DNA from: Clavibacter californiensis
Lineage (GTDB): Bacteria > Actinomycetota > Actinomycetes > Actinomycetales > Microbacteriaceae
Assembly (NCBI RefSeq): GCF_021952865.1
Contig: NZ_CP040792.1
Location: 2,542,001 to 2,606,000, forward strand
Direction of reading: 5' to 3'
Length of the DNA stretch: 64,000 nucleotides
This document shows, in pieces, positions 1 through 64,000 of this stretch (position 1 is its first letter; each line of letters opens with the position of its first letter). The translations under genes and the position numbers were made by a program. Under the pieces are notes generated by a model that worked only from the letters and a program-made list of their open reading frames with translations, was not told the origin of the DNA and did not search any database.

Positions 1-1
1 C

Positions 2-208
2 AACGTGATCGCCTCCGCCCATGGCACCGGCGCAGGCCAGGCCCTGTTCGACGCGGCCGTCGGCGACTCCCCCGCCTACCTCTGGGCCGCCGACGACAAC
101 CCGCGCGCGGAGGCGTTCTACCGCCGGAACGGGTTCGCGCGGGACGGCGGGGTGGAGTCGCAGACGTTCCAGGGAGCCGAGATGGTCACGGTGCGGATGG
201 TGCGGTGA
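2..208 (+). CDS. GNAT-family N-acetyltransferase, C-terminal part (runs off window start)
   Basis: Only the last ~69 residues are in the window; the reading frame is open to the left edge. The end has the GNAT layout: an acetyl-CoA-binding helix rich in Gly/Ala (GTGAGQALFDAAV), a strand with LWA, then the typical NPRAEAFYRRNGF motif (Asn, the aromatic Tyr after the helix, and NGF) before the last strands. GNAT enzymes transfer acetyl groups from acetyl-CoA to amines; the substrate cannot be told from this part. The true start is outside the window. Confidence 0.8.
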   Translation, partial: NVIASAHGTGAGQALFDAAVGDSPAYLWAADDNPRAEAFYRRNGFARDGGVESQTFQGAEMVTVRMVR

Positions 209-248
209 GGGTGCCCGGGCGGCCGTCGTGGGACCGCCCGGGAGTCGG

Positions 249-632
249 TCACATCGTGTTCCAGTGGAAGTCGCCGTTGCGGTCGGCGCCCTTGCCACCG
301 CACTTGTAGCTCCGGCCGTTGGCAGCCTGTGCCACCTGCCCGACCTGCGACGGAGAGCAGTATGTCCCGGGGCCGATCAGCCCGGTCTGCTGCGCCGGCT
401 CGGGAGCCGGGGCGGCCGGAGCCGGGGCGGGAGCAGGAGCGACGGGCGCCGGAGCGGGAGCAGCCGGCTGCTGGACGGGCGCGGGCGCGACCGTCGGCGC
501 GACCGTGGGCTCGGGCGTCGGGGTCGGGGCGGGCGCCAGCAGCGTGAGCGTCACGGTGGATCCGGCATCGGTGCGCGATCCCGCGACCGGGCTCTGCGAC
601 TTCACCGTCATGCCGTCGGTGGCGCTCGGCAC
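249..632 (-). CDS. Detached C-terminal half of the DUF2510/PASTA protein (after an in-frame TGA)
   Basis: This frame continues the upstream gene exactly, separated only by one TGA codon (633-635) followed by GTG. It begins inside a PASTA domain: the end of that domain (KSQSPVAG ... GSTVTLTL) is here, while its start lies in the upstream piece. A long Pro/Ala linker of AP-type repeats follows, then a small Cys-containing terminal domain (TYCSPSQVG ... YKCGGKG) of the kind that ends secreted or surface-exposed actinobacterial proteins. No good ribosome-binding site precedes the GTG, so it is either a dead gene half, translated by re-initiation, or joined by readthrough. A point mutation or sequence error from a sense codon is the simplest origin. 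Confidence 0.55.
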   Translation of the reverse strand: MPSATDGMTVKSQSPVAGSRTDAGSTVTLTLLAPAPTPTPEPTVAPTVAPAPVQQPAAPAPAPVAPAPAPAPAAPAPEPAQQTGLIGPGTYCSPSQVGQVAQAANGRSYKCGGKGADRNGDFHWNTM

Positions 633-1562
633 TCAACCCGACTCGAGCACGAACTGGACGACGTAGCCGGCCTCGCGCAGGAGCGCGCGGGCGTCCGTCG
701 CGGTCTTCGCGTTGACGTCCTCGACGATGTGGACCACGGGTGTCGGCGACGCGGTGGGCGTCGGGGTGGGCGACGGCGTCGGGCTCGCGCTGGCGGAGAT
801 CGCCTCGGCCTGGCGCGGAGCGGGAGCGGACGCCGCCACCGGTACCGTGGCCCCGATGACGATGAGCACGGCCGCGCCCAGGGCGGCGACGCCGTTGCGC
901 GAACGGGTCGTCAGGACGGGGATCCAGCTGCGATGGCCCGTGGCGTACGGGTAGAGAGCAGTGGCGATCCCGACGAGGCCGAGCGAGACGAACATGCCGC
1001 CGAAGCCGCCGAGGGCAGTGATGATCAGCACGGCCAGCGCCACGACGGACGCGACGACCCACGTGGTCGCCGGGTGGCGGCTCGGCCGGGTGTCGGTGAT
1101 CACGGAGGCAGGAGCCGCAGGAGCGACCGGCGCCGTGACGGCAGCCTGTCGCGGGGGTACCGGCATCGCGACGGTCGCCGCAGCCGCGCGGGCGCTCTTC
1201 TCCCGAGCTGCCGCCTCACGCTCCGTCGCCTTCGCCTGCATGGCCGCCTCGCGCTGCGCGACCTTCGCGGCGCGCTGCTGCTCGGCCTCCGCGGCACGCA
1301 CGGCCTTCGCCTGCGCGGCCTCGGCGGCCCGCATCGCCTTGTGGTGCGCGGCCTCGGCGGCCCGCGCGTTCCGCGCGGCCTCGACCTGCTGCGACGCGGC
1401 GACGGCCGCCGTCGCGGCTGCGCTCGAGGCCGGCGCCTGCGTCGCGGTGGGCTGCACCATCGGCGCGACGTGGTGCGTCCACACAGATCCGTCCCAGTAG
1501 CGGAGCTGCCCGGATCCGTCGGGGAACCAGCCGGCAGAAGCGGCAGAGGGGACGTCGGGCAT
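633..1562 (-). CDS. DUF2510 membrane protein with Ala-rich coiled coil, truncated in its PASTA domain
   Basis: The first ~35 residues form a DUF2510 domain (GWFPDGSG ... RYWDGSVWTHH), found at the N terminus of many actinobacterial membrane proteins. Residues ~50-130 are an Ala/Glu/Lys/Arg-rich segment (repeated AARAAEAA blocks), probably a coiled coil. Two or three hydrophobic segments follow (VVASVVALAVLII; LGAAVLIVIGATV), then a Ser/Thr/Pro linker and the first half of a PASTA domain that stops at TGA. The ATG at 1562 has a GAGGAG Shine-Dalgarno. PASTA domains bind peptidoglycan fragments; a cell-envelope role is inferred. The stop removes the rest of PASTA and the exported tail. Confidence 0.7.
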   Translation of the reverse strand: MPDVPSAASAGWFPDGSGQLRYWDGSVWTHHVAPMVQPTATQAPASSAAATAAVAASQQVEAARNARAAEAAHHKAMRAAEAAQAKAVRAAEAEQQRAAKVAQREAAMQAKATEREAAAREKSARAAAATVAMPVPPRQAAVTAPVAPAAPASVITDTRPSRHPATTWVVASVVALAVLIITALGGFGGMFVSLGLVGIATALYPYATGHRSWIPVLTTRSRNGVAALGAAVLIVIGATVPVAASAPAPRQAEAISASASPTPSPTPTPTASPTPVVHIVEDVNAKTATDARALLREAGYVVQFVLESG

Positions 1563-1770
1563 GGAGCTCCTCGGGTGCGTGCCGCGGCGAAGGGGTAAGC
1601 GGCAGGTGGTGCCGTCGAGTGACGACGCCTGAGGCTATGAGCGCGCTCTCGAGGACGTAAGCCCTCTCTTGGGGGGAAAGGGCGCGACAGTCGGCCGACA
1701 CCCGCCCTAACGCCGACTCGACGGCTTCGACCAGACGCCGCTTGCAACTCCTAGCCGTTGCGCACGCCAC

Positions 1771-4719
1771 TTACGCCAGATCGCTAAAAGTAATCGACTT
1801 AAAAATACTATCGTCATTGGACAACCAGCGGCCAATAAAATCTTTTACATTGGCCGAAAGGTCCATGTCCGCAATCGTGTTCTCAACCGGGGCCTCAAGC
1901 CTTTGAAAGGTTTCTAGGTAGGAACGCCGTAGGCCATCATCTGCGACCGCCCGCATCCTCCTGCGGCCCCCACCCGCCAATATTGTCTCCACTGGAGCGA
2001 CCGAGGCCAAAAACACTACATTCTTCGTCATTTGGGACAAAGGGCTTTCGACGCTCCACACTTGAGGCGCATCGTAGACCTGAAAGAACTGATAAGTCTC
2101 AGCCGTGCAGTGGAACCACTCGAGCGGTTCGCCCGATTCCCAGTCAGCCATAAACGCTGCAACTAGTTCCTGAATGACGCGTTCGTCATGCCGCTCCGAG
2201 ATATCGAAGTTATAAGTGACAGACCTAAGAAAAGACGTCGCGAGCGAAGGGGCGCCCTTGTAACCCTCAAACCATATATCACCAAATCCTAGCCCTGCTT
2301 TTTTCATAGCCGTAATAGCTTCTTCGACATCTATAGTGCCGCTCAGGAGCATAATCCCATGCACTAGTGGCGCGTCGGAACTCAGCGCAAGCAGCCCCTG
2401 CCTTTGCGATTTCGAAAGACGGGTAAACATGTCCATCCATACGCCTTGGCCAACAGGGTCAAATATGGTGTCCGTGAAGCCTTCCGCCACACCGTGAAGT
2501 ATAAAGTGCTTTGCCCTCAGAGAGATGCGAGTGTCCTGATTTACAAGATCCGCTAGAAGCTGCTCTTCTGCCGCCGATGCGACTGTAGCTACATGCTCAT
2601 CTGCGACGGCGTCGGCAAGAATCGTCCAAGCCCCCGTAAGCGAACTTAAATCTGCTTCGTCCGTCGTTGTCGTATTGGTATAGAAGGCGACTATATGCCG
2701 AGTAAGCGATCGAATAAATGCCGGAGAAACAATAGCGAATCTTGCACAGCGAGCTATGAAAGCTAATACGTGCTCACGGTTGGCAGGAGTGCGCCTCCGC
2801 GTGTCGTTGAGCATAACCGCGAGAGCACGTTCGGAACCTTGATCTGCGTAGTTATTAGTTATCTGTATGGCCAGCTGAGCTACTACGTCCCACTCCTCAC
2901 GAGCTACATGCGGCAATAGGTCTTGTGCCAGCTTTTCCGGAGTATCATTAATGCGCGTGAGATGGAAGGCCGCAAAATATTCCATAAAAGTGCGATGAGT
3001 GAATGTGTAAAGCACGTCGCCGGCCGACGTAGTACCAGCATCAGCAAAAACCCACGCTCGGCCCGTGCAGAAGTCTACGAATTCCTCAGCCGCTCGGCGT
3101 GCGGTCTCTTCGGTTTCCATGGCGCGGGGATAAAGATACTTTGTCATAATGCGAACAAGATCAACGCGCGCAACTCCGGAGTCAGCCGTGTCAGAGATTA
3201 AGACCCAGTGCGCCACGTACTTCATGGCGGCGTCAACATGCGCGCGCGCCTGAAGGGCTACTTCAATATCACGATGACCATCCCACTTCTCAAAGAGTAA
3301 TACCGCGCATTTTTCATATACGGCTGGTCGATTCCGAGGAATGAAATTTTCTCCGCGAAAAATAATGCACATTAAAGCAAGCATTAAGGGATTAGATCGA
3401 AGGTCTGTTACAGCTTCGCTTTGCTGCATGAAGCTATGGGCTCTGACAACCGCTTCTGTTGCCGTATAGTCCGACTGTGAGGCAAACCATTTACCGACGT
3501 ACTCTTTAACATCACCCTCGACAAAGCCGTCAATGTTGAACGCTGAGTAGACTGTCGGATCTAGGCGTGCCTGGGAGTAGCCAACTCTACGCGACGTGAC
3601 AAGAATCTTCGCAAGCGGGTACCGGATACCGAACGTTTCCACCGCTTGCGTCACAGCGCGGCGCTTACTCGTGTCTATTAGTTCATCAAGCCCATCGAAG
3701 ATCACGACGGCTTCTCCAGTCAAAAGCAGATCCTCAACCAGGCCGGGTAAAGGATCCAGTTGGTATATCGGAGCTAAAGTAGTTTCGACAAACTGCAGGA
3801 CGGATAGTCCGTCTGGCTGCTTCGCGAAATCACGGAGAATTACGTGAAACGGCACAAGTTCCGTGGGGCTACTCGCCCAGCTCATCGCCAGGTACTCCGA
3901 AAGAGTGGACTTGCCCCCGCCCGGATCTCCAAGTACGACAGTACGATCAATTGCCCGTTGAAGATCTTGTAGCCCCATGGGCGGACCTACCGAAAAGGGA
4001 AAGCTAAGGTCACTTTTTTGCAAGCGTGGGGCGACATATAATTCACCCATTGGAATTTTCCGATTCGTCTCAAAATCAGGAGGGGTGATATAGCCGTGAA
4101 CCTCTTTGCACAATCCTCTGTACGTTTGAATCCACTCGTTTCGAGCAGCATGCACATCGGCGTGCGCACCTCTTACAATAGCTTCCGTATTTTTTTCAAT
4201 CGCCTCTAAAATAGCCGTCATGCGCTTTAGTAAGTTTGCCTGCTGAAGACTGGACAGTAGCTCCGGACTCTGTTCACGAAGTTCGTCTACCAGACTCTGA
4301 CAAGAAGTGACCAATGCCCCCACGAGATGCCCGGCAAAAGCCACAGCGTCACTCCTGGTGGCCGATTCGTGTTCCAGACCTGATGACACGTAAATTTCGA
4401 TGGCTTGCCGCAAGTCAACTATCTTGTCACCCTGCGTTCCTCCATCCGCAAGCGAACACAGAATAAGCTCGTTGAGCACACCTCTAAAAGAAGGTGTAGA
4501 AATCACATTTGACAACGTCTTTGCGGTAACTTTACCCCGCATGAATCCTGCCAGCTTCACAGGGCCGAGATCAGCCAAAAGCGTGTCATGATCTAGCTTC
4601 TGAAGAGTCCCAGCGAGATCGTTGAGTCTGCGATCGCCCTTTTTGCGATGCCGTTCACCGATAATTGCTCCTGCAACTCCGAGAACATCTACAAAAACAC
4701 CTATGACCTCGACGACCAT
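1771..4719 (-). CDS. NACHT-domain STAND NTPase, probable anti-phage defence protein
   Basis: 982 residues. Residues ~1-200 are a mostly helical N-terminal region I do not recognise. The NACHT NTPase follows: Walker A GDPGGGKST (~264-272), Walker B VVIFDGLDEL (~338-347) with the typical double acidic end, and the ILVTSRR sensor strand (~372). A helical region comes next, with the NACHT-associated motif FTHRTFMEYFAAFHL. The C-terminal ~350 residues are an unassigned, probably helical sensor region. Bacterial NACHT proteins of this form (bNACHT/Avs relatives) sense phage products and trigger cell shutdown; that role is inferred. Start: AAGGAG lies 4 bases before ATG. The gene is far more AT-rich than its neighbours, stands alone and sits beside a tRNA, so it was probably acquired by transfer. 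The effector activity, if encoded, must be in the N-terminal region. Confidence 0.85.
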   Translation of the reverse strand: MVVEVIGVFVDVLGVAGAIIGERHRKKGDRRLNDLAGTLQKLDHDTLLADLGPVKLAGFMRGKVTAKTLSNVISTPSFRGVLNELILCSLADGGTQGDKIVDLRQAIEIYVSSGLEHESATRSDAVAFAGHLVGALVTSCQSLVDELREQSPELLSSLQQANLLKRMTAILEAIEKNTEAIVRGAHADVHAARNEWIQTYRGLCKEVHGYITPPDFETNRKIPMGELYVAPRLQKSDLSFPFSVGPPMGLQDLQRAIDRTVVLGDPGGGKSTLSEYLAMSWASSPTELVPFHVILRDFAKQPDGLSVLQFVETTLAPIYQLDPLPGLVEDLLLTGEAVVIFDGLDELIDTSKRRAVTQAVETFGIRYPLAKILVTSRRVGYSQARLDPTVYSAFNIDGFVEGDVKEYVGKWFASQSDYTATEAVVRAHSFMQQSEAVTDLRSNPLMLALMCIIFRGENFIPRNRPAVYEKCAVLLFEKWDGHRDIEVALQARAHVDAAMKYVAHWVLISDTADSGVARVDLVRIMTKYLYPRAMETEETARRAAEEFVDFCTGRAWVFADAGTTSAGDVLYTFTHRTFMEYFAAFHLTRINDTPEKLAQDLLPHVAREEWDVVAQLAIQITNNYADQGSERALAVMLNDTRRRTPANREHVLAFIARCARFAIVSPAFIRSLTRHIVAFYTNTTTTDEADLSSLTGAWTILADAVADEHVATVASAAEEQLLADLVNQDTRISLRAKHFILHGVAEGFTDTIFDPVGQGVWMDMFTRLSKSQRQGLLALSSDAPLVHGIMLLSGTIDVEEAITAMKKAGLGFGDIWFEGYKGAPSLATSFLRSVTYNFDISERHDERVIQELVAAFMADWESGEPLEWFHCTAETYQFFQVYDAPQVWSVESPLSQMTKNVVFLASVAPVETILAGGGRRRMRAVADDGLRRSYLETFQRLEAPVENTIADMDLSANVKDFIGRWLSNDDSIFKSITFSDLA

Positions 4720-4728
4720 GACACTCCT

Positions 4729-4749
4729 TAGGTTCTAGTCGAGAACCTA
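4729..4749 (-). promoter_or_regulatory. Perfect palindrome overlapping the NACHT gene promoter and ribosome-binding site
   Basis: Arms TAGGTTCT and AGAACCTA, 8 bp each with a 5-bp spacer. On the coding strand the distal arm overlaps a -10-like TATAGG (4746-4751). The proximal arm runs directly into the AAGGAG ribosome-binding site of the NACHT gene. A repressor bound here would block transcription start; as RNA, the hairpin would end at the Shine-Dalgarno. No regulator gene lies next to it, so any repressor would be encoded elsewhere or be the NACHT protein itself. Confidence 0.5.
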
Positions 4750-4812
4750 TATGTCGCCTCTCCGTTACCGCTCCCCCCTTTTTTGGGGCCAATAACAACA
4801 TGCGAGGAGAAT

Positions 4813-4847
4813 GGAAAAGCCACCTTCTTTAAGAAGGTGGCTTTTCC
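4813..4847 (-). terminator. Rho-independent terminator after tRNA-Pro
   Basis: Two 17-base arms with perfect complementarity (GGAAAAGCCACCTTCTT and its complement) and almost no loop, flanked by A and T runs. It starts 10 bases beyond the tRNA 3' end and separates the tRNA from the NACHT gene. The symmetric form could stop transcription from either side. Confidence 0.8.
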
Positions 4848-4856
4848 CTTACCGTG

Positions 4857-4930
<74 letters not shown>

Positions 4931-5014
4931 CTGTCCCATCGCTGGGCAACTCGTAGAGCCTACCGCATCGGGGGCACTGCTCCGGCACGTCCGACGACGC
5001 CAACCGGCACCGGA

Positions 5015-5578
5015 TCAGGCGGTCGCGCCACCGGACGGCCGCGCCGACGACGAGCCCGCCGCCGCACCCCGCGCCACCCGCCCCGGCTTCGGGAACGCGT
5101 CCCGCATGTGGTCGCTCCGCAGGATGTCGGCCACCCCTATGAGCAGCAGCGAGAAGACGATCTGCTCGATGACCATCCAGAGCGGGTAGAGGCCCGGGAT
5201 CGCGGCGATCACGAGGGTCACGATGGGGAAGATCTGGCTGAACAGGCGCAGGCGCGAGTACGCCCACCAGTAGCCCGCCGAGGCGCGCCAGGCGAAGTAG
5301 TAGAGCGTGAGGGTCATCGCGAGCACCACGAAGGAGCGGAACCAGACGGCGGGGGCGATCGGGACGCCGTCCTCGGCGAGGGTCAGGGCGATGGCCACGG
5401 CGGTCGCGCCTACGACGGTCTCCGCGATGAGGATCCACCGGATCCAGCGGAACGCGCGCGCCGTCCACGGGTGGTCGCGCATGTCCTCGGCGATGACGTG
5501 GCCCGCCTGGCGCCCGGCGGCGATCCGATCGAGACGGCTGAGCAGCTGGTCCACCGGGGCGATCCTCTCGGGTCTCAT
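5015..5578 (-). CDS. Conserved membrane protein of unknown function
   Basis: 187 residues with no family I can name. After a ~45-residue cytoplasmic N terminus come about four hydrophobic segments (WILIAETVVGATAVAIAL; FRSFVVLAMTLTLYYFAW; FPIVTLVIAAIPGLYP; IEQIVFSLLLIGVADI). The C-terminal tail is short and Ala/Ser/Gly-rich. A charged loop and aromatic residues (WRASAGYWWAYSRLR) lie between the middle helices. The gene stands alone, divergent from the monooxygenase gene on the other strand. Confidence 0.7.
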   Translation of the reverse strand: MRPERIAPVDQLLSRLDRIAAGRQAGHVIAEDMRDHPWTARAFRWIRWILIAETVVGATAVAIALTLAEDGVPIAPAVWFRSFVVLAMTLTLYYFAWRASAGYWWAYSRLRLFSQIFPIVTLVIAAIPGLYPLWMVIEQIVFSLLLIGVADILRSDHMRDAFPKPGRVARGAAAGSSSARPSGGATA

Positions 5579-5719
5579 GAGCGGGCGTCGGATGCGCCCG
5601 CATCAGGGTACGACCTGACGCCTGGCGCCGGCCGCGAACACGGGGAGCGGCGCGATCCGGACAGGCGACGAGGGGACCCTTCGACGGTCGGCGGATCCCC
5701 CGCATGACCCCCCATGACG

Positions 5720-5739
5720 CCCCGCGTCGTCACGCGGGG
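5720..5739. promoter_or_regulatory. GC-rich palindrome between divergent genes
   Basis: CCCCGCGT and ACGCGGGG form an 8-bp perfect stem around a 4-base CGTC loop, about 100 bp before the monooxygenase start and 140 bp before the divergent membrane-protein start. It may be an operator or a transcript-start hairpin; there is no T run to make it a typical terminator. Confidence 0.3.
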
Positions 5740-5841
5740 ACACCCGCCGTCACACCCCTCGCGACCGCCACGGTCCCGCCCCTACCGTGGCCCCACCGCG
5801 AGGCGCGGCACCGGTCGCGCCCCTTCACGAGAGGACAGGAC

Positions 5842-7167
5842 ATGACCCTGATCGACCGCGAGCCCCGATCCGCATCCGGCTCCCCAACACCCACACACGG
5901 CACCACCGACGCGACGGCCGACCGCCCGCGCCCCGCACCCCTCGGCGACGCGCCCGTCGACCGCTGGAACGGCACCCCGCGCCCCACCACGCCGGCCGCG
6001 TGGATCGCCCGCGCCCGCGAGGTCGCCGACATCCTCGCCGTCGACCAGGTCGAGCGCGACCGCGCCGGCGCCAGCCCGCACCAGGAGGTCGCGCTGCTCA
6101 AGCACGCCGGCCTCGTCACGCTGCTCGGGCCCGCGGAGCACGGCGGCGGCGGGCAGACGTGGGAGACCGCGTACAAGGTGATCCGCGCGGTCGCCCGCGG
6201 CGACGGATCCATCGGCCAGCTCCTCGGCTACCACTACCTGTGGGCCTGGGCGGCGCGCCTCGTCGCGACCGACGCGCAGATCGAGGCGGTCGAGGAGCTC
6301 GCCACGACCGGCAACCTGCTCTTCGGCGGCGCCGTGAACCCGCGCGACTCCGACCTCGTCATCCGCGAGGACGGCGACGACCTGATCTTCTCCGGGCGGA
6401 AGTCCTTCTCCACGGGCGGCATCGTCTCCGACCTCACGGTGCTCGAGGGCGTCATCGAGGGCACCGAGACCCATGTGTTCGCGATCGTGCCGACCGACCA
6501 GCCGGGCATCGTCTTCGGCCACGACTGGGACAGCCTCGGGCAGCGGCTCACGGAGTCGGGCTCGGTCGAGATCCGCGACGTGCGCGTCCCGTGGACGGAC
6601 GCCGCCGGCTTCGTCGACAAGGTGTTCCAGCCGCTCGTCTACGGCACGCTCAACGTGCCGGCGATCCAGCTGGTGTTCGCGAACTTCTACCAGGGCATCG
6701 CGGAGGGTGCGCTCGAGACGGCCGCCGCCTACACGCGCAGCAGCACGCGCGCCTGGCCGTACGGCGGCGACGACAAGGAGCGCGCGACCGACGAGTGGTA
6801 CGTGCTCGAGGGCTACGGCCAGCTGCAGTCCAAGGTGTGGGCGTCAGAGGCGCTGCTGGATCGGGTGGGCGCGGAGATCAGCGCCGTGCTGCACGCGCCG
6901 CGCGAGAAGCTCACGGAGCGCACGCGCGGCGAGATCGCGGTACGCGTCGCGGCGGCCAAGGCGCGCATCGCGGAGGACGGGCTGGAGGTCGGCACGCGGA
7001 TCCTCGAGCTCACGGGCGCCCGCGCCTCCTCCTCGAAGGCCGGGCTCGACATCTTCTGGCGGAACCTGCGGACGCACACGCTGCACGACCCGGTCCCCTA
7101 CAAGCGCCGCGAGGTGGGCCGGCACGTGCTGCTCGGCGAGATCCCGGAGCCGACCTGGTACACGTGA
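5842..7167 (+). CDS. Acyl-CoA dehydrogenase-fold flavin monooxygenase (SfnB/DszC-like)
   Basis: 441 residues. It has the three-part fold of acyl-CoA dehydrogenases: an N-terminal helical domain, a central beta domain (FSGRKSFSTGG ... LGQRLTESGSVEIRDVRVP) and a C-terminal four-helix domain. It lacks the catalytic Glu signature of true dehydrogenases and resembles the reduced-flavin-dependent monooxygenase branch (SfnB, DszC, desulfurising enzymes), which often help obtain sulfur from organosulfur compounds. The substrate is unknown. I chose the ATG at 5842 over an earlier in-frame ATG (5704) because it follows GAGAGGACAGGA and the upstream stretch looks non-coding. No flavin reductase or transporter is adjacent. 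Confidence 0.75.
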   Translation: MTLIDREPRSASGSPTPTHGTTDATADRPRPAPLGDAPVDRWNGTPRPTTPAAWIARAREVADILAVDQVERDRAGASPHQEVALLKHAGLVTLLGPAEHGGGGQTWETAYKVIRAVARGDGSIGQLLGYHYLWAWAARLVATDAQIEAVEELATTGNLLFGGAVNPRDSDLVIREDGDDLIFSGRKSFSTGGIVSDLTVLEGVIEGTETHVFAIVPTDQPGIVFGHDWDSLGQRLTESGSVEIRDVRVPWTDAAGFVDKVFQPLVYGTLNVPAIQLVFANFYQGIAEGALETAAAYTRSSTRAWPYGGDDKERATDEWYVLEGYGQLQSKVWASEALLDRVGAEISAVLHAPREKLTERTRGEIAVRVAAAKARIAEDGLEVGTRILELTGARASSSKAGLDIFWRNLRTHTLHDPVPYKRREVGRHVLLGEIPEPTWYT

Positions 7168-7181
7168 TCCGCACCCGCGAG

Positions 7182-7227
7182 ACGACGGACGGCGCCGACC
7201 CCGAGAGGGATCGGCGCCGTCCGTCGT
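7182..7227. terminator. Bidirectional terminator hairpin between convergent genes
   Basis: A perfect 17-bp stem (ACGACGGACGGCGCCGA and its complement) with a 12-base loop sits between the convergent monooxygenase gene and der. There is no long U run, as is usual in high-GC actinobacteria. Confidence 0.75.
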
Positions 7228-7254
7228 GCTGCACGCGACAGCGGAGAGGCAGCG

Positions 7255-8763
7255 CTAGCGCTTCCGCTTCTCCCGGACGCGCATGTTGACGATGATCGGG
7301 CTGCCCTCGAAGCCGTAGATCTCGCGCAGGCGACGCTGGATGTAGCGGCGGTACTGCGGGTCGAGGTACCCGGTCGTGAAGAGCACGAATGTCGGCGGGC
7401 GGCTCGACGCCTGCGTGCCGAACAGGATGCGCGGCTGCTTGCCGCCGCGCACGGGGTGCGGGTGCGCCGCGGTGAGCTCGGCGAGGAACGCGTTGAACTT
7501 GCCCGTCGCGATGCGGGTGTCCCACGACTCGAGCGCCGTCTCGAGCGCCGGCACGAGCTTCTCCATGTGGCGGCCGGTGCGCGCCGAGATGTTGACGCGC
7601 GGCGCCCACGACACGTGCGCGAGGTCGGTCTCGATCTCGCGCTCGAGGTAGCGGCGGCGCTCGTCGTCGAGGAGGTCCCACTTGTTGAACGCCAGCACGA
7701 GGGCACGACCCGACTCGAGCACCAGCTCGATGATGCGGATGTCCTGCTCGCTGATGACCTCGGAGACGTCGATCATGACGACCGCGACCTCCGCCTTCTC
7801 CAGCGCAGCGCTCGTGCGGAGCGACGCGTAGAAGTCGGCGCCCTGGGCGAGGTGCATGCGGCGGCGGATGCCGGCGGTGTCGACGAAGCGCCACACCTTG
7901 CCGGCGATCTCGACCTGCTCGTCGACCGGGTCGCGCGTGGTGCCGGCGAGCTCGTTGACGACCACGCGCTCCTCGCCCGCTGCCTTGTTGAGCAGGCTGG
8001 ACTTGCCGACGTTCGGGCGGCCGAGGATGGCGACGCGGCGGGGTCCGCCGACCTCCTCCTTCGCGACCTTGGAGACGAGCGGCAGGGTCTTCAGCACGAG
8101 GTCCAGCAGATCCGCGACTCCGCGCCCGTGCAGCGCGGAGACGGGGTGCGGCTCGCCGAGGCCGAGCGACCACAGCGAGGCGGCGTTCGGCTCCTGGCGC
8201 GCGTCGTCGACCTTGTTGGCCGCGAGGATCACCGTCTTCTTGGTCTTGCGGAGCAGGCGGACGACGTGCTCGTCCGTGCTCGTGGCGCCCACGTTGGCGT
8301 CGACCACGAAGAGCACGGCGTCGGCGAGGTCCATCGCGATCTCGGCCTGCATGGCCACGGACGCGTTGATGCCCTTCGCGTCGGGCTCCCAGCCGCCGGT
8401 GTCGACGAGCGTGAACCAGCGGCCCGCGTACTCGGCCTTGTAGGAGACGCGGTCGCGCGTGACTCCGGGGGTGTCCTCGACGACGGCCTCGCGGCGGCCG
8501 AGGATGCGGTTGATGAGCGCCGACTTGCCGACGTTCGGGCGGCCGACGACCGCGAGCACGGGCAGCGCCGGCAGGTACGTGACCTGGTCGGGGTCGTCCG
8601 TGGCGGATTCGAGGACCTCGAGGTCCTCGTCGTCCAGCTCGTAGTCCTCGAGCCCGGCGCGGAGCGTCTGCGCGCGCTGGGAAGCGAGCTCCTCGTCGAT
8701 GCTCGACAGGCGCTCGTGGAGCCCGCTGTCGAGCTCGGGGAAGTCGTCGTCGTGATCAGCCAT
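7255..8763 (-). CDS. der: Ribosome-assembly GTPase Der (EngA)
   Basis: 502 residues with two tandem GTPase domains, the hallmark of Der. P-loops [13 protein letters not shown] (~residue 75) and [13 protein letters not shown] (~248), DTGG and DTAG switch II motifs, and NKVD and NKWD base-specificity motifs. The C-terminal KH-like domain ends in a basic VREKRKR tail. An acidic ~70-residue N-terminal extension ([14 protein letters not shown]) is common in actinobacteria. Der helps mature the 50S ribosomal subunit. It is the last gene of the parA-to-der minus-strand series, 40 bp after cmk. Confidence 0.97.
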
Positions 8764-8803
8764 GTTGTTCCTCTGGCGTGTCGGCCCGTCGCCGGGCCGC
8801 GCC

Positions 8804-9547
8804 TCAATCTGTTCGTGCGTGAACGAGATCGACCACCGCCTGGACGGTCTGGTCGAAGTCGATGTCCGTGGAGTCGATGGTGGTCACACCATCTGCGGCG
8901 TTCATGAAATCGACGACCTGCGAGTCGGCCCGATCCCGGGAGGCGAGTGATTCGCCGACCGCGGCTGCCGACTGGGTCGACGTCTCCGCGGAACGCCTGC
9001 TCATCCTAGCTTCCGGGGAGGCCGTCAGCAGAATGCGCACCTGTGCGTCGGGCGCGACGACCGTCGTGATGTCGCGGCCCTCGACCACGATGCCCGGCTT
9101 GTCGCTCGACGCCATGAGCGAGCGGAACAGCTCCACCATGTAGTGCCGCACCTCGGGCACGCGGGCCACGCGGCTCACGACGGCGGAGACGCGGGGCTCC
9201 CGGATCGCCTCGGTGACGTCGGTGCCGCGGACGCTCACCCGCGTCTCCTCGGGGTCGATCGCGATGTCGTAGTCGAAGCCCTCGATGAGGCTCGTGACGG
9301 TGGCGGGATCCTCGGTGTCGACTCCGCTCTCCAGCGCGAACCAGCTGAGCGCGCGATACGCGGCGCCCGTGTCCTGGTAGTCGAAGCCGAGGGCGCGCGC
9401 GGCGGCGCGGCTCACGCTCGACTTGCCGCTGCCGGCGGGGCCGTCGACGGCGACGACCGTGCGGTTGAGGGTGGCGTCCACGAGGAGGGTGTCCTCCAGG
9501 GGGTCGGGTGCGGTCGGGTCGGGTGCGTTCACAGCGTCTCCGGTCAT
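8804..9547 (-). CDS. cmk: Cytidylate kinase
   Basis: 247 residues. The P-loop [13 protein letters not shown] lies near residue 36, followed by [11 protein letters not shown], the CMP-binding region with [10 protein letters not shown], and [11 protein letters not shown], all characteristic of bacterial Cmk. It phosphorylates CMP and dCMP with ATP in nucleotide salvage. The ATG overlaps the tyrA stop codon (ATGA), so translation is probably coupled. cmk-der adjacency is widespread in actinobacteria. Confidence 0.96.
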
Positions 9548-10662
9548 CCGGCGATCCTCCAGTCACGTTCTTCGAGCCGCGCGACCAGGCGGTCGCGGGC
9601 TTCGGGCAGCACGGCGATCTCGACGAGACCCACCTGCGCGCCCTGCGAGTGCTCGAGGCGCAGGTCCTCGATGTTGACGTCGGCGGCGCCCACGTCGTCG
9701 ATCAGCGCGGCCAGCTGGCCGGGGCGGTCGTCGATCATCACGGTCACGGCGGCGAAGCGGCGGTCCTGCCCGTGCTTGCCGGGGATCCGGGCGACGCCCG
9801 CATTGCCCGCGTGGATCCGCTCGGCCACCCGCAGCCGGGAACCTCGCGCGTCGACGTCGTCGAGCGCGTCGATCACGTCGTCGAGGTCGGTGCGGAGCGC
9901 CTTGAGGATGGGCACGATGCGGGACGCGTTGGCGCCGAGGATCTGCACCCACAGCGCCGCGTCGCTCGACGCGATGCGCGTGGTGTCGCGGAGCCCCTGC
10001 CCGGAGAGGCCGAGAGCTGCCGCGTCGCCGTCGGCCAGCCGGGACGCCAGGAGGCTCGCGACCACCTGGGGGACGTGCGAGACGAGCGCGACCGACGCGT
10101 CGTGCTCCTCCGCGGTCATCTCGATGGGGACGGCGCCGAGGTCGAGGATCAGCTGCTCGACGGGCGCGCCCGCGGCGTAGGTGATGCCGTCGTGGCCCGC
10201 GATGACCCAGGGCCGCCCGAGGAAGAGGTCGCCCGTCGCGGAGACCGGGCCGCCGCGCTCGCGCCCGGCGAGCGGGTGGGATCCGAGGTAGCGCGAGAGG
10301 TCGGCACCCATGTCGCGGAGCTCGGCGAGCGGCGCGGCCTTCACGCTCGCGACGTCCGTGACGAGCGCGTCCGGGTGCGCGGCGAGCTCGGCCGCGACCA
10401 CGCGCGCGGTCACGTCCGGCGGCACGCAGACGACGACGAGCGACGGCCGGTCGGGCGCGGGCGAGATGTCGGCGATTCGGCCCGCGCCCATGTCCGACGC
10501 GAGGCGGAGCGTGGTCGGCGACGCGTCGGCCAGCACGACGTCGACGCCGCGCGCACGGAGGCCGAGCGCGATGCTCGTGCCGAGGAGTCCCGTGCCGACG
10601 ATGCGGACGGTGCCCTGCACGCGCGTGTCCGTCGCGGCGGCCGCGCCCGCGGCCTCGCTCAC
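9544..10662 (-). CDS. tyrA: Prephenate dehydrogenase with C-terminal ACT domain
   Basis: 372 residues from GTG at 10662, which shares GTGA with the rluB stop. The N-terminal Rossmann motif [13 protein letters not shown] binds NAD(P). The middle has SHPLAGRE and [13 protein letters not shown] (catalytic and substrate-binding His region of the TyrA family). The last ~70 residues ([15 protein letters not shown] ... [10 protein letters not shown]) form an ACT domain, probably sensing tyrosine. It oxidatively decarboxylates prephenate to 4-hydroxyphenylpyruvate in tyrosine synthesis. The frame stays open upstream of the chosen start, but the extra sequence is a shadow of rluB. Confidence 0.94.
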
Positions 10663-11534
10663 TCGCCGTCCTCGCGGTCCACGTCCCCCTGCGCCTCGGC
10701 GGCGGCGCCGGCACCCTGCGGCGTCGCGGGTCCGGCCTGCGCGCGGGCCTCGCGCGAGATGGTGAGGAGCTGGCCGAGCTCGTCGGAGGTGAGGTCGCGC
10801 ACGCGGCCGACGCCGAGGGATCCGAGGTGCAGCGGCCCGAACTGGCGGCGCACGAGCTCCTCCACCGGGTGGCCGACCTCGTCCAGCATGCGGCGCACGA
10901 TGCGGTTGCGGCCCGAGTGCAGCGTGATCTCCACGAGCGTCTGGTCGGCCCCGCCCGAGAGGATGCGCGCCCGGTCGGCCTGGATCGGCCCGTCCTCGAG
11001 GTCCACGCCCTGCGTCAGGCGCTGGATCGTCTGCGGAGTGACGCGCCCCATGACCTTCGCGATGTACGTCTTGAGCACGCCGAAGGACGGGTGCGCCAGC
11101 ACGTGCGCGAGGTCGCCGTCGTTGGTGAGGATCAGCAGGCCGCTCGTCTCCGCGTCGAGGCGGCCGACGTTGAACAGGCGCTCCTCGAACTCCTCCGTGA
11201 ACTCGCGGAGGTCGGGGCGGCCGCGCTCGTCGCGCAGCGAGGAGTAGATGCCGACGGGCTTGTTCAGCATGAGGTAGCGCTTGGAGGTGTCGAGCTGCAC
11301 GGCCTGGTCGTCGACCGCGACCTCGTCGACGTCGGGGTCGATGCGACGCCCGGGCTCGGTGACGACCTCGCCGTTCACGGTGACGCGGCCCGCGGCGATC
11401 ATGTCCTCGCATACGCGGCGGCTGGCGACGCCGGCGGCGGCCATCACCTTCTGCAGGCGGACGCCGGCGACGGGCTCGTCGGGGTTCCAGGCGTGCCCGG
11501 GGGCGCGGTCGTCGGGCTCAGAGGAGGGGGTCAT
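10659..11534 (-). CDS. rluB: 23S/16S rRNA pseudouridine synthase, RluB/RsuA family
   Basis: 291 residues. An S4 RNA-binding domain (RLQKVMAAAGVASRRVCEDM ... VTVNG) occupies residues ~27-75. The RsuA-type catalytic domain follows, with GRLDAETSGLLILTNDG holding the catalytic Asp. The C terminus is a Gln/Ala-rich tail. It converts specific uridines of rRNA to pseudouridine. The start overlaps the end of scpB by 17 bases. The gene following scpB is a classic Gram-positive arrangement. Which rRNA site it modifies cannot be decided from sequence alone. Confidence 0.93.
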   Translation of the reverse strand: MTPSSEPDDRAPGHAWNPDEPVAGVRLQKVMAAAGVASRRVCEDMIAAGRVTVNGEVVTEPGRRIDPDVDEVAVDDQAVQLDTSKRYLMLNKPVGIYSSLRDERGRPDLREFTEEFEERLFNVGRLDAETSGLLILTNDGDLAHVLAHPSFGVLKTYIAKVMGRVTPQTIQRLTQGVDLEDGPIQADRARILSGGADQTLVEITLHSGRNRIVRRMLDEVGHPVEELVRRQFGPLHLGSLGVGRVRDLTSDELGQLLTISREARAQAGPATPQGAGAAAEAQGDVDREDGE

Positions 11535-12129
11535 GGAAGCCTTCCGCCCCGTCGGGGAGCAACGGGGAGATCGGGGGGAGCTCGTCGAGCGAGTTGATGC
11601 CGAGCTGCGTGAGCAGGTGGTCTGTCGTACCGTAATGGATCGCGCCGGTCTCGCCGTCGGTGAAGGCCTCGGTCACGAGGCCCCGCGCCAGCAGCGTCCG
11701 CACCACCGAGTCGACGTTCACGGCGCGGATCGCGGCGACCTGGCTGCGGCTGATCGGCTGCTTGTACGCGATCACCGCGAGCGTCTCGAGGGCCGCCTGC
11801 GAGAGGCGGGTGGGGTTCTGCGTGAGCACGTGGTCGCGGATCACGGTGTCGTACTCGGGCCGCACGTACACGCGCCAGCCGCCGCCGACCTCGCGCAGCT
11901 CGAAGCCGCGGCGCACTCCCCCTGTCCTCCCGTCGAAGTCGTCGACGAGCCGCTGGATCGCGCGGCGCACCTCCTTCACGGGCGTCGAGGTCGCCGTCGC
12001 GAGGGTCGTCACGCTCTGCGGCTCGTCGGCGACCATGAGCAGCGCCTCGAGCGCGCGGTCGAGGTCGAGCGGGGCATCGGCGGGCTCTACGGCGGTGCCG
12101 TCCGCGGGATCCTGCAGCTCAGCCGTCAT
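11518..12129 (-). CDS. scpB: Segregation and condensation protein B
   Basis: 203 residues with the tandem winged-helix ScpB fold: LDRALEALLMVADEPQS near the start, a TRLSQAALETLAVIAYKQPISRSQVAAIRAVN core (residues ~100-140) and a final ALLTQLGINSLDELPPISPLLP-like end, all diagnostic. It is a kleisin-associated subunit of the SMC-ScpAB condensin that folds and helps segregate the chromosome. The start overlaps the end of scpA by 11 bases. Confidence 0.96.
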   Translation of the reverse strand: MTAELQDPADGTAVEPADAPLDLDRALEALLMVADEPQSVTTLATATSTPVKEVRRAIQRLVDDFDGRTGGVRRGFELREVGGGWRVYVRPEYDTVIRDHVLTQNPTRLSQAALETLAVIAYKQPISRSQVAAIRAVNVDSVVRTLLARGLVTEAFTDGETGAIHYGTTDHLLTQLGINSLDELPPISPLLPDGAEGFHDPLL

Positions 12130-12985
12130 AGCCGGCCCCCAGGCTCGCGAGGGCGTCGTCGGTCCAGCTCTCGGCGGTCCACGTGAGCGTGAGCTCGCCG
12201 AGCGCCTCCGGCTGGTCGAACTCGATCGCCGCGACGCGGTACAGCTCGAGCACCGCGAGGAAGCGCGCGATCACGACGCCCGTGACCCCCGCGTCCGCGA
12301 CGAGCTCCCGGAACGTGAGCGGCGCCCCGCCCCGCAGCCGCGCGACGACGACGGCCGCCTGCTCGCGGATGCTCACGAGCGGCGCGTGCAGGTGGTCGAG
12401 CCCCACGGTCGGGATCTCGCGCGGCGCGAGCGCGATGAGCGCGATGGCCGCGAGGTCGGCGGGCGACGTAGTCCACACCAGCTCGGGCACCTGCGCGCGG
12501 AACCGCTCCTCGAGCGGCACGTCGCGGAAGGCGCGGGCGGACTCGGCGGCGAGCCGCTCCTGGAACCACGACGCCGCCTGCTTGAACGCGCGGTACTGCA
12601 GCAGGCGCGCGAACAGCAGGTCGCGGGCCTCGAGCAGCGCAACGTCCTCGGCGTCCACGAGCTCGCCCTGCGGCAGGAGACCCACGAGCTTGAGGTCGAG
12701 CAGCGTCGCGGCGACCACGAGGAACGAGCTGGCCTCGTCGAGGTCCTCCGGCCCGTCGAGCCCGCGGATGTGCGCGATGAACTCGTTCGTCACGAGGCTG
12801 AGGCTCACCTCGGTGATGTCCATCTCGTGGCTGCCGATGAGCGAGAGCAGCAGGTCGAACGGGCCCTCGAAGTTGCCGATGCTGACGCGGAACGCGCGCT
12901 CGGGATCCGTCCGGAGCGCGGCGGCGTCCGCGTCGACGGCGAGCTCCGGCTCCGCCAGGGGTGCGCCCCTACGCGACGGCGCCAC
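12119..12985 (-). CDS. scpA: Segregation and condensation protein A (kleisin)
   Basis: 288 residues. It has the ScpA signature FEGPFDLLLSLIGSHEMDITEVSLS at ~39-63, DFLVVAATLL-type helices (here EASSFLVVAATLLDLKLVGLLP) and a C-terminal winged helix that contacts SMC (FRELVADAGVTGVVIARFLAVLELYR). The first ~30 residues are variable, so the GTG start at 12985, overlapping the parA stop by 17 bases, is provisional. It is the kleisin subunit of condensin, encoded with its partner ScpB. Confidence 0.95.
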   Translation of the reverse strand: MAPSRRGAPLAEPELAVDADAAALRTDPERAFRVSIGNFEGPFDLLLSLIGSHEMDITEVSLSLVTNEFIAHIRGLDGPEDLDEASSFLVVAATLLDLKLVGLLPQGELVDAEDVALLEARDLLFARLLQYRAFKQAASWFQERLAAESARAFRDVPLEERFRAQVPELVWTTSPADLAAIALIALAPREIPTVGLDHLHAPLVSIREQAAVVVARLRGGAPLTFRELVADAGVTGVVIARFLAVLELYRVAAIEFDQPEALGELTLTWTAESWTDDALASLGAGYDG

Positions 12986-13853
12986 GCGCGATGAGCTCCC
13001 GCGCCACCTTGCGGTACGCGAGCGCGGCCGGGTGCTCGGGCGCGAACTGGATGATGGGCTTGCCCGCCACCGACGCGTCCGGGAACTTGACCGTCCGGCC
13101 GATCACGGTCTCGAGCACGCTGTCGTCGAACGCCTCGACCACGCGCTGCAGCACCTCGCGCGAGTGCAGGGTGCGCGAGTCGTACATGGTCGCGAGGATC
13201 CCGTCGAGCGCGAGCCCCGGGTTCAGCCGGTCCTTGACCTTCTCGATCGTCTCCACGAGCAGCGCGACGCCGCGGAGGGCGAAGAACTCGCACTCGAGCG
13301 GGATCAGCACGCCGTGGCTCGCGGTGAGCGCGTTGACGGTGAGCAGGCCGAGCGACGGCTGGCAGTCGATGAGGATGACGTCGTAGTCGGCGCTCACCTT
13401 GCGCAGCACGCTCGCGAGGATCTGCTCGCGGGCGACCTCGTTGACGAGGTGCACCTCGGCGGCCGACAGGTCGATGTTCGCGGGGATGACGTCGAGGCCC
13501 TCGAAGCCCGTGGTCTGGATGGCCTCGCGCGGGTCCTTCACGGTGCCGAGCAGCAGGTCGTAGATGGTGATCGCGTCGTGCGTCTGCACGCCGAGGCCCG
13601 CGGACAGCGCGCCCTGCGGGTCGAAGTCGACGGCGAGCACGCGGCGGCCGTAGCTCGCGAGCGATGCGCCGAGGTTGATGGCGGTGGTCGTCTTGCCGAC
13701 GCCGCCCTTCTGGTTGCAGAGGGAGATGATCTTGGCCGGTCCGTGGCCCCGGAGCGGCTCGGGCTCGGCGAACTCGCGCAGCTCGCGACCGGTGGGTCCG
13801 AGCACGGGGACGTCCATTCCCGGGAGCTCGGTCACATCTGGCTTGCGCGTCAC
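12969..13853 (-). CDS. parA: ParA/Soj-family chromosome-partitioning ATPase
   Basis: 294 residues. The deviant Walker A KGGVGKTTTAINLG (~50), VDFDPQGALSAGLG and VILIDCQPSLGLLT are typical of ParA/Soj. No parB is adjacent; the gene heads scpA-scpB-rluB instead, an arrangement widespread in actinobacteria where this copy is distinct from the parAB pair at oriC. It probably uses ATP-driven DNA binding in chromosome positioning together with condensin. The GTG start follows an AGAGAGA ribosome-binding site. A TAGACT -10-like box lies ~50 bp upstream. Confidence 0.92.
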   Translation of the reverse strand: MTRKPDVTELPGMDVPVLGPTGRELREFAEPEPLRGHGPAKIISLCNQKGGVGKTTTAINLGASLASYGRRVLAVDFDPQGALSAGLGVQTHDAITIYDLLLGTVKDPREAIQTTGFEGLDVIPANIDLSAAEVHLVNEVAREQILASVLRKVSADYDVILIDCQPSLGLLTVNALTASHGVLIPLECEFFALRGVALLVETIEKVKDRLNPGLALDGILATMYDSRTLHSREVLQRVVEAFDDSVLETVIGRTVKFPDASVAGKPIIQFAPEHPAALAYRKVARELIARGAVA

Positions 13854-13902
13854 GTGGATCTCTCTCTGCCGCTCCTCCGACGCGGTCCCGTCGGATCCTG
13901 GA

Positions 13903-13908
13903 AGTCTA
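13903..13908 (-). promoter_or_regulatory. Likely -10 box of the parA operon
   Basis: TAGACT on the minus strand, about 50 bp before the parA start and in the 69-bp gap after xerD. No clear -35 hexamer is seen, which is common for actinobacterial promoters. It would drive the parA-scpA-scpB-rluB-tyrA-cmk-der series. Confidence 0.4.
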
Positions 13909-13922
13909 CCGGGGAGGGTCGC

Positions 13923-14909
13923 TCACGCCCGGCGGGCACGCGGGTGCGCGGTCGTGTAGACGTCGCGCAGGGTGTCGACCGTCACGCGCGTGTAGATCTG
14001 CGTGGTCGCCACCGACGAGTGGCCGAGCAGCTCCTGCACCACGCGCACGTCGGCGCCGCCCGCGATGAGGTGCGTCGCGAACGAGTGCCGGAACGTGTGC
14101 GGGGAGATCTCCTCCGCGACGCCGGCGCGCTCGGCGGCCGCCTTGATCACGAGCCACGCGTTCTGCCGCGAGAGCGCGTGGCCGCGGAGCCCCAGGAAGA
14201 GCGCGGGCGTCGCGGTGCCGCGCGCGGCGAGGACCGGGCGGACGCGCACGAGGTACGCGTCGACGGCGCGGCGCGCGAAGGACCCGACGGGCACGATCCG
14301 CTGCTTGCCGCCCTTCCCGAGCACGCGCACCAGCTCGGCCGCTGCGCCGTCGGGGCCGAGCACGTCGTCGACCGTGAGCGCCGTGATCTCGCTGACGCGC
14401 GCGCCCGTCGCGTACAGCAGCTCGAGCAGGGCCTTGTCCCGCACGCGGAGCGGCTCGTCGCCGTCGGTCGCGTCGAGGATCCGGCCCATGGTCTCGATGG
14501 AGACGGCCTTCGGGAGACGGCTCGGCAGCTTGGGCGGCCTCTGGTCCGCGGACACGTCGACGTCGACGATGCCCTCCTCCACGAGGAAGCGGTGGAAGCT
14601 CCGGACGCTCGACAGCATGCGCGCGAGCGACGACGCCGTGAGGCCACCGTGCTCGGGGTCGCGGACCCGCTGCGCGAAGGCGGCGATGTGCACGGCGGTG
14701 GCGCCGGCCGGATCCGCGACGCCCTCGGCTGCGAGGTGCGCCGTGTAGCGCGCGAGGTCGCGGCGGTACGCCTGGAGGGTGTTCTGGGACAGGCCGCGCT
14801 CCACCTCGACGTGCCGGAGCCAGCGGTCGACGGCGCGCCGCAGCGCGACCGGGATCTCGGGGGCGGCGTCGGGCGCCGCTCCCGGGGATCCGTCGGCCGC
14901 GTCGGTCAC
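13923..14909 (-). CDS. xerD: Tyrosine recombinase XerD
   Basis: 328 residues. The N-terminal SAM-like domain (LRHVEVERGLSQNTLQAYRRDL) is followed by the catalytic domain with GARVSEI (Arg I), HTFRHSFATHL (HxxR), LLGHSSVATTQIYTRV (His and the nucleophile Tyr). These are the complete active-site residues of XerC/D recombinases, which resolve chromosome dimers at dif near FtsK. I use the GTG at 14909, which shares GTGA with the NUDIX stop, rather than a longer frame that adds ~16 unlike residues. Its position next to parA/scpAB is the usual actinobacterial one. Confidence 0.93.
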   Translation of the reverse strand: MTDAADGSPGAAPDAAPEIPVALRRAVDRWLRHVEVERGLSQNTLQAYRRDLARYTAHLAAEGVADPAGATAVHIAAFAQRVRDPEHGGLTASSLARMLSSVRSFHRFLVEEGIVDVDVSADQRPPKLPSRLPKAVSIETMGRILDATDGDEPLRVRDKALLELLYATGARVSEITALTVDDVLGPDGAAAELVRVLGKGGKQRIVPVGSFARRAVDAYLVRVRPVLAARGTATPALFLGLRGHALSRQNAWLVIKAAAERAGVAEEISPHTFRHSFATHLIAGGADVRVVQELLGHSSVATTQIYTRVTVDTLRDVYTTAHPRARRA

Positions 14910-15573
14910 GAGGCGGACGCGCCCTCGCCGTCCCGCAGCTTCGGGTGACGCGGCCACGGCGCGTCGGCCGGCCCGAGCGTCGACCAGCCGCGCGAGCGGG
15001 CGACGTGCGCCTGCAGCACCGCGATCACGGTCGACGGGTTCTGGATCCGCCGCTCGAGCACCGCCGTGACGACCTCGTCGAGATCCACCCAGCGCACCTC
15101 GATGTCGGCCTCCTCATCGGTGCGCGCGAACGCCTCCGCCGTGGGGGTCAGACCGCGCGCGAGGTAGACGCGGATCGCCTCGTCGCTTCCGCCTGGCGTC
15201 GTGTAGTACTCCGCCAGCACGCTCCACTCGGCGGCGACCAGGTCGGCCTCCTCCGCGAGCTCGCGCTGCACGGCCGTGAGCGGCGGCTCGCCCGTGATGT
15301 CGAGCAGCCCCGCCGGGATCTCCCACTCGCGCATGCGCACGGGGTGCCGGTACTGCTTGATGAGGAGCACGCGGTCCTCGTCGTCGATCGCGAGCACCGC
15401 GACGGCGCCCGTGTGGTCGACGAACTCGCGCGTGATCTCGCCGTCGCCGTACGCGAAGGTCTCACGGCGGATGTCCCAGATCTTGCCCCGGAACACCCGC
15501 TCGCTCGACGTGACGTCGTACGAGACGGCGTCGTCGTGCAGGCCGTCAGCCGGCGCGCCCGCGACGGCGTCGG

Positions 15574-15577
<4 letters not shown>
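14906..15577 (-). CDS. NUDIX hydrolase, ADP-ribose pyrophosphatase-like
   Basis: 223 residues from GTG 15577 (GTGA overlap with pyrG). The Nudix box runs from GLLDITGE through [12 protein letters not shown]. It has one extra residue between Gly and Glu and Asp in place of the last Gly; the metal-binding RE..EE residues are intact. The extra residue also occurs in actinobacterial ADP-ribose pyrophosphatases. The preceding [18 protein letters not shown] matches that subfamily. It probably cleaves ADP-ribose to AMP and ribose 5-phosphate. Located between pyrG and xerD, as in many relatives. Confidence 0.88.
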
Positions 15578-17316
<1,739 letters not shown>

Positions 17317-17324
17317 GGGCTTCC

Positions 17325-17330
17325 ATCCTA
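17325..17330 (-). promoter_or_regulatory. -10 box placed for a leaderless pyrG transcript
   Basis: TAGGAT on the minus strand lies 8 bases before the pyrG GTG. Transcription would start at or next to the start codon. No ribosome-binding site lies between. No clear -35 is visible. Confidence 0.4.
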
Positions 17331-17388
17331 CGTGTGTTCCGGGGCAGCGCGACAGCCACGCCGCGCGGGGCTGCCGCCGGTCGTCCGC

Positions 17389-19104
17389 TCAGCGCAGGGA
17401 GGCGGCCGTCTCCACGAGCTCGCGCGCGTGCGCCAGGCCGCTCTCGCTGTCGGGCAGGCCGGAGAGGAGGCGCGCCATCTCCTGGATCCGCGCGTCGCCC
17501 TCGAGCTGCGTGACGCTCGACGCGGTGACCTGGCCGTCGCCGCCCTTGACCACGCGCAGGTGGTTGGTCGAGAAGGCCGCGACCTGAGCGAGGTGCGTGA
17601 CGACGATGACCTGCGCGCGCTCCGCCAGCCGTGCCAGCCGCCGTCCGATATCGATCGCCGCCGCACCGCCCACGCCCGCGTCGACCTCGTCGAACACGAA
17701 GGTGGGCACGGGGTCGTCGCCGGCCACCACTACCTCGATGGCGAGCATCACGCGCGACAGCTCGCCGCCGGAGGCGCCCCGCCCGAGCGGACGCGCCTCG
17801 GCTCCCGCGTGGGGGCGCAGCAGGATCTCGACCCGGTCGGCGCCCGACAGTGCAGGCTCCTCCCGCGGCGACACCCGCACCTCGAGCGACGCGTCGGCCA
17901 TGGCGAGCGCGCCGAGCTCGGTCGTGACGGCCGCGGCGAGCCGCGCGCCGGCCTCTTCGCGGACCGCGGTGACGCGCCCGGCCAGCTCGCCGACGAGCTG
18001 CTCGTCGCGCTCCACCTCGACGCGCAGCAGGTCGATGCGGTCGGTGTCGCCGTCGAGCTCGAGCAGGCGGGCGCTGCCGGTGTCGAGGAACGCGAGCGCG
18101 TCCTCGACCGTCGGACCGTGCGCCCGCGTGAGGGCCGCGAGCTCGGCGCGGCGGTCCTGCAGGGTCTCGAGCTCCCGGGCGCCGTCGGCGTCGAGCCCCG
18201 CGAGGTAGCCCGAGAGCTGCACGGCGATCTCCGACACGAGGATCCGCGCGCTGTCGAGCGACTCGATGATCTCGGCGAGGCCCGGGTCGTGCGCCGCCAC
18301 CCGGTCGAGGCGGCGATGGGCGGTGTCGAGCACCGATGCGGCGTCGGCCATCTCCCCGGACGCGTCCTCGGACGACATGAGCTCGTGGGCGGCGGAAGCG
18401 GCCGCCCGCAGGTCCTCGAGGTTGGTGAGCCGGTCGGTGCGCTCGCGCAGCTCCTCGTCCTCGCCCGGCTGCGGCGCCACGGCCTCGATCGCGTCGATCG
18501 CGATGCGCAGCTCCTCGGCCTCGCGCGTGCGGGCGTCCTGCTCCGTGACGAGGCGGTCGAGCTCGGCCCGCGCCGCCTGCCAGCGGCGGAACACCTCCTG
18601 GTACTCGGCGAGCACGGGCGCCAGCGCGGATCCAGCGAACCGGTCGAGCGCCTGCCGCTGGGCGGTGGACGACCGCAGGCGCATCTGGTCGGACTGGCCG
18701 TGCACCACCACGAGCTGCTCGCCGATCTCCGTCAGCAGCGCCGCCGGAGCCCCGCGGCCCCCGACCGATGCGCGGCTGCGGCCCTCGGACGAGAGCTGAC
18801 GCGTGACGATGAGCTCGCCTCGCATGCCGTCGCCGAACGGGTCGACGTCTCCCCCGGCGTCGCGCACGCGCTCGGGCACGGGCCCGTCGGCCGCGATGAT
18901 CCAGCGCCCCTCGACGACCGCGCGCTCGCTCCCCTGCCGCACGGCCCCCGAGTCGGCGCGCGCGCCGAGCAGCAGGCCGAGGGCGGTGACGACCATGGTC
19001 TTGCCCGCGCCGGTCTCGCCGGTGACGGCCGTGAAGCCGGGCCCGAGCGGCAGCGTGGCCTGGCCGATCACCCCGAGGTCGCGGATGGTGATCTCCTCAA
19101 TCAC
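17389..19104 (-). CDS. recN: DNA repair ATPase RecN
   Basis: 571 residues. SMC-like layout: N-terminal Walker A (GETGAGKTMVVTALGLLLG at ~30), a long helical middle, and a C-terminal head with VMLAIEVV, the Walker B FVFDEVDAGVGG and VTHLAQVAAFS. It acts in double-strand-break repair, often under SOS control. I see no LexA box in front, because its start (GTG 19104) is embedded in nadK with an 8-base overlap. The nadK-recN order is standard in actinobacteria. Confidence 0.96.
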   Translation of the reverse strand: MIEEITIRDLGVIGQATLPLGPGFTAVTGETGAGKTMVVTALGLLLGARADSGAVRQGSERAVVEGRWIIAADGPVPERVRDAGGDVDPFGDGMRGELIVTRQLSSEGRSRASVGGRGAPAALLTEIGEQLVVVHGQSDQMRLRSSTAQRQALDRFAGSALAPVLAEYQEVFRRWQAARAELDRLVTEQDARTREAEELRIAIDAIEAVAPQPGEDEELRERTDRLTNLEDLRAAASAAHELMSSEDASGEMADAASVLDTAHRRLDRVAAHDPGLAEIIESLDSARILVSEIAVQLSGYLAGLDADGARELETLQDRRAELAALTRAHGPTVEDALAFLDTGSARLLELDGDTDRIDLLRVEVERDEQLVGELAGRVTAVREEAGARLAAAVTTELGALAMADASLEVRVSPREEPALSGADRVEILLRPHAGAEARPLGRGASGGELSRVMLAIEVVVAGDDPVPTFVFDEVDAGVGGAAAIDIGRRLARLAERAQVIVVTHLAQVAAFSTNHLRVVKGGDGQVTASSVTQLEGDARIQEMARLLSGLPDSESGLAHARELVETAASLR

Positions 19105-20023
19105 GGTCGACCGGCCCCCTCCAGCCGGTGACCGGCAGCTCGAACTTGTTCACGAGGCGGTCGGTGAACGGCGACTGCTTGAGGCGCGCGAGGCGCACGG
19201 GGATGGCGGAGCGTCGGGCCTCGACGCGTGCACCCGGCGGCATGTCCCGCGTGCGGCGCCCGTCGCACCAGAGCACCCCGGATCCGGAGGTGCGGCTGAG
19301 CACCTCCACGGCGACCGTGGACTCCGGGCCCACGACGAGCGAGCGGGCGAAGAGCGTGTGCGGGCTGAGCGGCACCACGAGCATCGCCTCGAGGCTCGGC
19401 CACACGATGGGGCCGCCCGCCGAGAAGGCGTACGCGGTGGATCCCGTGGGCGTCGAGACGACCATGCCGTCGCAGCCGTAGGACGCGAGCGGCCGCCCGT
19501 CGATCTCGACCACCACCTCGAGCATGCGCTCGCGGCTGGCCTTCTCCACGGTCGCCTCGTTGAGCGCCCATGTGCGGTAGACGATGTCGGCGCCGACCTT
19601 GAGCGTCACGTCGAGCGTCATGCGCTCCTCGACCGTGTAGTCGCGGTCGAGCACGCGGCGCACGGTGGCCGTGAGGTCCTCCCGCTCGCTCTCGGCGAGG
19701 AAGCCCACGTGCCCCAGGTTCACGCCGAGCAGCGGCACCGAGGTGCCGCGGACGAGCTCCGCCGAGCGGAGGATCGTGCCGTCGCCGCCCAGGACGATGA
19801 CGATCTCGAGGTCGGCCGTCTGCACGTCCTCTCCCAGCACGGCGACGCCGTCCATCTCGGGCGCGAACGGGAGGATGTCGGCCTTCTCGTCGGCCGTGAG
19901 CACGAGGTGCACGTCGGCCTCGGCCAGCTGCGCGCACACGCTGAGCGCCGCGTCGATGGAGTCGCGCCGTCCCGTGTGGGACACGACCAGGATGTGCCTC
20001 GCGGGTCCAGCCACTTCGCTCAC
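19097..20023 (-). CDS. nadK: NAD kinase
   Basis: 308 residues from GTG 20023 (GTGA shared with tlyA). GGDGTILRSAEL is the ATP/NAD-binding GGDG motif, followed by NLGHVGFLAE and YGCDGMVVSTPTGSTAYAFSAGG, the conserved NAD kinase core. It phosphorylates NAD to NADP. The frame is open further upstream through a shadow of tlyA, including an ATG at 20056; the overlapping GTG is favoured because the family begins close to HILVVSHTGR. Confidence 0.95.
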   Translation of the reverse strand: MSEVAGPARHILVVSHTGRRDSIDAALSVCAQLAEADVHLVLTADEKADILPFAPEMDGVAVLGEDVQTADLEIVIVLGGDGTILRSAELVRGTSVPLLGVNLGHVGFLAESEREDLTATVRRVLDRDYTVEERMTLDVTLKVGADIVYRTWALNEATVEKASRERMLEVVVEIDGRPLASYGCDGMVVSTPTGSTAYAFSAGGPIVWPSLEAMLVVPLSPHTLFARSLVVGPESTVAVEVLSRTSGSGVLWCDGRRTRDMPPGARVEARRSAIPVRLARLKQSPFTDRLVNKFELPVTGWRGPVDRD

Positions 20024-20898
20024 GCTCCTGTGATCTCGTTCGACGTCGATCTCCATTGTGTCGGATTGCTCCCCGCGCGACCGCTGAACCAAGCCAGGTA
20101 CTCGTGGTTCCCGGCCCCGCCGACGATCGGGGAGGAGACGAGGCCGGCCGTGCCGAGGCCGAGGTCCCATGCGGCCCAGAGGACGCGCATGACGGCGTCG
20201 TCGCGGAGACCCTGGTCGTGCACGATGCCCTCGCGGATCCCCGTGCGCCCCACCTCGAACTGCGGCTTGATCAGCAGCACGATGTCGGCGCCGTCCGCGG
20301 CGGTGCGCGCGATGGCGGGCAGCACGAGCCCGAGCGAGATGAAGGAGAGGTCGCCGACGACGAGCCCCGGTCGCTCCCCCGCCATGTCCGCGGGCGTCAC
20401 GCCCGCGAGCGACTCGGGCGTCAGATCGCGCACGTTGAACCCCTCGACGACGTCGACGCGCGGATCCTCCCGGATGAGCGGATCCAGCTGGCCGTGCCCC
20501 ACGTCGAGCGCGACCACCCGCCGCGCCCCCCGCTCGAGCAGGACCTGCGTGAACCCGCCCGTGGACGCGCCGACGTCCAGCGCCAGCCGCCCGTCGACCG
20601 CGACCCCGGGGAAGGCGTCGAGCGCGCCGACGAGCTTGTGGGCGCCGCGGCTCACGTACGCGTCCGTGCCGGCGACCTCGACGACGGATCCGGGCATCAC
20701 CCGGAACGACGCCTTGACGACGCCTCGTCCGTCGACCGTGACGAGCCCGTCGGCGATGAGCCGGGCGGCGTGGGTGCGGGAGCGCGCGAGCCCGAGCGTG
20801 GGCAGGGCGGCGTCGAGCCGAAGGTCGCCGCCGAGCGGCTCGCCGGGAACCGGGTCGGCTGCGGGCGCGGGCGCGGATCCGTCGCCGGGGTCAGCCAC
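20020..20898 (-). CDS. tlyA: TlyA-family rRNA 2'-O-methyltransferase
   Basis: 292 residues. An S4 domain (RLDAALPTLGLARSRTHAARLI ... VTVDG) comes first, then an FtsJ-like SAM domain with LDVGASTGGFTQVLLERGA and VVGDLSFISL. TlyA in mycobacteria methylates 16S and 23S rRNA and makes ribosomes sensitive to capreomycin. The gene order small ORF - tlyA - nadK - recN is conserved in actinobacteria. The start overlaps the preceding small gene by 8 bases. Confidence 0.94.
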   Translation of the reverse strand: MADPGDGSAPAPAADPVPGEPLGGDLRLDAALPTLGLARSRTHAARLIADGLVTVDGRGVVKASFRVMPGSVVEVAGTDAYVSRGAHKLVGALDAFPGVAVDGRLALDVGASTGGFTQVLLERGARRVVALDVGHGQLDPLIREDPRVDVVEGFNVRDLTPESLAGVTPADMAGERPGLVVGDLSFISLGLVLPAIARTAADGADIVLLIKPQFEVGRTGIREGIVHDQGLRDDAVMRVLWAAWDLGLGTAGLVSSPIVGGAGNHEYLAWFSGRAGSNPTQWRSTSNEITGA

Positions 20899-21100
20899 GC
20901 GTGACGGCCCCGTCGCCGCCCTCGAGCCGCGCGCGCAGCTCGTCGTGCAGCAGCCCGAACGCGGCCGCGCGGTCGCCGAGCGGCTGCTCCTCGATCAGCT
21001 GCAGCCGGGAGACCAGCCCCTCGGCCACGTCGCGGCCGTCGTCGGAGTCCGGCCCCGGTGCGGATCCCGCTCGAGCGCTGTCGTCCGGGTCGTCGCTCAC
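20891..21100 (-). CDS. Small acidic protein between the HAD gene and tlyA, function unknown
   Basis: 69 residues. An acidic Ser/Asp/Gly-rich N terminus (~25 residues) is followed by an amphipathic stretch (DVAEGLVSRLQLIEEQ ... AFGLLHDELRARLEG) predicted to be helical. GTG start 9 bases after the HAD stop; its end overlaps tlyA by 8 bases. Small proteins of this form occur at the same position in other actinobacteria. No function can be assigned. Confidence 0.7.
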   Translation of the reverse strand: MSDDPDDSARAGSAPGPDSDDGRDVAEGLVSRLQLIEEQPLGDRAAAFGLLHDELRARLEGGDGAVTRG

Positions 21101-21109
21101 GCCGTCACG

Positions 21110-22150
21110 CTACGCCCGGCCCGCGCCGGCGGCACCGGCGGCGACGTAGAGGGACTCCTGCACATCGAGCCCGTAGATCGGCCGGCCCGAGTTCCAGATC
21201 ACGGCGCATGCGGCGCGGAGCGTGTCGATGGTGGATCCGCCGTCCTTGACGACCTCGACGCGGTCGCCCGCGATGCGCACGGACGACTTCCCGACCGTCG
21301 CCACGCGGCCCTCCTGCGAGAACCGCGTCTCGGGGTACGGCTCGTGCAGCTGCCCGAGGTGCTCGAGGATGAACGTCGGCCGCTGGTCCTCCTCTGCCGC
21401 GAGGAGCTGCTTCGCCCGGTCGATCCCGGTGAGCACGTGGACGGACGCCATACCGGCGCGCGTCGCCCCGAGGATGTCGGTGTCGAGCCGGTCGCCGAGG
21501 AACACGGGCCGCTGGGCGCCGAAGCGCTCGCGCGCCACGTCGAAGATCGGCGTCTCCGGCTTGCCCGCGACCACGGGCAGCCGACCGACCGCCGTGTGCA
21601 CGGCCGATACGAGCGTGCCGTTCCCGGGTGCGATGCCCCGCGCGACCGGGATCGTCCAGTCGGTGTTGGTCGCGACCCACACGACATCAGGATCGGCCAG
21701 CGCGAACGCCGCCTCCGCCAGCTGGGTCCAGCCCACCTCCGGCGAGAACCCCTGCACGACCGCCGCCGGGCTGTCCGCCGTGGAGCGCGTGACCACGTAG
21801 CCGGCCTTCTCGAGCTCGTGCACGAGACCCTCGCCGCCGACGACGAGCACGGTGGATCCGGCGGGCACCCGGTCCGCGAGCAGCCGCAGCGCGGCCTGCG
21901 GCGACGTGACGACGTCCTCGGGCGCCACCGTGAGTCCGAGCGAGCTCAGGTGCTCGGCCACCGACGCGTCGGTGCGCGAGGCGTTGTTGGTGATGTAGCT
22001 GAGCCGGATCCCGTCGCCGGCGGCGCGGTTCAGCGCGTCGACCGCGTGCGGGATGCTGTCGGGTCCCGCGTACACGACGCCGTCGAGGTCCGCGAGGATC
22101 ACGTCCACGCCGTCGAGCGGCGCACTGCCCTTCGACGCCCTAGCGAACAT
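21110..22150 (-). CDS. HAD-IIA family sugar/nucleotide phosphatase (NagD-like)
   Basis: 346 residues from ATG 22150. Motif I is DLDGVVYAG (nucleophile Asp, ~22). TNNASRT is the HAD-IIA motif II region, and GDRLDTDILGATRAGM is motif IV. The large cap between motifs II and III fits class IIA, as in NagD and 4-nitrophenylphosphatase. The C-terminal ~70 residues (EDQRPTFILEHLGQLHEPYPE ...) are an extra domain typical of actinobacterial members. The start lies inside the end of the preceding gene (11-base overlap); a longer frame to 22432 is that gene's shadow. Confidence 0.88.
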   Translation of the reverse strand: MFARASKGSAPLDGVDVILADLDGVVYAGPDSIPHAVDALNRAAGDGIRLSYITNNASRTDASVAEHLSSLGLTVAPEDVVTSPQAALRLLADRVPAGSTVLVVGGEGLVHELEKAGYVVTRSTADSPAAVVQGFSPEVGWTQLAEAAFALADPDVVWVATNTDWTIPVARGIAPGNGTLVSAVHTAVGRLPVVAGKPETPIFDVARERFGAQRPVFLGDRLDTDILGATRAGMASVHVLTGIDRAKQLLAAEEDQRPTFILEHLGQLHEPYPETRFSQEGRVATVGKSSVRIAGDRVEVVKDGGSTIDTLRAACAVIWNSGRPIYGLDVQESLYVAAGAAGAGRA

Positions 22151-23993
22151 CGCGGTCCGCCTCCCCGGCGTCGTCGGCCTGCGGGGCCTCGTCGTCGGCG
22201 ACCGCGGCGGGCGACTCGTCGGCCGCATCGCCGTCGACCTCCCACTCGTCGTCGACGTCGACCGCGATGTCCTCGCTGTCGCCCTCCTCGCTCGGCGGGC
22301 TCGGCTCAGCTGCCTCGACGGGGTCGTCCGAGGCGTCGACGTTGGCATCCGCAGCCTCGTCGGACTCCACGGCGCTCGCGCTCGCAGCGATCGCGTCGCC
22401 GGATCCGTCGTCCTCGGACGGTTCGTGCCCACCGTCCTCGACCGCGAGCTCCTCCTCGACGACCTCGACCATGTCGTCCCAGCCCTCGTCCGGATCCGCG
22501 AACGCCGCCTCGGCCGCGTCGGCGCGCTGACGCCAGGCGTCCGCCTCCGCCGAGCGACCCAGCTCCTCGAGCACCTCCGCGTAGGCGTGGAAGAGGTCCG
22601 CGCTGTACGAGTAGGCGACGTCCCGGTTCAGCTGCGCGATCGACAGCTCGTCGAGAGCAGCCTCGGTCTGCCCGAGGTCGAGGCGCGCGCCGGACATCGC
22701 GATCGCGAGCGCGACCTGCTCCGCCGCCGGCAGCGTCTCCTTCGGGACCGAGCGCCCGAGCTCCAGGGCCTTGTCCGGGCGTCCCTGCCCGCGCTCGCTG
22801 TCGACCATGAGGGCGAGCTGGTCGTCCTTGCCGGAGATGCGCCGGTAGGTCCGCAGCTCGCGCAGCGCGAGCGCGTAGTCACCGACGGCGTACGCCGTGA
22901 TGGCCAGCGACTCCCGGACCACCGCGATGCGACCGGCACGGCGAGCAGCCGAGGTGGCGTGCCGGTGCGCGAGCTCCGGATCCTCCTCGATGAGCCGCGC
23001 CGCCATCACCAGGTGCTGCGCGACGCCCTCGGCGTTGTCCTTGCTCAGCGTCTTCAGCTCGTTGCGCGCGATGCGGTCGAGATCACCCGGCTTCACGTCC
23101 TCGGGGATCTCGGGGTCCTCGTGGCGCGGACGCACGGAGCGCAGCTCACGCGCGCGCAGCTGCTCCTCCGTCAGGGTCTCCTCGTAGCGTGGGGCATCGC
23201 GGTCGTTCCTCGCGGGTCGTCCATCGCGCGTCCAGAGCTTGTCGCCGTCGCGCGGCGGTCGAGCGCCACCGCGTCCGGCATCACGGCCACCGGAATCCCG
23301 ACCGCCGTCCTTCGACCAGGGCTTGCGCTCCCCGTCCCTGTCAGACCGCGGCGAACCCGACCCGCCATCACGCGACCAGGGCTTGCGCTCCCCGTCGCGC
23401 TGCGGCCGAGAAGCTCCCGCACCGTCCTTCGACCAGGGCTTGCGTTCCCCATCACGCTGCGGCCGCGAAGCTCCCGCACCGTCCTTCGACCAGGGCTTAC
23501 GCTCCCCGTCACGCTGCGGCCGCGAAGCTCCAGCACCGTCCTTCGACCAGGGCTTACGCTCCCCGTCACGAGCGGGACGTGCCGCACCGCCGGCCCCGCC
23601 GCCGTCCTTGGACCAGGGCTTGCGCTCCCCATCGCGCTGCGGCCGGGGTGCCCCGCCCGCGTCCTTGGACCACGGCTTGCGCTCGCCATCACGAGCGGGA
23701 CGAGCCGGACCGCCGCCATCACGAGACCAGGGCTTGCGCTCCCCATCGCGCTGCGGCCGACCGGCCTCTCCACCACCGTCCTTCGACCAGGGCTTGCGGT
23801 CGCCGTCACGGGCCGGGCGGTCTCCCCCGGCGGCACGCGGACCGGAGGAGCGCCCGCCTTCACGGGGCCCTCGAGGCGCACCCGCGGAACCGCGCTCGTA
23901 CGGCGGCTTGCCATCATCACGTCCACGCGGCGAGTGCGACGATCCGCGGTCCTGGCCCTCGGGCCGGCTGTCTCGATCGGATGAGTCGCTCAC
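22140..23993 (-). CDS. TPR-like protein with disordered basic KPWSKDG repeats and an acidic tail
   Basis: 617 residues, three parts. Residues ~1-258 are Gly/Arg/Lys/Asp-rich and disordered, with nine copies of KPWS(K/R)D(G/A) spaced 18-23 residues apart plus a degenerate KLWTRDG. Residues ~270-500 form a helical tetratricopeptide-type domain (AEGVAQHLVMAARLIEEDPE ... ALALRELRTYRRI ... AEVLEELGRSAEADAW). The last ~110 residues are strongly acidic. No enzyme motifs. The charge split and Arg/Gly/aromatic repeats resemble RNA-binding or condensate-forming proteins; this is inference. It precedes the HAD gene, with an 11-base overlap. Function unknown. Confidence 0.85.
   Translation of the reverse strand: MSDSSDRDSRPEGQDRGSSHSPRGRDDGKPPYERGSAGAPRGPREGGRSSGPRAAGGDRPARDGDRKPWSKDGGGEAGRPQRDGERKPWSRDGGGPARPARDGERKPWSKDAGGAPRPQRDGERKPWSKDGGGAGGAARPARDGERKPWSKDGAGASRPQRDGERKPWSKDGAGASRPQRDGERKPWSKDGAGASRPQRDGERKPWSRDGGSGSPRSDRDGERKPWSKDGGRDSGGRDAGRGGARPPRDGDKLWTRDGRPARNDRDAPRYEETLTEEQLRARELRSVRPRHEDPEIPEDVKPGDLDRIARNELKTLSKDNAEGVAQHLVMAARLIEEDPELAHRHATSAARRAGRIAVVRESLAITAYAVGDYALALRELRTYRRISGKDDQLALMVDSERGQGRPDKALELGRSVPKETLPAAEQVALAIAMSGARLDLGQTEAALDELSIAQLNRDVAYSYSADLFHAYAEVLEELGRSAEADAWRQRADAAEAAFADPDEGWDDMVEVVEEELAVEDGGHEPSEDDGSGDAIAASASAVESDEAADANVDASDDPVEAAEPSPPSEEGDSEDIAVDVDDEWEVDGDAADESPAAVADDEAPQADDAGEADRDVR
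23220..23819 (-). repeat. Coding tandem repeats (about 57-base unit) in the KPWSKDG protein
   Basis: Ten imperfect repeats centred on the codons for RDGERKPWSKDG. The three central units are nearly identical in DNA, while the outer ones have diverged, indicating recent unit duplication. Copy number may vary between strains through slippage. Confidence 0.85.
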
Positions 23994-24300
23994 TGTGCTC
24001 CTGTCGGCCGCATGGGCCAGATGATGTCTGTGGTGTTGTGGGTGTCGCCGAAGTCAGCTCCCAGGCTAACCGGTGCCGTCGGTCGTGTGCAGCGGACCGG
24101 CATTGACGACCATCGCGGTCGCGCACCGATCCTCGGCGGGCCGCATCGCCTCAGCGATGTCAGCCCCGAGACACGCAGGCGGAAACGGCTCCACACGAGG
24201 CGCGATCCGTACGCCACCGTCGCGACGGCCCAGCTCGGACACGAACTCGAAGTCGCCGCCGTGGAGGACCGACCGCGATGGTCCGGGTGTTAACGCAGAA
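23994..24300. other. Intergenic region between the KPWSKDG gene and the rRNA terminator
   Basis: About 300 bases with no gene I can support; short open frames here have no ribosome-binding site and no recognisable product. It must contain the promoter of the leftward KPWSKDG gene, but I see no convincing -35/-10 pair. Confidence 0.5.
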
Positions 24301-24329
24301 AGGCCCGCCGCACGATGTGCGACGGGCCT
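24301..24329 (-). terminator. Terminator of the rRNA operon
   Basis: AGGCCCG-CGCAC and GTGCG-CGGGCCT arms with one mismatch and a 3-base loop, followed on the minus strand by TTTCTG. It lies about 20 bases beyond the 5S gene. Confidence 0.8.
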
Positions 24330-24350
24330 CCCCGATCATTCTCAAGTTAA

Positions 24351-24469
24351 GTCCGGCGGTGTCCTACTCTCCCACAGGGTCCCCCCTGCAGTACCATCGG
24401 CGCTGAGAGTCTTAGCTTCCGGGTTCGGAATGTGACCGGGCGTTTCCCTCTCGCTATGGCCGCCGAAAC
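24351..24469 (-). rRNA. rrf: 5S ribosomal RNA
   Basis: About 119 bases. On the minus strand it starts GTTTCGGCGGCCATAGCG and ends in CACCGCCGGAC, so the terminal helix closes. The internal CCGAACCCGGAAG and GGGAGAGTAGG loops are typical of bacterial 5S. Third gene of the operon; ends are approximate. Confidence 0.95.
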
Positions 24470-24548
24470 ACCCCATACACACCCCCAACGAGGGCATGAA
24501 ATCTGTGATGAATCGACCAGTCAAGCTGGTTGTTCAATTAGCACCCGA

Positions 24549-24582
24549 CCGTATATCGGGAACCACATAGTGGACGCAAGCA
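24549..24582 (-). other. 23S processing stem, 3' strand
   Basis: This 34-base segment just after the 23S gene pairs with 27810-27843 before it. Of 34 positions, 29 are Watson-Crick pairs and the other five are G-U pairs. It would form the double-stranded substrate for RNase III release of pre-23S rRNA. Confidence 0.75.
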
Positions 24583-24593
24583 AAGTGTTTTCA

Positions 24594-29655
<5,062 letters not shown>

Positions 29656-30213
29656 GCTTAAACGCACGACCACCCGAAAGCGATCGGCACATCTAAAGCC
29701 AGACGTGAACGGGAATCGAACACGAACTAGCAAGTTTGAAACCGACAGAACAAATCATTACTGACTTGCTTGTTTGTTTAAATGTATTCCAAAGGAATCC
29801 GAAACGAGCATCCGAAGGACACCCGCAACGGGCATTTGGCATTTGACATTGTGCACGCTGTTGAGTTCTCAAGGAACGGACGCTCCCGACACCGACCATC
29901 ACAGCCAGCCATCGGAGCTCACACTCCACCGCTCCCCGTGGGAGTGATCCAGACCAGAAGGCCCAGCACTCACGTCAGAAGCAGAATCAGACCCTAGCTC
30001 AGTTGATGGTAAACACGCAACCCTTCAGGGCCACGGCAACTTCTGTTTCACCAGGATCCAGAACACCAGAACAGCTCCGGAAGCTTCTCAGCTCCCCGCC
30101 CGTTCCGGCGACAAGAGGAGACATTACGCGGACCACCCCACCCCCGCAAAACCACGCACATCCCGGGCGTGTCGCGACGGCCTACCCGCAGGAATACCCG
30201 ATCAGGATGCCAT
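29656..30213 (-). other. rRNA operon leader and upstream region, no protein gene
   Basis: About 560 bases between tyrS and 16S. Near 29850-29875 the minus strand has CCTTGAGAACTCAACAGCGT, an element seen before 16S genes in many actinobacteria and related to the one in the spacer. The upstream part should hold the rrn promoter(s). No open frame here is credible. Confidence 0.6.
29991..30020 (-). promoter_or_regulatory. Possible rRNA operon promoter
   Basis: On the minus strand, TTGCGT (30015-30020), an 18-base spacer and TAGGGT (29991-29996). This would give a ~330-base leader before 16S. The hexamers match consensus only partly, and further promoters may exist. Confidence 0.35.
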
Positions 30214-31518
30214 TCAGGCGACGGTGACGCCCGCGAGGGTCTTCTTGCCCCGGCGGATCACGGCGTAACGGCCGTGCAGGAGGGCGTCCACGACAGCGGT
30301 CGCGTCGCCCACCGCGACGTTGTTCACGTAGACCCCGCCCTGCGTGATCGCACGCCGAGCCTCACCCGCGCTCGAGACGAGCCCCGTGTCGATGAGCGCC
30401 TGGATCACCATGGTGCCGGCGGGGATCTCCGCGGACGGGAGCTCCCCCAAGGCGGCGCGGAGCGTCGGCTCGTCGAGCGCGGTCAGCTCGCCCTGGCCGA
30501 ACAGCGCCTGCGCGGCGGCGATCGCGGACTCCGTCGCCGCGACCCCGTGCACCAGCGACGTCACCTCCCACGCGAGCGCGCGCTGCGCCTCGCGCCGGAA
30601 CGGCTCGGCCTCCACGGCGCGGGCGAGCTCGTCGAGTCGCGCCCGGTCCAGGAACGTGAAGATGCGCAGGCGGTGGATCACGTCGGCGTCGTCGGTGTTG
30701 AGCCAGAACTGGTAGAACGCGTACGGGCTCGTGAGCTCGGGATCGAGCCACACCGCGTTGCCCTCGCTCTTGCCGAACTTCGTGCCGTCGGAGTTGGTGA
30801 TGAGGGGCGTGCCGATGGCGTGCGCGGTGGTCCGTTCGCTGCGCCGGATCAGGTCGGTGCCGCTGGTGAGGTTGCCCCACTGGTCGCTGCCGCCGGTCTG
30901 CAGCACGCACCCGTAGGTGCGGTGCAGCTCGCGGAAGTCGAGACCCTGCAGGATCTGGTAGCTGAACTCCGTGTAGCTGATGCCCTCGTCGGAGTTGAGG
31001 CGCGCGCTCACGGCGTCCTTCTTGATCATGGTGCCCACCCGGAAGTGCTTGCCCACCTCCCGGAGGAAGTCGATGGCGCTCATCGGCGCCGTCCAGTCCA
31101 GGTTGTTCACGATCCGCACGGCGTTGTCGCCCTCGGGGCTGAGGAACGCCGAGACCTGCGCCTGCACACGACCCACCCAGTCCGCGACCACCTCCGGGTC
31201 GTTGAGGGTGCGCTCGGCGGTCGGCCGCGGGTCGCCGATCAGGCCGGTCGACCCGCCCACGAGTCCGAGCGGACGGTGCCCGGCCAGCTGGAGACGCCGC
31301 ATGAGCAGCAGCTGCACGAGGTTGCCCAGGTGCAGGCTCGGCGCGGTGGGGTCGAAGCCGCAGTAGTAGGTGATGGGCGGGCCGGACAGCAGCTCCTTCA
31401 GCGCATCCTGGTCCGTGGAGACGTGCACGTACCCGCGCCAGACGATCTCCTCCCACACGTCCTCGAAGGACGGGTCGTTGCGCTGGGAGGAGAGGCGGTC
31501 GGGAGCGGCGTTCGTCAC
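30214..31518 (-). CDS. tyrS: Tyrosyl-tRNA synthetase
   Basis: 434 residues. The class I HIGH-type motif is PSLHLGNLVQL (~47), and the KMSKS-type motif is KFGKSEGNAV (~240). YYCGFDPTAPS and the tyrosine-binding SYQILQGLDF are typical of bacterial TyrS. An S4 domain closes the protein (EARRAITQGGVYVNNVAV). It charges tRNA-Tyr. It stands alone upstream of the rRNA operon. Confidence 0.97.
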   Translation of the reverse strand: MTNAAPDRLSSQRNDPSFEDVWEEIVWRGYVHVSTDQDALKELLSGPPITYYCGFDPTAPSLHLGNLVQLLLMRRLQLAGHRPLGLVGGSTGLIGDPRPTAERTLNDPEVVADWVGRVQAQVSAFLSPEGDNAVRIVNNLDWTAPMSAIDFLREVGKHFRVGTMIKKDAVSARLNSDEGISYTEFSYQILQGLDFRELHRTYGCVLQTGGSDQWGNLTSGTDLIRRSERTTAHAIGTPLITNSDGTKFGKSEGNAVWLDPELTSPYAFYQFWLNTDDADVIHRLRIFTFLDRARLDELARAVEAEPFRREAQRALAWEVTSLVHGVAATESAIAAAQALFGQGELTALDEPTLRAALGELPSAEIPAGTMVIQALIDTGLVSSAGEARRAITQGGVYVNNVAVGDATAVVDALLHGRYAVIRRGKKTLAGVTVA

Positions 31519-31678
31519 GCGATCACGGTATCAGCGCGGCATCGCGGGGACGGTGGGACGCGGCGGTGTCGTCCCCTCCCGCGTCGCCTCCCGGGCGGGG
31601 TGGTCGGGCACGGACCGCTGTCGGTGGTCCCGGACATGCTCGTGAGCGCACCGGGGCGATGTGATCAGCCCCATGGGC

Positions 31679-31724
31679 TTGATCCGTGGAGATCAAGTGC
31701 ATAGCTTTGATGTGCACGCATCAA
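31679..31724 (+). promoter_or_regulatory. satD promoter with two TTGAT-N8-ATCAA palindromes
   Basis: Two 18-bp palindromes of the form TTGAT-N8-ATCAA lie at 31679-31696 and 31707-31724, with centres 28 bp apart. A promoter fits exactly: -35 TTGATC (31679-31684), 17-bp spacer, -10 TAGCTT (31702-31707). The first palindrome covers the -35 and the second the -10/+1 region, a layout for tight repression. The downstream HTH protein is the obvious candidate regulator. Confidence 0.6.
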
Positions 31725-31749
31725 TGGCACGGCCTTGAGGGGGATCCGC

Positions 31750-32457
31750 ATGTTCGTCATCACCGCCGACCAGAAGGGCAGCAGGACAGACGTCGACCGC
31801 GCCGGGACGGGACGGGACGATCTGGCGTCGCGCTTCGAGGGCCGGCTCGTGCTCCCGGTCGACCGCACGTCCGGCGACGAGCTGCAGGCGCTCGTCGCCG
31901 ACGCGGACACCGCCCTCGACATGGCGCTCGTCCTCACCCGCGCCGGGCACTGGAGCGTCGGGCTCGGGATCGGAGCCGTGCGCACCCCGCTCCCCCGGGC
32001 GACGCGGGAGGCCACCGGCCCGGCGTTCATCGCCGCGCGCGACGCGGTCGGCGCGGCGAAGCGCAGCGCGACGAGGTTCGCGCTCGCGGTGGATCCACCT
32101 GCTCCCCCGACACCCGGTGATCCGGGATCCGACCTCCCGGGCTCCGCGCTCCCCGGCCCCGACGAGGTCGAGGCGCTCATCACGCTGCTGCTCCTGGCGC
32201 GGGACCGCCGCACCGCCCAGGGCTGGGACGTCGTCGACCGGATGGCGGACGGGAGCACGCAGCGGGAGGTCGCCGCCGCGCTGGGCATCACACCCCAGGC
32301 CGTGAGCACGCGGCTGCGCACCAGCGCATGGCGCGCCGAGCGGGCCGCGATCCCGGGGCTCGTCGCGCTGCTCGCCCACCTCGAGGCGCAGGCGACCCGG
32401 GGCGAGGACCCCGTGGCACCCGCACCGCGCTCCTCCCGTTCGGGGACGCGCTCGTGA
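31750..32457 (+). CDS. SatD-family protein with C-terminal helix-turn-helix
   Basis: 235 residues. The N-terminal ~120 residues (ITADQKGSR ... LALVLTRAGHWSVGLGIG-type core) match the SatD family, named after a gene of a Streptococcus mutans acid-tolerance operon. Residues ~155-205 hold a sigma-region-4-like HTH (STQREVAAALGITPQAVSTRL). It is probably a DNA-binding regulator, perhaps of its own promoter. ATG 31750 is chosen over an upstream TTG because GAGGGGG lies 6 bases before it. It shares GTGA with the next gene. Confidence 0.72.
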   Translation: MFVITADQKGSRTDVDRAGTGRDDLASRFEGRLVLPVDRTSGDELQALVADADTALDMALVLTRAGHWSVGLGIGAVRTPLPRATREATGPAFIAARDAVGAAKRSATRFALAVDPPAPPTPGDPGSDLPGSALPGPDEVEALITLLLLARDRRTAQGWDVVDRMADGSTQREVAAALGITPQAVSTRLRTSAWRAERAAIPGLVALLAHLEAQATRGEDPVAPAPRSSRSGTRS

Positions 32458-33053
32458 TCCCGGTGGGGACTGCCGGGGAGATCACGGCGTGGATCGTCCT
32501 CTGCGTGCTGGTGACCGCGGCGCTCGTCCTCGCGCTGCTGGCGGTGCGTGCGCCCCGCACGGGCCGCGTGGTCGCGGCCGCGGGCACCCTCGCCTGCGCC
32601 CTCGCGCTCGGGCTGGCCCTCACCGGCCCCGCGTCTCCCCTCGTCGTCGGCTTCGTGGGCATGGTCGCGGTCGTGCTCGCGGTGCTGGGCGGCGGGTCCG
32701 CGTCAACCGTGGTGCTCGCCCTCGCGACCCGCGGCTCGGTGCCGCCCGGAGCGTTCGGCGGGATCCTGGTGGCGCCGCGCGGGCACGAGGACGATCCGTC
32801 GGCGCTGCGTCGACCCACCCGCGAGGTGCTGCGCGGCGGCGCGACCATCGGGATGCTCGAGCGGCTGGCCGTGGTGGCCGTCATCCTCGCCGGCTACCCC
32901 GAGGCGCTCGCGGTCATCATCGCCATCAAGGGCGTCGGCCGGTTCTCGGAGCTCGGCGAGGCCGCCGAGGCGCGGGAGCGGTTCATCATCGGCACCCTGG
33001 TCAGCTGGCTGTGGGCCGCGACCTGCGCGGCGGTCGTGCTGGTCGTCCGCTAG
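32454..33053 (+). CDS. Membrane protein co-transcribed with the SatD-like gene
   Basis: 199 residues from GTG 32454, overlapping the satD stop. About five hydrophobic helices: AWIVLCVLVTAALVLALL; AGTLACALALGLAL; VVGFVGMVAVVLAVLG; a reentrant ERLAVVAVILAGYPEALAVIIAIKG; and a last WLWAATCAAVVLVV. Between them, GMLERLAVVAVILAGY and GVGRFSELG resemble segments of membrane partners often encoded next to SatD. Function unknown; probably the target or partner of the SatD-like protein. Confidence 0.7.
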   Translation: MIPVGTAGEITAWIVLCVLVTAALVLALLAVRAPRTGRVVAAAGTLACALALGLALTGPASPLVVGFVGMVAVVLAVLGGGSASTVVLALATRGSVPPGAFGGILVAPRGHEDDPSALRRPTREVLRGGATIGMLERLAVVAVILAGYPEALAVIIAIKGVGRFSELGEAAEARERFIIGTLVSWLWAATCAAVVLVVR

Positions 33054-33083
33054 CCGCTCGTTACCCCGCGTCGCGCGGAACGG

Positions 33084-33698
33084 TCAGCGGCGGACGCGCG
33101 GCACGTGCGCCCGGTACGCGGAGACGGTCGGGTCGCCCGGCACCCAGAAGCGCCACGGGAACAGCTCGCCGGAGCCGCCGGGTCCGGACACGCCGACGCG
33201 CGGGCCCGCGGCGGGGAGGGCGAGCGGCTCGTCGGGGAGGACCAGCCGGTACGGCGGCGCGTCCAGCGCCGCGCCGTCGTCCGACAGCGGGATCCCCAGG
33301 GCGACCGCGAGCCGCGCCGGCCCCCGCGCCAGGTCGCGATCGCGGACCGCTGCGCCGCGTCGGCGCCGCGCGAGCTCGGCGCCCTCCACGACCTCGCCGG
33401 CGCGCAGCAGCACGCCCGCGCTCGTGCCCTCGGGTCCGCAGACGATGTTCGCGCACGTGTGCATGCCGTACGTGAAGTACGCGTAGAGGTGCGCGGGTGG
33501 GCCGAACATGGTCGCGTTGCGCGCGCGCTTCCCGCGGAAGGCGTGCGAGCCGGGATCCTCGCCGACGCCGCGATAGGCCTCCACCTCGGTGAGGCGAACG
33601 GAGACGCGGCCCTCCTCGGAGTCCCGCGACAGGATCGCCCCGAGGAGCGCGGGCGCCACCTCGACCGCGTCGCGCGCGAAGAAGGCCGCCTCGATCAC
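33084..33698 (-). CDS. 3-methyladenine DNA glycosylase (AAG/MPG type)
   Basis: 204 residues, normal for the family. LTEVEAYRGVGEDPGSHAFRG holds the catalytic Glu and the conserved Tyr and His. RNATMFGPPAHLYAYFTYGMH is the AAG signature, and RAGEVVEGAE follows. It excises alkylated purines such as 3-methyladenine and hypoxanthine in base-excision repair. GTG start 7 bases after the small membrane gene, so probably part of the argH-end transcript. Confidence 0.92.
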   Translation of the reverse strand: MIEAAFFARDAVEVAPALLGAILSRDSEEGRVSVRLTEVEAYRGVGEDPGSHAFRGKRARNATMFGPPAHLYAYFTYGMHTCANIVCGPEGTSAGVLLRAGEVVEGAELARRRRGAAVRDRDLARGPARLAVALGIPLSDDGAALDAPPYRLVLPDEPLALPAAGPRVGVSGPGGSGELFPWRFWVPGDPTVSAYRAHVPRVRR

Positions 33699-33705
33699 GC
33701 GCGGA

Positions 33706-36564
<2,859 letters not shown>

Positions 36565-36611
36565 GCCGTTCTCCGTTTCGTTGCTGAGGTGTCTCGGGGT
36601 GTGGGGCTGCG

Positions 36612-37568
<957 letters not shown>

Positions 37569-37597
37569 TCAAGCCTAGGGGACGTGCGGGGGCGGAT

Positions 37598-37637
37598 CCG
37601 TCGACGGGCACCCCCGCCCGGGGGTGCCCGTCGACGG
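37598..37637 (-). terminator. 18-bp hairpin between argD and argF
   Basis: A perfect 18-bp stem (CCGTCGACGGGCACCCCC and its complement) closes a GCCC tetraloop. It lies between argD and argF, in the operon direction, and is the strongest hairpin in the arginine cluster. No U run follows. It could end or attenuate the argCJBD transcript or protect mRNA ends. Confidence 0.6.
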
Positions 37638-37683
37638 GTGCCGCATGGGGCCAGGACCGCCGTCCCGGCCGGCCCCGCGCGGT

Positions 37684-38901
37684 TCAGCGCAGGTGCGCCA
37701 GGGCGCGGCCGAAGCGCTCGCGGAAGTCGCGCACCTCGTCGTCGCCGACGATGAGCGGCGGCGCGATGCGGAGGCTGCGGGCGTTCGGCGCGTTGATGAT
37801 GAGCCCCTCGCCGAGCGCGGCGGCCGCGATGCGCCCGCCGTCCTCGTGGTGCAGGCCCACGCCGATGAGGAGGCCGCGGCCGCGCACCTCGGCGATGAGC
37901 GGGGAGTCGAGGCCCGTGATGGCCGCCCGGATCTCCTCGCCGCGGCGCGCGGCGTTCTCGACGAGCCCGGCGTCCTCGATCTCGGCGAGCACGGCGTTCC
38001 CCGCCGCGGTGGCGAGCGGGTTGCCGCCGAAGGTGGATCCGTGCTGGCCCTTCTGCAGGAGGTCGGCCGCGCCGTCGAACGCGACGAGCGCGCCGATGGG
38101 CACGCCCCCGGCGATGCCCTTGGCGATCGTGACCGCGTCCGGACGGACGCCCTCGTGCTCGTACGCGAACCAGCGGCCGGTGCGCCCGACGCCGGTCTGG
38201 ATCTCGTCCAGGATGAGCAGCGCCCCGTGCTCGCGCGTGAGCTCGCGGGCTCGGCGGAGGAAGCCCGCCGGCAGGTCGACGACTCCGGCCTCGCCCTGGA
38301 TCGGCTCGAGGATGAGCGCCTGGACGGTGTCGTCGACGGCGGCCTCGAGCGCCTCGAGGGTCGGCGCGATGTGCTCGACGCCGCCGGGCAGCGGGAGGAA
38401 CGGCGCCTGCAGCGCGGGCTGCCCGGTGAGCGCGAGCGCGCCCATCGTGCGGCCGTGGAAGGACCCCTGCAGCGTGATGACGCGCGTGCGCCGCTCGGAT
38501 CCGTTGCGGCGGGCGAGCTTGAAGGCCGCCTCGTTCGCCTCGGCGCCCGAGTTGCCGAAGTACACGCGGCCGGAGTCGCCCGCGCCCGTGATGCGGCGGA
38601 GGCGCTCGGCGAGGGCGATCTGCGGCGGCGTGGCGAAGTAGTTGGAGACGTGCGCGAGCGTGGACACCTGCTCGGTGACGGCGCGGATCAGCGCCGGGTG
38701 CGCGTGCCCGAGCGAGTTGACGGCGATGCCCGCGAGGAAGTCGAGGTACTCGCGGCCCGTCGAGTCCCACACGCGGCAGCCCTCGCCTCGCACGAGCATG
38801 GCGAGCGGCGGCGGGGAGGAGCGCATCATGGCGGCCTGGAAGCGGTCGGACCACTCGCTCTCGGTCTGGGTGGTGCGGCGCTCTGGCTGGGTCGTGGTCA
38901 T
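37684..38901 (-). CDS. argD: Acetylornithine aminotransferase
   Basis: 405 residues from ATG 38901 (ATGA overlap with argB). Class III aminotransferase: [28 protein letters not shown] and [15 protein letters not shown], where Lys binds PLP. It makes acetylornithine, and in many bacteria it also acts in lysine synthesis. Much longer frames upstream are shadows of argB. Confidence 0.96.
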
Positions 38902-39832
38902 GCGGGCACGACCTCCGTTCCGATTCCGTTCGTGGTGAAGATCTCGAGGAGCATCGAGTGCGGGATGCGGCCGTCGATGATCGCGGCCTTGGGCACTCCC
39001 CCGTCGACCGCCTCGAGGCATGCCGCCATCTTGGGGATCATGCCCGACTCGAGCGACGGCAGGAGCGCACGGAGCTCGTCCGCGCGGATGTCGGAGACGA
39101 GCGATCCGCGGTCGGGCCAGTCGCGGTAGAGGCCGGCGACGTCCGTGAGGATCACGAGCTTCTCGGCGCCGAGGGCCACGGCGAGCGCGGCGGCCGCGGC
39201 GTCCGCGTTGACGTTGAGCGACACGGCGGGATCGGACTCGTCGGGCGCGATGGAGGAGACGACCGGGATGCGGCCCGCGTCGAGCTGCGCGAGCACGGCC
39301 GTGGGATCCACGGACACCACGTCGCCCACGAGGCCGAGGTCGACCTCGACGCCGTCGACGACCGCGCCGCGACGGCGGCCCGTGAACAGGCCGGCGTCCT
39401 CGCCCGAGACGGCGGCCGCGAGCGGCCCGTGCGCGTTGATGCCGCGCACGACGTCCCGGCTGACCTGGCCGGTGAGCACCATGCGCACGACCTCGAGCAC
39501 CTCGGGGGTGGTCACGCGGTATCCCCCGCGGAACTCGCTCTCGATGCCGAGGCGCGTGAGCATCGCGCTGATCTGGGGACCGCCGCCGTGCACGACGACC
39601 GGACGCAGCCCCGCGTAGCGGAGGTACACGACGTCCTCGGCGAAGGTGCGCGTGAGCTCCTCGTCGACCATGGCGTTGCCGCCGAACTTCACGACCACGA
39701 TGCGGTCGTGGAAGCGCTGCAGCCACGACAGCGACTCGATGAGGATCGCGGCCTTCGACTCGGCCTGCGCCTGGTCGCGCTCGGCGGCGTCCTGCGTGAT
39801 GGCGGTCACGTCCGTCCCGTCTGCGTCGCCCA

Positions 39833-39833
<1 letters not shown>
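38898..39833 (-). CDS. argB: Acetylglutamate kinase
   Basis: 311 residues. [15 protein letters not shown] binds phosphate (~47), [10 protein letters not shown] and [17 protein letters not shown] follow, with the Asn/Asp-rich [19 protein letters not shown] near the active site. It phosphorylates N-acetylglutamate and is usually the arginine-inhibited step. The start overlaps argJ by one base (TGATG). Confidence 0.97.
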
Positions 39834-42036
<2,203 letters not shown>

Positions 42037-42043
42037 TCAAATC

Positions 42044-42049
42044 TAGTGC
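42044..42049 (-). promoter_or_regulatory. -10 box placed for a leaderless argC transcript
   Basis: TAGATT on the minus strand, followed by six bases and the argC ATG. Transcription would start on or beside the start codon. The -35 is not evident. Confidence 0.4.
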
Positions 42050-42093
42050 CGGTGCCGGAGGGGTCCCGTCGGCCGGGCGTCCGCAGACGCACG

Positions 42094-42130
42094 CGCGGGC
42101 GGGCCCTCCCTGAGGAGGAGCCCGCCCGCG
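42094..42130 (-). terminator. Terminator after pheT
   Basis: CGCGGGCGGGC and its exact complement form an 11-bp stem; the 15-base loop can add a small CTCC/GGAG stem. It lies 34 bases beyond the pheT stop and before argC. Confidence 0.75.
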
Positions 42131-42163
42131 TGGACGGTCGTGCCGCGACCGCCGCGGCGGCGC

Positions 42164-44707
42164 CTACTCCCGGAGCGACGCGCCGAACCGCTCGGCGGCC
42201 GACCGCACGGATCCGTCGCGGGCCTCGCTCGCCTCGGCCGCAGTCAGCGTGCGGTCGGGCGCCCGGAAGCGGAGCGCGAACGTGAGCGAGCGCGTGCCGT
42301 CCTCGACGCCGGGACCGCGGTAGTCGTCCACGAGCCGGGCGGACTCGAGCAGCTCGCCCGCGCCCTCGACCACCGTGCGGAGCAGCTCCCCCGCCGGGAC
42401 CTCGAGCGGCACCACGAGGCTGAGGTCCTGCGTGGCGACGGGCATCGAGGTGAGCGTGCGCACCTCGACCGCGCCGCCCGCCAGCTCGACGAGCCGGTCG
42501 AGGTCGACCTCGGCGAGCGCGACGCGCTCGGGCAGGTCGAGCTCGGCGGCGAGCGCGGGCAGGAGCTCGCCGGCGAAGCCCACGATGACGGGGCCGTCGG
42601 CCGTCACGGCCTCGACCGCGGCCGTGCGTCCGGGATGCAGGGCGATGTGGCTGCCCTGCTCGAAGCGGATCTCCACGCCCACGGCGTGCGCCAGCTGCCG
42701 CACGGAGTCGAGCGCGTCGACGAGGCCCGCGCGCTGCGCCGGGGTACCCGGCTGCTTCGGCACGGCGTCCCCGAGGATCAGCACGCCGACGTGGCGCGGC
42801 TGCGGCGGGATGCCCGCATCCAGCGCCCGCAGCGTGTCCGCGTCGGGGCGCGCGGCTCCGGGCGGCATCTCGGGCGAGCCGTACGCGACTCCCGCGCGGG
42901 GCAGGAACACGGTGCCGGTCTCGAAGATCGCGAGGTCGGTGGATCCGCGCGACAGGTTGCGCCGGGCGATGTCGACGAGCCCCGGCAGGAGGGAGCGGCG
43001 GAGGTACGGGAACGCGACGTCGAGCGGGTTCGCGAGGCGCACCGCGGGCGCGTCGTCGCGGTCGGCCGCGCCGAAGCGGGCGTTCTGCTGCTCGGAGGCG
43101 AACGGCGACCCCATGACCTCGCTGAGCCCGGACGCGGCGAGCGCGATCGAGGCCTGGCGTCGGAGCCGCTGCGCGGCGGTGAGGCCGCGGCCCGGGGGCG
43201 CGACGGGCAGCACGGCGGGGATCCGGTCGTAGCCGACGATGCGGGCGACCTCCTCCACGAGGTCGGCGCGGTGGCGGAGGTCGGGTCGCCAGGTCGGCGG
43301 GGTGACGACGAGCACGCCGTCGCGCTCCTCGAGCGCGCAGCCCACGTCGACGAGCGCGTGGCGCACCTCGTCCTCGGTGTAGTCGACGCCGACGAGCGAC
43401 GCGGGGTAGCCGAGGGGCAGCTCGATCGCCTCGCGCGGCGCGGTCGTGTCGAGGATCGAGCCGAGTCCCTCCGCGTGACCGCCGGCGAGCTCCTCGAGGA
43501 GCTGCACCGCGCGCGCCGCGGCGGCGGGAGCGATGCGCGGATCCACTCCCCGCTCGAAGCGCTTGGACGCCTCGCTCGGCAGCTTGTGCCTGCGGGCCGT
43601 GCGGGCGATCGACACGGGGTCGAAGCCGGCCGCCTCGATCAGCACGCGGCTGGTGCCCGCGCCGATCTCGGTGGCCGCGCCGCCCATGACGCCCGCCAGC
43701 CCGACCGGGCCGGAGCCGTCGGCGATGACGAGGTCCTCGGAGTGCAGCGCGCGCTCGCGCCCGTCGAGTGTGACGAGCGTCTCGCCCTCGGCCGCGCGGC
43801 GGACGACGATGCCGCCCTGCAGCCGGTCGAGGTCGTACCCGTGCAGGGGCTGGCCGAGCTCGAGCATCACGTAGTTGGTGATGTCGACCACGAGCGCGAT
43901 GGAGCGGACGCCCGCGAGGGTGAGGCGCGACACCATCCACGTCGGCGTGGGCCGGGACACGTCGAGGCCCGAGACCACGCGCGTGACGAACACGTCGGCG
44001 CCGGCGCGGCCGCGGATAGGGGCGGCGTCGTCGACGCGCACCTCGACGCCCTGGACGGGCGCGTCGGCCGCGAGCAGCGCGAGCGCGTCGGCGGGGTCGG
44101 TGAAGGCCGCCCCCGTGGCGTGCGCGTACTCGCGGGCGATGCCGCGGATCGAGAACGCGTAGCCGCGGTCGGGCGTGACGTTGACCTCCACCGCCCGGTC
44201 GTCGAGGTGGAGGAGCGCGAGGGCGTCCGTGCCGACCGCGGGGTCGAGGCCGAGCGAGGAGAGCACGAGGATCCCGTCGTGCTCCTCCCCGAGGCCGAGC
44301 TCGCGCGACGACGCGATCATGCCGTCGGACACGTGCCCGTACGTCTTCCGGGAGGAGATGGGGAACGGGCCGGGGAGCACCGCGCCGGGCAGGCTCACCA
44401 CGACCTTGTCGCCCACGACGAAGTTGTGCGCGCCGCAGACGATGCCGCGCACGTCCTCTCCGCCGTCGGCCGCCGTGGCGCCCTCGGGGGCGACGCGCAC
44501 CTGGCACCAGTTGATGGTCTTGCCGTTTGTCTGCGGCTCGGGGCTCGCCTCGAGCACCTGCCCGACGACGACGGGACCGGAGATCGAGAACGCGTGCACG
44601 TCCTCCTCCTCGAGGCCGACCTTCACGAGGGAGGCGTGGACGTCCTCGGGGGTGACCCCCGCGGGGAGCTCGACGTGCTCGCCGAGCCAGCTGATCGGGA
44701 TCCTCAC
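42164..44707 (-). CDS. pheT: Phenylalanyl-tRNA synthetase beta subunit
   Basis: 847 residues. Order of domains: N-terminal fold, tRNA-binding EMAP-like domain (residues ~40-160), B3/4 editing domain, B5 domain (RPDLRHRADLVEEVARIVGYDRIP) and a C-terminal ferredoxin-fold anticodon-binding domain. GTG 44707 is chosen; it lies 2 bases beyond the pheS stop with GGATGG upstream. A much longer frame upstream is a shadow of pheS. It forms the alpha2-beta2 enzyme with PheS and edits mischarged tRNA. Confidence 0.96.
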   Translation of the reverse strand: MRIPISWLGEHVELPAGVTPEDVHASLVKVGLEEEDVHAFSISGPVVVGQVLEASPEPQTNGKTINWCQVRVAPEGATAADGGEDVRGIVCGAHNFVVGDKVVVSLPGAVLPGPFPISSRKTYGHVSDGMIASSRELGLGEEHDGILVLSSLGLDPAVGTDALALLHLDDRAVEVNVTPDRGYAFSIRGIAREYAHATGAAFTDPADALALLAADAPVQGVEVRVDDAAPIRGRAGADVFVTRVVSGLDVSRPTPTWMVSRLTLAGVRSIALVVDITNYVMLELGQPLHGYDLDRLQGGIVVRRAAEGETLVTLDGRERALHSEDLVIADGSGPVGLAGVMGGAATEIGAGTSRVLIEAAGFDPVSIARTARRHKLPSEASKRFERGVDPRIAPAAAARAVQLLEELAGGHAEGLGSILDTTAPREAIELPLGYPASLVGVDYTEDEVRHALVDVGCALEERDGVLVVTPPTWRPDLRHRADLVEEVARIVGYDRIPAVLPVAPPGRGLTAAQRLRRQASIALAASGLSEVMGSPFASEQQNARFGAADRDDAPAVRLANPLDVAFPYLRRSLLPGLVDIARRNLSRGSTDLAIFETGTVFLPRAGVAYGSPEMPPGAARPDADTLRALDAGIPPQPRHVGVLILGDAVPKQPGTPAQRAGLVDALDSVRQLAHAVGVEIRFEQGSHIALHPGRTAAVEAVTADGPVIVGFAGELLPALAAELDLPERVALAEVDLDRLVELAGGAVEVRTLTSMPVATQDLSLVVPLEVPAGELLRTVVEGAGELLESARLVDDYRGPGVEDGTRSLTFALRFRAPDRTLTAAEASEARDGSVRSAAERFGASLRE

Positions 44708-44709
44708 GA

Positions 44710-45747
44710 CTACACCACCATCCCGAACTGCGCGCCGAACCGGATGTCGCCCTCGACGATGTCGCGCATGTCGGAGAGGTCGTTGCGGAACATGAGGGTG
44801 CGCTCGGTGCCCATGCCGAACGCGAAGCCCTGGTACTCGTCGGGATCGATGCCCGCGGAGCGCAGCACGTTCGGGTTGACCATGCCGCAGCCGCCCCACT
44901 CGATCCAGCGGGGTCCGCCCGCGGCGGCCGGGTGCCAGACGTCCATCTCGGCGCTCGGCTCGGTGAAGGGGAAGTAGTTGGGGCGGAGGCGGATGCGCGC
45001 GTCCTCCCCGAACATCGACCGAGCGAAGTGCTCGAGCGTGCCGCGGAGGTGCGCCATGGTGAGGCCGCGGTCGATCGCGATCCCCTCGATCTGGCGGAAC
45101 GCGGGCGTGTGCGTCGCGTCGAGCTCGTCGCTGCGGAAGGTGCGGCCCTGCGCGATCGTGTAGACGGGCAGCTCGTCGGCGAGCAGCGTGCGGATCTGCA
45201 CGGGCGAGGTGTGCGTGCGGAGCACCAGGTGCGCGTCGGTCGGATCCACGTAGAAGGAGTCCTGCATGGCGCGCGCGGGGTGGTCGGGCGGGAAGTTGAG
45301 CGCGTCGAAGTTGAACCACTCGCTCTCGAGCTCGGGGCCCTCGTTCACCTGCCAGCCCATGCCCACGAAGATGTCGGCGATGCGCTCCTCGAGCATGGTG
45401 AGCGGGTGGCGGGCGCCGGCGCGCCAGCGGCTCGGCAGCGCGGTGACGTCGACGGCCTCGGCCACGAGCCGCTCGGCGGCCTCCTGCTCCTGGATCTCCG
45501 CCTCGCGCGCCTGGAACGCCTGCGTGACGCGGGCGCGCGACTGGCCGACGAGCTTGCCGGCGTCCTTGCGGTCGGCGGGCGGCAGGTCGCGGAGCGATCC
45601 GTTCAGCCGGGCGAGCGGGGACGCCTCGCCGATGTGGGCGGAGCGCGCCTGGGCGAGCGACGCGGAGTCGGTGGTCGCGGCGAGCGCGGCCATCGCCTGC
45701 TCCACGGCGGCGCCGACGGTCTCCTCGGAGATCTGGGGTTCGGACAT
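44710..45747 (-). CDS. pheS: Phenylalanyl-tRNA synthetase alpha subunit
   Basis: 345 residues. An N-terminal coiled coil binds tRNA. Class II motif 2 is FRSDELDATHTPAFRQIEG, and motif 3 is GMGTERTLMFRNDLSDMR. HPLTMLEERIADIFVGMG starts the catalytic core. The ATG at 45747 has no Shine-Dalgarno, but TAGACT ends 9 bases before it, consistent with a leaderless mRNA. Longer frames upstream belong to the transporter gene's shadow. Confidence 0.96.
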   Translation of the reverse strand: MSEPQISEETVGAAVEQAMAALAATTDSASLAQARSAHIGEASPLARLNGSLRDLPPADRKDAGKLVGQSRARVTQAFQAREAEIQEQEAAERLVAEAVDVTALPSRWRAGARHPLTMLEERIADIFVGMGWQVNEGPELESEWFNFDALNFPPDHPARAMQDSFYVDPTDAHLVLRTHTSPVQIRTLLADELPVYTIAQGRTFRSDELDATHTPAFRQIEGIAIDRGLTMAHLRGTLEHFARSMFGEDARIRLRPNYFPFTEPSAEMDVWHPAAAGGPRWIEWGGCGMVNPNVLRSAGIDPDEYQGFAFGMGTERTLMFRNDLSDMRDIVEGDIRFGAQFGMVV

Positions 45748-45756
45748 GAGGCCCGA

Positions 45757-45762
45757 GTCTAC
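45757..45762 (-). promoter_or_regulatory. -10 box for pheST
   Basis: TAGACT on the minus strand, nine bases before the pheS ATG, in a 74-base gap after gluD. Consistent with a leaderless or very short leader. Confidence 0.4.
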
Positions 45763-45821
45763 CGATCTGGGGTGCCGCTCCCGGCCCGCGACCGGCCCGC
45801 CGCGAGCGGCCCGCCCTGCGC

Positions 45822-46646
45822 CTACGCCCCCTGCGACGTCTCCGCCGCGATGGTCTTCGCCACGCGCGGTCCGCGCTTGCGGGCGAGCCGCCGCGCGATG
45901 GTCGACACCGTGAGGTTCAGCACGAGGTACATGCCCACCATGACCACGAAGATCGGCAGCGAGTTGGCGCGGCTCGTCGCCTCGAGGATCAGCTCGCCCT
46001 GCTTGGTGAGGCCGACGAGGCTGACGATGGTGCCGAGCGCGGTGTCCTTGATGAGCACGACGAGCTGGGCGACGATGATCGGCAGCATCGTGCGGAACGC
46101 CTGGGGGAACTCGACCAGCAGGCGGTTCTGCAGCGGGCGCAGGCCGATGGCGAGACCCGCCTCGCGCTGTCCGCGCGGCAGCCCGAGGATGCCGGAGCGC
46201 AGCGCCTCGCCGATGATCGCGCCGTTGTACAGCGTGAGCGCCGTGACGACCGACCAGTACGGGCCGATGGGGAAGATCAGGTAGATGAACAGCATCATCA
46301 GCAGCACCGGCATGCCGCGGAAGAACTCGAGCACGACCGTGACCGCGTAGCGGACGACCCGGTGCTCGCTCATCCGCAGGAGCGCGAGCACCATGCCGAG
46401 GAGGATCGCCAGCACGGCGGCGACCGCGGCGGACTGCAGGACGACCCACAGGCCCTTCAGCAACAGGCCCCACACGAGCGGGTCGTTGAGCACGAGCCAG
46501 ATGTCGGGGCTGAACTGCCCCGCCTGCTGCAGCTTGACCGCGGCGAAGGCCAGCACGGCCACCACGATGACCCCCGTGACGACGGAGAGGATGCGGGAGC
46601 GACGGCGGGCCTTGGGGCCGGGCACGTCGTAGAGGACCTGGCTCAT
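45822..46646 (-). CDS. gluD: Glutamate ABC transporter permease GluD
   Basis: 274 residues from ATG 46646 (ATGA overlap with gluC). It is an HisM-type permease with about five membrane helices: VVTGVIVVAVLAFAA near the start; the ABC permease loop EALRSGILGLPRGQREAGLAIG, which contacts the ATPase; and a last helix VVMVGMYLVLNLTVS. Its partner is GluC. The N-terminal cytoplasmic stretch is basic (PKARRRSR). Confidence 0.88.
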   Translation of the reverse strand: MSQVLYDVPGPKARRRSRILSVVTGVIVVAVLAFAAVKLQQAGQFSPDIWLVLNDPLVWGLLLKGLWVVLQSAAVAAVLAILLGMVLALLRMSEHRVVRYAVTVVLEFFRGMPVLLMMLFIYLIFPIGPYWSVVTALTLYNGAIIGEALRSGILGLPRGQREAGLAIGLRPLQNRLLVEFPQAFRTMLPIIVAQLVVLIKDTALGTIVSLVGLTKQGELILEATSRANSLPIFVVMVGMYLVLNLTVSTIARRLARKRGPRVAKTIAAETSQGA

Positions 46647-47290
46647 CGGGAGACCGCCACTCGCTTCTCGAGGTGGTCCGCCAGCTGGCCGAGCGGGACC
46701 GTGATGATGAGGTAGAAGAACGCGACGCCCACGAACACCCAGACGACCGCGTCGCCGTTGGCGTTCGCGACGTCCCGACCCACGTTGAACAGCTCGTAGA
46801 TGAAGTACGCGCCCGCGATCGACGTGTTCTTGGTGAGCGCGATGACCACGTTGATCAGCGGCGGGATGACGGTGCGCGCGGCCTGCGGCAGGATCACCGA
46901 CCCGAGCGTCTGCGAGAACGTGAGCCCGATGCTGCGGGCGGCCTCGGCCTGGCCGACGGGCACGCTGTTGATGCCCGAGCGGATCGCCTCGGCGAAGAAC
47001 GGCGCCGTGTAGAGCGTGAGCGCGAGCACCGCGGCCGTCATGAACGGGAGCGCGCCCGAGATCGACGTGATCACGACGCTGAAGAAGGTGAAGACGAGCA
47101 GCAGCGGGGTGTTCCGCAGCAGCTCGACGTAGACGGTGGAGGTGGCGCGGAGGCTCGCGACGGGCGAGATCCTCATCGCGGCGATCACGACCCCCAGCGG
47201 GAGGGCGAACAGCACGGTGAGGCCGAGGAGGCGCAGCGTGCCGCCGAACCCCCGCAGGAACACGTCGAGATTGTCGAGGATCACATCCAC
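46643..47290 (-). CDS. gluC: Glutamate ABC transporter permease GluC
   Basis: 215 residues from GTG 47290, preceded by GGAGG at good spacing. About five helices with the permease loop EAIRSGINSVPVGQAEAARSIGLTF. ELLRNTPLLLVFTFF is typical of polar amino-acid permeases. A hairpin separates it from gluB. It forms the membrane channel with GluD. Confidence 0.88.
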   Translation of the reverse strand: MDVILDNLDVFLRGFGGTLRLLGLTVLFALPLGVVIAAMRISPVASLRATSTVYVELLRNTPLLLVFTFFSVVITSISGALPFMTAAVLALTLYTAPFFAEAIRSGINSVPVGQAEAARSIGLTFSQTLGSVILPQAARTVIPPLINVVIALTKNTSIAGAYFIYELFNVGRDVANANGDAVVWVFVGVAFFYLIITVPLGQLADHLEKRVAVSR

Positions 47291-47366
47291 GGCGCACCTC
47301 CTATGGTCTGCACCCGGCGGGCCGGGCGATGGTCGGATCCGGGCTCGTCTGGCCCGGACAGGGGAC

Positions 47367-47400
47367 GGGTCCCGCGCGCGCATCAGCGCACGCGGGACCC
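47367..47400 (-). promoter_or_regulatory. Hairpin between gluB and gluC
   Basis: A perfect 10-bp stem GGGTCCCGCG/CGCGGGACCC with a 14-base loop lies 7 bases beyond the gluB stop. Such hairpins after binding-protein genes commonly protect or attenuate the transcript, so that binding protein exceeds permease. Confidence 0.55.
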
Positions 47401-47407
47401 GGTGGGA

Positions 47408-48331
47408 CTAGTAGCGGTCGATCGCCGGGGGCTCCGGCGTGTCGATGACCGTGCCGGCCGTCGCCTCGAACAGGCGCGCCCAGGTGCCGTCGTCGTAGGC
47501 CTCCTGCAGCGTGTCGTTGATGAACGTGCGGAAGGCCTCGTCGCCCTTGGCGATGCCGATGCCGTACGGCTCCTGGGTGAAGGTCTCGCCGTCGCCGACG
47601 AGCTTGAACTCGCCCTCGTTCTGGGCGATGAAGCCGGAGAGGATCACGTTGTCGGTGGTGACCGCGGCGACCTGGCCGTTGCGCAGCGGGTCGAGGCACT
47701 TGCTGTAGACGTCGGTGGGCACGACGATCGCGCCGAACGTGGCCTCGATGTTCGCGGCGGGGGTGGATCCGGCGACGGAGCAGACCTGCTTGCCGCGGAC
47801 GTCCTCGGGCGTGTTGATCGTGGTGTCGTCCGCGAGGACCATCAGCGCCTGGCCGGCGACGTAGTAGGGGCCCGCGAAGTCCACGACCTCCTTGCGCTTG
47901 TCGTTGATCGTGTAGGTCGCGACGACCGCGTCGACCGAGCCGTTCTGGATGAAGGGCTCGCGGTTCGCGGACACCGTCTCCGTGAACGTGATGCCGTCGA
48001 AGGGGATGCCCATCTTGCTGGCGACGAGCGCGGCGATCGCGACGTCGAAGCCCGCGGGCTTGCCGTCGAGCCCCGCGAGGCCAAAGAGGGGCTGGTCGAA
48101 CTTCGTGCCGACCTTCATCTCCCCTGCCGCGGCCAGGCGGGCCATCGTGGTGCCCTCGTCGAACGTCGGGTTCTCCGCGAGCGCGAGCTTGTAGGGGCCG
48201 TCGCCGTTCTCGGGGGCGTTCGTGCCGGCGTCGATGCCGCTGTTCGACGCGCTGCCGGCGGCGCCGCAGCCCGTGAGGGCGACGACGACGATCGCGGCGG
48301 CCGCGGCGATGGTCAGTTTCCTGTTCTTCAT
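47408..48331 (-). CDS. gluB: Glutamate-binding lipoprotein GluB
   Basis: 307 residues. A lipoprotein signal peptide (MKNRK, hydrophobic core, LTGC lipobox) makes it membrane-anchored outside the cell. The body is a family-3 solute-binding protein: GTKFDQPLFG, GFDVAIAALVASKMG, YTINDKRKEVVDFAGPYY. It delivers glutamate to GluCD. The order gluA-gluB-gluC-gluD matches the corynebacterial glutamate system; the substrate is inferred from this and from similarity. Confidence 0.9.
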   Translation of the reverse strand: MKNRKLTIAAAAAIVVVALTGCGAAGSASNSGIDAGTNAPENGDGPYKLALAENPTFDEGTTMARLAAAGEMKVGTKFDQPLFGLAGLDGKPAGFDVAIAALVASKMGIPFDGITFTETVSANREPFIQNGSVDAVVATYTINDKRKEVVDFAGPYYVAGQALMVLADDTTINTPEDVRGKQVCSVAGSTPAANIEATFGAIVVPTDVYSKCLDPLRNGQVAAVTTDNVILSGFIAQNEGEFKLVGDGETFTQEPYGIGIAKGDEAFRTFINDTLQEAYDDGTWARLFEATAGTVIDTPEPPAIDRY

Positions 48332-48420
48332 GGTTCCCGTTTCTCTGCTGGTGAGGTGGATGACGGACTCGATGGGGATCGCTCGTGGTGCGTGGTGCGG
48401 GTCGTGCCGTGGTGCGGCGC

Positions 48421-48481
48421 CCGGACGCGCCTGCCTCGGCGGCGTCCGGATGCGGGAGGGCGGAGGGCGCGTGCCCTCCGC
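48421..48481 (-). promoter_or_regulatory. Two hairpins between gluA and gluB
   Basis: CCGGACGC/GCGTCCGG (48421-48449, 8 bp) and GCGGAGGGC/GCCCTCCGC (48460-48481, 9 bp, GCGT loop) lie in tandem in the 155-base gap before gluB. They could attenuate read-through from gluA or stabilise the gluB message. Confidence 0.5.
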
Positions 48482-48486
48482 GCGCG

Positions 48487-49275
48487 TCAGTGGGCGAGGA
48501 TCTTGGAGAGGAAGTCCTTCGCGCGCGGGCTCTGCGGGTCGTCGAAGAAGGCCTGCGGGGTGGTGTCCTCCTCGATGGCGCCGTCGGCCATGAAGATCAC
48601 GCGGTCCGCTGCCTTGCGGGCGAAGCCCATCTCGTGGGTGACGACCATCATCGTCATGCCGTCCTTCGCGAGGCCGACCATCACGTCGAGGACCTCGGTG
48701 ATCATCTCGGGGTCGAGGGCCGAGGTCGGCTCGTCGAGGAGGATCAGCTTCGGGTCCATCGCGAGCGCGCGGGCGATGGCGACGCGCTGCTGCTGGCCGC
48801 CCGACAGCTGGGCCGGCATCTTCTGCGCCTGGTTGGCCACGCCGACGCGGTCGAGGAGCTCCATCGCCCGCTTCTCCGCCTCGGCCTTGCCCTGCTTGCG
48901 CACCTTGATGGGGCCGAGGGTCACGTTCTCGAGCACGGTCTTGTGCGCGAAGAGGTTGAAGGACTGGAAGACCATGCCGACGTCGGCGCGGAGTCGCGCG
49001 AGCTCGGCACCCTCGGAAGGGAGGTCCTGGCCGTCGATCGTGATGGTGCCGTCGTCGATGGTCTCGAGCCGGTTGATCGCGCGGCACAGCGTCGACTTGC
49101 CGGACCCGCTGGGACCGATGACGACGACGACCTCGCCGCGGTTCACCGTGGTCGAGATGTCCTTGAGGACGTGCAGGTCCCCGAAGTGCTTGTTGACGTG
49201 GGATACGACGACCAGGGGCTCGCCGACCGCTGCTGCGGCGGGCGAGGCGGGGTCCGCCGTCGGGCTCTGCTCCAT
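48487..49275 (-). CDS. gluA: Glutamate ABC transporter ATPase GluA
   Basis: 262 residues from ATG 49275. Walker A GPSGSGKSTLCRAIN, Q-loop VFQSFNLF, signature LSGGQQQRVAIARALA, Walker B LILLDEPTSALDPE and switch His VTHEM are all intact. It powers GluBCD. An ~25-residue low-complexity N terminus precedes the ABC domain. TATGGT ends 6 bases before the ATG, which suggests a leaderless mRNA. An open frame extends further upstream without family similarity. Confidence 0.93.
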   Translation of the reverse strand: MEQSPTADPASPAAAAVGEPLVVVSHVNKHFGDLHVLKDISTTVNRGEVVVVIGPSGSGKSTLCRAINRLETIDDGTITIDGQDLPSEGAELARLRADVGMVFQSFNLFAHKTVLENVTLGPIKVRKQGKAEAEKRAMELLDRVGVANQAQKMPAQLSGGQQQRVAIARALAMDPKLILLDEPTSALDPEMITEVLDVMVGLAKDGMTMMVVTHEMGFARKAADRVIFMADGAIEEDTTPQAFFDDPQSPRAKDFLSKILAH

Positions 49276-49281
49276 GCGAAC

Positions 49282-49287
49282 ACCATA
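49282..49287 (-). promoter_or_regulatory. -10 box for a leaderless gluA transcript
   Basis: TATGGT on the minus strand, followed by six bases and the gluA ATG. No ribosome-binding site fits in between. Confidence 0.4.
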
Positions 49288-49426
49288 TCCATGCCGGTGT
49301 TTCGTCCGCGTTTCCGCCGGGCATCGTCGCCCCATCGTGACGCGTCGGCCGCGTTTCCGCCGATCAGGGGCGGTGCCGGCGCGCACCCGGACGACGCGCA
49401 TCCGCCGGGTGTCCGGCGCGTGTCGG

Positions 49427-50227
49427 TCAGGCGCGCTGCGCGAACGCCGACTCGTAGAGGCAGACGGACGCTGCCGTCGCGAGGTTCATCGACTCGGCCT
49501 GGCCGTAGATCGGCACGACGACGGCGCGGTCGGCGAGCGCGAGGTGCTCGTCCTGGAGGCCGCGGGCCTCGTTGCCGAAGAGCCACGCAGTGGGGCCGGC
49601 GAGCGCGCCGGACGTGCGCTCCGCGAGGAGGTCGTCGCCCTTCACGTCCGCGGCGAGGACCTGCAGCCCCGCCGCCTTCACGCGCTCGAGAACGGCGTCG
49701 AGCTCGGGCATGATCGCGACCGGCAGGTGGAAGAGCGAGCCCGTCGTGGCGCGCACGACCTTGGGGTTGTAGAGGTCGACGGAGCGGCCCGTGAGGATCA
49801 CCGCGTCGGCTCCCGCGGCATCGGCGGCGCGGATGATGGTGCCGGCGTTGCCGGGGTCGCGCACCTCCTCGAGGATCGCGATGAGGCGCGGGTCGTCACC
49901 GAGGATCTGCTTGAGCGACGTCGGGAACTGCCGGCAGACGCCCACGACGCCCTGAGGGGTAACGGTGTCGGCCATCGACGCGATCACGTCCTCGGTGACG
50001 AACTCGACCTCGACGCCCGCCTCGCGGACGGCGCGCGCGAGGTCGGGGTAGCGGTCGAGGGCCGTGGGGGTCGCGAACAGCTCCTGCACGAGGTCGGGCC
50101 GGAACGCGAGCGCCTCGGAGACGGCCTGCGGCCCCTCGAGGAGGAAGAGGCCCGTGTCGGCGCGCGCGTCCCGCTTCGCGAGCTTGGCGACGCCACGGAC
50201 ACGCGGGGAGCGGGGATTGTCGAGCAT
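49427..50227 (-). CDS. SpoU/TrmH-family RNA 2'-O-methyltransferase
   Basis: 266 residues. The N-terminal substrate-binding domain (LEGPQAVSEAL) is followed by the SPOUT knot motifs RDPGNAGTIIRAADAAGAD, WLFGNEARGL and VPIYGQAESMNLATAAS. It methylates ribose in tRNA or rRNA; the site is unknown. It lies downstream of rplT, as in many actinobacteria, where it is followed by pheS; here gluABCD lies between. ACACTA/TAGTGT lies 7 bases upstream of the ATG. Confidence 0.92.
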   Translation of the reverse strand: MLDNPRSPRVRGVAKLAKRDARADTGLFLLEGPQAVSEALAFRPDLVQELFATPTALDRYPDLARAVREAGVEVEFVTEDVIASMADTVTPQGVVGVCRQFPTSLKQILGDDPRLIAILEEVRDPGNAGTIIRAADAAGADAVILTGRSVDLYNPKVVRATTGSLFHLPVAIMPELDAVLERVKAAGLQVLAADVKGDDLLAERTSGALAGPTAWLFGNEARGLQDEHLALADRAVVVPIYGQAESMNLATAASVCLYESAFAQRA

Positions 50228-50240
50228 GCCTGCAACACTA

Positions 50241-50270
50241 ACGGCGCGCCCCCGGATGGGGACGCGCCGT
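50241..50270 (-). terminator. Terminator after rplT
   Basis: ACGGCGCG-CCCC and GGGG-CGCGCCGT form a 12-bp stem with one mismatch and a GGAT loop, 20 bases beyond rplT. Confidence 0.75.
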
Positions 50271-50290
50271 CGGCGGTGATGCGGGATGCG

Positions 50291-50683
50291 CTACGCGTTC
50301 GCCGCGACCTTGGGGGCCGAGGTGTTCGCGGGCAGGGCGGCCTTGGCCGTCTGCACGAGCGACGCGAAGGTCGCGGGCTCGTGGACCGCGAGCTCCGCGA
50401 GGATGCGGCGGTCGACCTGGACGCCGGCGAGCGAGAGGCCCTGGATGAGGCGGTTGTACGTGAGGCCGTTCGCACGCGCGGCGGCGTTGATGCGCTGGAT
50501 CCAGAGGCGGCGGAACTCGCCCTTCTTCGCGCGGCGGTCACGGTACGCGTAGACGAGGGAGTGGGTGACCTGCTCCTTGGCCTTGCGGTACAGGCGCGAG
50601 CGCTGCCCGCGGTAGCCGGCGGCGCGCTCGAGGATGACCCGACGCTTCTTGTGGGCGTTGACGGCCCTCTTGACTCTTGCCAT
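50291..50683 (-). CDS. rplT: 50S ribosomal protein L20
   Basis: 130 residues. The basic start [15 protein letters not shown], the helical [17 protein letters not shown], and [21 protein letters not shown] are diagnostic. The C terminus extends by a short Ala/Asn-rich tail. L20 is needed early for 50S assembly, and in other phyla represses its own operon. Third gene of infC-rpmI-rplT. Confidence 0.98.
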
Positions 50684-50729
50684 TTCAGTGATTCCTATTC
50701 GAGTTCAGGTGTCGCGGACGACGAGGGGC

Positions 50730-50916
50730 CTAGCGGCCGAGGAGCTTCTTGGCGACCTTCATGTCGGCCTTGGCCAGCGGCTGGTCCTGGTTGAGTCGCG
50801 CCTTGCGCCCGGAGGACTTGACCTCGAGGTTGTGCCGCATGCCCGCCTGCTGCTTCATGATCTTGCCGCTGCCGGTGACCTTGAAACGCTTCTTGGCACC
50901 CGAGTGGGTCTTCTGC

Positions 50917-50924
<8 letters not shown>
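50730..50924 (-). CDS. rpmI: 50S ribosomal protein L35
   Basis: 64 residues, normal for L35: [21 protein letters not shown] and the basic end SGRKARL. The ATG lies inside the last codons of infC (8-base overlap), so it is translationally coupled. Confidence 0.98.
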
Positions 50925-51510
<586 letters not shown>

Positions 51511-51885
51511 GGACTGCTCCTATTCGTGTCTTCGGGTGGCCCGGCAGCTCTCGGGGAGCCGCTCGGATTCGAGACGAGGAGGGTTCTTCACCAGGGTGCG
51601 ACGGTACGTCGTACTCGGCAACACGCCCGTGCCCGCGTGATGCGGGGCTCCCGTCCTGCGCGGTTCCCGTTGGGGAGCCGTTCGGACGGGGGAGCGAAAT
51701 CGACCCGGTAACCTATGGAGGCGGTCAAGCGCGGGTGGGAGATCAATCCTCTTTCGAACCGGGACTGTGACAGCCCCGGAGCCGTCGATCAGCATAGCAG
51801 ACGCCGACCCCGCCCCGGAAGGGCGGCCACGACGAGCTCCCGCCGCCTCCGCCATCCGGCACCGCCACCCAGCCCGAGGACACAC
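51511..51885 (-). promoter_or_regulatory. Leader region of infC with alternative pairing segments; divergent promoter region
   Basis: 375 bases between infC and the divergent DUF1844 gene, without a gene. On the infC strand, GGCTCCC occurs at 51673-51679 and again at 51554-51560. The complementary GGGAGCC between them (51646-51652) could pair with either one, not both. The second copy lies about 45 bases before the start codon. This could be a switch for autogenous control, but no terminator is obvious. Promoters are not clear by eye. Confidence 0.4.
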
Positions 51886-52371
51886 ATGACCGACCAGGCC
51901 CAGCCCGATCCCGCGACCAGCGCACCCGCCGACCCCGCGTCCGCCGGTCCGGCCGACACCCACGTGCACCGCTTCGAGGAGCCCGCCGCGACCGGCGACG
52001 GCACCTCGGCCGCGGGCGTCGCGGACGACGACACCGCCGACTTCGTCGCCGACCAGTACGCGCGTGACATCGCGGAGGTCTCCGCCGTCGAGGTCATCAC
52101 GACCACGGCCGTCCACCTCATGAGCGCCGCCGCCGTGAAGTGCGGGCTCGCCGACGACCCCGCCACGCAGACCGACCTCGCCGAGGCGCGGAAGCTGATC
52201 ATCTCGCTCGCGGGTCTCGTCACGGCCGCCTCCCCGGAGCTGGGCGACCAGCACGCGCGCAGCCTCCGCGACGGCCTGCGCTCCCTGCAGCTCGCCTTCC
52301 GCGAGGCGTCCCCGTACCCCGACGCCGTCGGCAAGGGACCGGGCGAGAAGTACACCGGCCCGGTCTCCTAG
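51886..52371 (+). CDS. DUF1844 family protein
   Basis: 161 residues from ATG 51886, with GAGGA 5 bases upstream. The first ~55 residues are Ala/Pro/Asp-rich. The DUF1844 part (VEVITTTAVHLMSAAAVKCGLAD ... LTDLAEARKLIISLAGLV-like) lies at ~70-130. It is divergent from infC, a conserved actinobacterial position. Function unknown. Confidence 0.85.
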   Translation: MTDQAQPDPATSAPADPASAGPADTHVHRFEEPAATGDGTSAAGVADDDTADFVADQYARDIAEVSAVEVITTTAVHLMSAAAVKCGLADDPATQTDLAEARKLIISLAGLVTAASPELGDQHARSLRDGLRSLQLAFREASPYPDAVGKGPGEKYTGPVS

Positions 52372-52410
52372 GCCAGCCGCCCGCCGGGGCTCGCGAGCCC
52401 CGCCCGCGGG

Positions 52411-53178
52411 TCAGCGCGCGGACGTGATCCGGAGCCCCATGCTGTCGACCCGGTCGGCGAGCACCGCGCTCCGGGACCACTCCCCCTGCAGCCGCGCGAG
52501 CAGCGCGTCGAGCGCCTGGCGGTCGAGTCCGTCGACGAGCTCCAGCGCGATCATCAGCTCCGGGCCCTCGAGGCGTGCACGCGGATCGCCCGGCGCCGTG
52601 CTGACGGACACGACCGCGGGCTCCTCGACGACGCTCGCCTCCAGCGCCGCGACCACCTCCGGGTCCTCGGGGCTCGGGATCCAGGGCAGCGACCGCGCGA
52701 CCGCCCACACCGCCGGCCGCCGCAGGACGAACTCGGTGTCGGACATCGGGTCGACGACCACGAGGTCGGTCTCCTCGCTCGCCGCGGCCAGCGCCACGCG
52801 GACGGCGTCGGCCGGGACGGGACGCGCTGCGGGGTTCCACCTCCCCATCGCGGCGACGGACGTGAAGACCGGCATGACGGTGCGCCCGTCGGGCCCCGCC
52901 ACCGTGATGATCGACAGCTCGGCGCTCTTGTCGGCCTTCAGGCCGTGCGCGCCCTCACCCTCCTCGCCGAGGCGGGCGACGAGCGGGATCAGCAGGCGCG
53001 CGTCGCGAAGGGCGTCCACGACCGCGGCCTGCCCTACCTCGCCGCGACCGTGCCGCGCGAGCGCTGCCGCGACGGCGGGCGGCGCGGATCCGTCGTCGTC
53101 AGGGAACGGGGTGGGCTCGAACGACCGGCCCGCCCACGGGGTCCCGGCCGAGTCGGCGTGCGAGGAGGATCCCGTCAT
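52411..53178 (-). CDS. SseB-family protein
   Basis: 255 residues from ATG 53178 (ATGA with priA). The SseB N-terminal fold spans ~45-170: [50 protein letters not shown]. The C-terminal part ([28 protein letters not shown]) is a second small domain. SseB proteins in actinobacteria have no settled role; the position at the end of the his cluster is conserved. Confidence 0.8.
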
Positions 53179-53924
53179 CGCTCCCCGGCGACGTCGAGCG
53201 CCTCGCCGAGCGTGAACGCGCCGGCGTAGAGGGCCTTGCCGACGATGGCGCCCTCCAGGCCGAGCGGCACGAGCTCGCGGAGAGCCTGGATGTCGTCGAG
53301 GCTCGAGACGCCGCCCGAGGCGACGACCGGACGCTCGGTGCGCTCGAGCACGTCCCGCAGCAGCTGCAGGTTCGGGCCCTGGAGCGTGCCGTCCTTCGTG
53401 ACGTCGGTGACGACGTAGCGCGCGCACCCGGCATCCTCGAGGCGCTCGAGGACCTCCCAGATGTCGCCCCCGTCCTGCGTCCAACCGCGCGCGGAGAGGG
53501 TGCGGCCGCGGACGTCCAGCCCGACCGCCACGGCCTCGCCGTGCTGGGCGATGACGCTGGCCGCCCACTCGGGGTTCTCCAGCGCGGCGGTGCCGAGGTT
53601 GATGCGCGTCGCGCCGCTCTCGAGCGCCACGTCGAGCGAGCGGTCGTCCCGGATCCCGCCGGACAGCTCGATCTGCACGCCGTCGATGGCGCGGATCACA
53701 CGGGAGATCACCGACAGGTTGTCCCCGCGGCCGAACGCGGCGTCGAGATCGACGAGGTGCAGCCACTCGGCGCCCTGCTCCGCCCAGTCGCGGGCGGCGT
53801 CGACGGGATCGCCGTAGCCGGTCTCGGTGCCGGCCGCGCCCTGCGTGAGGCGGACGGCCTGGCCTCCCGCCACGTCGACGGCGGGCAGCAGGGTCAGGCG
53901 GGGGGTGCTGGTGAACTCGCTCAT
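53175..53924 (-). CDS. priA: Phosphoribosyl isomerase PriA (HisA/TrpF)
   Basis: 249 residues. TIM-barrel with [35 protein letters not shown] and [14 protein letters not shown]. Catalytic Asp in each half (DVAGG and DVTKDGT). In actinobacteria one enzyme serves both histidine (HisA) and tryptophan (TrpF) synthesis; the bifunctional role is inferred from lineage. I use the second ATG (53924), which follows GGAAGG. Confidence 0.92.
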
Positions 53925-53987
53925 GGGGCCTTCCATCGATGGGGCTCGGACGTGCGGGATGCCGCACGGGGCGGCGGGTGGGATGCG

Positions 53988-54629
53988 TCAGGCGGCGCGG
54001 AGCGTGCCGAGCCAGTTCGCGAGCAGCCGGATCCCGGCCGCGCCCGACTTCTCGGGATGGAACTGCGTGGCGGAGAGCGGGCCGTTCTCGACGGCGGCGA
54101 CGAACCGCTCTCCGTGCGTGGCCCAGGTGACGCGGGGCGCGGGCAGCGGCGGGAGCGGGTCGATCCCCCACGTGCGCGCGGCGTACGAGTGCACGAAGTA
54201 GAAGCGCTCCTCCTCGAGGCCCGCGAACAGCGCCGACCCCTCGGGCACGTCGACCGTGTTCCAGCCCATGTGCGGGAGCACGTCCGACTCGATCCGCTCG
54301 ACCGTGCCGGGCCACTCCCCCAGGCCGGCCACGTCGACCTCGCGCTCGACGCCGCGGTCGAACATGACCTGCATGCCGACGCAGATGCCCAGAACCGGTC
54401 GGCCTCCCGCCAGACGGCGATCGACGACCCGGTCGCCGCCGGCCGCCCGCAGCGCCGTCATCACGGCGGAGAACGCCCCGACGCCGGGGACGAGGAGGCC
54501 GTCGGCCTCGTGCGCCCGCTTCGGGTCGCCCGTCAGCTCGACATCGGCGCCGGCCAGCTCGAGCGCCTTGACGGCGGAGTGGACGTTGCCGCTCCCGTAG
54601 TCGAGGACGACGACGGAGGGCCGCGTCAC
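53988..54629 (-). CDS. hisH: Imidazole glycerol phosphate synthase glutaminase subunit
   Basis: 213 residues. Class I glutaminase: [23 protein letters not shown], the nucleophile Cys in [11 protein letters not shown], and FHPEKS with the catalytic His and Glu. It feeds ammonia to HisF, which is not in this window. ATG overlaps the hisB stop. Confidence 0.96.
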
Positions 54630-55234
54630 AGCGCGCCCTTCGTGGACGGGATGCCGGAGACGCGAGGGTCGAGCTCCTTGGCGAGACGGAACGCGCGCGC
54701 GAAGGACTTGAACTCGGCCTCGGCGATGTGGTGCGGGTCGCGCCCGCCGAGCACGGTGACGTGGACGGTGAGGCCGGCGTGGAAGGTGATGGCCTCGAAG
54801 ACGTGGCGGACCATGGATCCGGTGAAGTGGCCGCCGATGAGGTGCATCTCGAAGCCGGCGGGCTCACCCGAGTGCACGAGGAACGGACGGCCGGAGATGT
54901 CGACGACCGACTGCACCAGGGCCTCGTCGAGCGGGACGAGCGCGTCGCCGAAGCGGGCGATGCCGGACTTGTCTCCGAGCGCCTCGCGGATGGCCTGCCC
55001 GAGGACGATCCCGACGTCCTCCACGGTGTGGTGCACGTCGATGTGCGTGTCGCCCGTGGCGGTGACCTTGAGGTCGGTGAGGGAGTGCTTCGCGAAGGCG
55101 GTGAGCATGTGGTCGTAGAACGGCACCGACGTGCTGATCTCGGAGGCGCCTGTGCCGTCGAGGTCGAGCTGGAGGTCGATGGTGGACTCGCTGGTCTGCC
55201 GCGTGACGTGCGCGGTGCGCGCGAGGGTGCTCAT
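54626..55234 (-). CDS. hisB: Imidazoleglycerol-phosphate dehydratase
   Basis: 202 residues from ATG 55234. [34 protein letters not shown] and [13 protein letters not shown] carry the metal-binding His and Glu residues. It is the single-function form, without the phosphatase. Start is provisional because in-frame ATGs exist 6 and more bases upstream. hisC and hisD would lie beyond the lexA-side boundary in relatives but are not here. Confidence 0.94.
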
Positions 55235-55348
55235 GGGATCCATGCTACCGATCGGTTCCCCTCCAGCCGCCGCGCTCCCGGCCGCCACCGGGAGCGCGGC
55301 GGCGGACCGCCGTGCGCATGCGACGATCCGTGCGGGGTCGCCCGAGGA

Positions 55349-55759
55349 TCAGTGCGCGTACTCGGTGGGGACGGCGAGCTGCTGGCCCGCCGCGACGTCC
55401 GACGACGGCAGGCGGTTGAGGTCGACGACCGACGCGATGACGTCGCGCGGGTCGGCCGACGGCGCGATCTCCTCGGCGAGGTCCCACAGGGACTGGCCGC
55501 TGGAGACGGTGACGTACTCGAACGTGGTGCCCGACGCGTCCTTCGACGCGACGGCCGCGCCTCCGTTGAGCGCGACGAGGCCGGCGCCGAGCGCGAGCGG
55601 GGCGGCGACCAGGGCCGTGAGGACGAGGCGCCCGCGACGCGTGATGCGCAGGCGCGTGCGGGGCGCGACGGCGACCTCCGCGACGGGCGAGGTGGACGGG
55701 CCGACGGGGGCGGACGCCGCGGGGATGGACGCTGCGGGGGTGGTGGCTGCGGTGTTCAT
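55349..55759 (-). CDS. LysM-domain membrane protein divergent from lexA, probable SOS cell-division inhibitor
   Basis: 136 residues. A cytoplasmic Ala/Pro/Thr-rich start, a basic stretch (RTRLRITRRGR), one membrane helix (LVLTALVAAPLALGAGLVAL), then an extracellular LysM domain (YVTVSSGQSLWDLAEEIAP ... LPSSDVAAGQQLAVP). Mycobacterial Rv2719c and corynebacterial DivS occupy the same place divergent from lexA; they restrain division during DNA damage. This role is inferred. A LexA-type box lies upstream (55892-55907). Confidence 0.8.
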   Translation of the reverse strand: MNTAATTPAASIPAASAPVGPSTSPVAEVAVAPRTRLRITRRGRLVLTALVAAPLALGAGLVALNGGAAVASKDASGTTFEYVTVSSGQSLWDLAEEIAPSADPRDVIASVVDLNRLPSSDVAAGQQLAVPTEYAH

Positions 55760-55891
55760 GGTGACCTCTCGTGCGAGACGGTGGGGCGTCGATGCGACGC
55801 GCCCGGCGGTGCAGTGCGGTACGGCATGCGATGCGGGTCCGGCAGCTCGCACCCGGCTCTCGGCCGGGAGAGCCGGGTGCGAAGCTGTGTT

Positions 55892-55907
55892 CCGAACATA
55901 CATTCGA
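55892..55907 (-). promoter_or_regulatory. LexA (SOS) box proximal to the LysM gene
   Basis: CCGAACATACATTCGA matches the Gram-positive SOS box (CGAAC-N4-GTTCG) with one mismatch in the core (ATTC for GTTC). It is about 135 bp before the LysM start codon and nearer it than the second box. Confidence 0.65.
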
Positions 55908-55964
55908 AACCGGCCCCCCGCAAGCCCTCATCGCCTCGATCCCGCCCCCAGCGGCGCGACACGC

Positions 55965-55980
55965 TCGAACAGGTGTTTGC
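55965..55980 (+). promoter_or_regulatory. LexA (SOS) box proximal to lexA
   Basis: TCGAACAGGTGTTTGC matches the Gram-positive SOS box at nearly all positions of TCGAAC-N4-GTTYGA. It overlaps the proposed -35 of lexA, so LexA would repress its own gene. Confidence 0.8.
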
Positions 55981-56005
55981 CCAGTGTGCCTCGGCTGGAT
56001 ACAGT
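55977..56005 (+). promoter_or_regulatory. Likely lexA promoter
   Basis: TTGCCC (55977-55982), 17 bases, and TACAGT (56000-56005). The SOS box ends inside the -35 hexamer. It gives a leader of about 100 bases. Confidence 0.5.
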
Positions 56006-56118
56006 TTCGAGTGCCTGGTGTCCATTCCATCGGGCACCACCGACATCGCCCCGCGACGGCGTCGGCCCGCCGGGTCGACGTGCCGCGGAGGCGTCGGCGA
56101 CGAGAGGCGGGCCGTGGC

Positions 56119-56799
56119 ATGACGGACGAGCGAGCGGCGGGAGGCGGCGCGACGAGGCGCCGCAAGAGCCTCAGCGACAAGCAGATCTCGATCCTGGAGT
56201 TCATCCAGCGCACCATCGCCGGCCAGGGCTACCCGCCGAGCATGCGCGAGATCGGCGACGCCGTCGGCCTCGCGTCGCTCTCCAGCGTCACGCACCAGCT
56301 CAACCAGCTCGAGCTCTCCGGCTACCTCCGCCGCGACCCGAACCGGCCGCGCGCCCTCGAGGTCCTCATCGACCTGCCCGGCACCGGCGCCGCGGAGAGC
56401 GGCGAGCCGTCGACACCCGTGGGCGACGCGGCCATGGTGCCCATGGTCGGCCGCATCGCCGCCGGCATCCCCATCACCGCCGAGCAGATGGTGGAGGAGG
56501 TCTTCCCCCTCCCCCGCCAGCTGGTCGGCAAGGGCGACCTCTTCATGCTGCGGGTCGTCGGCGACTCGATGATCGACGCGGCCATCTGCGACGGCGACTG
56601 GGTCGTCGTCCGCCAGCAGAAGACCGCGGAGAACGGCGACATCGTCGCGGCCATGCTCGACGACGAGGCCACGGTGAAGGTGTTCCGCCAGCGCGACGGC
56701 CACACCTGGCTGCTCCCCCGCAACAGCGCGTTCGAGCCCATCCTCGGCGACTTCGCCGAGGTCGTCGGCAAGGTCGTGGCGGTCATGCGCTCCGTCTGA
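56119..56799 (+). CDS. lexA: LexA repressor
   Basis: 226 residues. N-terminal winged helix ([15 protein letters not shown] ... [23 protein letters not shown]). The cleavage site is [11 protein letters not shown], with Ala-Gly. The protease dyad is the Ser in [11 protein letters not shown] and the Lys in ATVKVFRQ. RecA* stimulates self-cleavage on DNA damage. ATG 56119 has AGGCGGG upstream. recX and recA lie 6 kb away in the same window. Confidence 0.97.
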
Positions 56800-56817
56800 T
56801 CCCCCCGCACACGCAGC

Positions 56818-56851
56818 AGAGCGGCCGGTCCCCGAGGGGATCGGCCGCTCT
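56818..56851. terminator. Bidirectional terminator between lexA and hflX
   Basis: AGAGCGGCCG/CGGCCGCTCT with outer GCAG/CTGC pairs and a 14-base loop, between convergent genes. Confidence 0.75.
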
Positions 56852-56889
56852 ACTGCATGCAGGCTCGAATCCGCGTACGGTGCCGCGGA

Positions 56890-58455
56890 TCAGGCTGTGG
56901 GCACCACCGAGTACGCCTGGACCTGCGCCTGCTGCTCGGCGGTCACGAGGGCGCGCACGCGCGTGCCCTCCTCGACGTACGAGGTCTCGAGCACCTTCGC
57001 GCCGTCGTGGAGCATGGAGACGACCTCACCGTGCTCGAACGGCACCAGGAGGTCGACCTCGATGGTCGGCTGCGGCAGCAGCTCCGCGATCCGGCGACGC
57101 AGCTCCTCGACCCCCTCGCCCGTGCGGGCCGAGACGAAGACGCCCTGCGGCGCGAGGCCGCGGAGCACGACGCGCTCGCCGTCGGAGGCGAGGTCGCTCT
57201 TGTTGAACACGACGATCTCGGGGATGGAGGATGCGTCCACCTCCGCGATGACCTCGTGCACGGTCGCGAGCTGGGCGCCGGGATCCGGGTGCGAGGCGTC
57301 GACTACGTGCACGAGCACGTCCGAGTCGGCGAGCTCCTCGAGCGTCGAGCGGAAGGCCTCGACCAGCTGGTGCGGCAGGTTGCGCACGAAGCCGACGGTG
57401 TCGGCCAGCGTGTAGAGCTGCCCCTGGTCCGTCTCGGTCTTGCGCACGGTCGCATCCAGGGTCGCGAAGAGCGCGTTCTCGACGAGCACGCCGGCCTTCG
57501 TGACGCGGTTGAGCAGCGACGACTTCCCGGCGTTCGTGTACCCGACGATCGCGACCGAGGGCACCGAGTGCCGGTCGCGGTTGGCGCGCTTCGTGTCGCG
57601 CGCGGGCTTCATCGCGGCGATCTGCTTGCGGAGACGCGCCATGCGCGTGTTGATGCGCCGGCGGTCGAGCTCGATCTTGGTCTCACCTGGACCGCGCGAT
57701 CCCATGCCCGCGCCCGCGCCGCCGACCTGGCCACCTGCCTGGCGCGACATCGAGTCGCCCCAGCCGCGGAGGCGCGGGAGGAGGTACTGCAGCTGCGCGA
57801 GCTCGACCTGCGCCTTGCCCTCGCGGCTCTTGGCGTGCTGGCTGAAGATGTCGAGGATGACCGCGGTGCGGTCGATGACCTTGACCTTCACCACGTCCTC
57901 GAGCGCACGCCGCTGGCTCGGGGCCAGCTCGGTGTCCGCGATGACGGTGTCCGCGCCGACCGCCGCCACGAGCGCGCGCAGCTCCTCGGCCTTGCCGCGG
58001 CCGAAGTAGGTGCTGGGATCCGGCGTGGGACGGCGTTGGAGCAGGCCGTCGAGGACGACGGCGCCCGCGGTCTCCGCGAGGGCCGCGAGCTCGCGCATGC
58101 TGTTCTCGGCGTCGTCGACGGATCCCTGCGAGTACACGCCGATGAGCACGACGTTCTCGAGGCGCAGCTGCCGGTACTCGACCTCGGTGACGTCCTCGAG
58201 CTCGGTGGAGAGGCCGGGGACCCGGCGGAGAGCCTGGCGGTCGGCGCGCTCGCTCTGGTCGCCGTCCGATCCCTGCTCGGCGTCGGGGTTCGCGGACAGG
58301 GCCTGTGCGCCGGACCCGCGGAAGAGCGCGTAGCCGGCTGACCGGTTCTCCGCTCGGGCGAGGACGCGCGCGACGACGTCGTCCCGGTCGGTGTTCTCGG
58401 TGGACGCCGTCGTCGTGTCCGCGGGCTCGTGGTCGTGCTCGTCGTGCGTTGTCAT
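56890..58455 (-). CDS. hflX: Ribosome-associated GTPase HflX
   Basis: 521 residues. The N-terminal HflX domain (VVLDGLLQRRPTPDPSTYFGRGKAEEL) is followed by the glycine-rich GGAGAGMGSRGPGETKIELDRR linker and the GTPase domain with GYTNAGKSSLLNR, DTVGFVRNLP and NKSD. HflX splits stalled or hibernating ribosomes. The ~50-residue acidic N terminus is variable. GGGGAG precedes the ATG by 3 bases, and a TACTAT box lies just before that. Next to lexA in many actinobacteria. Confidence 0.95.
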   Translation of the reverse strand: MTTHDEHDHEPADTTTASTENTDRDDVVARVLARAENRSAGYALFRGSGAQALSANPDAEQGSDGDQSERADRQALRRVPGLSTELEDVTEVEYRQLRLENVVLIGVYSQGSVDDAENSMRELAALAETAGAVVLDGLLQRRPTPDPSTYFGRGKAEELRALVAAVGADTVIADTELAPSQRRALEDVVKVKVIDRTAVILDIFSQHAKSREGKAQVELAQLQYLLPRLRGWGDSMSRQAGGQVGGAGAGMGSRGPGETKIELDRRRINTRMARLRKQIAAMKPARDTKRANRDRHSVPSVAIVGYTNAGKSSLLNRVTKAGVLVENALFATLDATVRKTETDQGQLYTLADTVGFVRNLPHQLVEAFRSTLEELADSDVLVHVVDASHPDPGAQLATVHEVIAEVDASSIPEIVVFNKSDLASDGERVVLRGLAPQGVFVSARTGEGVEELRRRIAELLPQPTIEVDLLVPFEHGEVVSMLHDGAKVLETSYVEEGTRVRALVTAEQQAQVQAYSVVPTA

Positions 58456-58496
58456 GTGCTCCCCATAGTAGCGCGGGCGTCCGGTATCGTCCCGGT

Positions 58497-59123
58497 ATGG
58501 CCGACGCGCACTACTTCTCCCCGTCGCCGGCCGGCCCCCTGCGCACGCGCACGATCACGGTCGAGCTCGGCGGACGCACGGTGGAGGTCGAGACCGCCGG
58601 CGGCGTCTTCAGCCCCGAGCACGTCGACCAGGGCTCGCTGGTGCTGCTGCGCAACGTCCCGGAGCCCCCTGCGGAGGGACATCTGCTTGACGTGGGCTGC
58701 GGCTGGGGTCCCGTCGCGCTCGATCTGGCGATGCGGTCGCCGGCGGCCACCGTCTGGGCGGTCGACGTGAACGAGCGGGCGCTCGCGCTGACGCGGGCGA
58801 ACGCCGAGTCCCTCGGCCTCGAGAACGTCAACGCCGTGCTGCCCGAGGACGTCCCCGCGCACCTCGAGTTCTCCACGGTCTGGTCGAACCCGCCGATCCG
58901 CGTCGGGAAGGAGGCGCTGCACGGCATCCTGCTCGACTGGATGCCGCGTCTCGCCCCTGGCGCGGACGCCTGGCTCGTGGTGCAGCGCAACCTCGGATCC
59001 GACTCGCTGCAGCGCTGGCTGGTCGATGCGCTGCCCGCGGGCCTCGAGACGACGCGCGCCGCGTCCGACAAGGGCTTCCGGGTGCTGCGGGTCCACCGCG
59101 CCGACGCCGGCTCGGGCTCCTAG
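58497..59123 (+). CDS. Class I SAM-dependent methyltransferase, RsmC/RlmG-like (MTS family)
   Basis: 208 residues. VDVGCGWGPVALDLA-type motif I (here LLDVGCGWGPVALDLAM), VDVNERAL, and the NPPIRVGKEALH motif typical of methyltransferases acting on base amino groups of rRNA. Compact single-domain form of the RsmC family. It stands alone between two terminators. Confidence 0.88.
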   Translation: MADAHYFSPSPAGPLRTRTITVELGGRTVEVETAGGVFSPEHVDQGSLVLLRNVPEPPAEGHLLDVGCGWGPVALDLAMRSPAATVWAVDVNERALALTRANAESLGLENVNAVLPEDVPAHLEFSTVWSNPPIRVGKEALHGILLDWMPRLAPGADAWLVVQRNLGSDSLQRWLVDALPAGLETTRAASDKGFRVLRVHRADAGSGS

Positions 59124-59155
59124 CGCCGGGCATCCGCGTCAGGCGCTAGGAGCCC
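59114..59155. terminator. Terminator overlapping the methyltransferase stop codon
   Basis: GGGCTCCTAGCGCC/GGCGCTAGGAGCCC, a perfect 14-bp stem with a 14-base loop. The stem contains the TAG stop of the methyltransferase. It lies between convergent genes, so it could also end dapF. Confidence 0.7.
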
Positions 59156-59169
59156 GACGCCTCGCCGGA

Positions 59170-60048
59170 TCAGGCCAGCGTCACGACGCCGTCGAAGACC
59201 AGCTCGGCCGGTCCCGAGAGGCCCACGTGCTCGCCGTCCTCGGTCGGGAACATGCGCACGCCGAGCGCACCGCCCGGCAGCTGGACGCGCCACTGGTGCG
59301 GTGCTGCGGCACCCGCCCAGTGCCGCGTCGCGAGGGCCGCCGCCGCGGCGCCGGTGCCGCAGCTCAGCGTCTCGCCGCTCCCGCGCTCGTGGACGCGCAT
59401 GGTGATGTGGCCCACCCCGTCGACGACGAGCGGATCCGCCGGCACCACCAGCTCGACGTTCGCGCCGGCGGAGGGCTCGGGATCCAGCTGCGGCACGAAC
59501 GCGAGGTCGGCCTCCGCGAGCTCGTCCTCGCTCGACAGCGCGACCACCACGTGCGGGTTGCCGACGTCGATGCCGAGGCCCGGACGCGCGACCTGGAGGT
59601 CCTTCGCCCGCACCAGCGGCTCGCCGCCCGCCAGCTCCCAGCGGCCGAGGTCGACCTGGAAGCCGGATCCGCTGCGCTGGACGTCGCGGACACCGGCCCG
59701 GGTGCCGATGGGGATCGTGCGCCCCGGGGGCAGCTCGATGAGGCCGTTCTCGATGAGGAACAGCGTGAAGACGCGGATGCCGTTCCCGCACATCTCGGCG
59801 GGACTGCCGTCGACGTTGCGGTAGTCCATGAACCACTCGGCGTCCGGATCCTCGTCGAGGGCGGCGCGGCCCTCGGGGATGCGGCTCGAGAGCACCGCGC
59901 GGATCGTCCCGTCGGCGCCGATGCCGAAGTGGCGGTCGCAGAGGGCCTGCACCTGCGTGTCGGTCAGGTCGATCTCGCCCGCGGGATCCGCGAACAGCAC
60001 GAAGTCGTTGCCCGTGCCCTGGCCCTTGGTGAACTGCAGGTCTGCCAT
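59170..60048 (-). CDS. dapF: Diaminopimelate epimerase
   Basis: 292 residues. [14 protein letters not shown] at the start, [20 protein letters not shown] with the first catalytic Cys, and [17 protein letters not shown] with the second. It turns LL- to meso-diaminopimelate for lysine and peptidoglycan. Nine bases after miaA. TAGGCT overlaps the miaA stop 6 bases before its ATG, but operon transcription with GGCGGG as ribosome-binding site is equally possible. Confidence 0.96.
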
Positions 60049-60057
60049 CCCGCCAGC

Positions 60058-60981
60058 CTAGGGGCGCGCCGCCGGGAGGACGTCGAGCGCGTGCTCGAGG
60101 AGCCGTTCGTCGCGCGCGTCGAGCCGCACCGCGTCGGCGTAGCGACCGAACCACGACACCTGCCGCCGCGCGTAGCGACGGGTGAGCGCACGCGTCTCCT
60201 CCATCGCATCCTCCTCGGTGAGCTCCCCCGCGAGCTGCCGCGCCGCCTGCGCGTAGCCGATGGCGCGGGACGCGGTGACGCCGTCCGCGAGCCCCGCGGG
60301 CAGCAGCCCGGCGACTTCGCCGACGAGGCCGTCTGCCCACATGCCGGACACGCGGGCGTCGAGCCGCGGCACGAGCTCCTCGCGCGGCAGCGTGAGCGCC
60401 AGGATCCGCGCGGGATGCCACGGGCGCGGCTCGGCGGACGCGCGCTCCGGCTGCGGACCAGTGATCTCGACGACCTCCAGCGCGCGCACGAGGCGCCGCC
60501 CGTTGTGCGCGCCGATCCGCTGGGCTGCGGCCGGGTCGAGCTCCCGGAGGCGTCGGTGGAGCATGCCCGGCCCGGTCTCCGCGAGCTCCCGCTCCAGGCG
60601 CTGTCGGATCTCGGGATCCGTGCCGGGGAACTCGTAGTCGAACAGGACAGACGAGACGTAGAGCCCGGATCCTCCGACGAGGATCGGGACCGCCCCGCGT
60701 TCGAGGATGCCGGAGATCACCCCGCGCGCCTCCTCCTGGTACGCGGCCACGGTCGCCTCGGCGGTCACGTCGAGGACGTCGAGCATGTGGTGCGGCACAT
60801 CACGGCGCTCGGCCTCCGGCAGCTTGGCCGTGCCGATGTCCATGCCGCGGTACAGCTGCATGGCGTCGGCGTTGACGATCTCCGCAGCGCGACCCTGCGA
60901 CCGCAGCCGATCCGCGATGTCGAGGGACAGCCCGGACTTGCCCGTCCCGGTGGCGCCGACGACCGCGACGATCGGGATCAC
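60058..60981 (-). CDS. miaA: tRNA dimethylallyltransferase
   Basis: 307 residues from GTG 60981 (GTGA with miaB). P-loop [33 protein letters not shown], and a C-terminal [17 protein letters not shown]. It isopentenylates A37 of tRNAs reading U-starting codons. Its product is the substrate of MiaB, the next gene upstream. A longer frame upstream is a shadow of miaB. Confidence 0.96.
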
Positions 60982-62564
60982 GCGCGGTGGCGCGGGTGCG
61001 CGGACCCGTCGACCGCGCCGGCGGATGCGATCGTCGGCACGCGGAGCGAGGGCAGCCCGAGCGAGACGCGCGGCGCACCGCCCGCGCTGGTCCCCGCCGC
61101 CGGGACGGGCACGCCGCAGGAGTCGGCCTGTGCGCGCTCCCACGCGTCGCCCGCTCGGGTGCGGCGGATGCGCAGCGGGGCCTGGTCGACCGAGTCCGCG
61201 ATGAGGTGGAACGGCGCAGCCCGGGTGATCTCGACCTCGACCGCGTCGCCGGGCCGCGGCTCGCCGCTGCCCGCAGGCACGTCGAGGTGGACGAGGCGGC
61301 CGTCCTGCGCGCGCCCGGTGACCCGACGGGTGTCGCCGTCCTTGCGGCCCTCGTGGGCGCTGACGAGCACCTCCACCGTGCGGCCGACGACACGCTGGTT
61401 CTCCTCGTGGCTGATGCGCTCCTGCAGCGCGGTGAGGCGCCCGTAGCGCTCCTTCACCACATCGGCGGGCACCTGCTCCTCCATGCTCGCGGCCGGGGTC
61501 CCGGGGCGGATGGAGTACTGGAACGTGAACGCGGAGGAGAAGCGGGCGGCCTCGACGACGCGGAGGGTCTCCTGGAAGTCCTCCTCCGTCTCGCCGGGGA
61601 AGCCGACGATGATGTCGGTCGTGATCGCCGCGTCGGGGATCCGCGTGCGTACGCGGTCGAGGATCCCGAGGAAGCGCTCGGACCGGTACGACCGGCGCAT
61701 CGCCTTGAGGACGCGATCGGATCCGGACTGCAGCGGCATGTGCAGCTGCGGCGTCACCGCCGGCGTCTCGGCCATCGCGTCGATCACGTCGTCGGTGAAG
61801 GCGGCCGGATGCGGGCTCGTGAAGCGGATGCGCTCGAGGCCCGCGATGTCGCCCGCGGCGCGGAGCAGCTTGCCGAACGCCTGCCGGTCGCCGAACTCGA
61901 CGCCGTAGGAGTTGACGTTCTGGCCGAGCAGCGTGACCTCGACGGCGCCGTCGTCCACGAGCGCCTGGATCTCGGCGAGGATGTCCCCCGGCCGTCGGTC
62001 CTTCTCCTTGCCGCGGAGGGCGGGCACGATGCAGAACGTGCAGGTGTTGTTGCATCCGACCGAGATGGACACCCACCCGCTCGCGATCTCGTCGCGCTTC
62101 GTGGGCAGGGTGGACGGGAACGTCTCGAGGCTCTCCAGGATCTCGAGCTGCGCCTCGCCGTTGTGCCGCGCACGCTCGAGCAGAGTCGGCAGCGCGCCCA
62201 TGTTGTGGGTGCCGAAGACGACGTCGACCCAGGGCGCCTTCTCGAGGACGGTCGCCCGGTCCTTCTGCGCGAGGCATCCGCCGACGGCGATCTGCATGCC
62301 CTCATGCCGGCGCTTCACACCGGCGAGGTGGCCCAGGTTCCCGTAGAGCTTGTTGTCCGCGTTCTCGCGGACGGCACAGGTGTTGATGACGACGATGTCG
62401 GCCTCGGCACCCTCGGCCGACACGTAACCGGCGGCCTCGAGGGAGCCCGTGAGCCGCTCCGAGTCGTGCACGTTCATCTGACACCCGTAGGTGCGGACCT
62501 CGTACGTCCGGGGCCGCTCAGCTGCGGGCGGGGTGTCGCGGACGTGCTCGGCGAGGCTGCTCAT
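60978..62564 (-). CDS. miaB: tRNA-2-methylthio-N6-dimethylallyladenosine synthase
   Basis: 528 residues. The N-terminal Cys motif ([27 protein letters not shown]) binds one Fe-S cluster, and the radical-SAM motif [11 protein letters not shown] binds the other. A TRAM domain ends the enzyme core; the last ~60 residues are an extra low-complexity tail. It adds the 2-methylthio group to i6A37 made by MiaA. GTGA overlap with miaA. Confidence 0.96.
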
Positions 62565-62614
62565 GATTGCTCGATCCTACGTGCGCGGACGCCGCGCGCC
62601 GCCCGACGACCGGG

Positions 62615-63664
62615 TCAGCGGAAGCGCACCCGCGACGAGCCGCGGCGGGTGGCGAGCGCGGCCTTCGCGGCCTCGCGCACGATGCCGCCCCCGTAGCCGC
62701 GGCGCATCAGGAACGACGTCAGGCGCCGCTCGGCCGTCTCGTCGTCGTACGACGAGAGCTGACCCACGCGCTTCATCGCGACCTCGGTGGCGCGAGCGAG
62801 CTCCTCGTCGGGCTGCTCGGCCATCGCCTCCTCGATGACGAGGGGATCGAGCTTGCGGCGGCGCATCTCCATCTCGACCGATCGCCGGCCGAGGCCCTTG
62901 CGATCGAGGTGCGTGTGCAGGATCTGCTCCGCCAGCGCGGCCTCGTCGATGTACTGCAGGGAGACGTACCTGGCGAGCGTCTCCTCCGCGATGTCCGCGT
63001 CGATCTCCGCGCCGTCGAGCACCTCGCGCGCCTCGGCGAGCGAGAGCCCTCGACCGCGCAGGCGATTGGCGAGGACGTTGTCCGCCCGACGCCGCTGGCG
63101 CTCGGGCGTCCGCTCGGCCGCCCGCTCCTCCTCGGCTTCCGCCTCGCGACGCTCGTCCTCGACGCGGTCCTCCTCGAGCCGGAGCATGTCCTTCCGGTAC
63201 GCCTCGTCCTGCTCCGCCTTGGCGCGCGCACGCGCGGTGCGCTCCTGCTCGGCGCGCCATGCAGCGGGGGTCGGGTCGTCCGCGGACACCGGCTCGGACT
63301 GCGGCCCCTCGGGGAACGCGGCAGGCGCGTCCGCTGACCCTCGTGCGGCGTGGGCCTCGGCCTCGGCGAGGACTCGCCTCGCCTCCGCGATGCGCTCCTG
63401 CGCCGCGAGCGCGCGACCGGCTTCCGACGCGTCCACGGCGGCGCCGATCGTGACGATGCCGTCCACCTCGGTGACCGTCCGACCGCGCGCGGGATGCGTC
63501 GGCGCGACCTGAGATGCGGGCGGCTCCTCGACGGGCGACGCGGGCTCGACGATCGGCCGGGCTGCCTCTCGACGCGAACGCCGCGCGGCGAGTGAGGCGA
63601 CGGGCGCGATCTCGTCGGGCCCGGGGCCCGTGCCCTGCTCGTTCTCGGAGGGGAATCTGACCAT
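62615..63664 (-). CDS. recX: RecX with a long charged N-terminal extension
   Basis: 349 residues from ATG 63664. Only the last ~160 are RecX (ADNVLANRLRGRGLSLAEAREVL, YIDEAALAEQIL, RKGLGRRSVEMEM, LTSFLMRRGYGG). The first ~190 are Pro/Ala-rich, then a Glu/Arg/Ala-rich probable coiled coil (EERAAERTPERQRRR). RecX inhibits RecA filaments. A hairpin separates it from recA, as in other bacteria. Usual RecX proteins are roughly half this length. An earlier in-frame start at 63769 would overlap the hairpin and is unlikely. Confidence 0.9.
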   Translation of the reverse strand: MVRFPSENEQGTGPGPDEIAPVASLAARRSRREAARPIVEPASPVEEPPASQVAPTHPARGRTVTEVDGIVTIGAAVDASEAGRALAAQERIAEARRVLAEAEAHAARGSADAPAAFPEGPQSEPVSADDPTPAAWRAEQERTARARAKAEQDEAYRKDMLRLEEDRVEDERREAEAEEERAAERTPERQRRRADNVLANRLRGRGLSLAEAREVLDGAEIDADIAEETLARYVSLQYIDEAALAEQILHTHLDRKGLGRRSVEMEMRRRKLDPLVIEEAMAEQPDEELARATEVAMKRVGQLSSYDDETAERRLTSFLMRRGYGGGIVREAAKAALATRRGSSRVRFR

Positions 63665-63741
63665 GATGCGTCCGTCCTCGGATGGGTCATCCCCCGCTGG
63701 CGCCGGGCGCCATGGGGGAAGAGCCGGAATGGTGCAGGTGG

Positions 63742-63770
63742 TGGGGCGCATCGGCGCGATGCGCCCCACC
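63742..63770 (-). terminator. recA-recX intercistronic hairpin
   Basis: A perfect 12-bp stem (GTGGGGCGCATC/GATGCGCCCCAC) with a 5-base GGCGC loop, 14 bases beyond the recA stop. In other bacteria a leaky terminator here keeps RecX well below RecA. Confidence 0.75.
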
Positions 63771-63783
63771 GGGGTGCGCCGGG

Positions 63784-64000
63784 TCAGGCGCTCTTGCGGG
63801 CCGAGGCCTTCGGCGCGACGGCGGCGACCGGCGCGGGAGCCGAATCCGCGGGGGCGTCGGCGACTGCGTTCGGGTCCTTCACGAGGCCGAGCTTGACCTT
63901 GATCTTCTGCTCGATCTCGGCGGCGATCTCCGGGTTGTTCAGGAGGTGCTTGCGCGAGTTCTCCTTGCCCTGGCCCAGCTGGTCGCCGTCGTAGGTGTAC
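63784..64000 (-). CDS. recA: Recombinase RecA, C-terminal part (runs off window end)
   Basis: Only the last 72 codons are inside. [17 protein letters not shown] is the conserved end of the RecA core, followed by the C-terminal domain [13 protein letters not shown] and an Ala/Pro-rich tail ending KASARKSA. RecA drives homologous recombination and triggers LexA cleavage. It is followed by recX on the same strand. The start and promoter are outside the window. Confidence 0.95.

What the first reader, a model, noticed from the sequence alone, without database searches (positions are those of the whole stretch)
1730..4810. Solitary AT-rich NACHT NTPase gene inserted beside tRNA-Pro
Seen: a 2.95-kb gene with intact Walker A (GDPGGGKST), Walker B (FDGLDEL) and the NACHT-associated RTFMEYFAAFHL segment. 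Its base composition is far more AT-rich than every neighbour, with sharp edges near 1730 and 4810, and no integrase, repeats or partner gene. Known: bacterial NACHT proteins are anti-phage sensors. Inference: a one-gene defence cargo at a tRNA hotspot. I recognise no known effector in the N-terminal ~200 residues or sensor in the C-terminal ~350, so the clade may be undescribed.
Basis: partly seen in the sequence, partly recalled or inferred. Interest (0 to 1): 0.72.

Follow-up and report, generated by a model that had tools for sequence, protein, structure and literature searches.

The report
Solitary NACHT defence gene at tRNA-Pro
A single AT-rich gene for an immune-receptor-like NACHT protein sits in a variable chromosomal slot beside a proline tRNA gene, where related species carry other, often defence-type, genes; it is probably a one-gene anti-phage sensor, and its helical front part matched no domain in the libraries searched.

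Summary
An intact 982-codon gene (1771-4719, minus strand; GC3 0.509 against 0.89-0.97 in eight other window genes) carries a NACHT ATPase module and lies between a DUF2510 gene and tRNA-Pro(ggg). Homology to relatives ends at 1675-1686 and exactly at 4856. The gene is in 1 of 18 genus genomes (one per species). In the 15 others with both flanks the interval is 1.0-9.7 kb; eight of these share a common background, while others hold AT-rich cargo such as a DNA methylase, RES, PIN, KptA or AAA proteins. One relative shows the likely mechanism: an integrase element flanked by a 43-bp copy of the tRNA 3' end. Full-length relatives found are few, apparently actinobacterial and without a recurrent partner. 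They share a helical N-terminal domain (residues 1-185) with no credible Pfam, NCBIfam, PADLOC or PDB sequence match, a conserved NACHT core and a divergent C-terminus. Low GC is common in the family, so it does not by itself show recent import. Best reading: a one-protein NLR-like abortive-infection sensor. Effector chemistry and trigger are unknown; two structure models were unusable.

The parts
1771..4719 (-). NACHT NTPase gene, 982 aa
   Evidence: ORF; Pfam NACHT 2.5e-11
4165..4719 (-). N-terminal helical domain, residues 1-185 (putative effector or adaptor)
   Evidence: leave-one-out profile: 20.8 bits against at most 3.2 in 200 shuffles; helical in two low-confidence models
2920..4047 (-). 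NACHT module with its FTHRTFMEYFAA end, residues 225-600
3904..3930 (-). Walker A GDPGGGKST (residues 264-272)
3682..3699 (-). Walker B FDGLDE (residues 341-346)
2968..3003 (-). FTHRTFMEYFAA motif (residues 573-584)
1774..2919 (-). Divergent C-terminal region, residues 601-982 (putative sensor)
   Evidence: 16.3% mean pairwise identity against 36.1% in the NACHT core; in the query mainly residues 642-727 matched the other relatives' profile
4729..4749 (.). Perfect 8-bp dyad TAGGTTCT-N5-AGAACCTA upstream of the likely ribosome-binding site; possible operator
   Evidence: sequence; function not tested
4810..4850 (.). 20-nt inverted repeat (hairpin) next to the tRNA, where 15 of 17 relatives have another hairpin
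   Evidence: not listed as terminator-like by the scan
4856..4930 (-). tRNA-Pro(ggg), right edge of the slot
1687..4855 (.). Genus-specific insert (variable slot)
633..1562 (-). DUF2510 gene, left edge of the slot (first part of an interrupted frame)

Best explanation
A one-gene, NLR-like (STAND/NACHT) anti-phage sensor carried as exchangeable cargo in a tRNA-Pro hotspot. Shown here: a complete gene with intact NACHT ATPase motifs; a shared N-terminal domain, predicted helical; a fast-diverging C-terminus; presence in one genus member only, in a slot where several other members hold defence-type genes. Inferred: the C-terminal region senses a phage product or the damage it causes; ATP-dependent NACHT oligomerisation then brings N-terminal helical domains together; these kill or stall the cell, either by acting on the membrane or by recruiting a host protein, because no catalytic residue is seen to be conserved there.
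For: NACHT motifs intact and invariant across the 11 aligned proteins. NCBIfam's best models are EruA (1.7e-8 for this protein; 8 of 8 members) and DS8 (5 of 8 members, not this protein), both labelled anti-phage, matched in the NACHT part. Gene in 1 of 18 genus genomes, with tRNA and right flank in 18 of 18 and left flank in 16 of 18. Of 20 slot proteins scanned from 11 other genomes, 12 had a Pfam hit, among them SIR2, C5-methylase, HATPase, RES, PIN, KptA, AAA_15/21, ORC-CDC6-like and calcineurin-like; 6 of 10 had a PADLOC hit. N-terminal domain above all 200 shuffles in 10 of 11 by leave-one-out, with no residue invariant between M1 and V229. Mean pairwise identity N 18.6%, NACHT 36.1%, C 16.3%. 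A close NACHT relative (43%) has a DUF4062 reading frame upstream; PMC13174449 (passages seen) reports DUF4062 as an anti-phage NADase.
Against: No direct evidence of defence for this family: PADLOC gave nothing for this protein and only weak matches for relatives (best 3.3e-4). The NACHT fold also occurs outside immunity. No expression or phage data. 8 of 20 slot proteins had no Pfam hit. The sensor role rests on divergence alone. The last step has no structural support: both models have mean pLDDT of about 39. G729 fails the N-terminal test.
Confidence: 0.62

Rival explanations
1. Same defence role, but the N-terminal domain is an adaptor: it does not harm the cell itself and instead recruits an effector encoded elsewhere by homotypic helical contacts, as effector-associated and death-like domains do.
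For: Helical in low-confidence models, no conserved catalytic residue; PMC8195603 (passages seen) describes helical adaptor domains fused to bacterial STAND NTPases. The gene is alone, so a partner, if any, lies elsewhere.
Against: The N-domain profile found only 3 places in 394 class genomes, all members of the profile itself, so no separate protein with the same domain was seen; only 8 candidates per genome were scored.
Confidence: 0.25
2. A STAND-type regulator of host physiology, not a defence gene, that happens to be mobile.
For: STAND proteins are common in actinobacteria (recalled); in G593 the relative abuts an AAA_16/TPR gene.
Against: One of 18 genus genomes; patchy in the samples searched; slot shared with defence-type genes; no neighbour recurs by eye across the relatives' loci.
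Confidence: 0.1
3. A dead passenger left by an integrative element.
For: The distal tRNA-end copy and the genus hairpin seen in G001 were not found in this window; the adjacent DUF2510 frame is interrupted.
Against: 982 codons open with the NACHT motifs and a ribosome-binding-like site before the start.
Confidence: 0.08

Closest known systems
bNACHT proteins (bNACHT25/32 of clade 6; bNACHT02/12 of clade 14)
   Same: Single-gene, central NACHT module, N- and C-terminal variable parts; clade 14 also lacks a discernible effector (PMC12169576, passages seen)
   Different: Clade 6 has a PD-(D/E)XK nuclease and NCH1, clade 14 a short SNaCT C-terminus (same source); no such hit in the Pfam tables shown for this protein and relatives. 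Clade placement not testable here.
NCBIfam anti-phage models EruA and DS8 (the latter taken to be DS-8, metallophosphatase-NACHT, of PMC13092281; link by name only)
   Same: NACHT region matches: EruA in 8 of 8 members, DS8 in 5 of 8
   Different: For this protein only residues 339-596 match the 1318-position EruA model, 33.1 bits against a cut-off of 1000, and DS8 does not match; no metallophosphatase hit. No paper on the anti-phage EruA was found (one search returned another protein of that name).
DUF4062 (TIR-like NADase) next to or fused with NACHT
   Same: Nearest NACHT core by identity (43%, G715) lies in the same clade of 12
   Different: This protein has the helical N-terminus instead; of six proteins scanned, DUF4062 was in those of G715 and G610
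Metazoan NLRs (NLRP6, NLRP3)
   Same: Distant profile similarity in the NACHT part and FTHxTFxEYFAA motif (best 1.6e-6)
   Different: No leucine-rich repeat, PYD or CARD hit in the Pfam tables shown

Membership tests
NACHT-clade STAND NTPase | NACHT domain above Pfam gathering score with Walker A and B | tested here: met
   44.1 bits against 26.7; motif core residues invariant in 11
bNACHT anti-phage proteins | Protection against phage in an assay | not testable with these tools
   no experiment possible
bNACHT anti-phage proteins | Tripartite layout: N-terminal effector, NACHT, C-terminal sensor | tested here: inconclusive
   Three regions with distinct conservation; roles of both ends not shown
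bNACHT clade 14 | SNaCT C-terminal domain | tested here: inconclusive
   No such Pfam hit in the tables shown (25 of 31 families shown in 29), but it was not checked that the library holds a SNaCT model
bNACHT clade 6 | N-terminal PD-(D/E)XK nuclease and NCH1 | tested here: inconclusive
   No nuclease hit among the 6 families listed for 11 N-termini and no invariant residue between M1 and V229; such nucleases diverge widely and an NCH1 model was not verified to be in the library
EruA | Score above the NCBIfam cut-off | tested here: not met
   33.1 bits against 1000
tRNA-associated defence hotspot | Conserved flanks, variable content, defence-type genes | tested here: met
   defence label inferred from domain names
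Site-specific integrative element | Integrase and direct att repeats | tested here: not met
   None in this copy; both present in sister genome G001

The most novel reading that the evidence does not exclude
The N-terminal 185 residues are an undescribed helical effector domain of a rare actinobacterial NACHT clade that acts on the membrane directly, a bacterial counterpart of coiled-coil or HeLo-type NLR domains (likeness recalled, not tested). Residues 2-20 are the most hydrophobic 19-residue stretch of the protein, and relatives start with an Ala/Gly-rich stretch followed by basic residues.
Probability: 0.17. Interest if true: 0.66.

Novelty: new member of a known kind. Interest (0 to 1): 0.42.

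Why it matters
It adds a mapped, probable defence hotspot for this genus, with the likely integration mechanism visible in a sister genome, and points to a conserved N-terminal domain without a credible library or PDB match whose activity can be tested. It also cautions that low GC is common in this gene class in high-GC hosts and should not be read alone as recent import.

Tried and rejected
Structure: a full-length model from a two-row alignment (mean pLDDT 39.0, pTM 0.28) and an N-terminal model (39.7, pTM 0.36) are too poor for fold searches, so none was run; only the mostly helical tendency of both ends is used, with caution. PDB profile searches with the N-terminal (A5) and C-terminal (A6) alignments gave nothing credible (best E 0.16, 14-3-3, none up to E 5). 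Pfam hits at the ends were all weak and below cut-off: DUF6166 0.072 at 816-861 and FliT 0.13 at 133-173 in the full protein; SpecificRecomb 0.031, FliT 0.035, FliJ 0.073 for the N-terminus, and Methyltransf_2 0.002 in one relative. PHROGs was not searched.

Integration remnant: the tRNA 3' end and the genus hairpin were sought in the 64-kb window; only the tRNA itself was found. The whole chromosome was not searched for the hairpin.

AT-richness as proof of recent transfer: rejected as sole evidence, because 8 of 13 relatives measured have GC 0.57 or less in loci of 0.65-0.73.

'A different cargo in every species': rejected in its strong form. All-against-all blastn shows 8 of the 15 bounded intervals (G001, G003, G006, G009, G012, G015, G016, G017) sharing stretches of 0.4-2.6 kb; this looks like older common content.

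Membrane helix as a family trait: only partly borne out. The 19-residue hydropathy maximum is 2.36 in this protein but 0.64-1.38 in the ten relatives, six of which I read from an inner start point.

Promoter-like sites: 3 against a shuffle mean of 2.2; terminator-like 4 against 3.3; the hairpin at 4810-4850 was not among them. Exact 14-base words shared with other slots: five, scattered.

Dropped rows: the tree left out L068 (not caught by the script's motif filter), L079 (404-residue frame), the viral loci and the two Rhodococcus proteins. G007 and G014 lack the left flank, so their intervals are unbounded 9-kb stretches. A 697-aa frame in G014 was left out after a wrong-strand request.

Full report
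Observation. The gene is there as described: 1771-4719 on the minus strand, 982 aa, with Pfam NACHT at 2.5e-11. GC is 0.513 and GC3 0.509, against GC3 0.89-0.97 in eight other genes of the window that were measured. The only other block of similar GC in the 64 kb is an rRNA operon. Within the insert no other ORF of 80 aa or more survives overlap filtering, and the direct repeats are only 12-14 nt long.

The slot. The genus search returned 18 genomes, one per species. The gene is in 1 of 18. The tRNA-Pro and its right flank are in 18 of 18, and in the 17 others the best match begins at window 4856, the tRNA 3' end. The DUF2510 left flank is in 16 of 18; G007 and G014 lack it. In the 15 others homology on the left ends between window 1675 and 1686. 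Their interval ranges from 996 to 9733 bp. No interval, G007 and G014 included as 9-kb stretches, shares DNA with this insert by blastn at 1e-4.

Content of the slot. It is not different in every species: 8 of the 15 bounded intervals share stretches of 0.4-2.6 kb with one another, which looks like older common content, including a Vsr-type nuclease gene (Pfam in G009). I scanned 20 slot proteins from 11 of the 17 other genomes with Pfam (12 with a hit, 8 without) and 10 with PADLOC (6 with a hit); not all slot ORFs were scanned. Found: an AAA_15/AAA_21 ATPase (G002; PADLOC NsnB 8e-69), a RES-domain protein (G004), a C5 cytosine methylase with an HATPase protein (G005), a KptA/Tpt1-domain protein (G008), ORC-CDC6-like plus calcineurin-like proteins (G010), an HTH-M78 protein (G011; PADLOC RmrA 1e-118), a PIN_4 protein (G013), a SIR2_2 protein beside the tRNA in G014 (which lacks the left flank), and a phage integrase (G001). 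Many of these have GC3 near 0.5 like the NACHT gene (G002, G004, G005, G008, G010, G014). This is a variable hotspot, probably for defence; the defence label is inference from domain names.

How cargo gets in. In G001 a tyrosine-integrase gene lies next to the tRNA, and an exact 43-bp copy of the tRNA 3' end lies 8.8 kb away. By eye on the printed last 90 bases, 15 of 17 other genomes have one type of hairpin ending next to the tRNA (G002 with a one-base change near its end, G010 with a changed stem). I take it for the tRNA terminator, untested. In G001 that sequence lies instead at the far copy of the tRNA end, and a different sequence follows the tRNA. In the window genome a different hairpin (4810-4850) also follows the tRNA, as expected after integration at the tRNA 3' end. 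But neither a second tRNA fragment nor the genus hairpin is found in the window. So the right end looks like a site-specific insertion whose distal end was later lost, or the content was exchanged by flanking recombination; this step is inference. In G004, G005 and G008 the genus hairpin is kept and the cargo starts near the same left edge, which fits recombination in the flanks.

Relatives. At the cut-offs used, matches were found in 3 of 398 family genomes (1e-20), 13 of 394 class genomes (1e-30), 5 of 249 genomes of G572's family (1e-50), 2 of 35 of G715's family (1e-50) and 1 of 396 phylum genomes (1e-50, the window genome only). Counts include the window genome or the centre genome, the samples overlap, and only a few candidates per genome were scored in most of them. 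Outside the phylum I searched only the genome-contig collection (1 relative, Streptomyces inhibens), plasmids (56 records, none covering 80%), phages (1 record) and viral contigs (none with the protein alone; 3 loci with an alignment; 29 with a 177-residue sub-alignment). Of those 32 viral loci 31 gave an ORF match, all within profile positions 188-596 of 959, that is the NACHT part. On a 20-row tree of the NACHT core, a clade of 12 holds the query (100/99; midpoint root); its nearest group, two Streptomyces-type records and G857, has 87/88, below the strong mark.

Anatomy. Across 11 full-length proteins the mean pairwise identity is 18.6% for residues 1-215, 36.1% for 225-600 and 16.3% for 601-982. 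No residue from 2 to 228 is invariant. In leave-one-out profiles, residues 1-185 score above all 200 shuffles in 10 of 11 (query 20.8 bits against 3.2; G729 fails, 1.3 against 4.7), and residues 640-982 in 8 of 11 (query 12.0 against 5.8; Kp marginal at 9.5 against 8.2; G350, G332 and G729 fail), where the query's main matched stretch is about 642-727. A wider cut that took in parts of the NACHT module gave 11 of 11 for both ends and is not relied on. So the N-terminus is a shared domain, while most of the C-terminus is not recognisably conserved. Pfam, NCBIfam, PADLOC and PDB sequence searches gave no credible hit at either end. The N-domain profile, run on 394 class genomes, found 3 places, all members of the profile itself. 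G715, 43% identical in the NACHT core, has a DUF4062 frame (3e-13) upstream in an overlapping, different reading frame of a short draft contig, so the N-terminal slot may be swapped.

Composition. 8 of 13 relatives have GC 0.57 or less in surroundings of 0.65-0.73; the other five are 0.59-0.65. Low GC is thus common in the family. A Rhodococcus fascians plasmid relative lies near an Lsr2 gene; Lsr2-type silencing of such genes is a speculation.

Neighbours of relatives. Looking by eye, no partner gene recurs in nine neighbourhoods of 5.5-17 kb or three plasmid regions. A tRNA gene was found in 1 of 11 of these loci (tRNA-Arg, G572), so tRNA association is particular to this genus as far as seen. 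G593 abuts an AAA_16/TPR gene; the Rhodococcus pyridinivorans copy is two genes from a site-specific integrase.

Literature. PMC12169576 (passages): bNACHT layout, clades 6 and 14, DnaJ and bNACHT25. PMC13092281 (passages): DS-8, a metallophosphatase-NACHT defence protein. PMC13174449 (passages): DUF4062 as an anti-phage NADase. PMC8195603 (passages): helical adaptors on STAND NTPases. PMC13236601 (abstract and outline). The 2023 bNACHT paper was not held. The listings showed no title or abstract start about this clade or a tRNA-Pro hotspot in this genus; most of the listed papers were not opened.

Mechanism. The likeliest course is sensing by the C-terminus, ATP-driven NACHT assembly, and cell death or arrest through clustered N-terminal helical domains. 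Only the intact NACHT motifs and the domain pattern are shown. Membrane action and recruitment of a partner are both open. Residues 2-20 are the query's most hydrophobic stretch (hydropathy 2.36), but relatives reach only 0.64-1.38; the first 40 residues carry net positive charge in 10 of 11.

Verdict. A real, ordinary-in-kind but uncharacterised one-gene NACHT defence candidate in a variable tRNA-Pro slot. Interest 0.42.

Noticed in passing
window 249-1562 (minus strand): The DUF2510 gene at the left edge is split by an in-frame stop; 14 of 17 other genus genomes show one frame of 442-532 codons from stop to stop, one is cut by a contig end and two gave no match.
   Followed up: partly
L039:2396-11281 (genome G001): An 8.8-kb element with a tyrosine integrase beside tRNA-Pro and an exact 43-bp copy of the tRNA 3' end at its far end, with the genus hairpin displaced there.
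   Followed up: yes
window 4729-4749: A perfect 8-bp dyad upstream of the likely ribosome-binding site of the NACHT gene, a possible operator; not compared in relatives.
   Followed up: no
window 24351-29654: Complete rRNA operon (5S, 23S, 16S) on the minus strand, the only other AT-rich block of the window.
   Followed up: yes
L119:3287-7988: In Rhodococcus fascians a NACHT relative lies next to an N-6 DNA methylase gene and near an Lsr2 gene on a plasmid.
   Followed up: no
L059:2729-3775: A DUF4062 frame overlaps, in another frame, the NACHT frame most similar to the query (43%); fusion, frameshift or sequencing error not resolved.
   Followed up: partly
L046:2362-5439 (genome G008): A 1025-aa slot protein with a KptA/Tpt1 RNA 2'-phosphotransferase domain near its C-terminus and no PADLOC match, an unusual cargo.
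   Followed up: no
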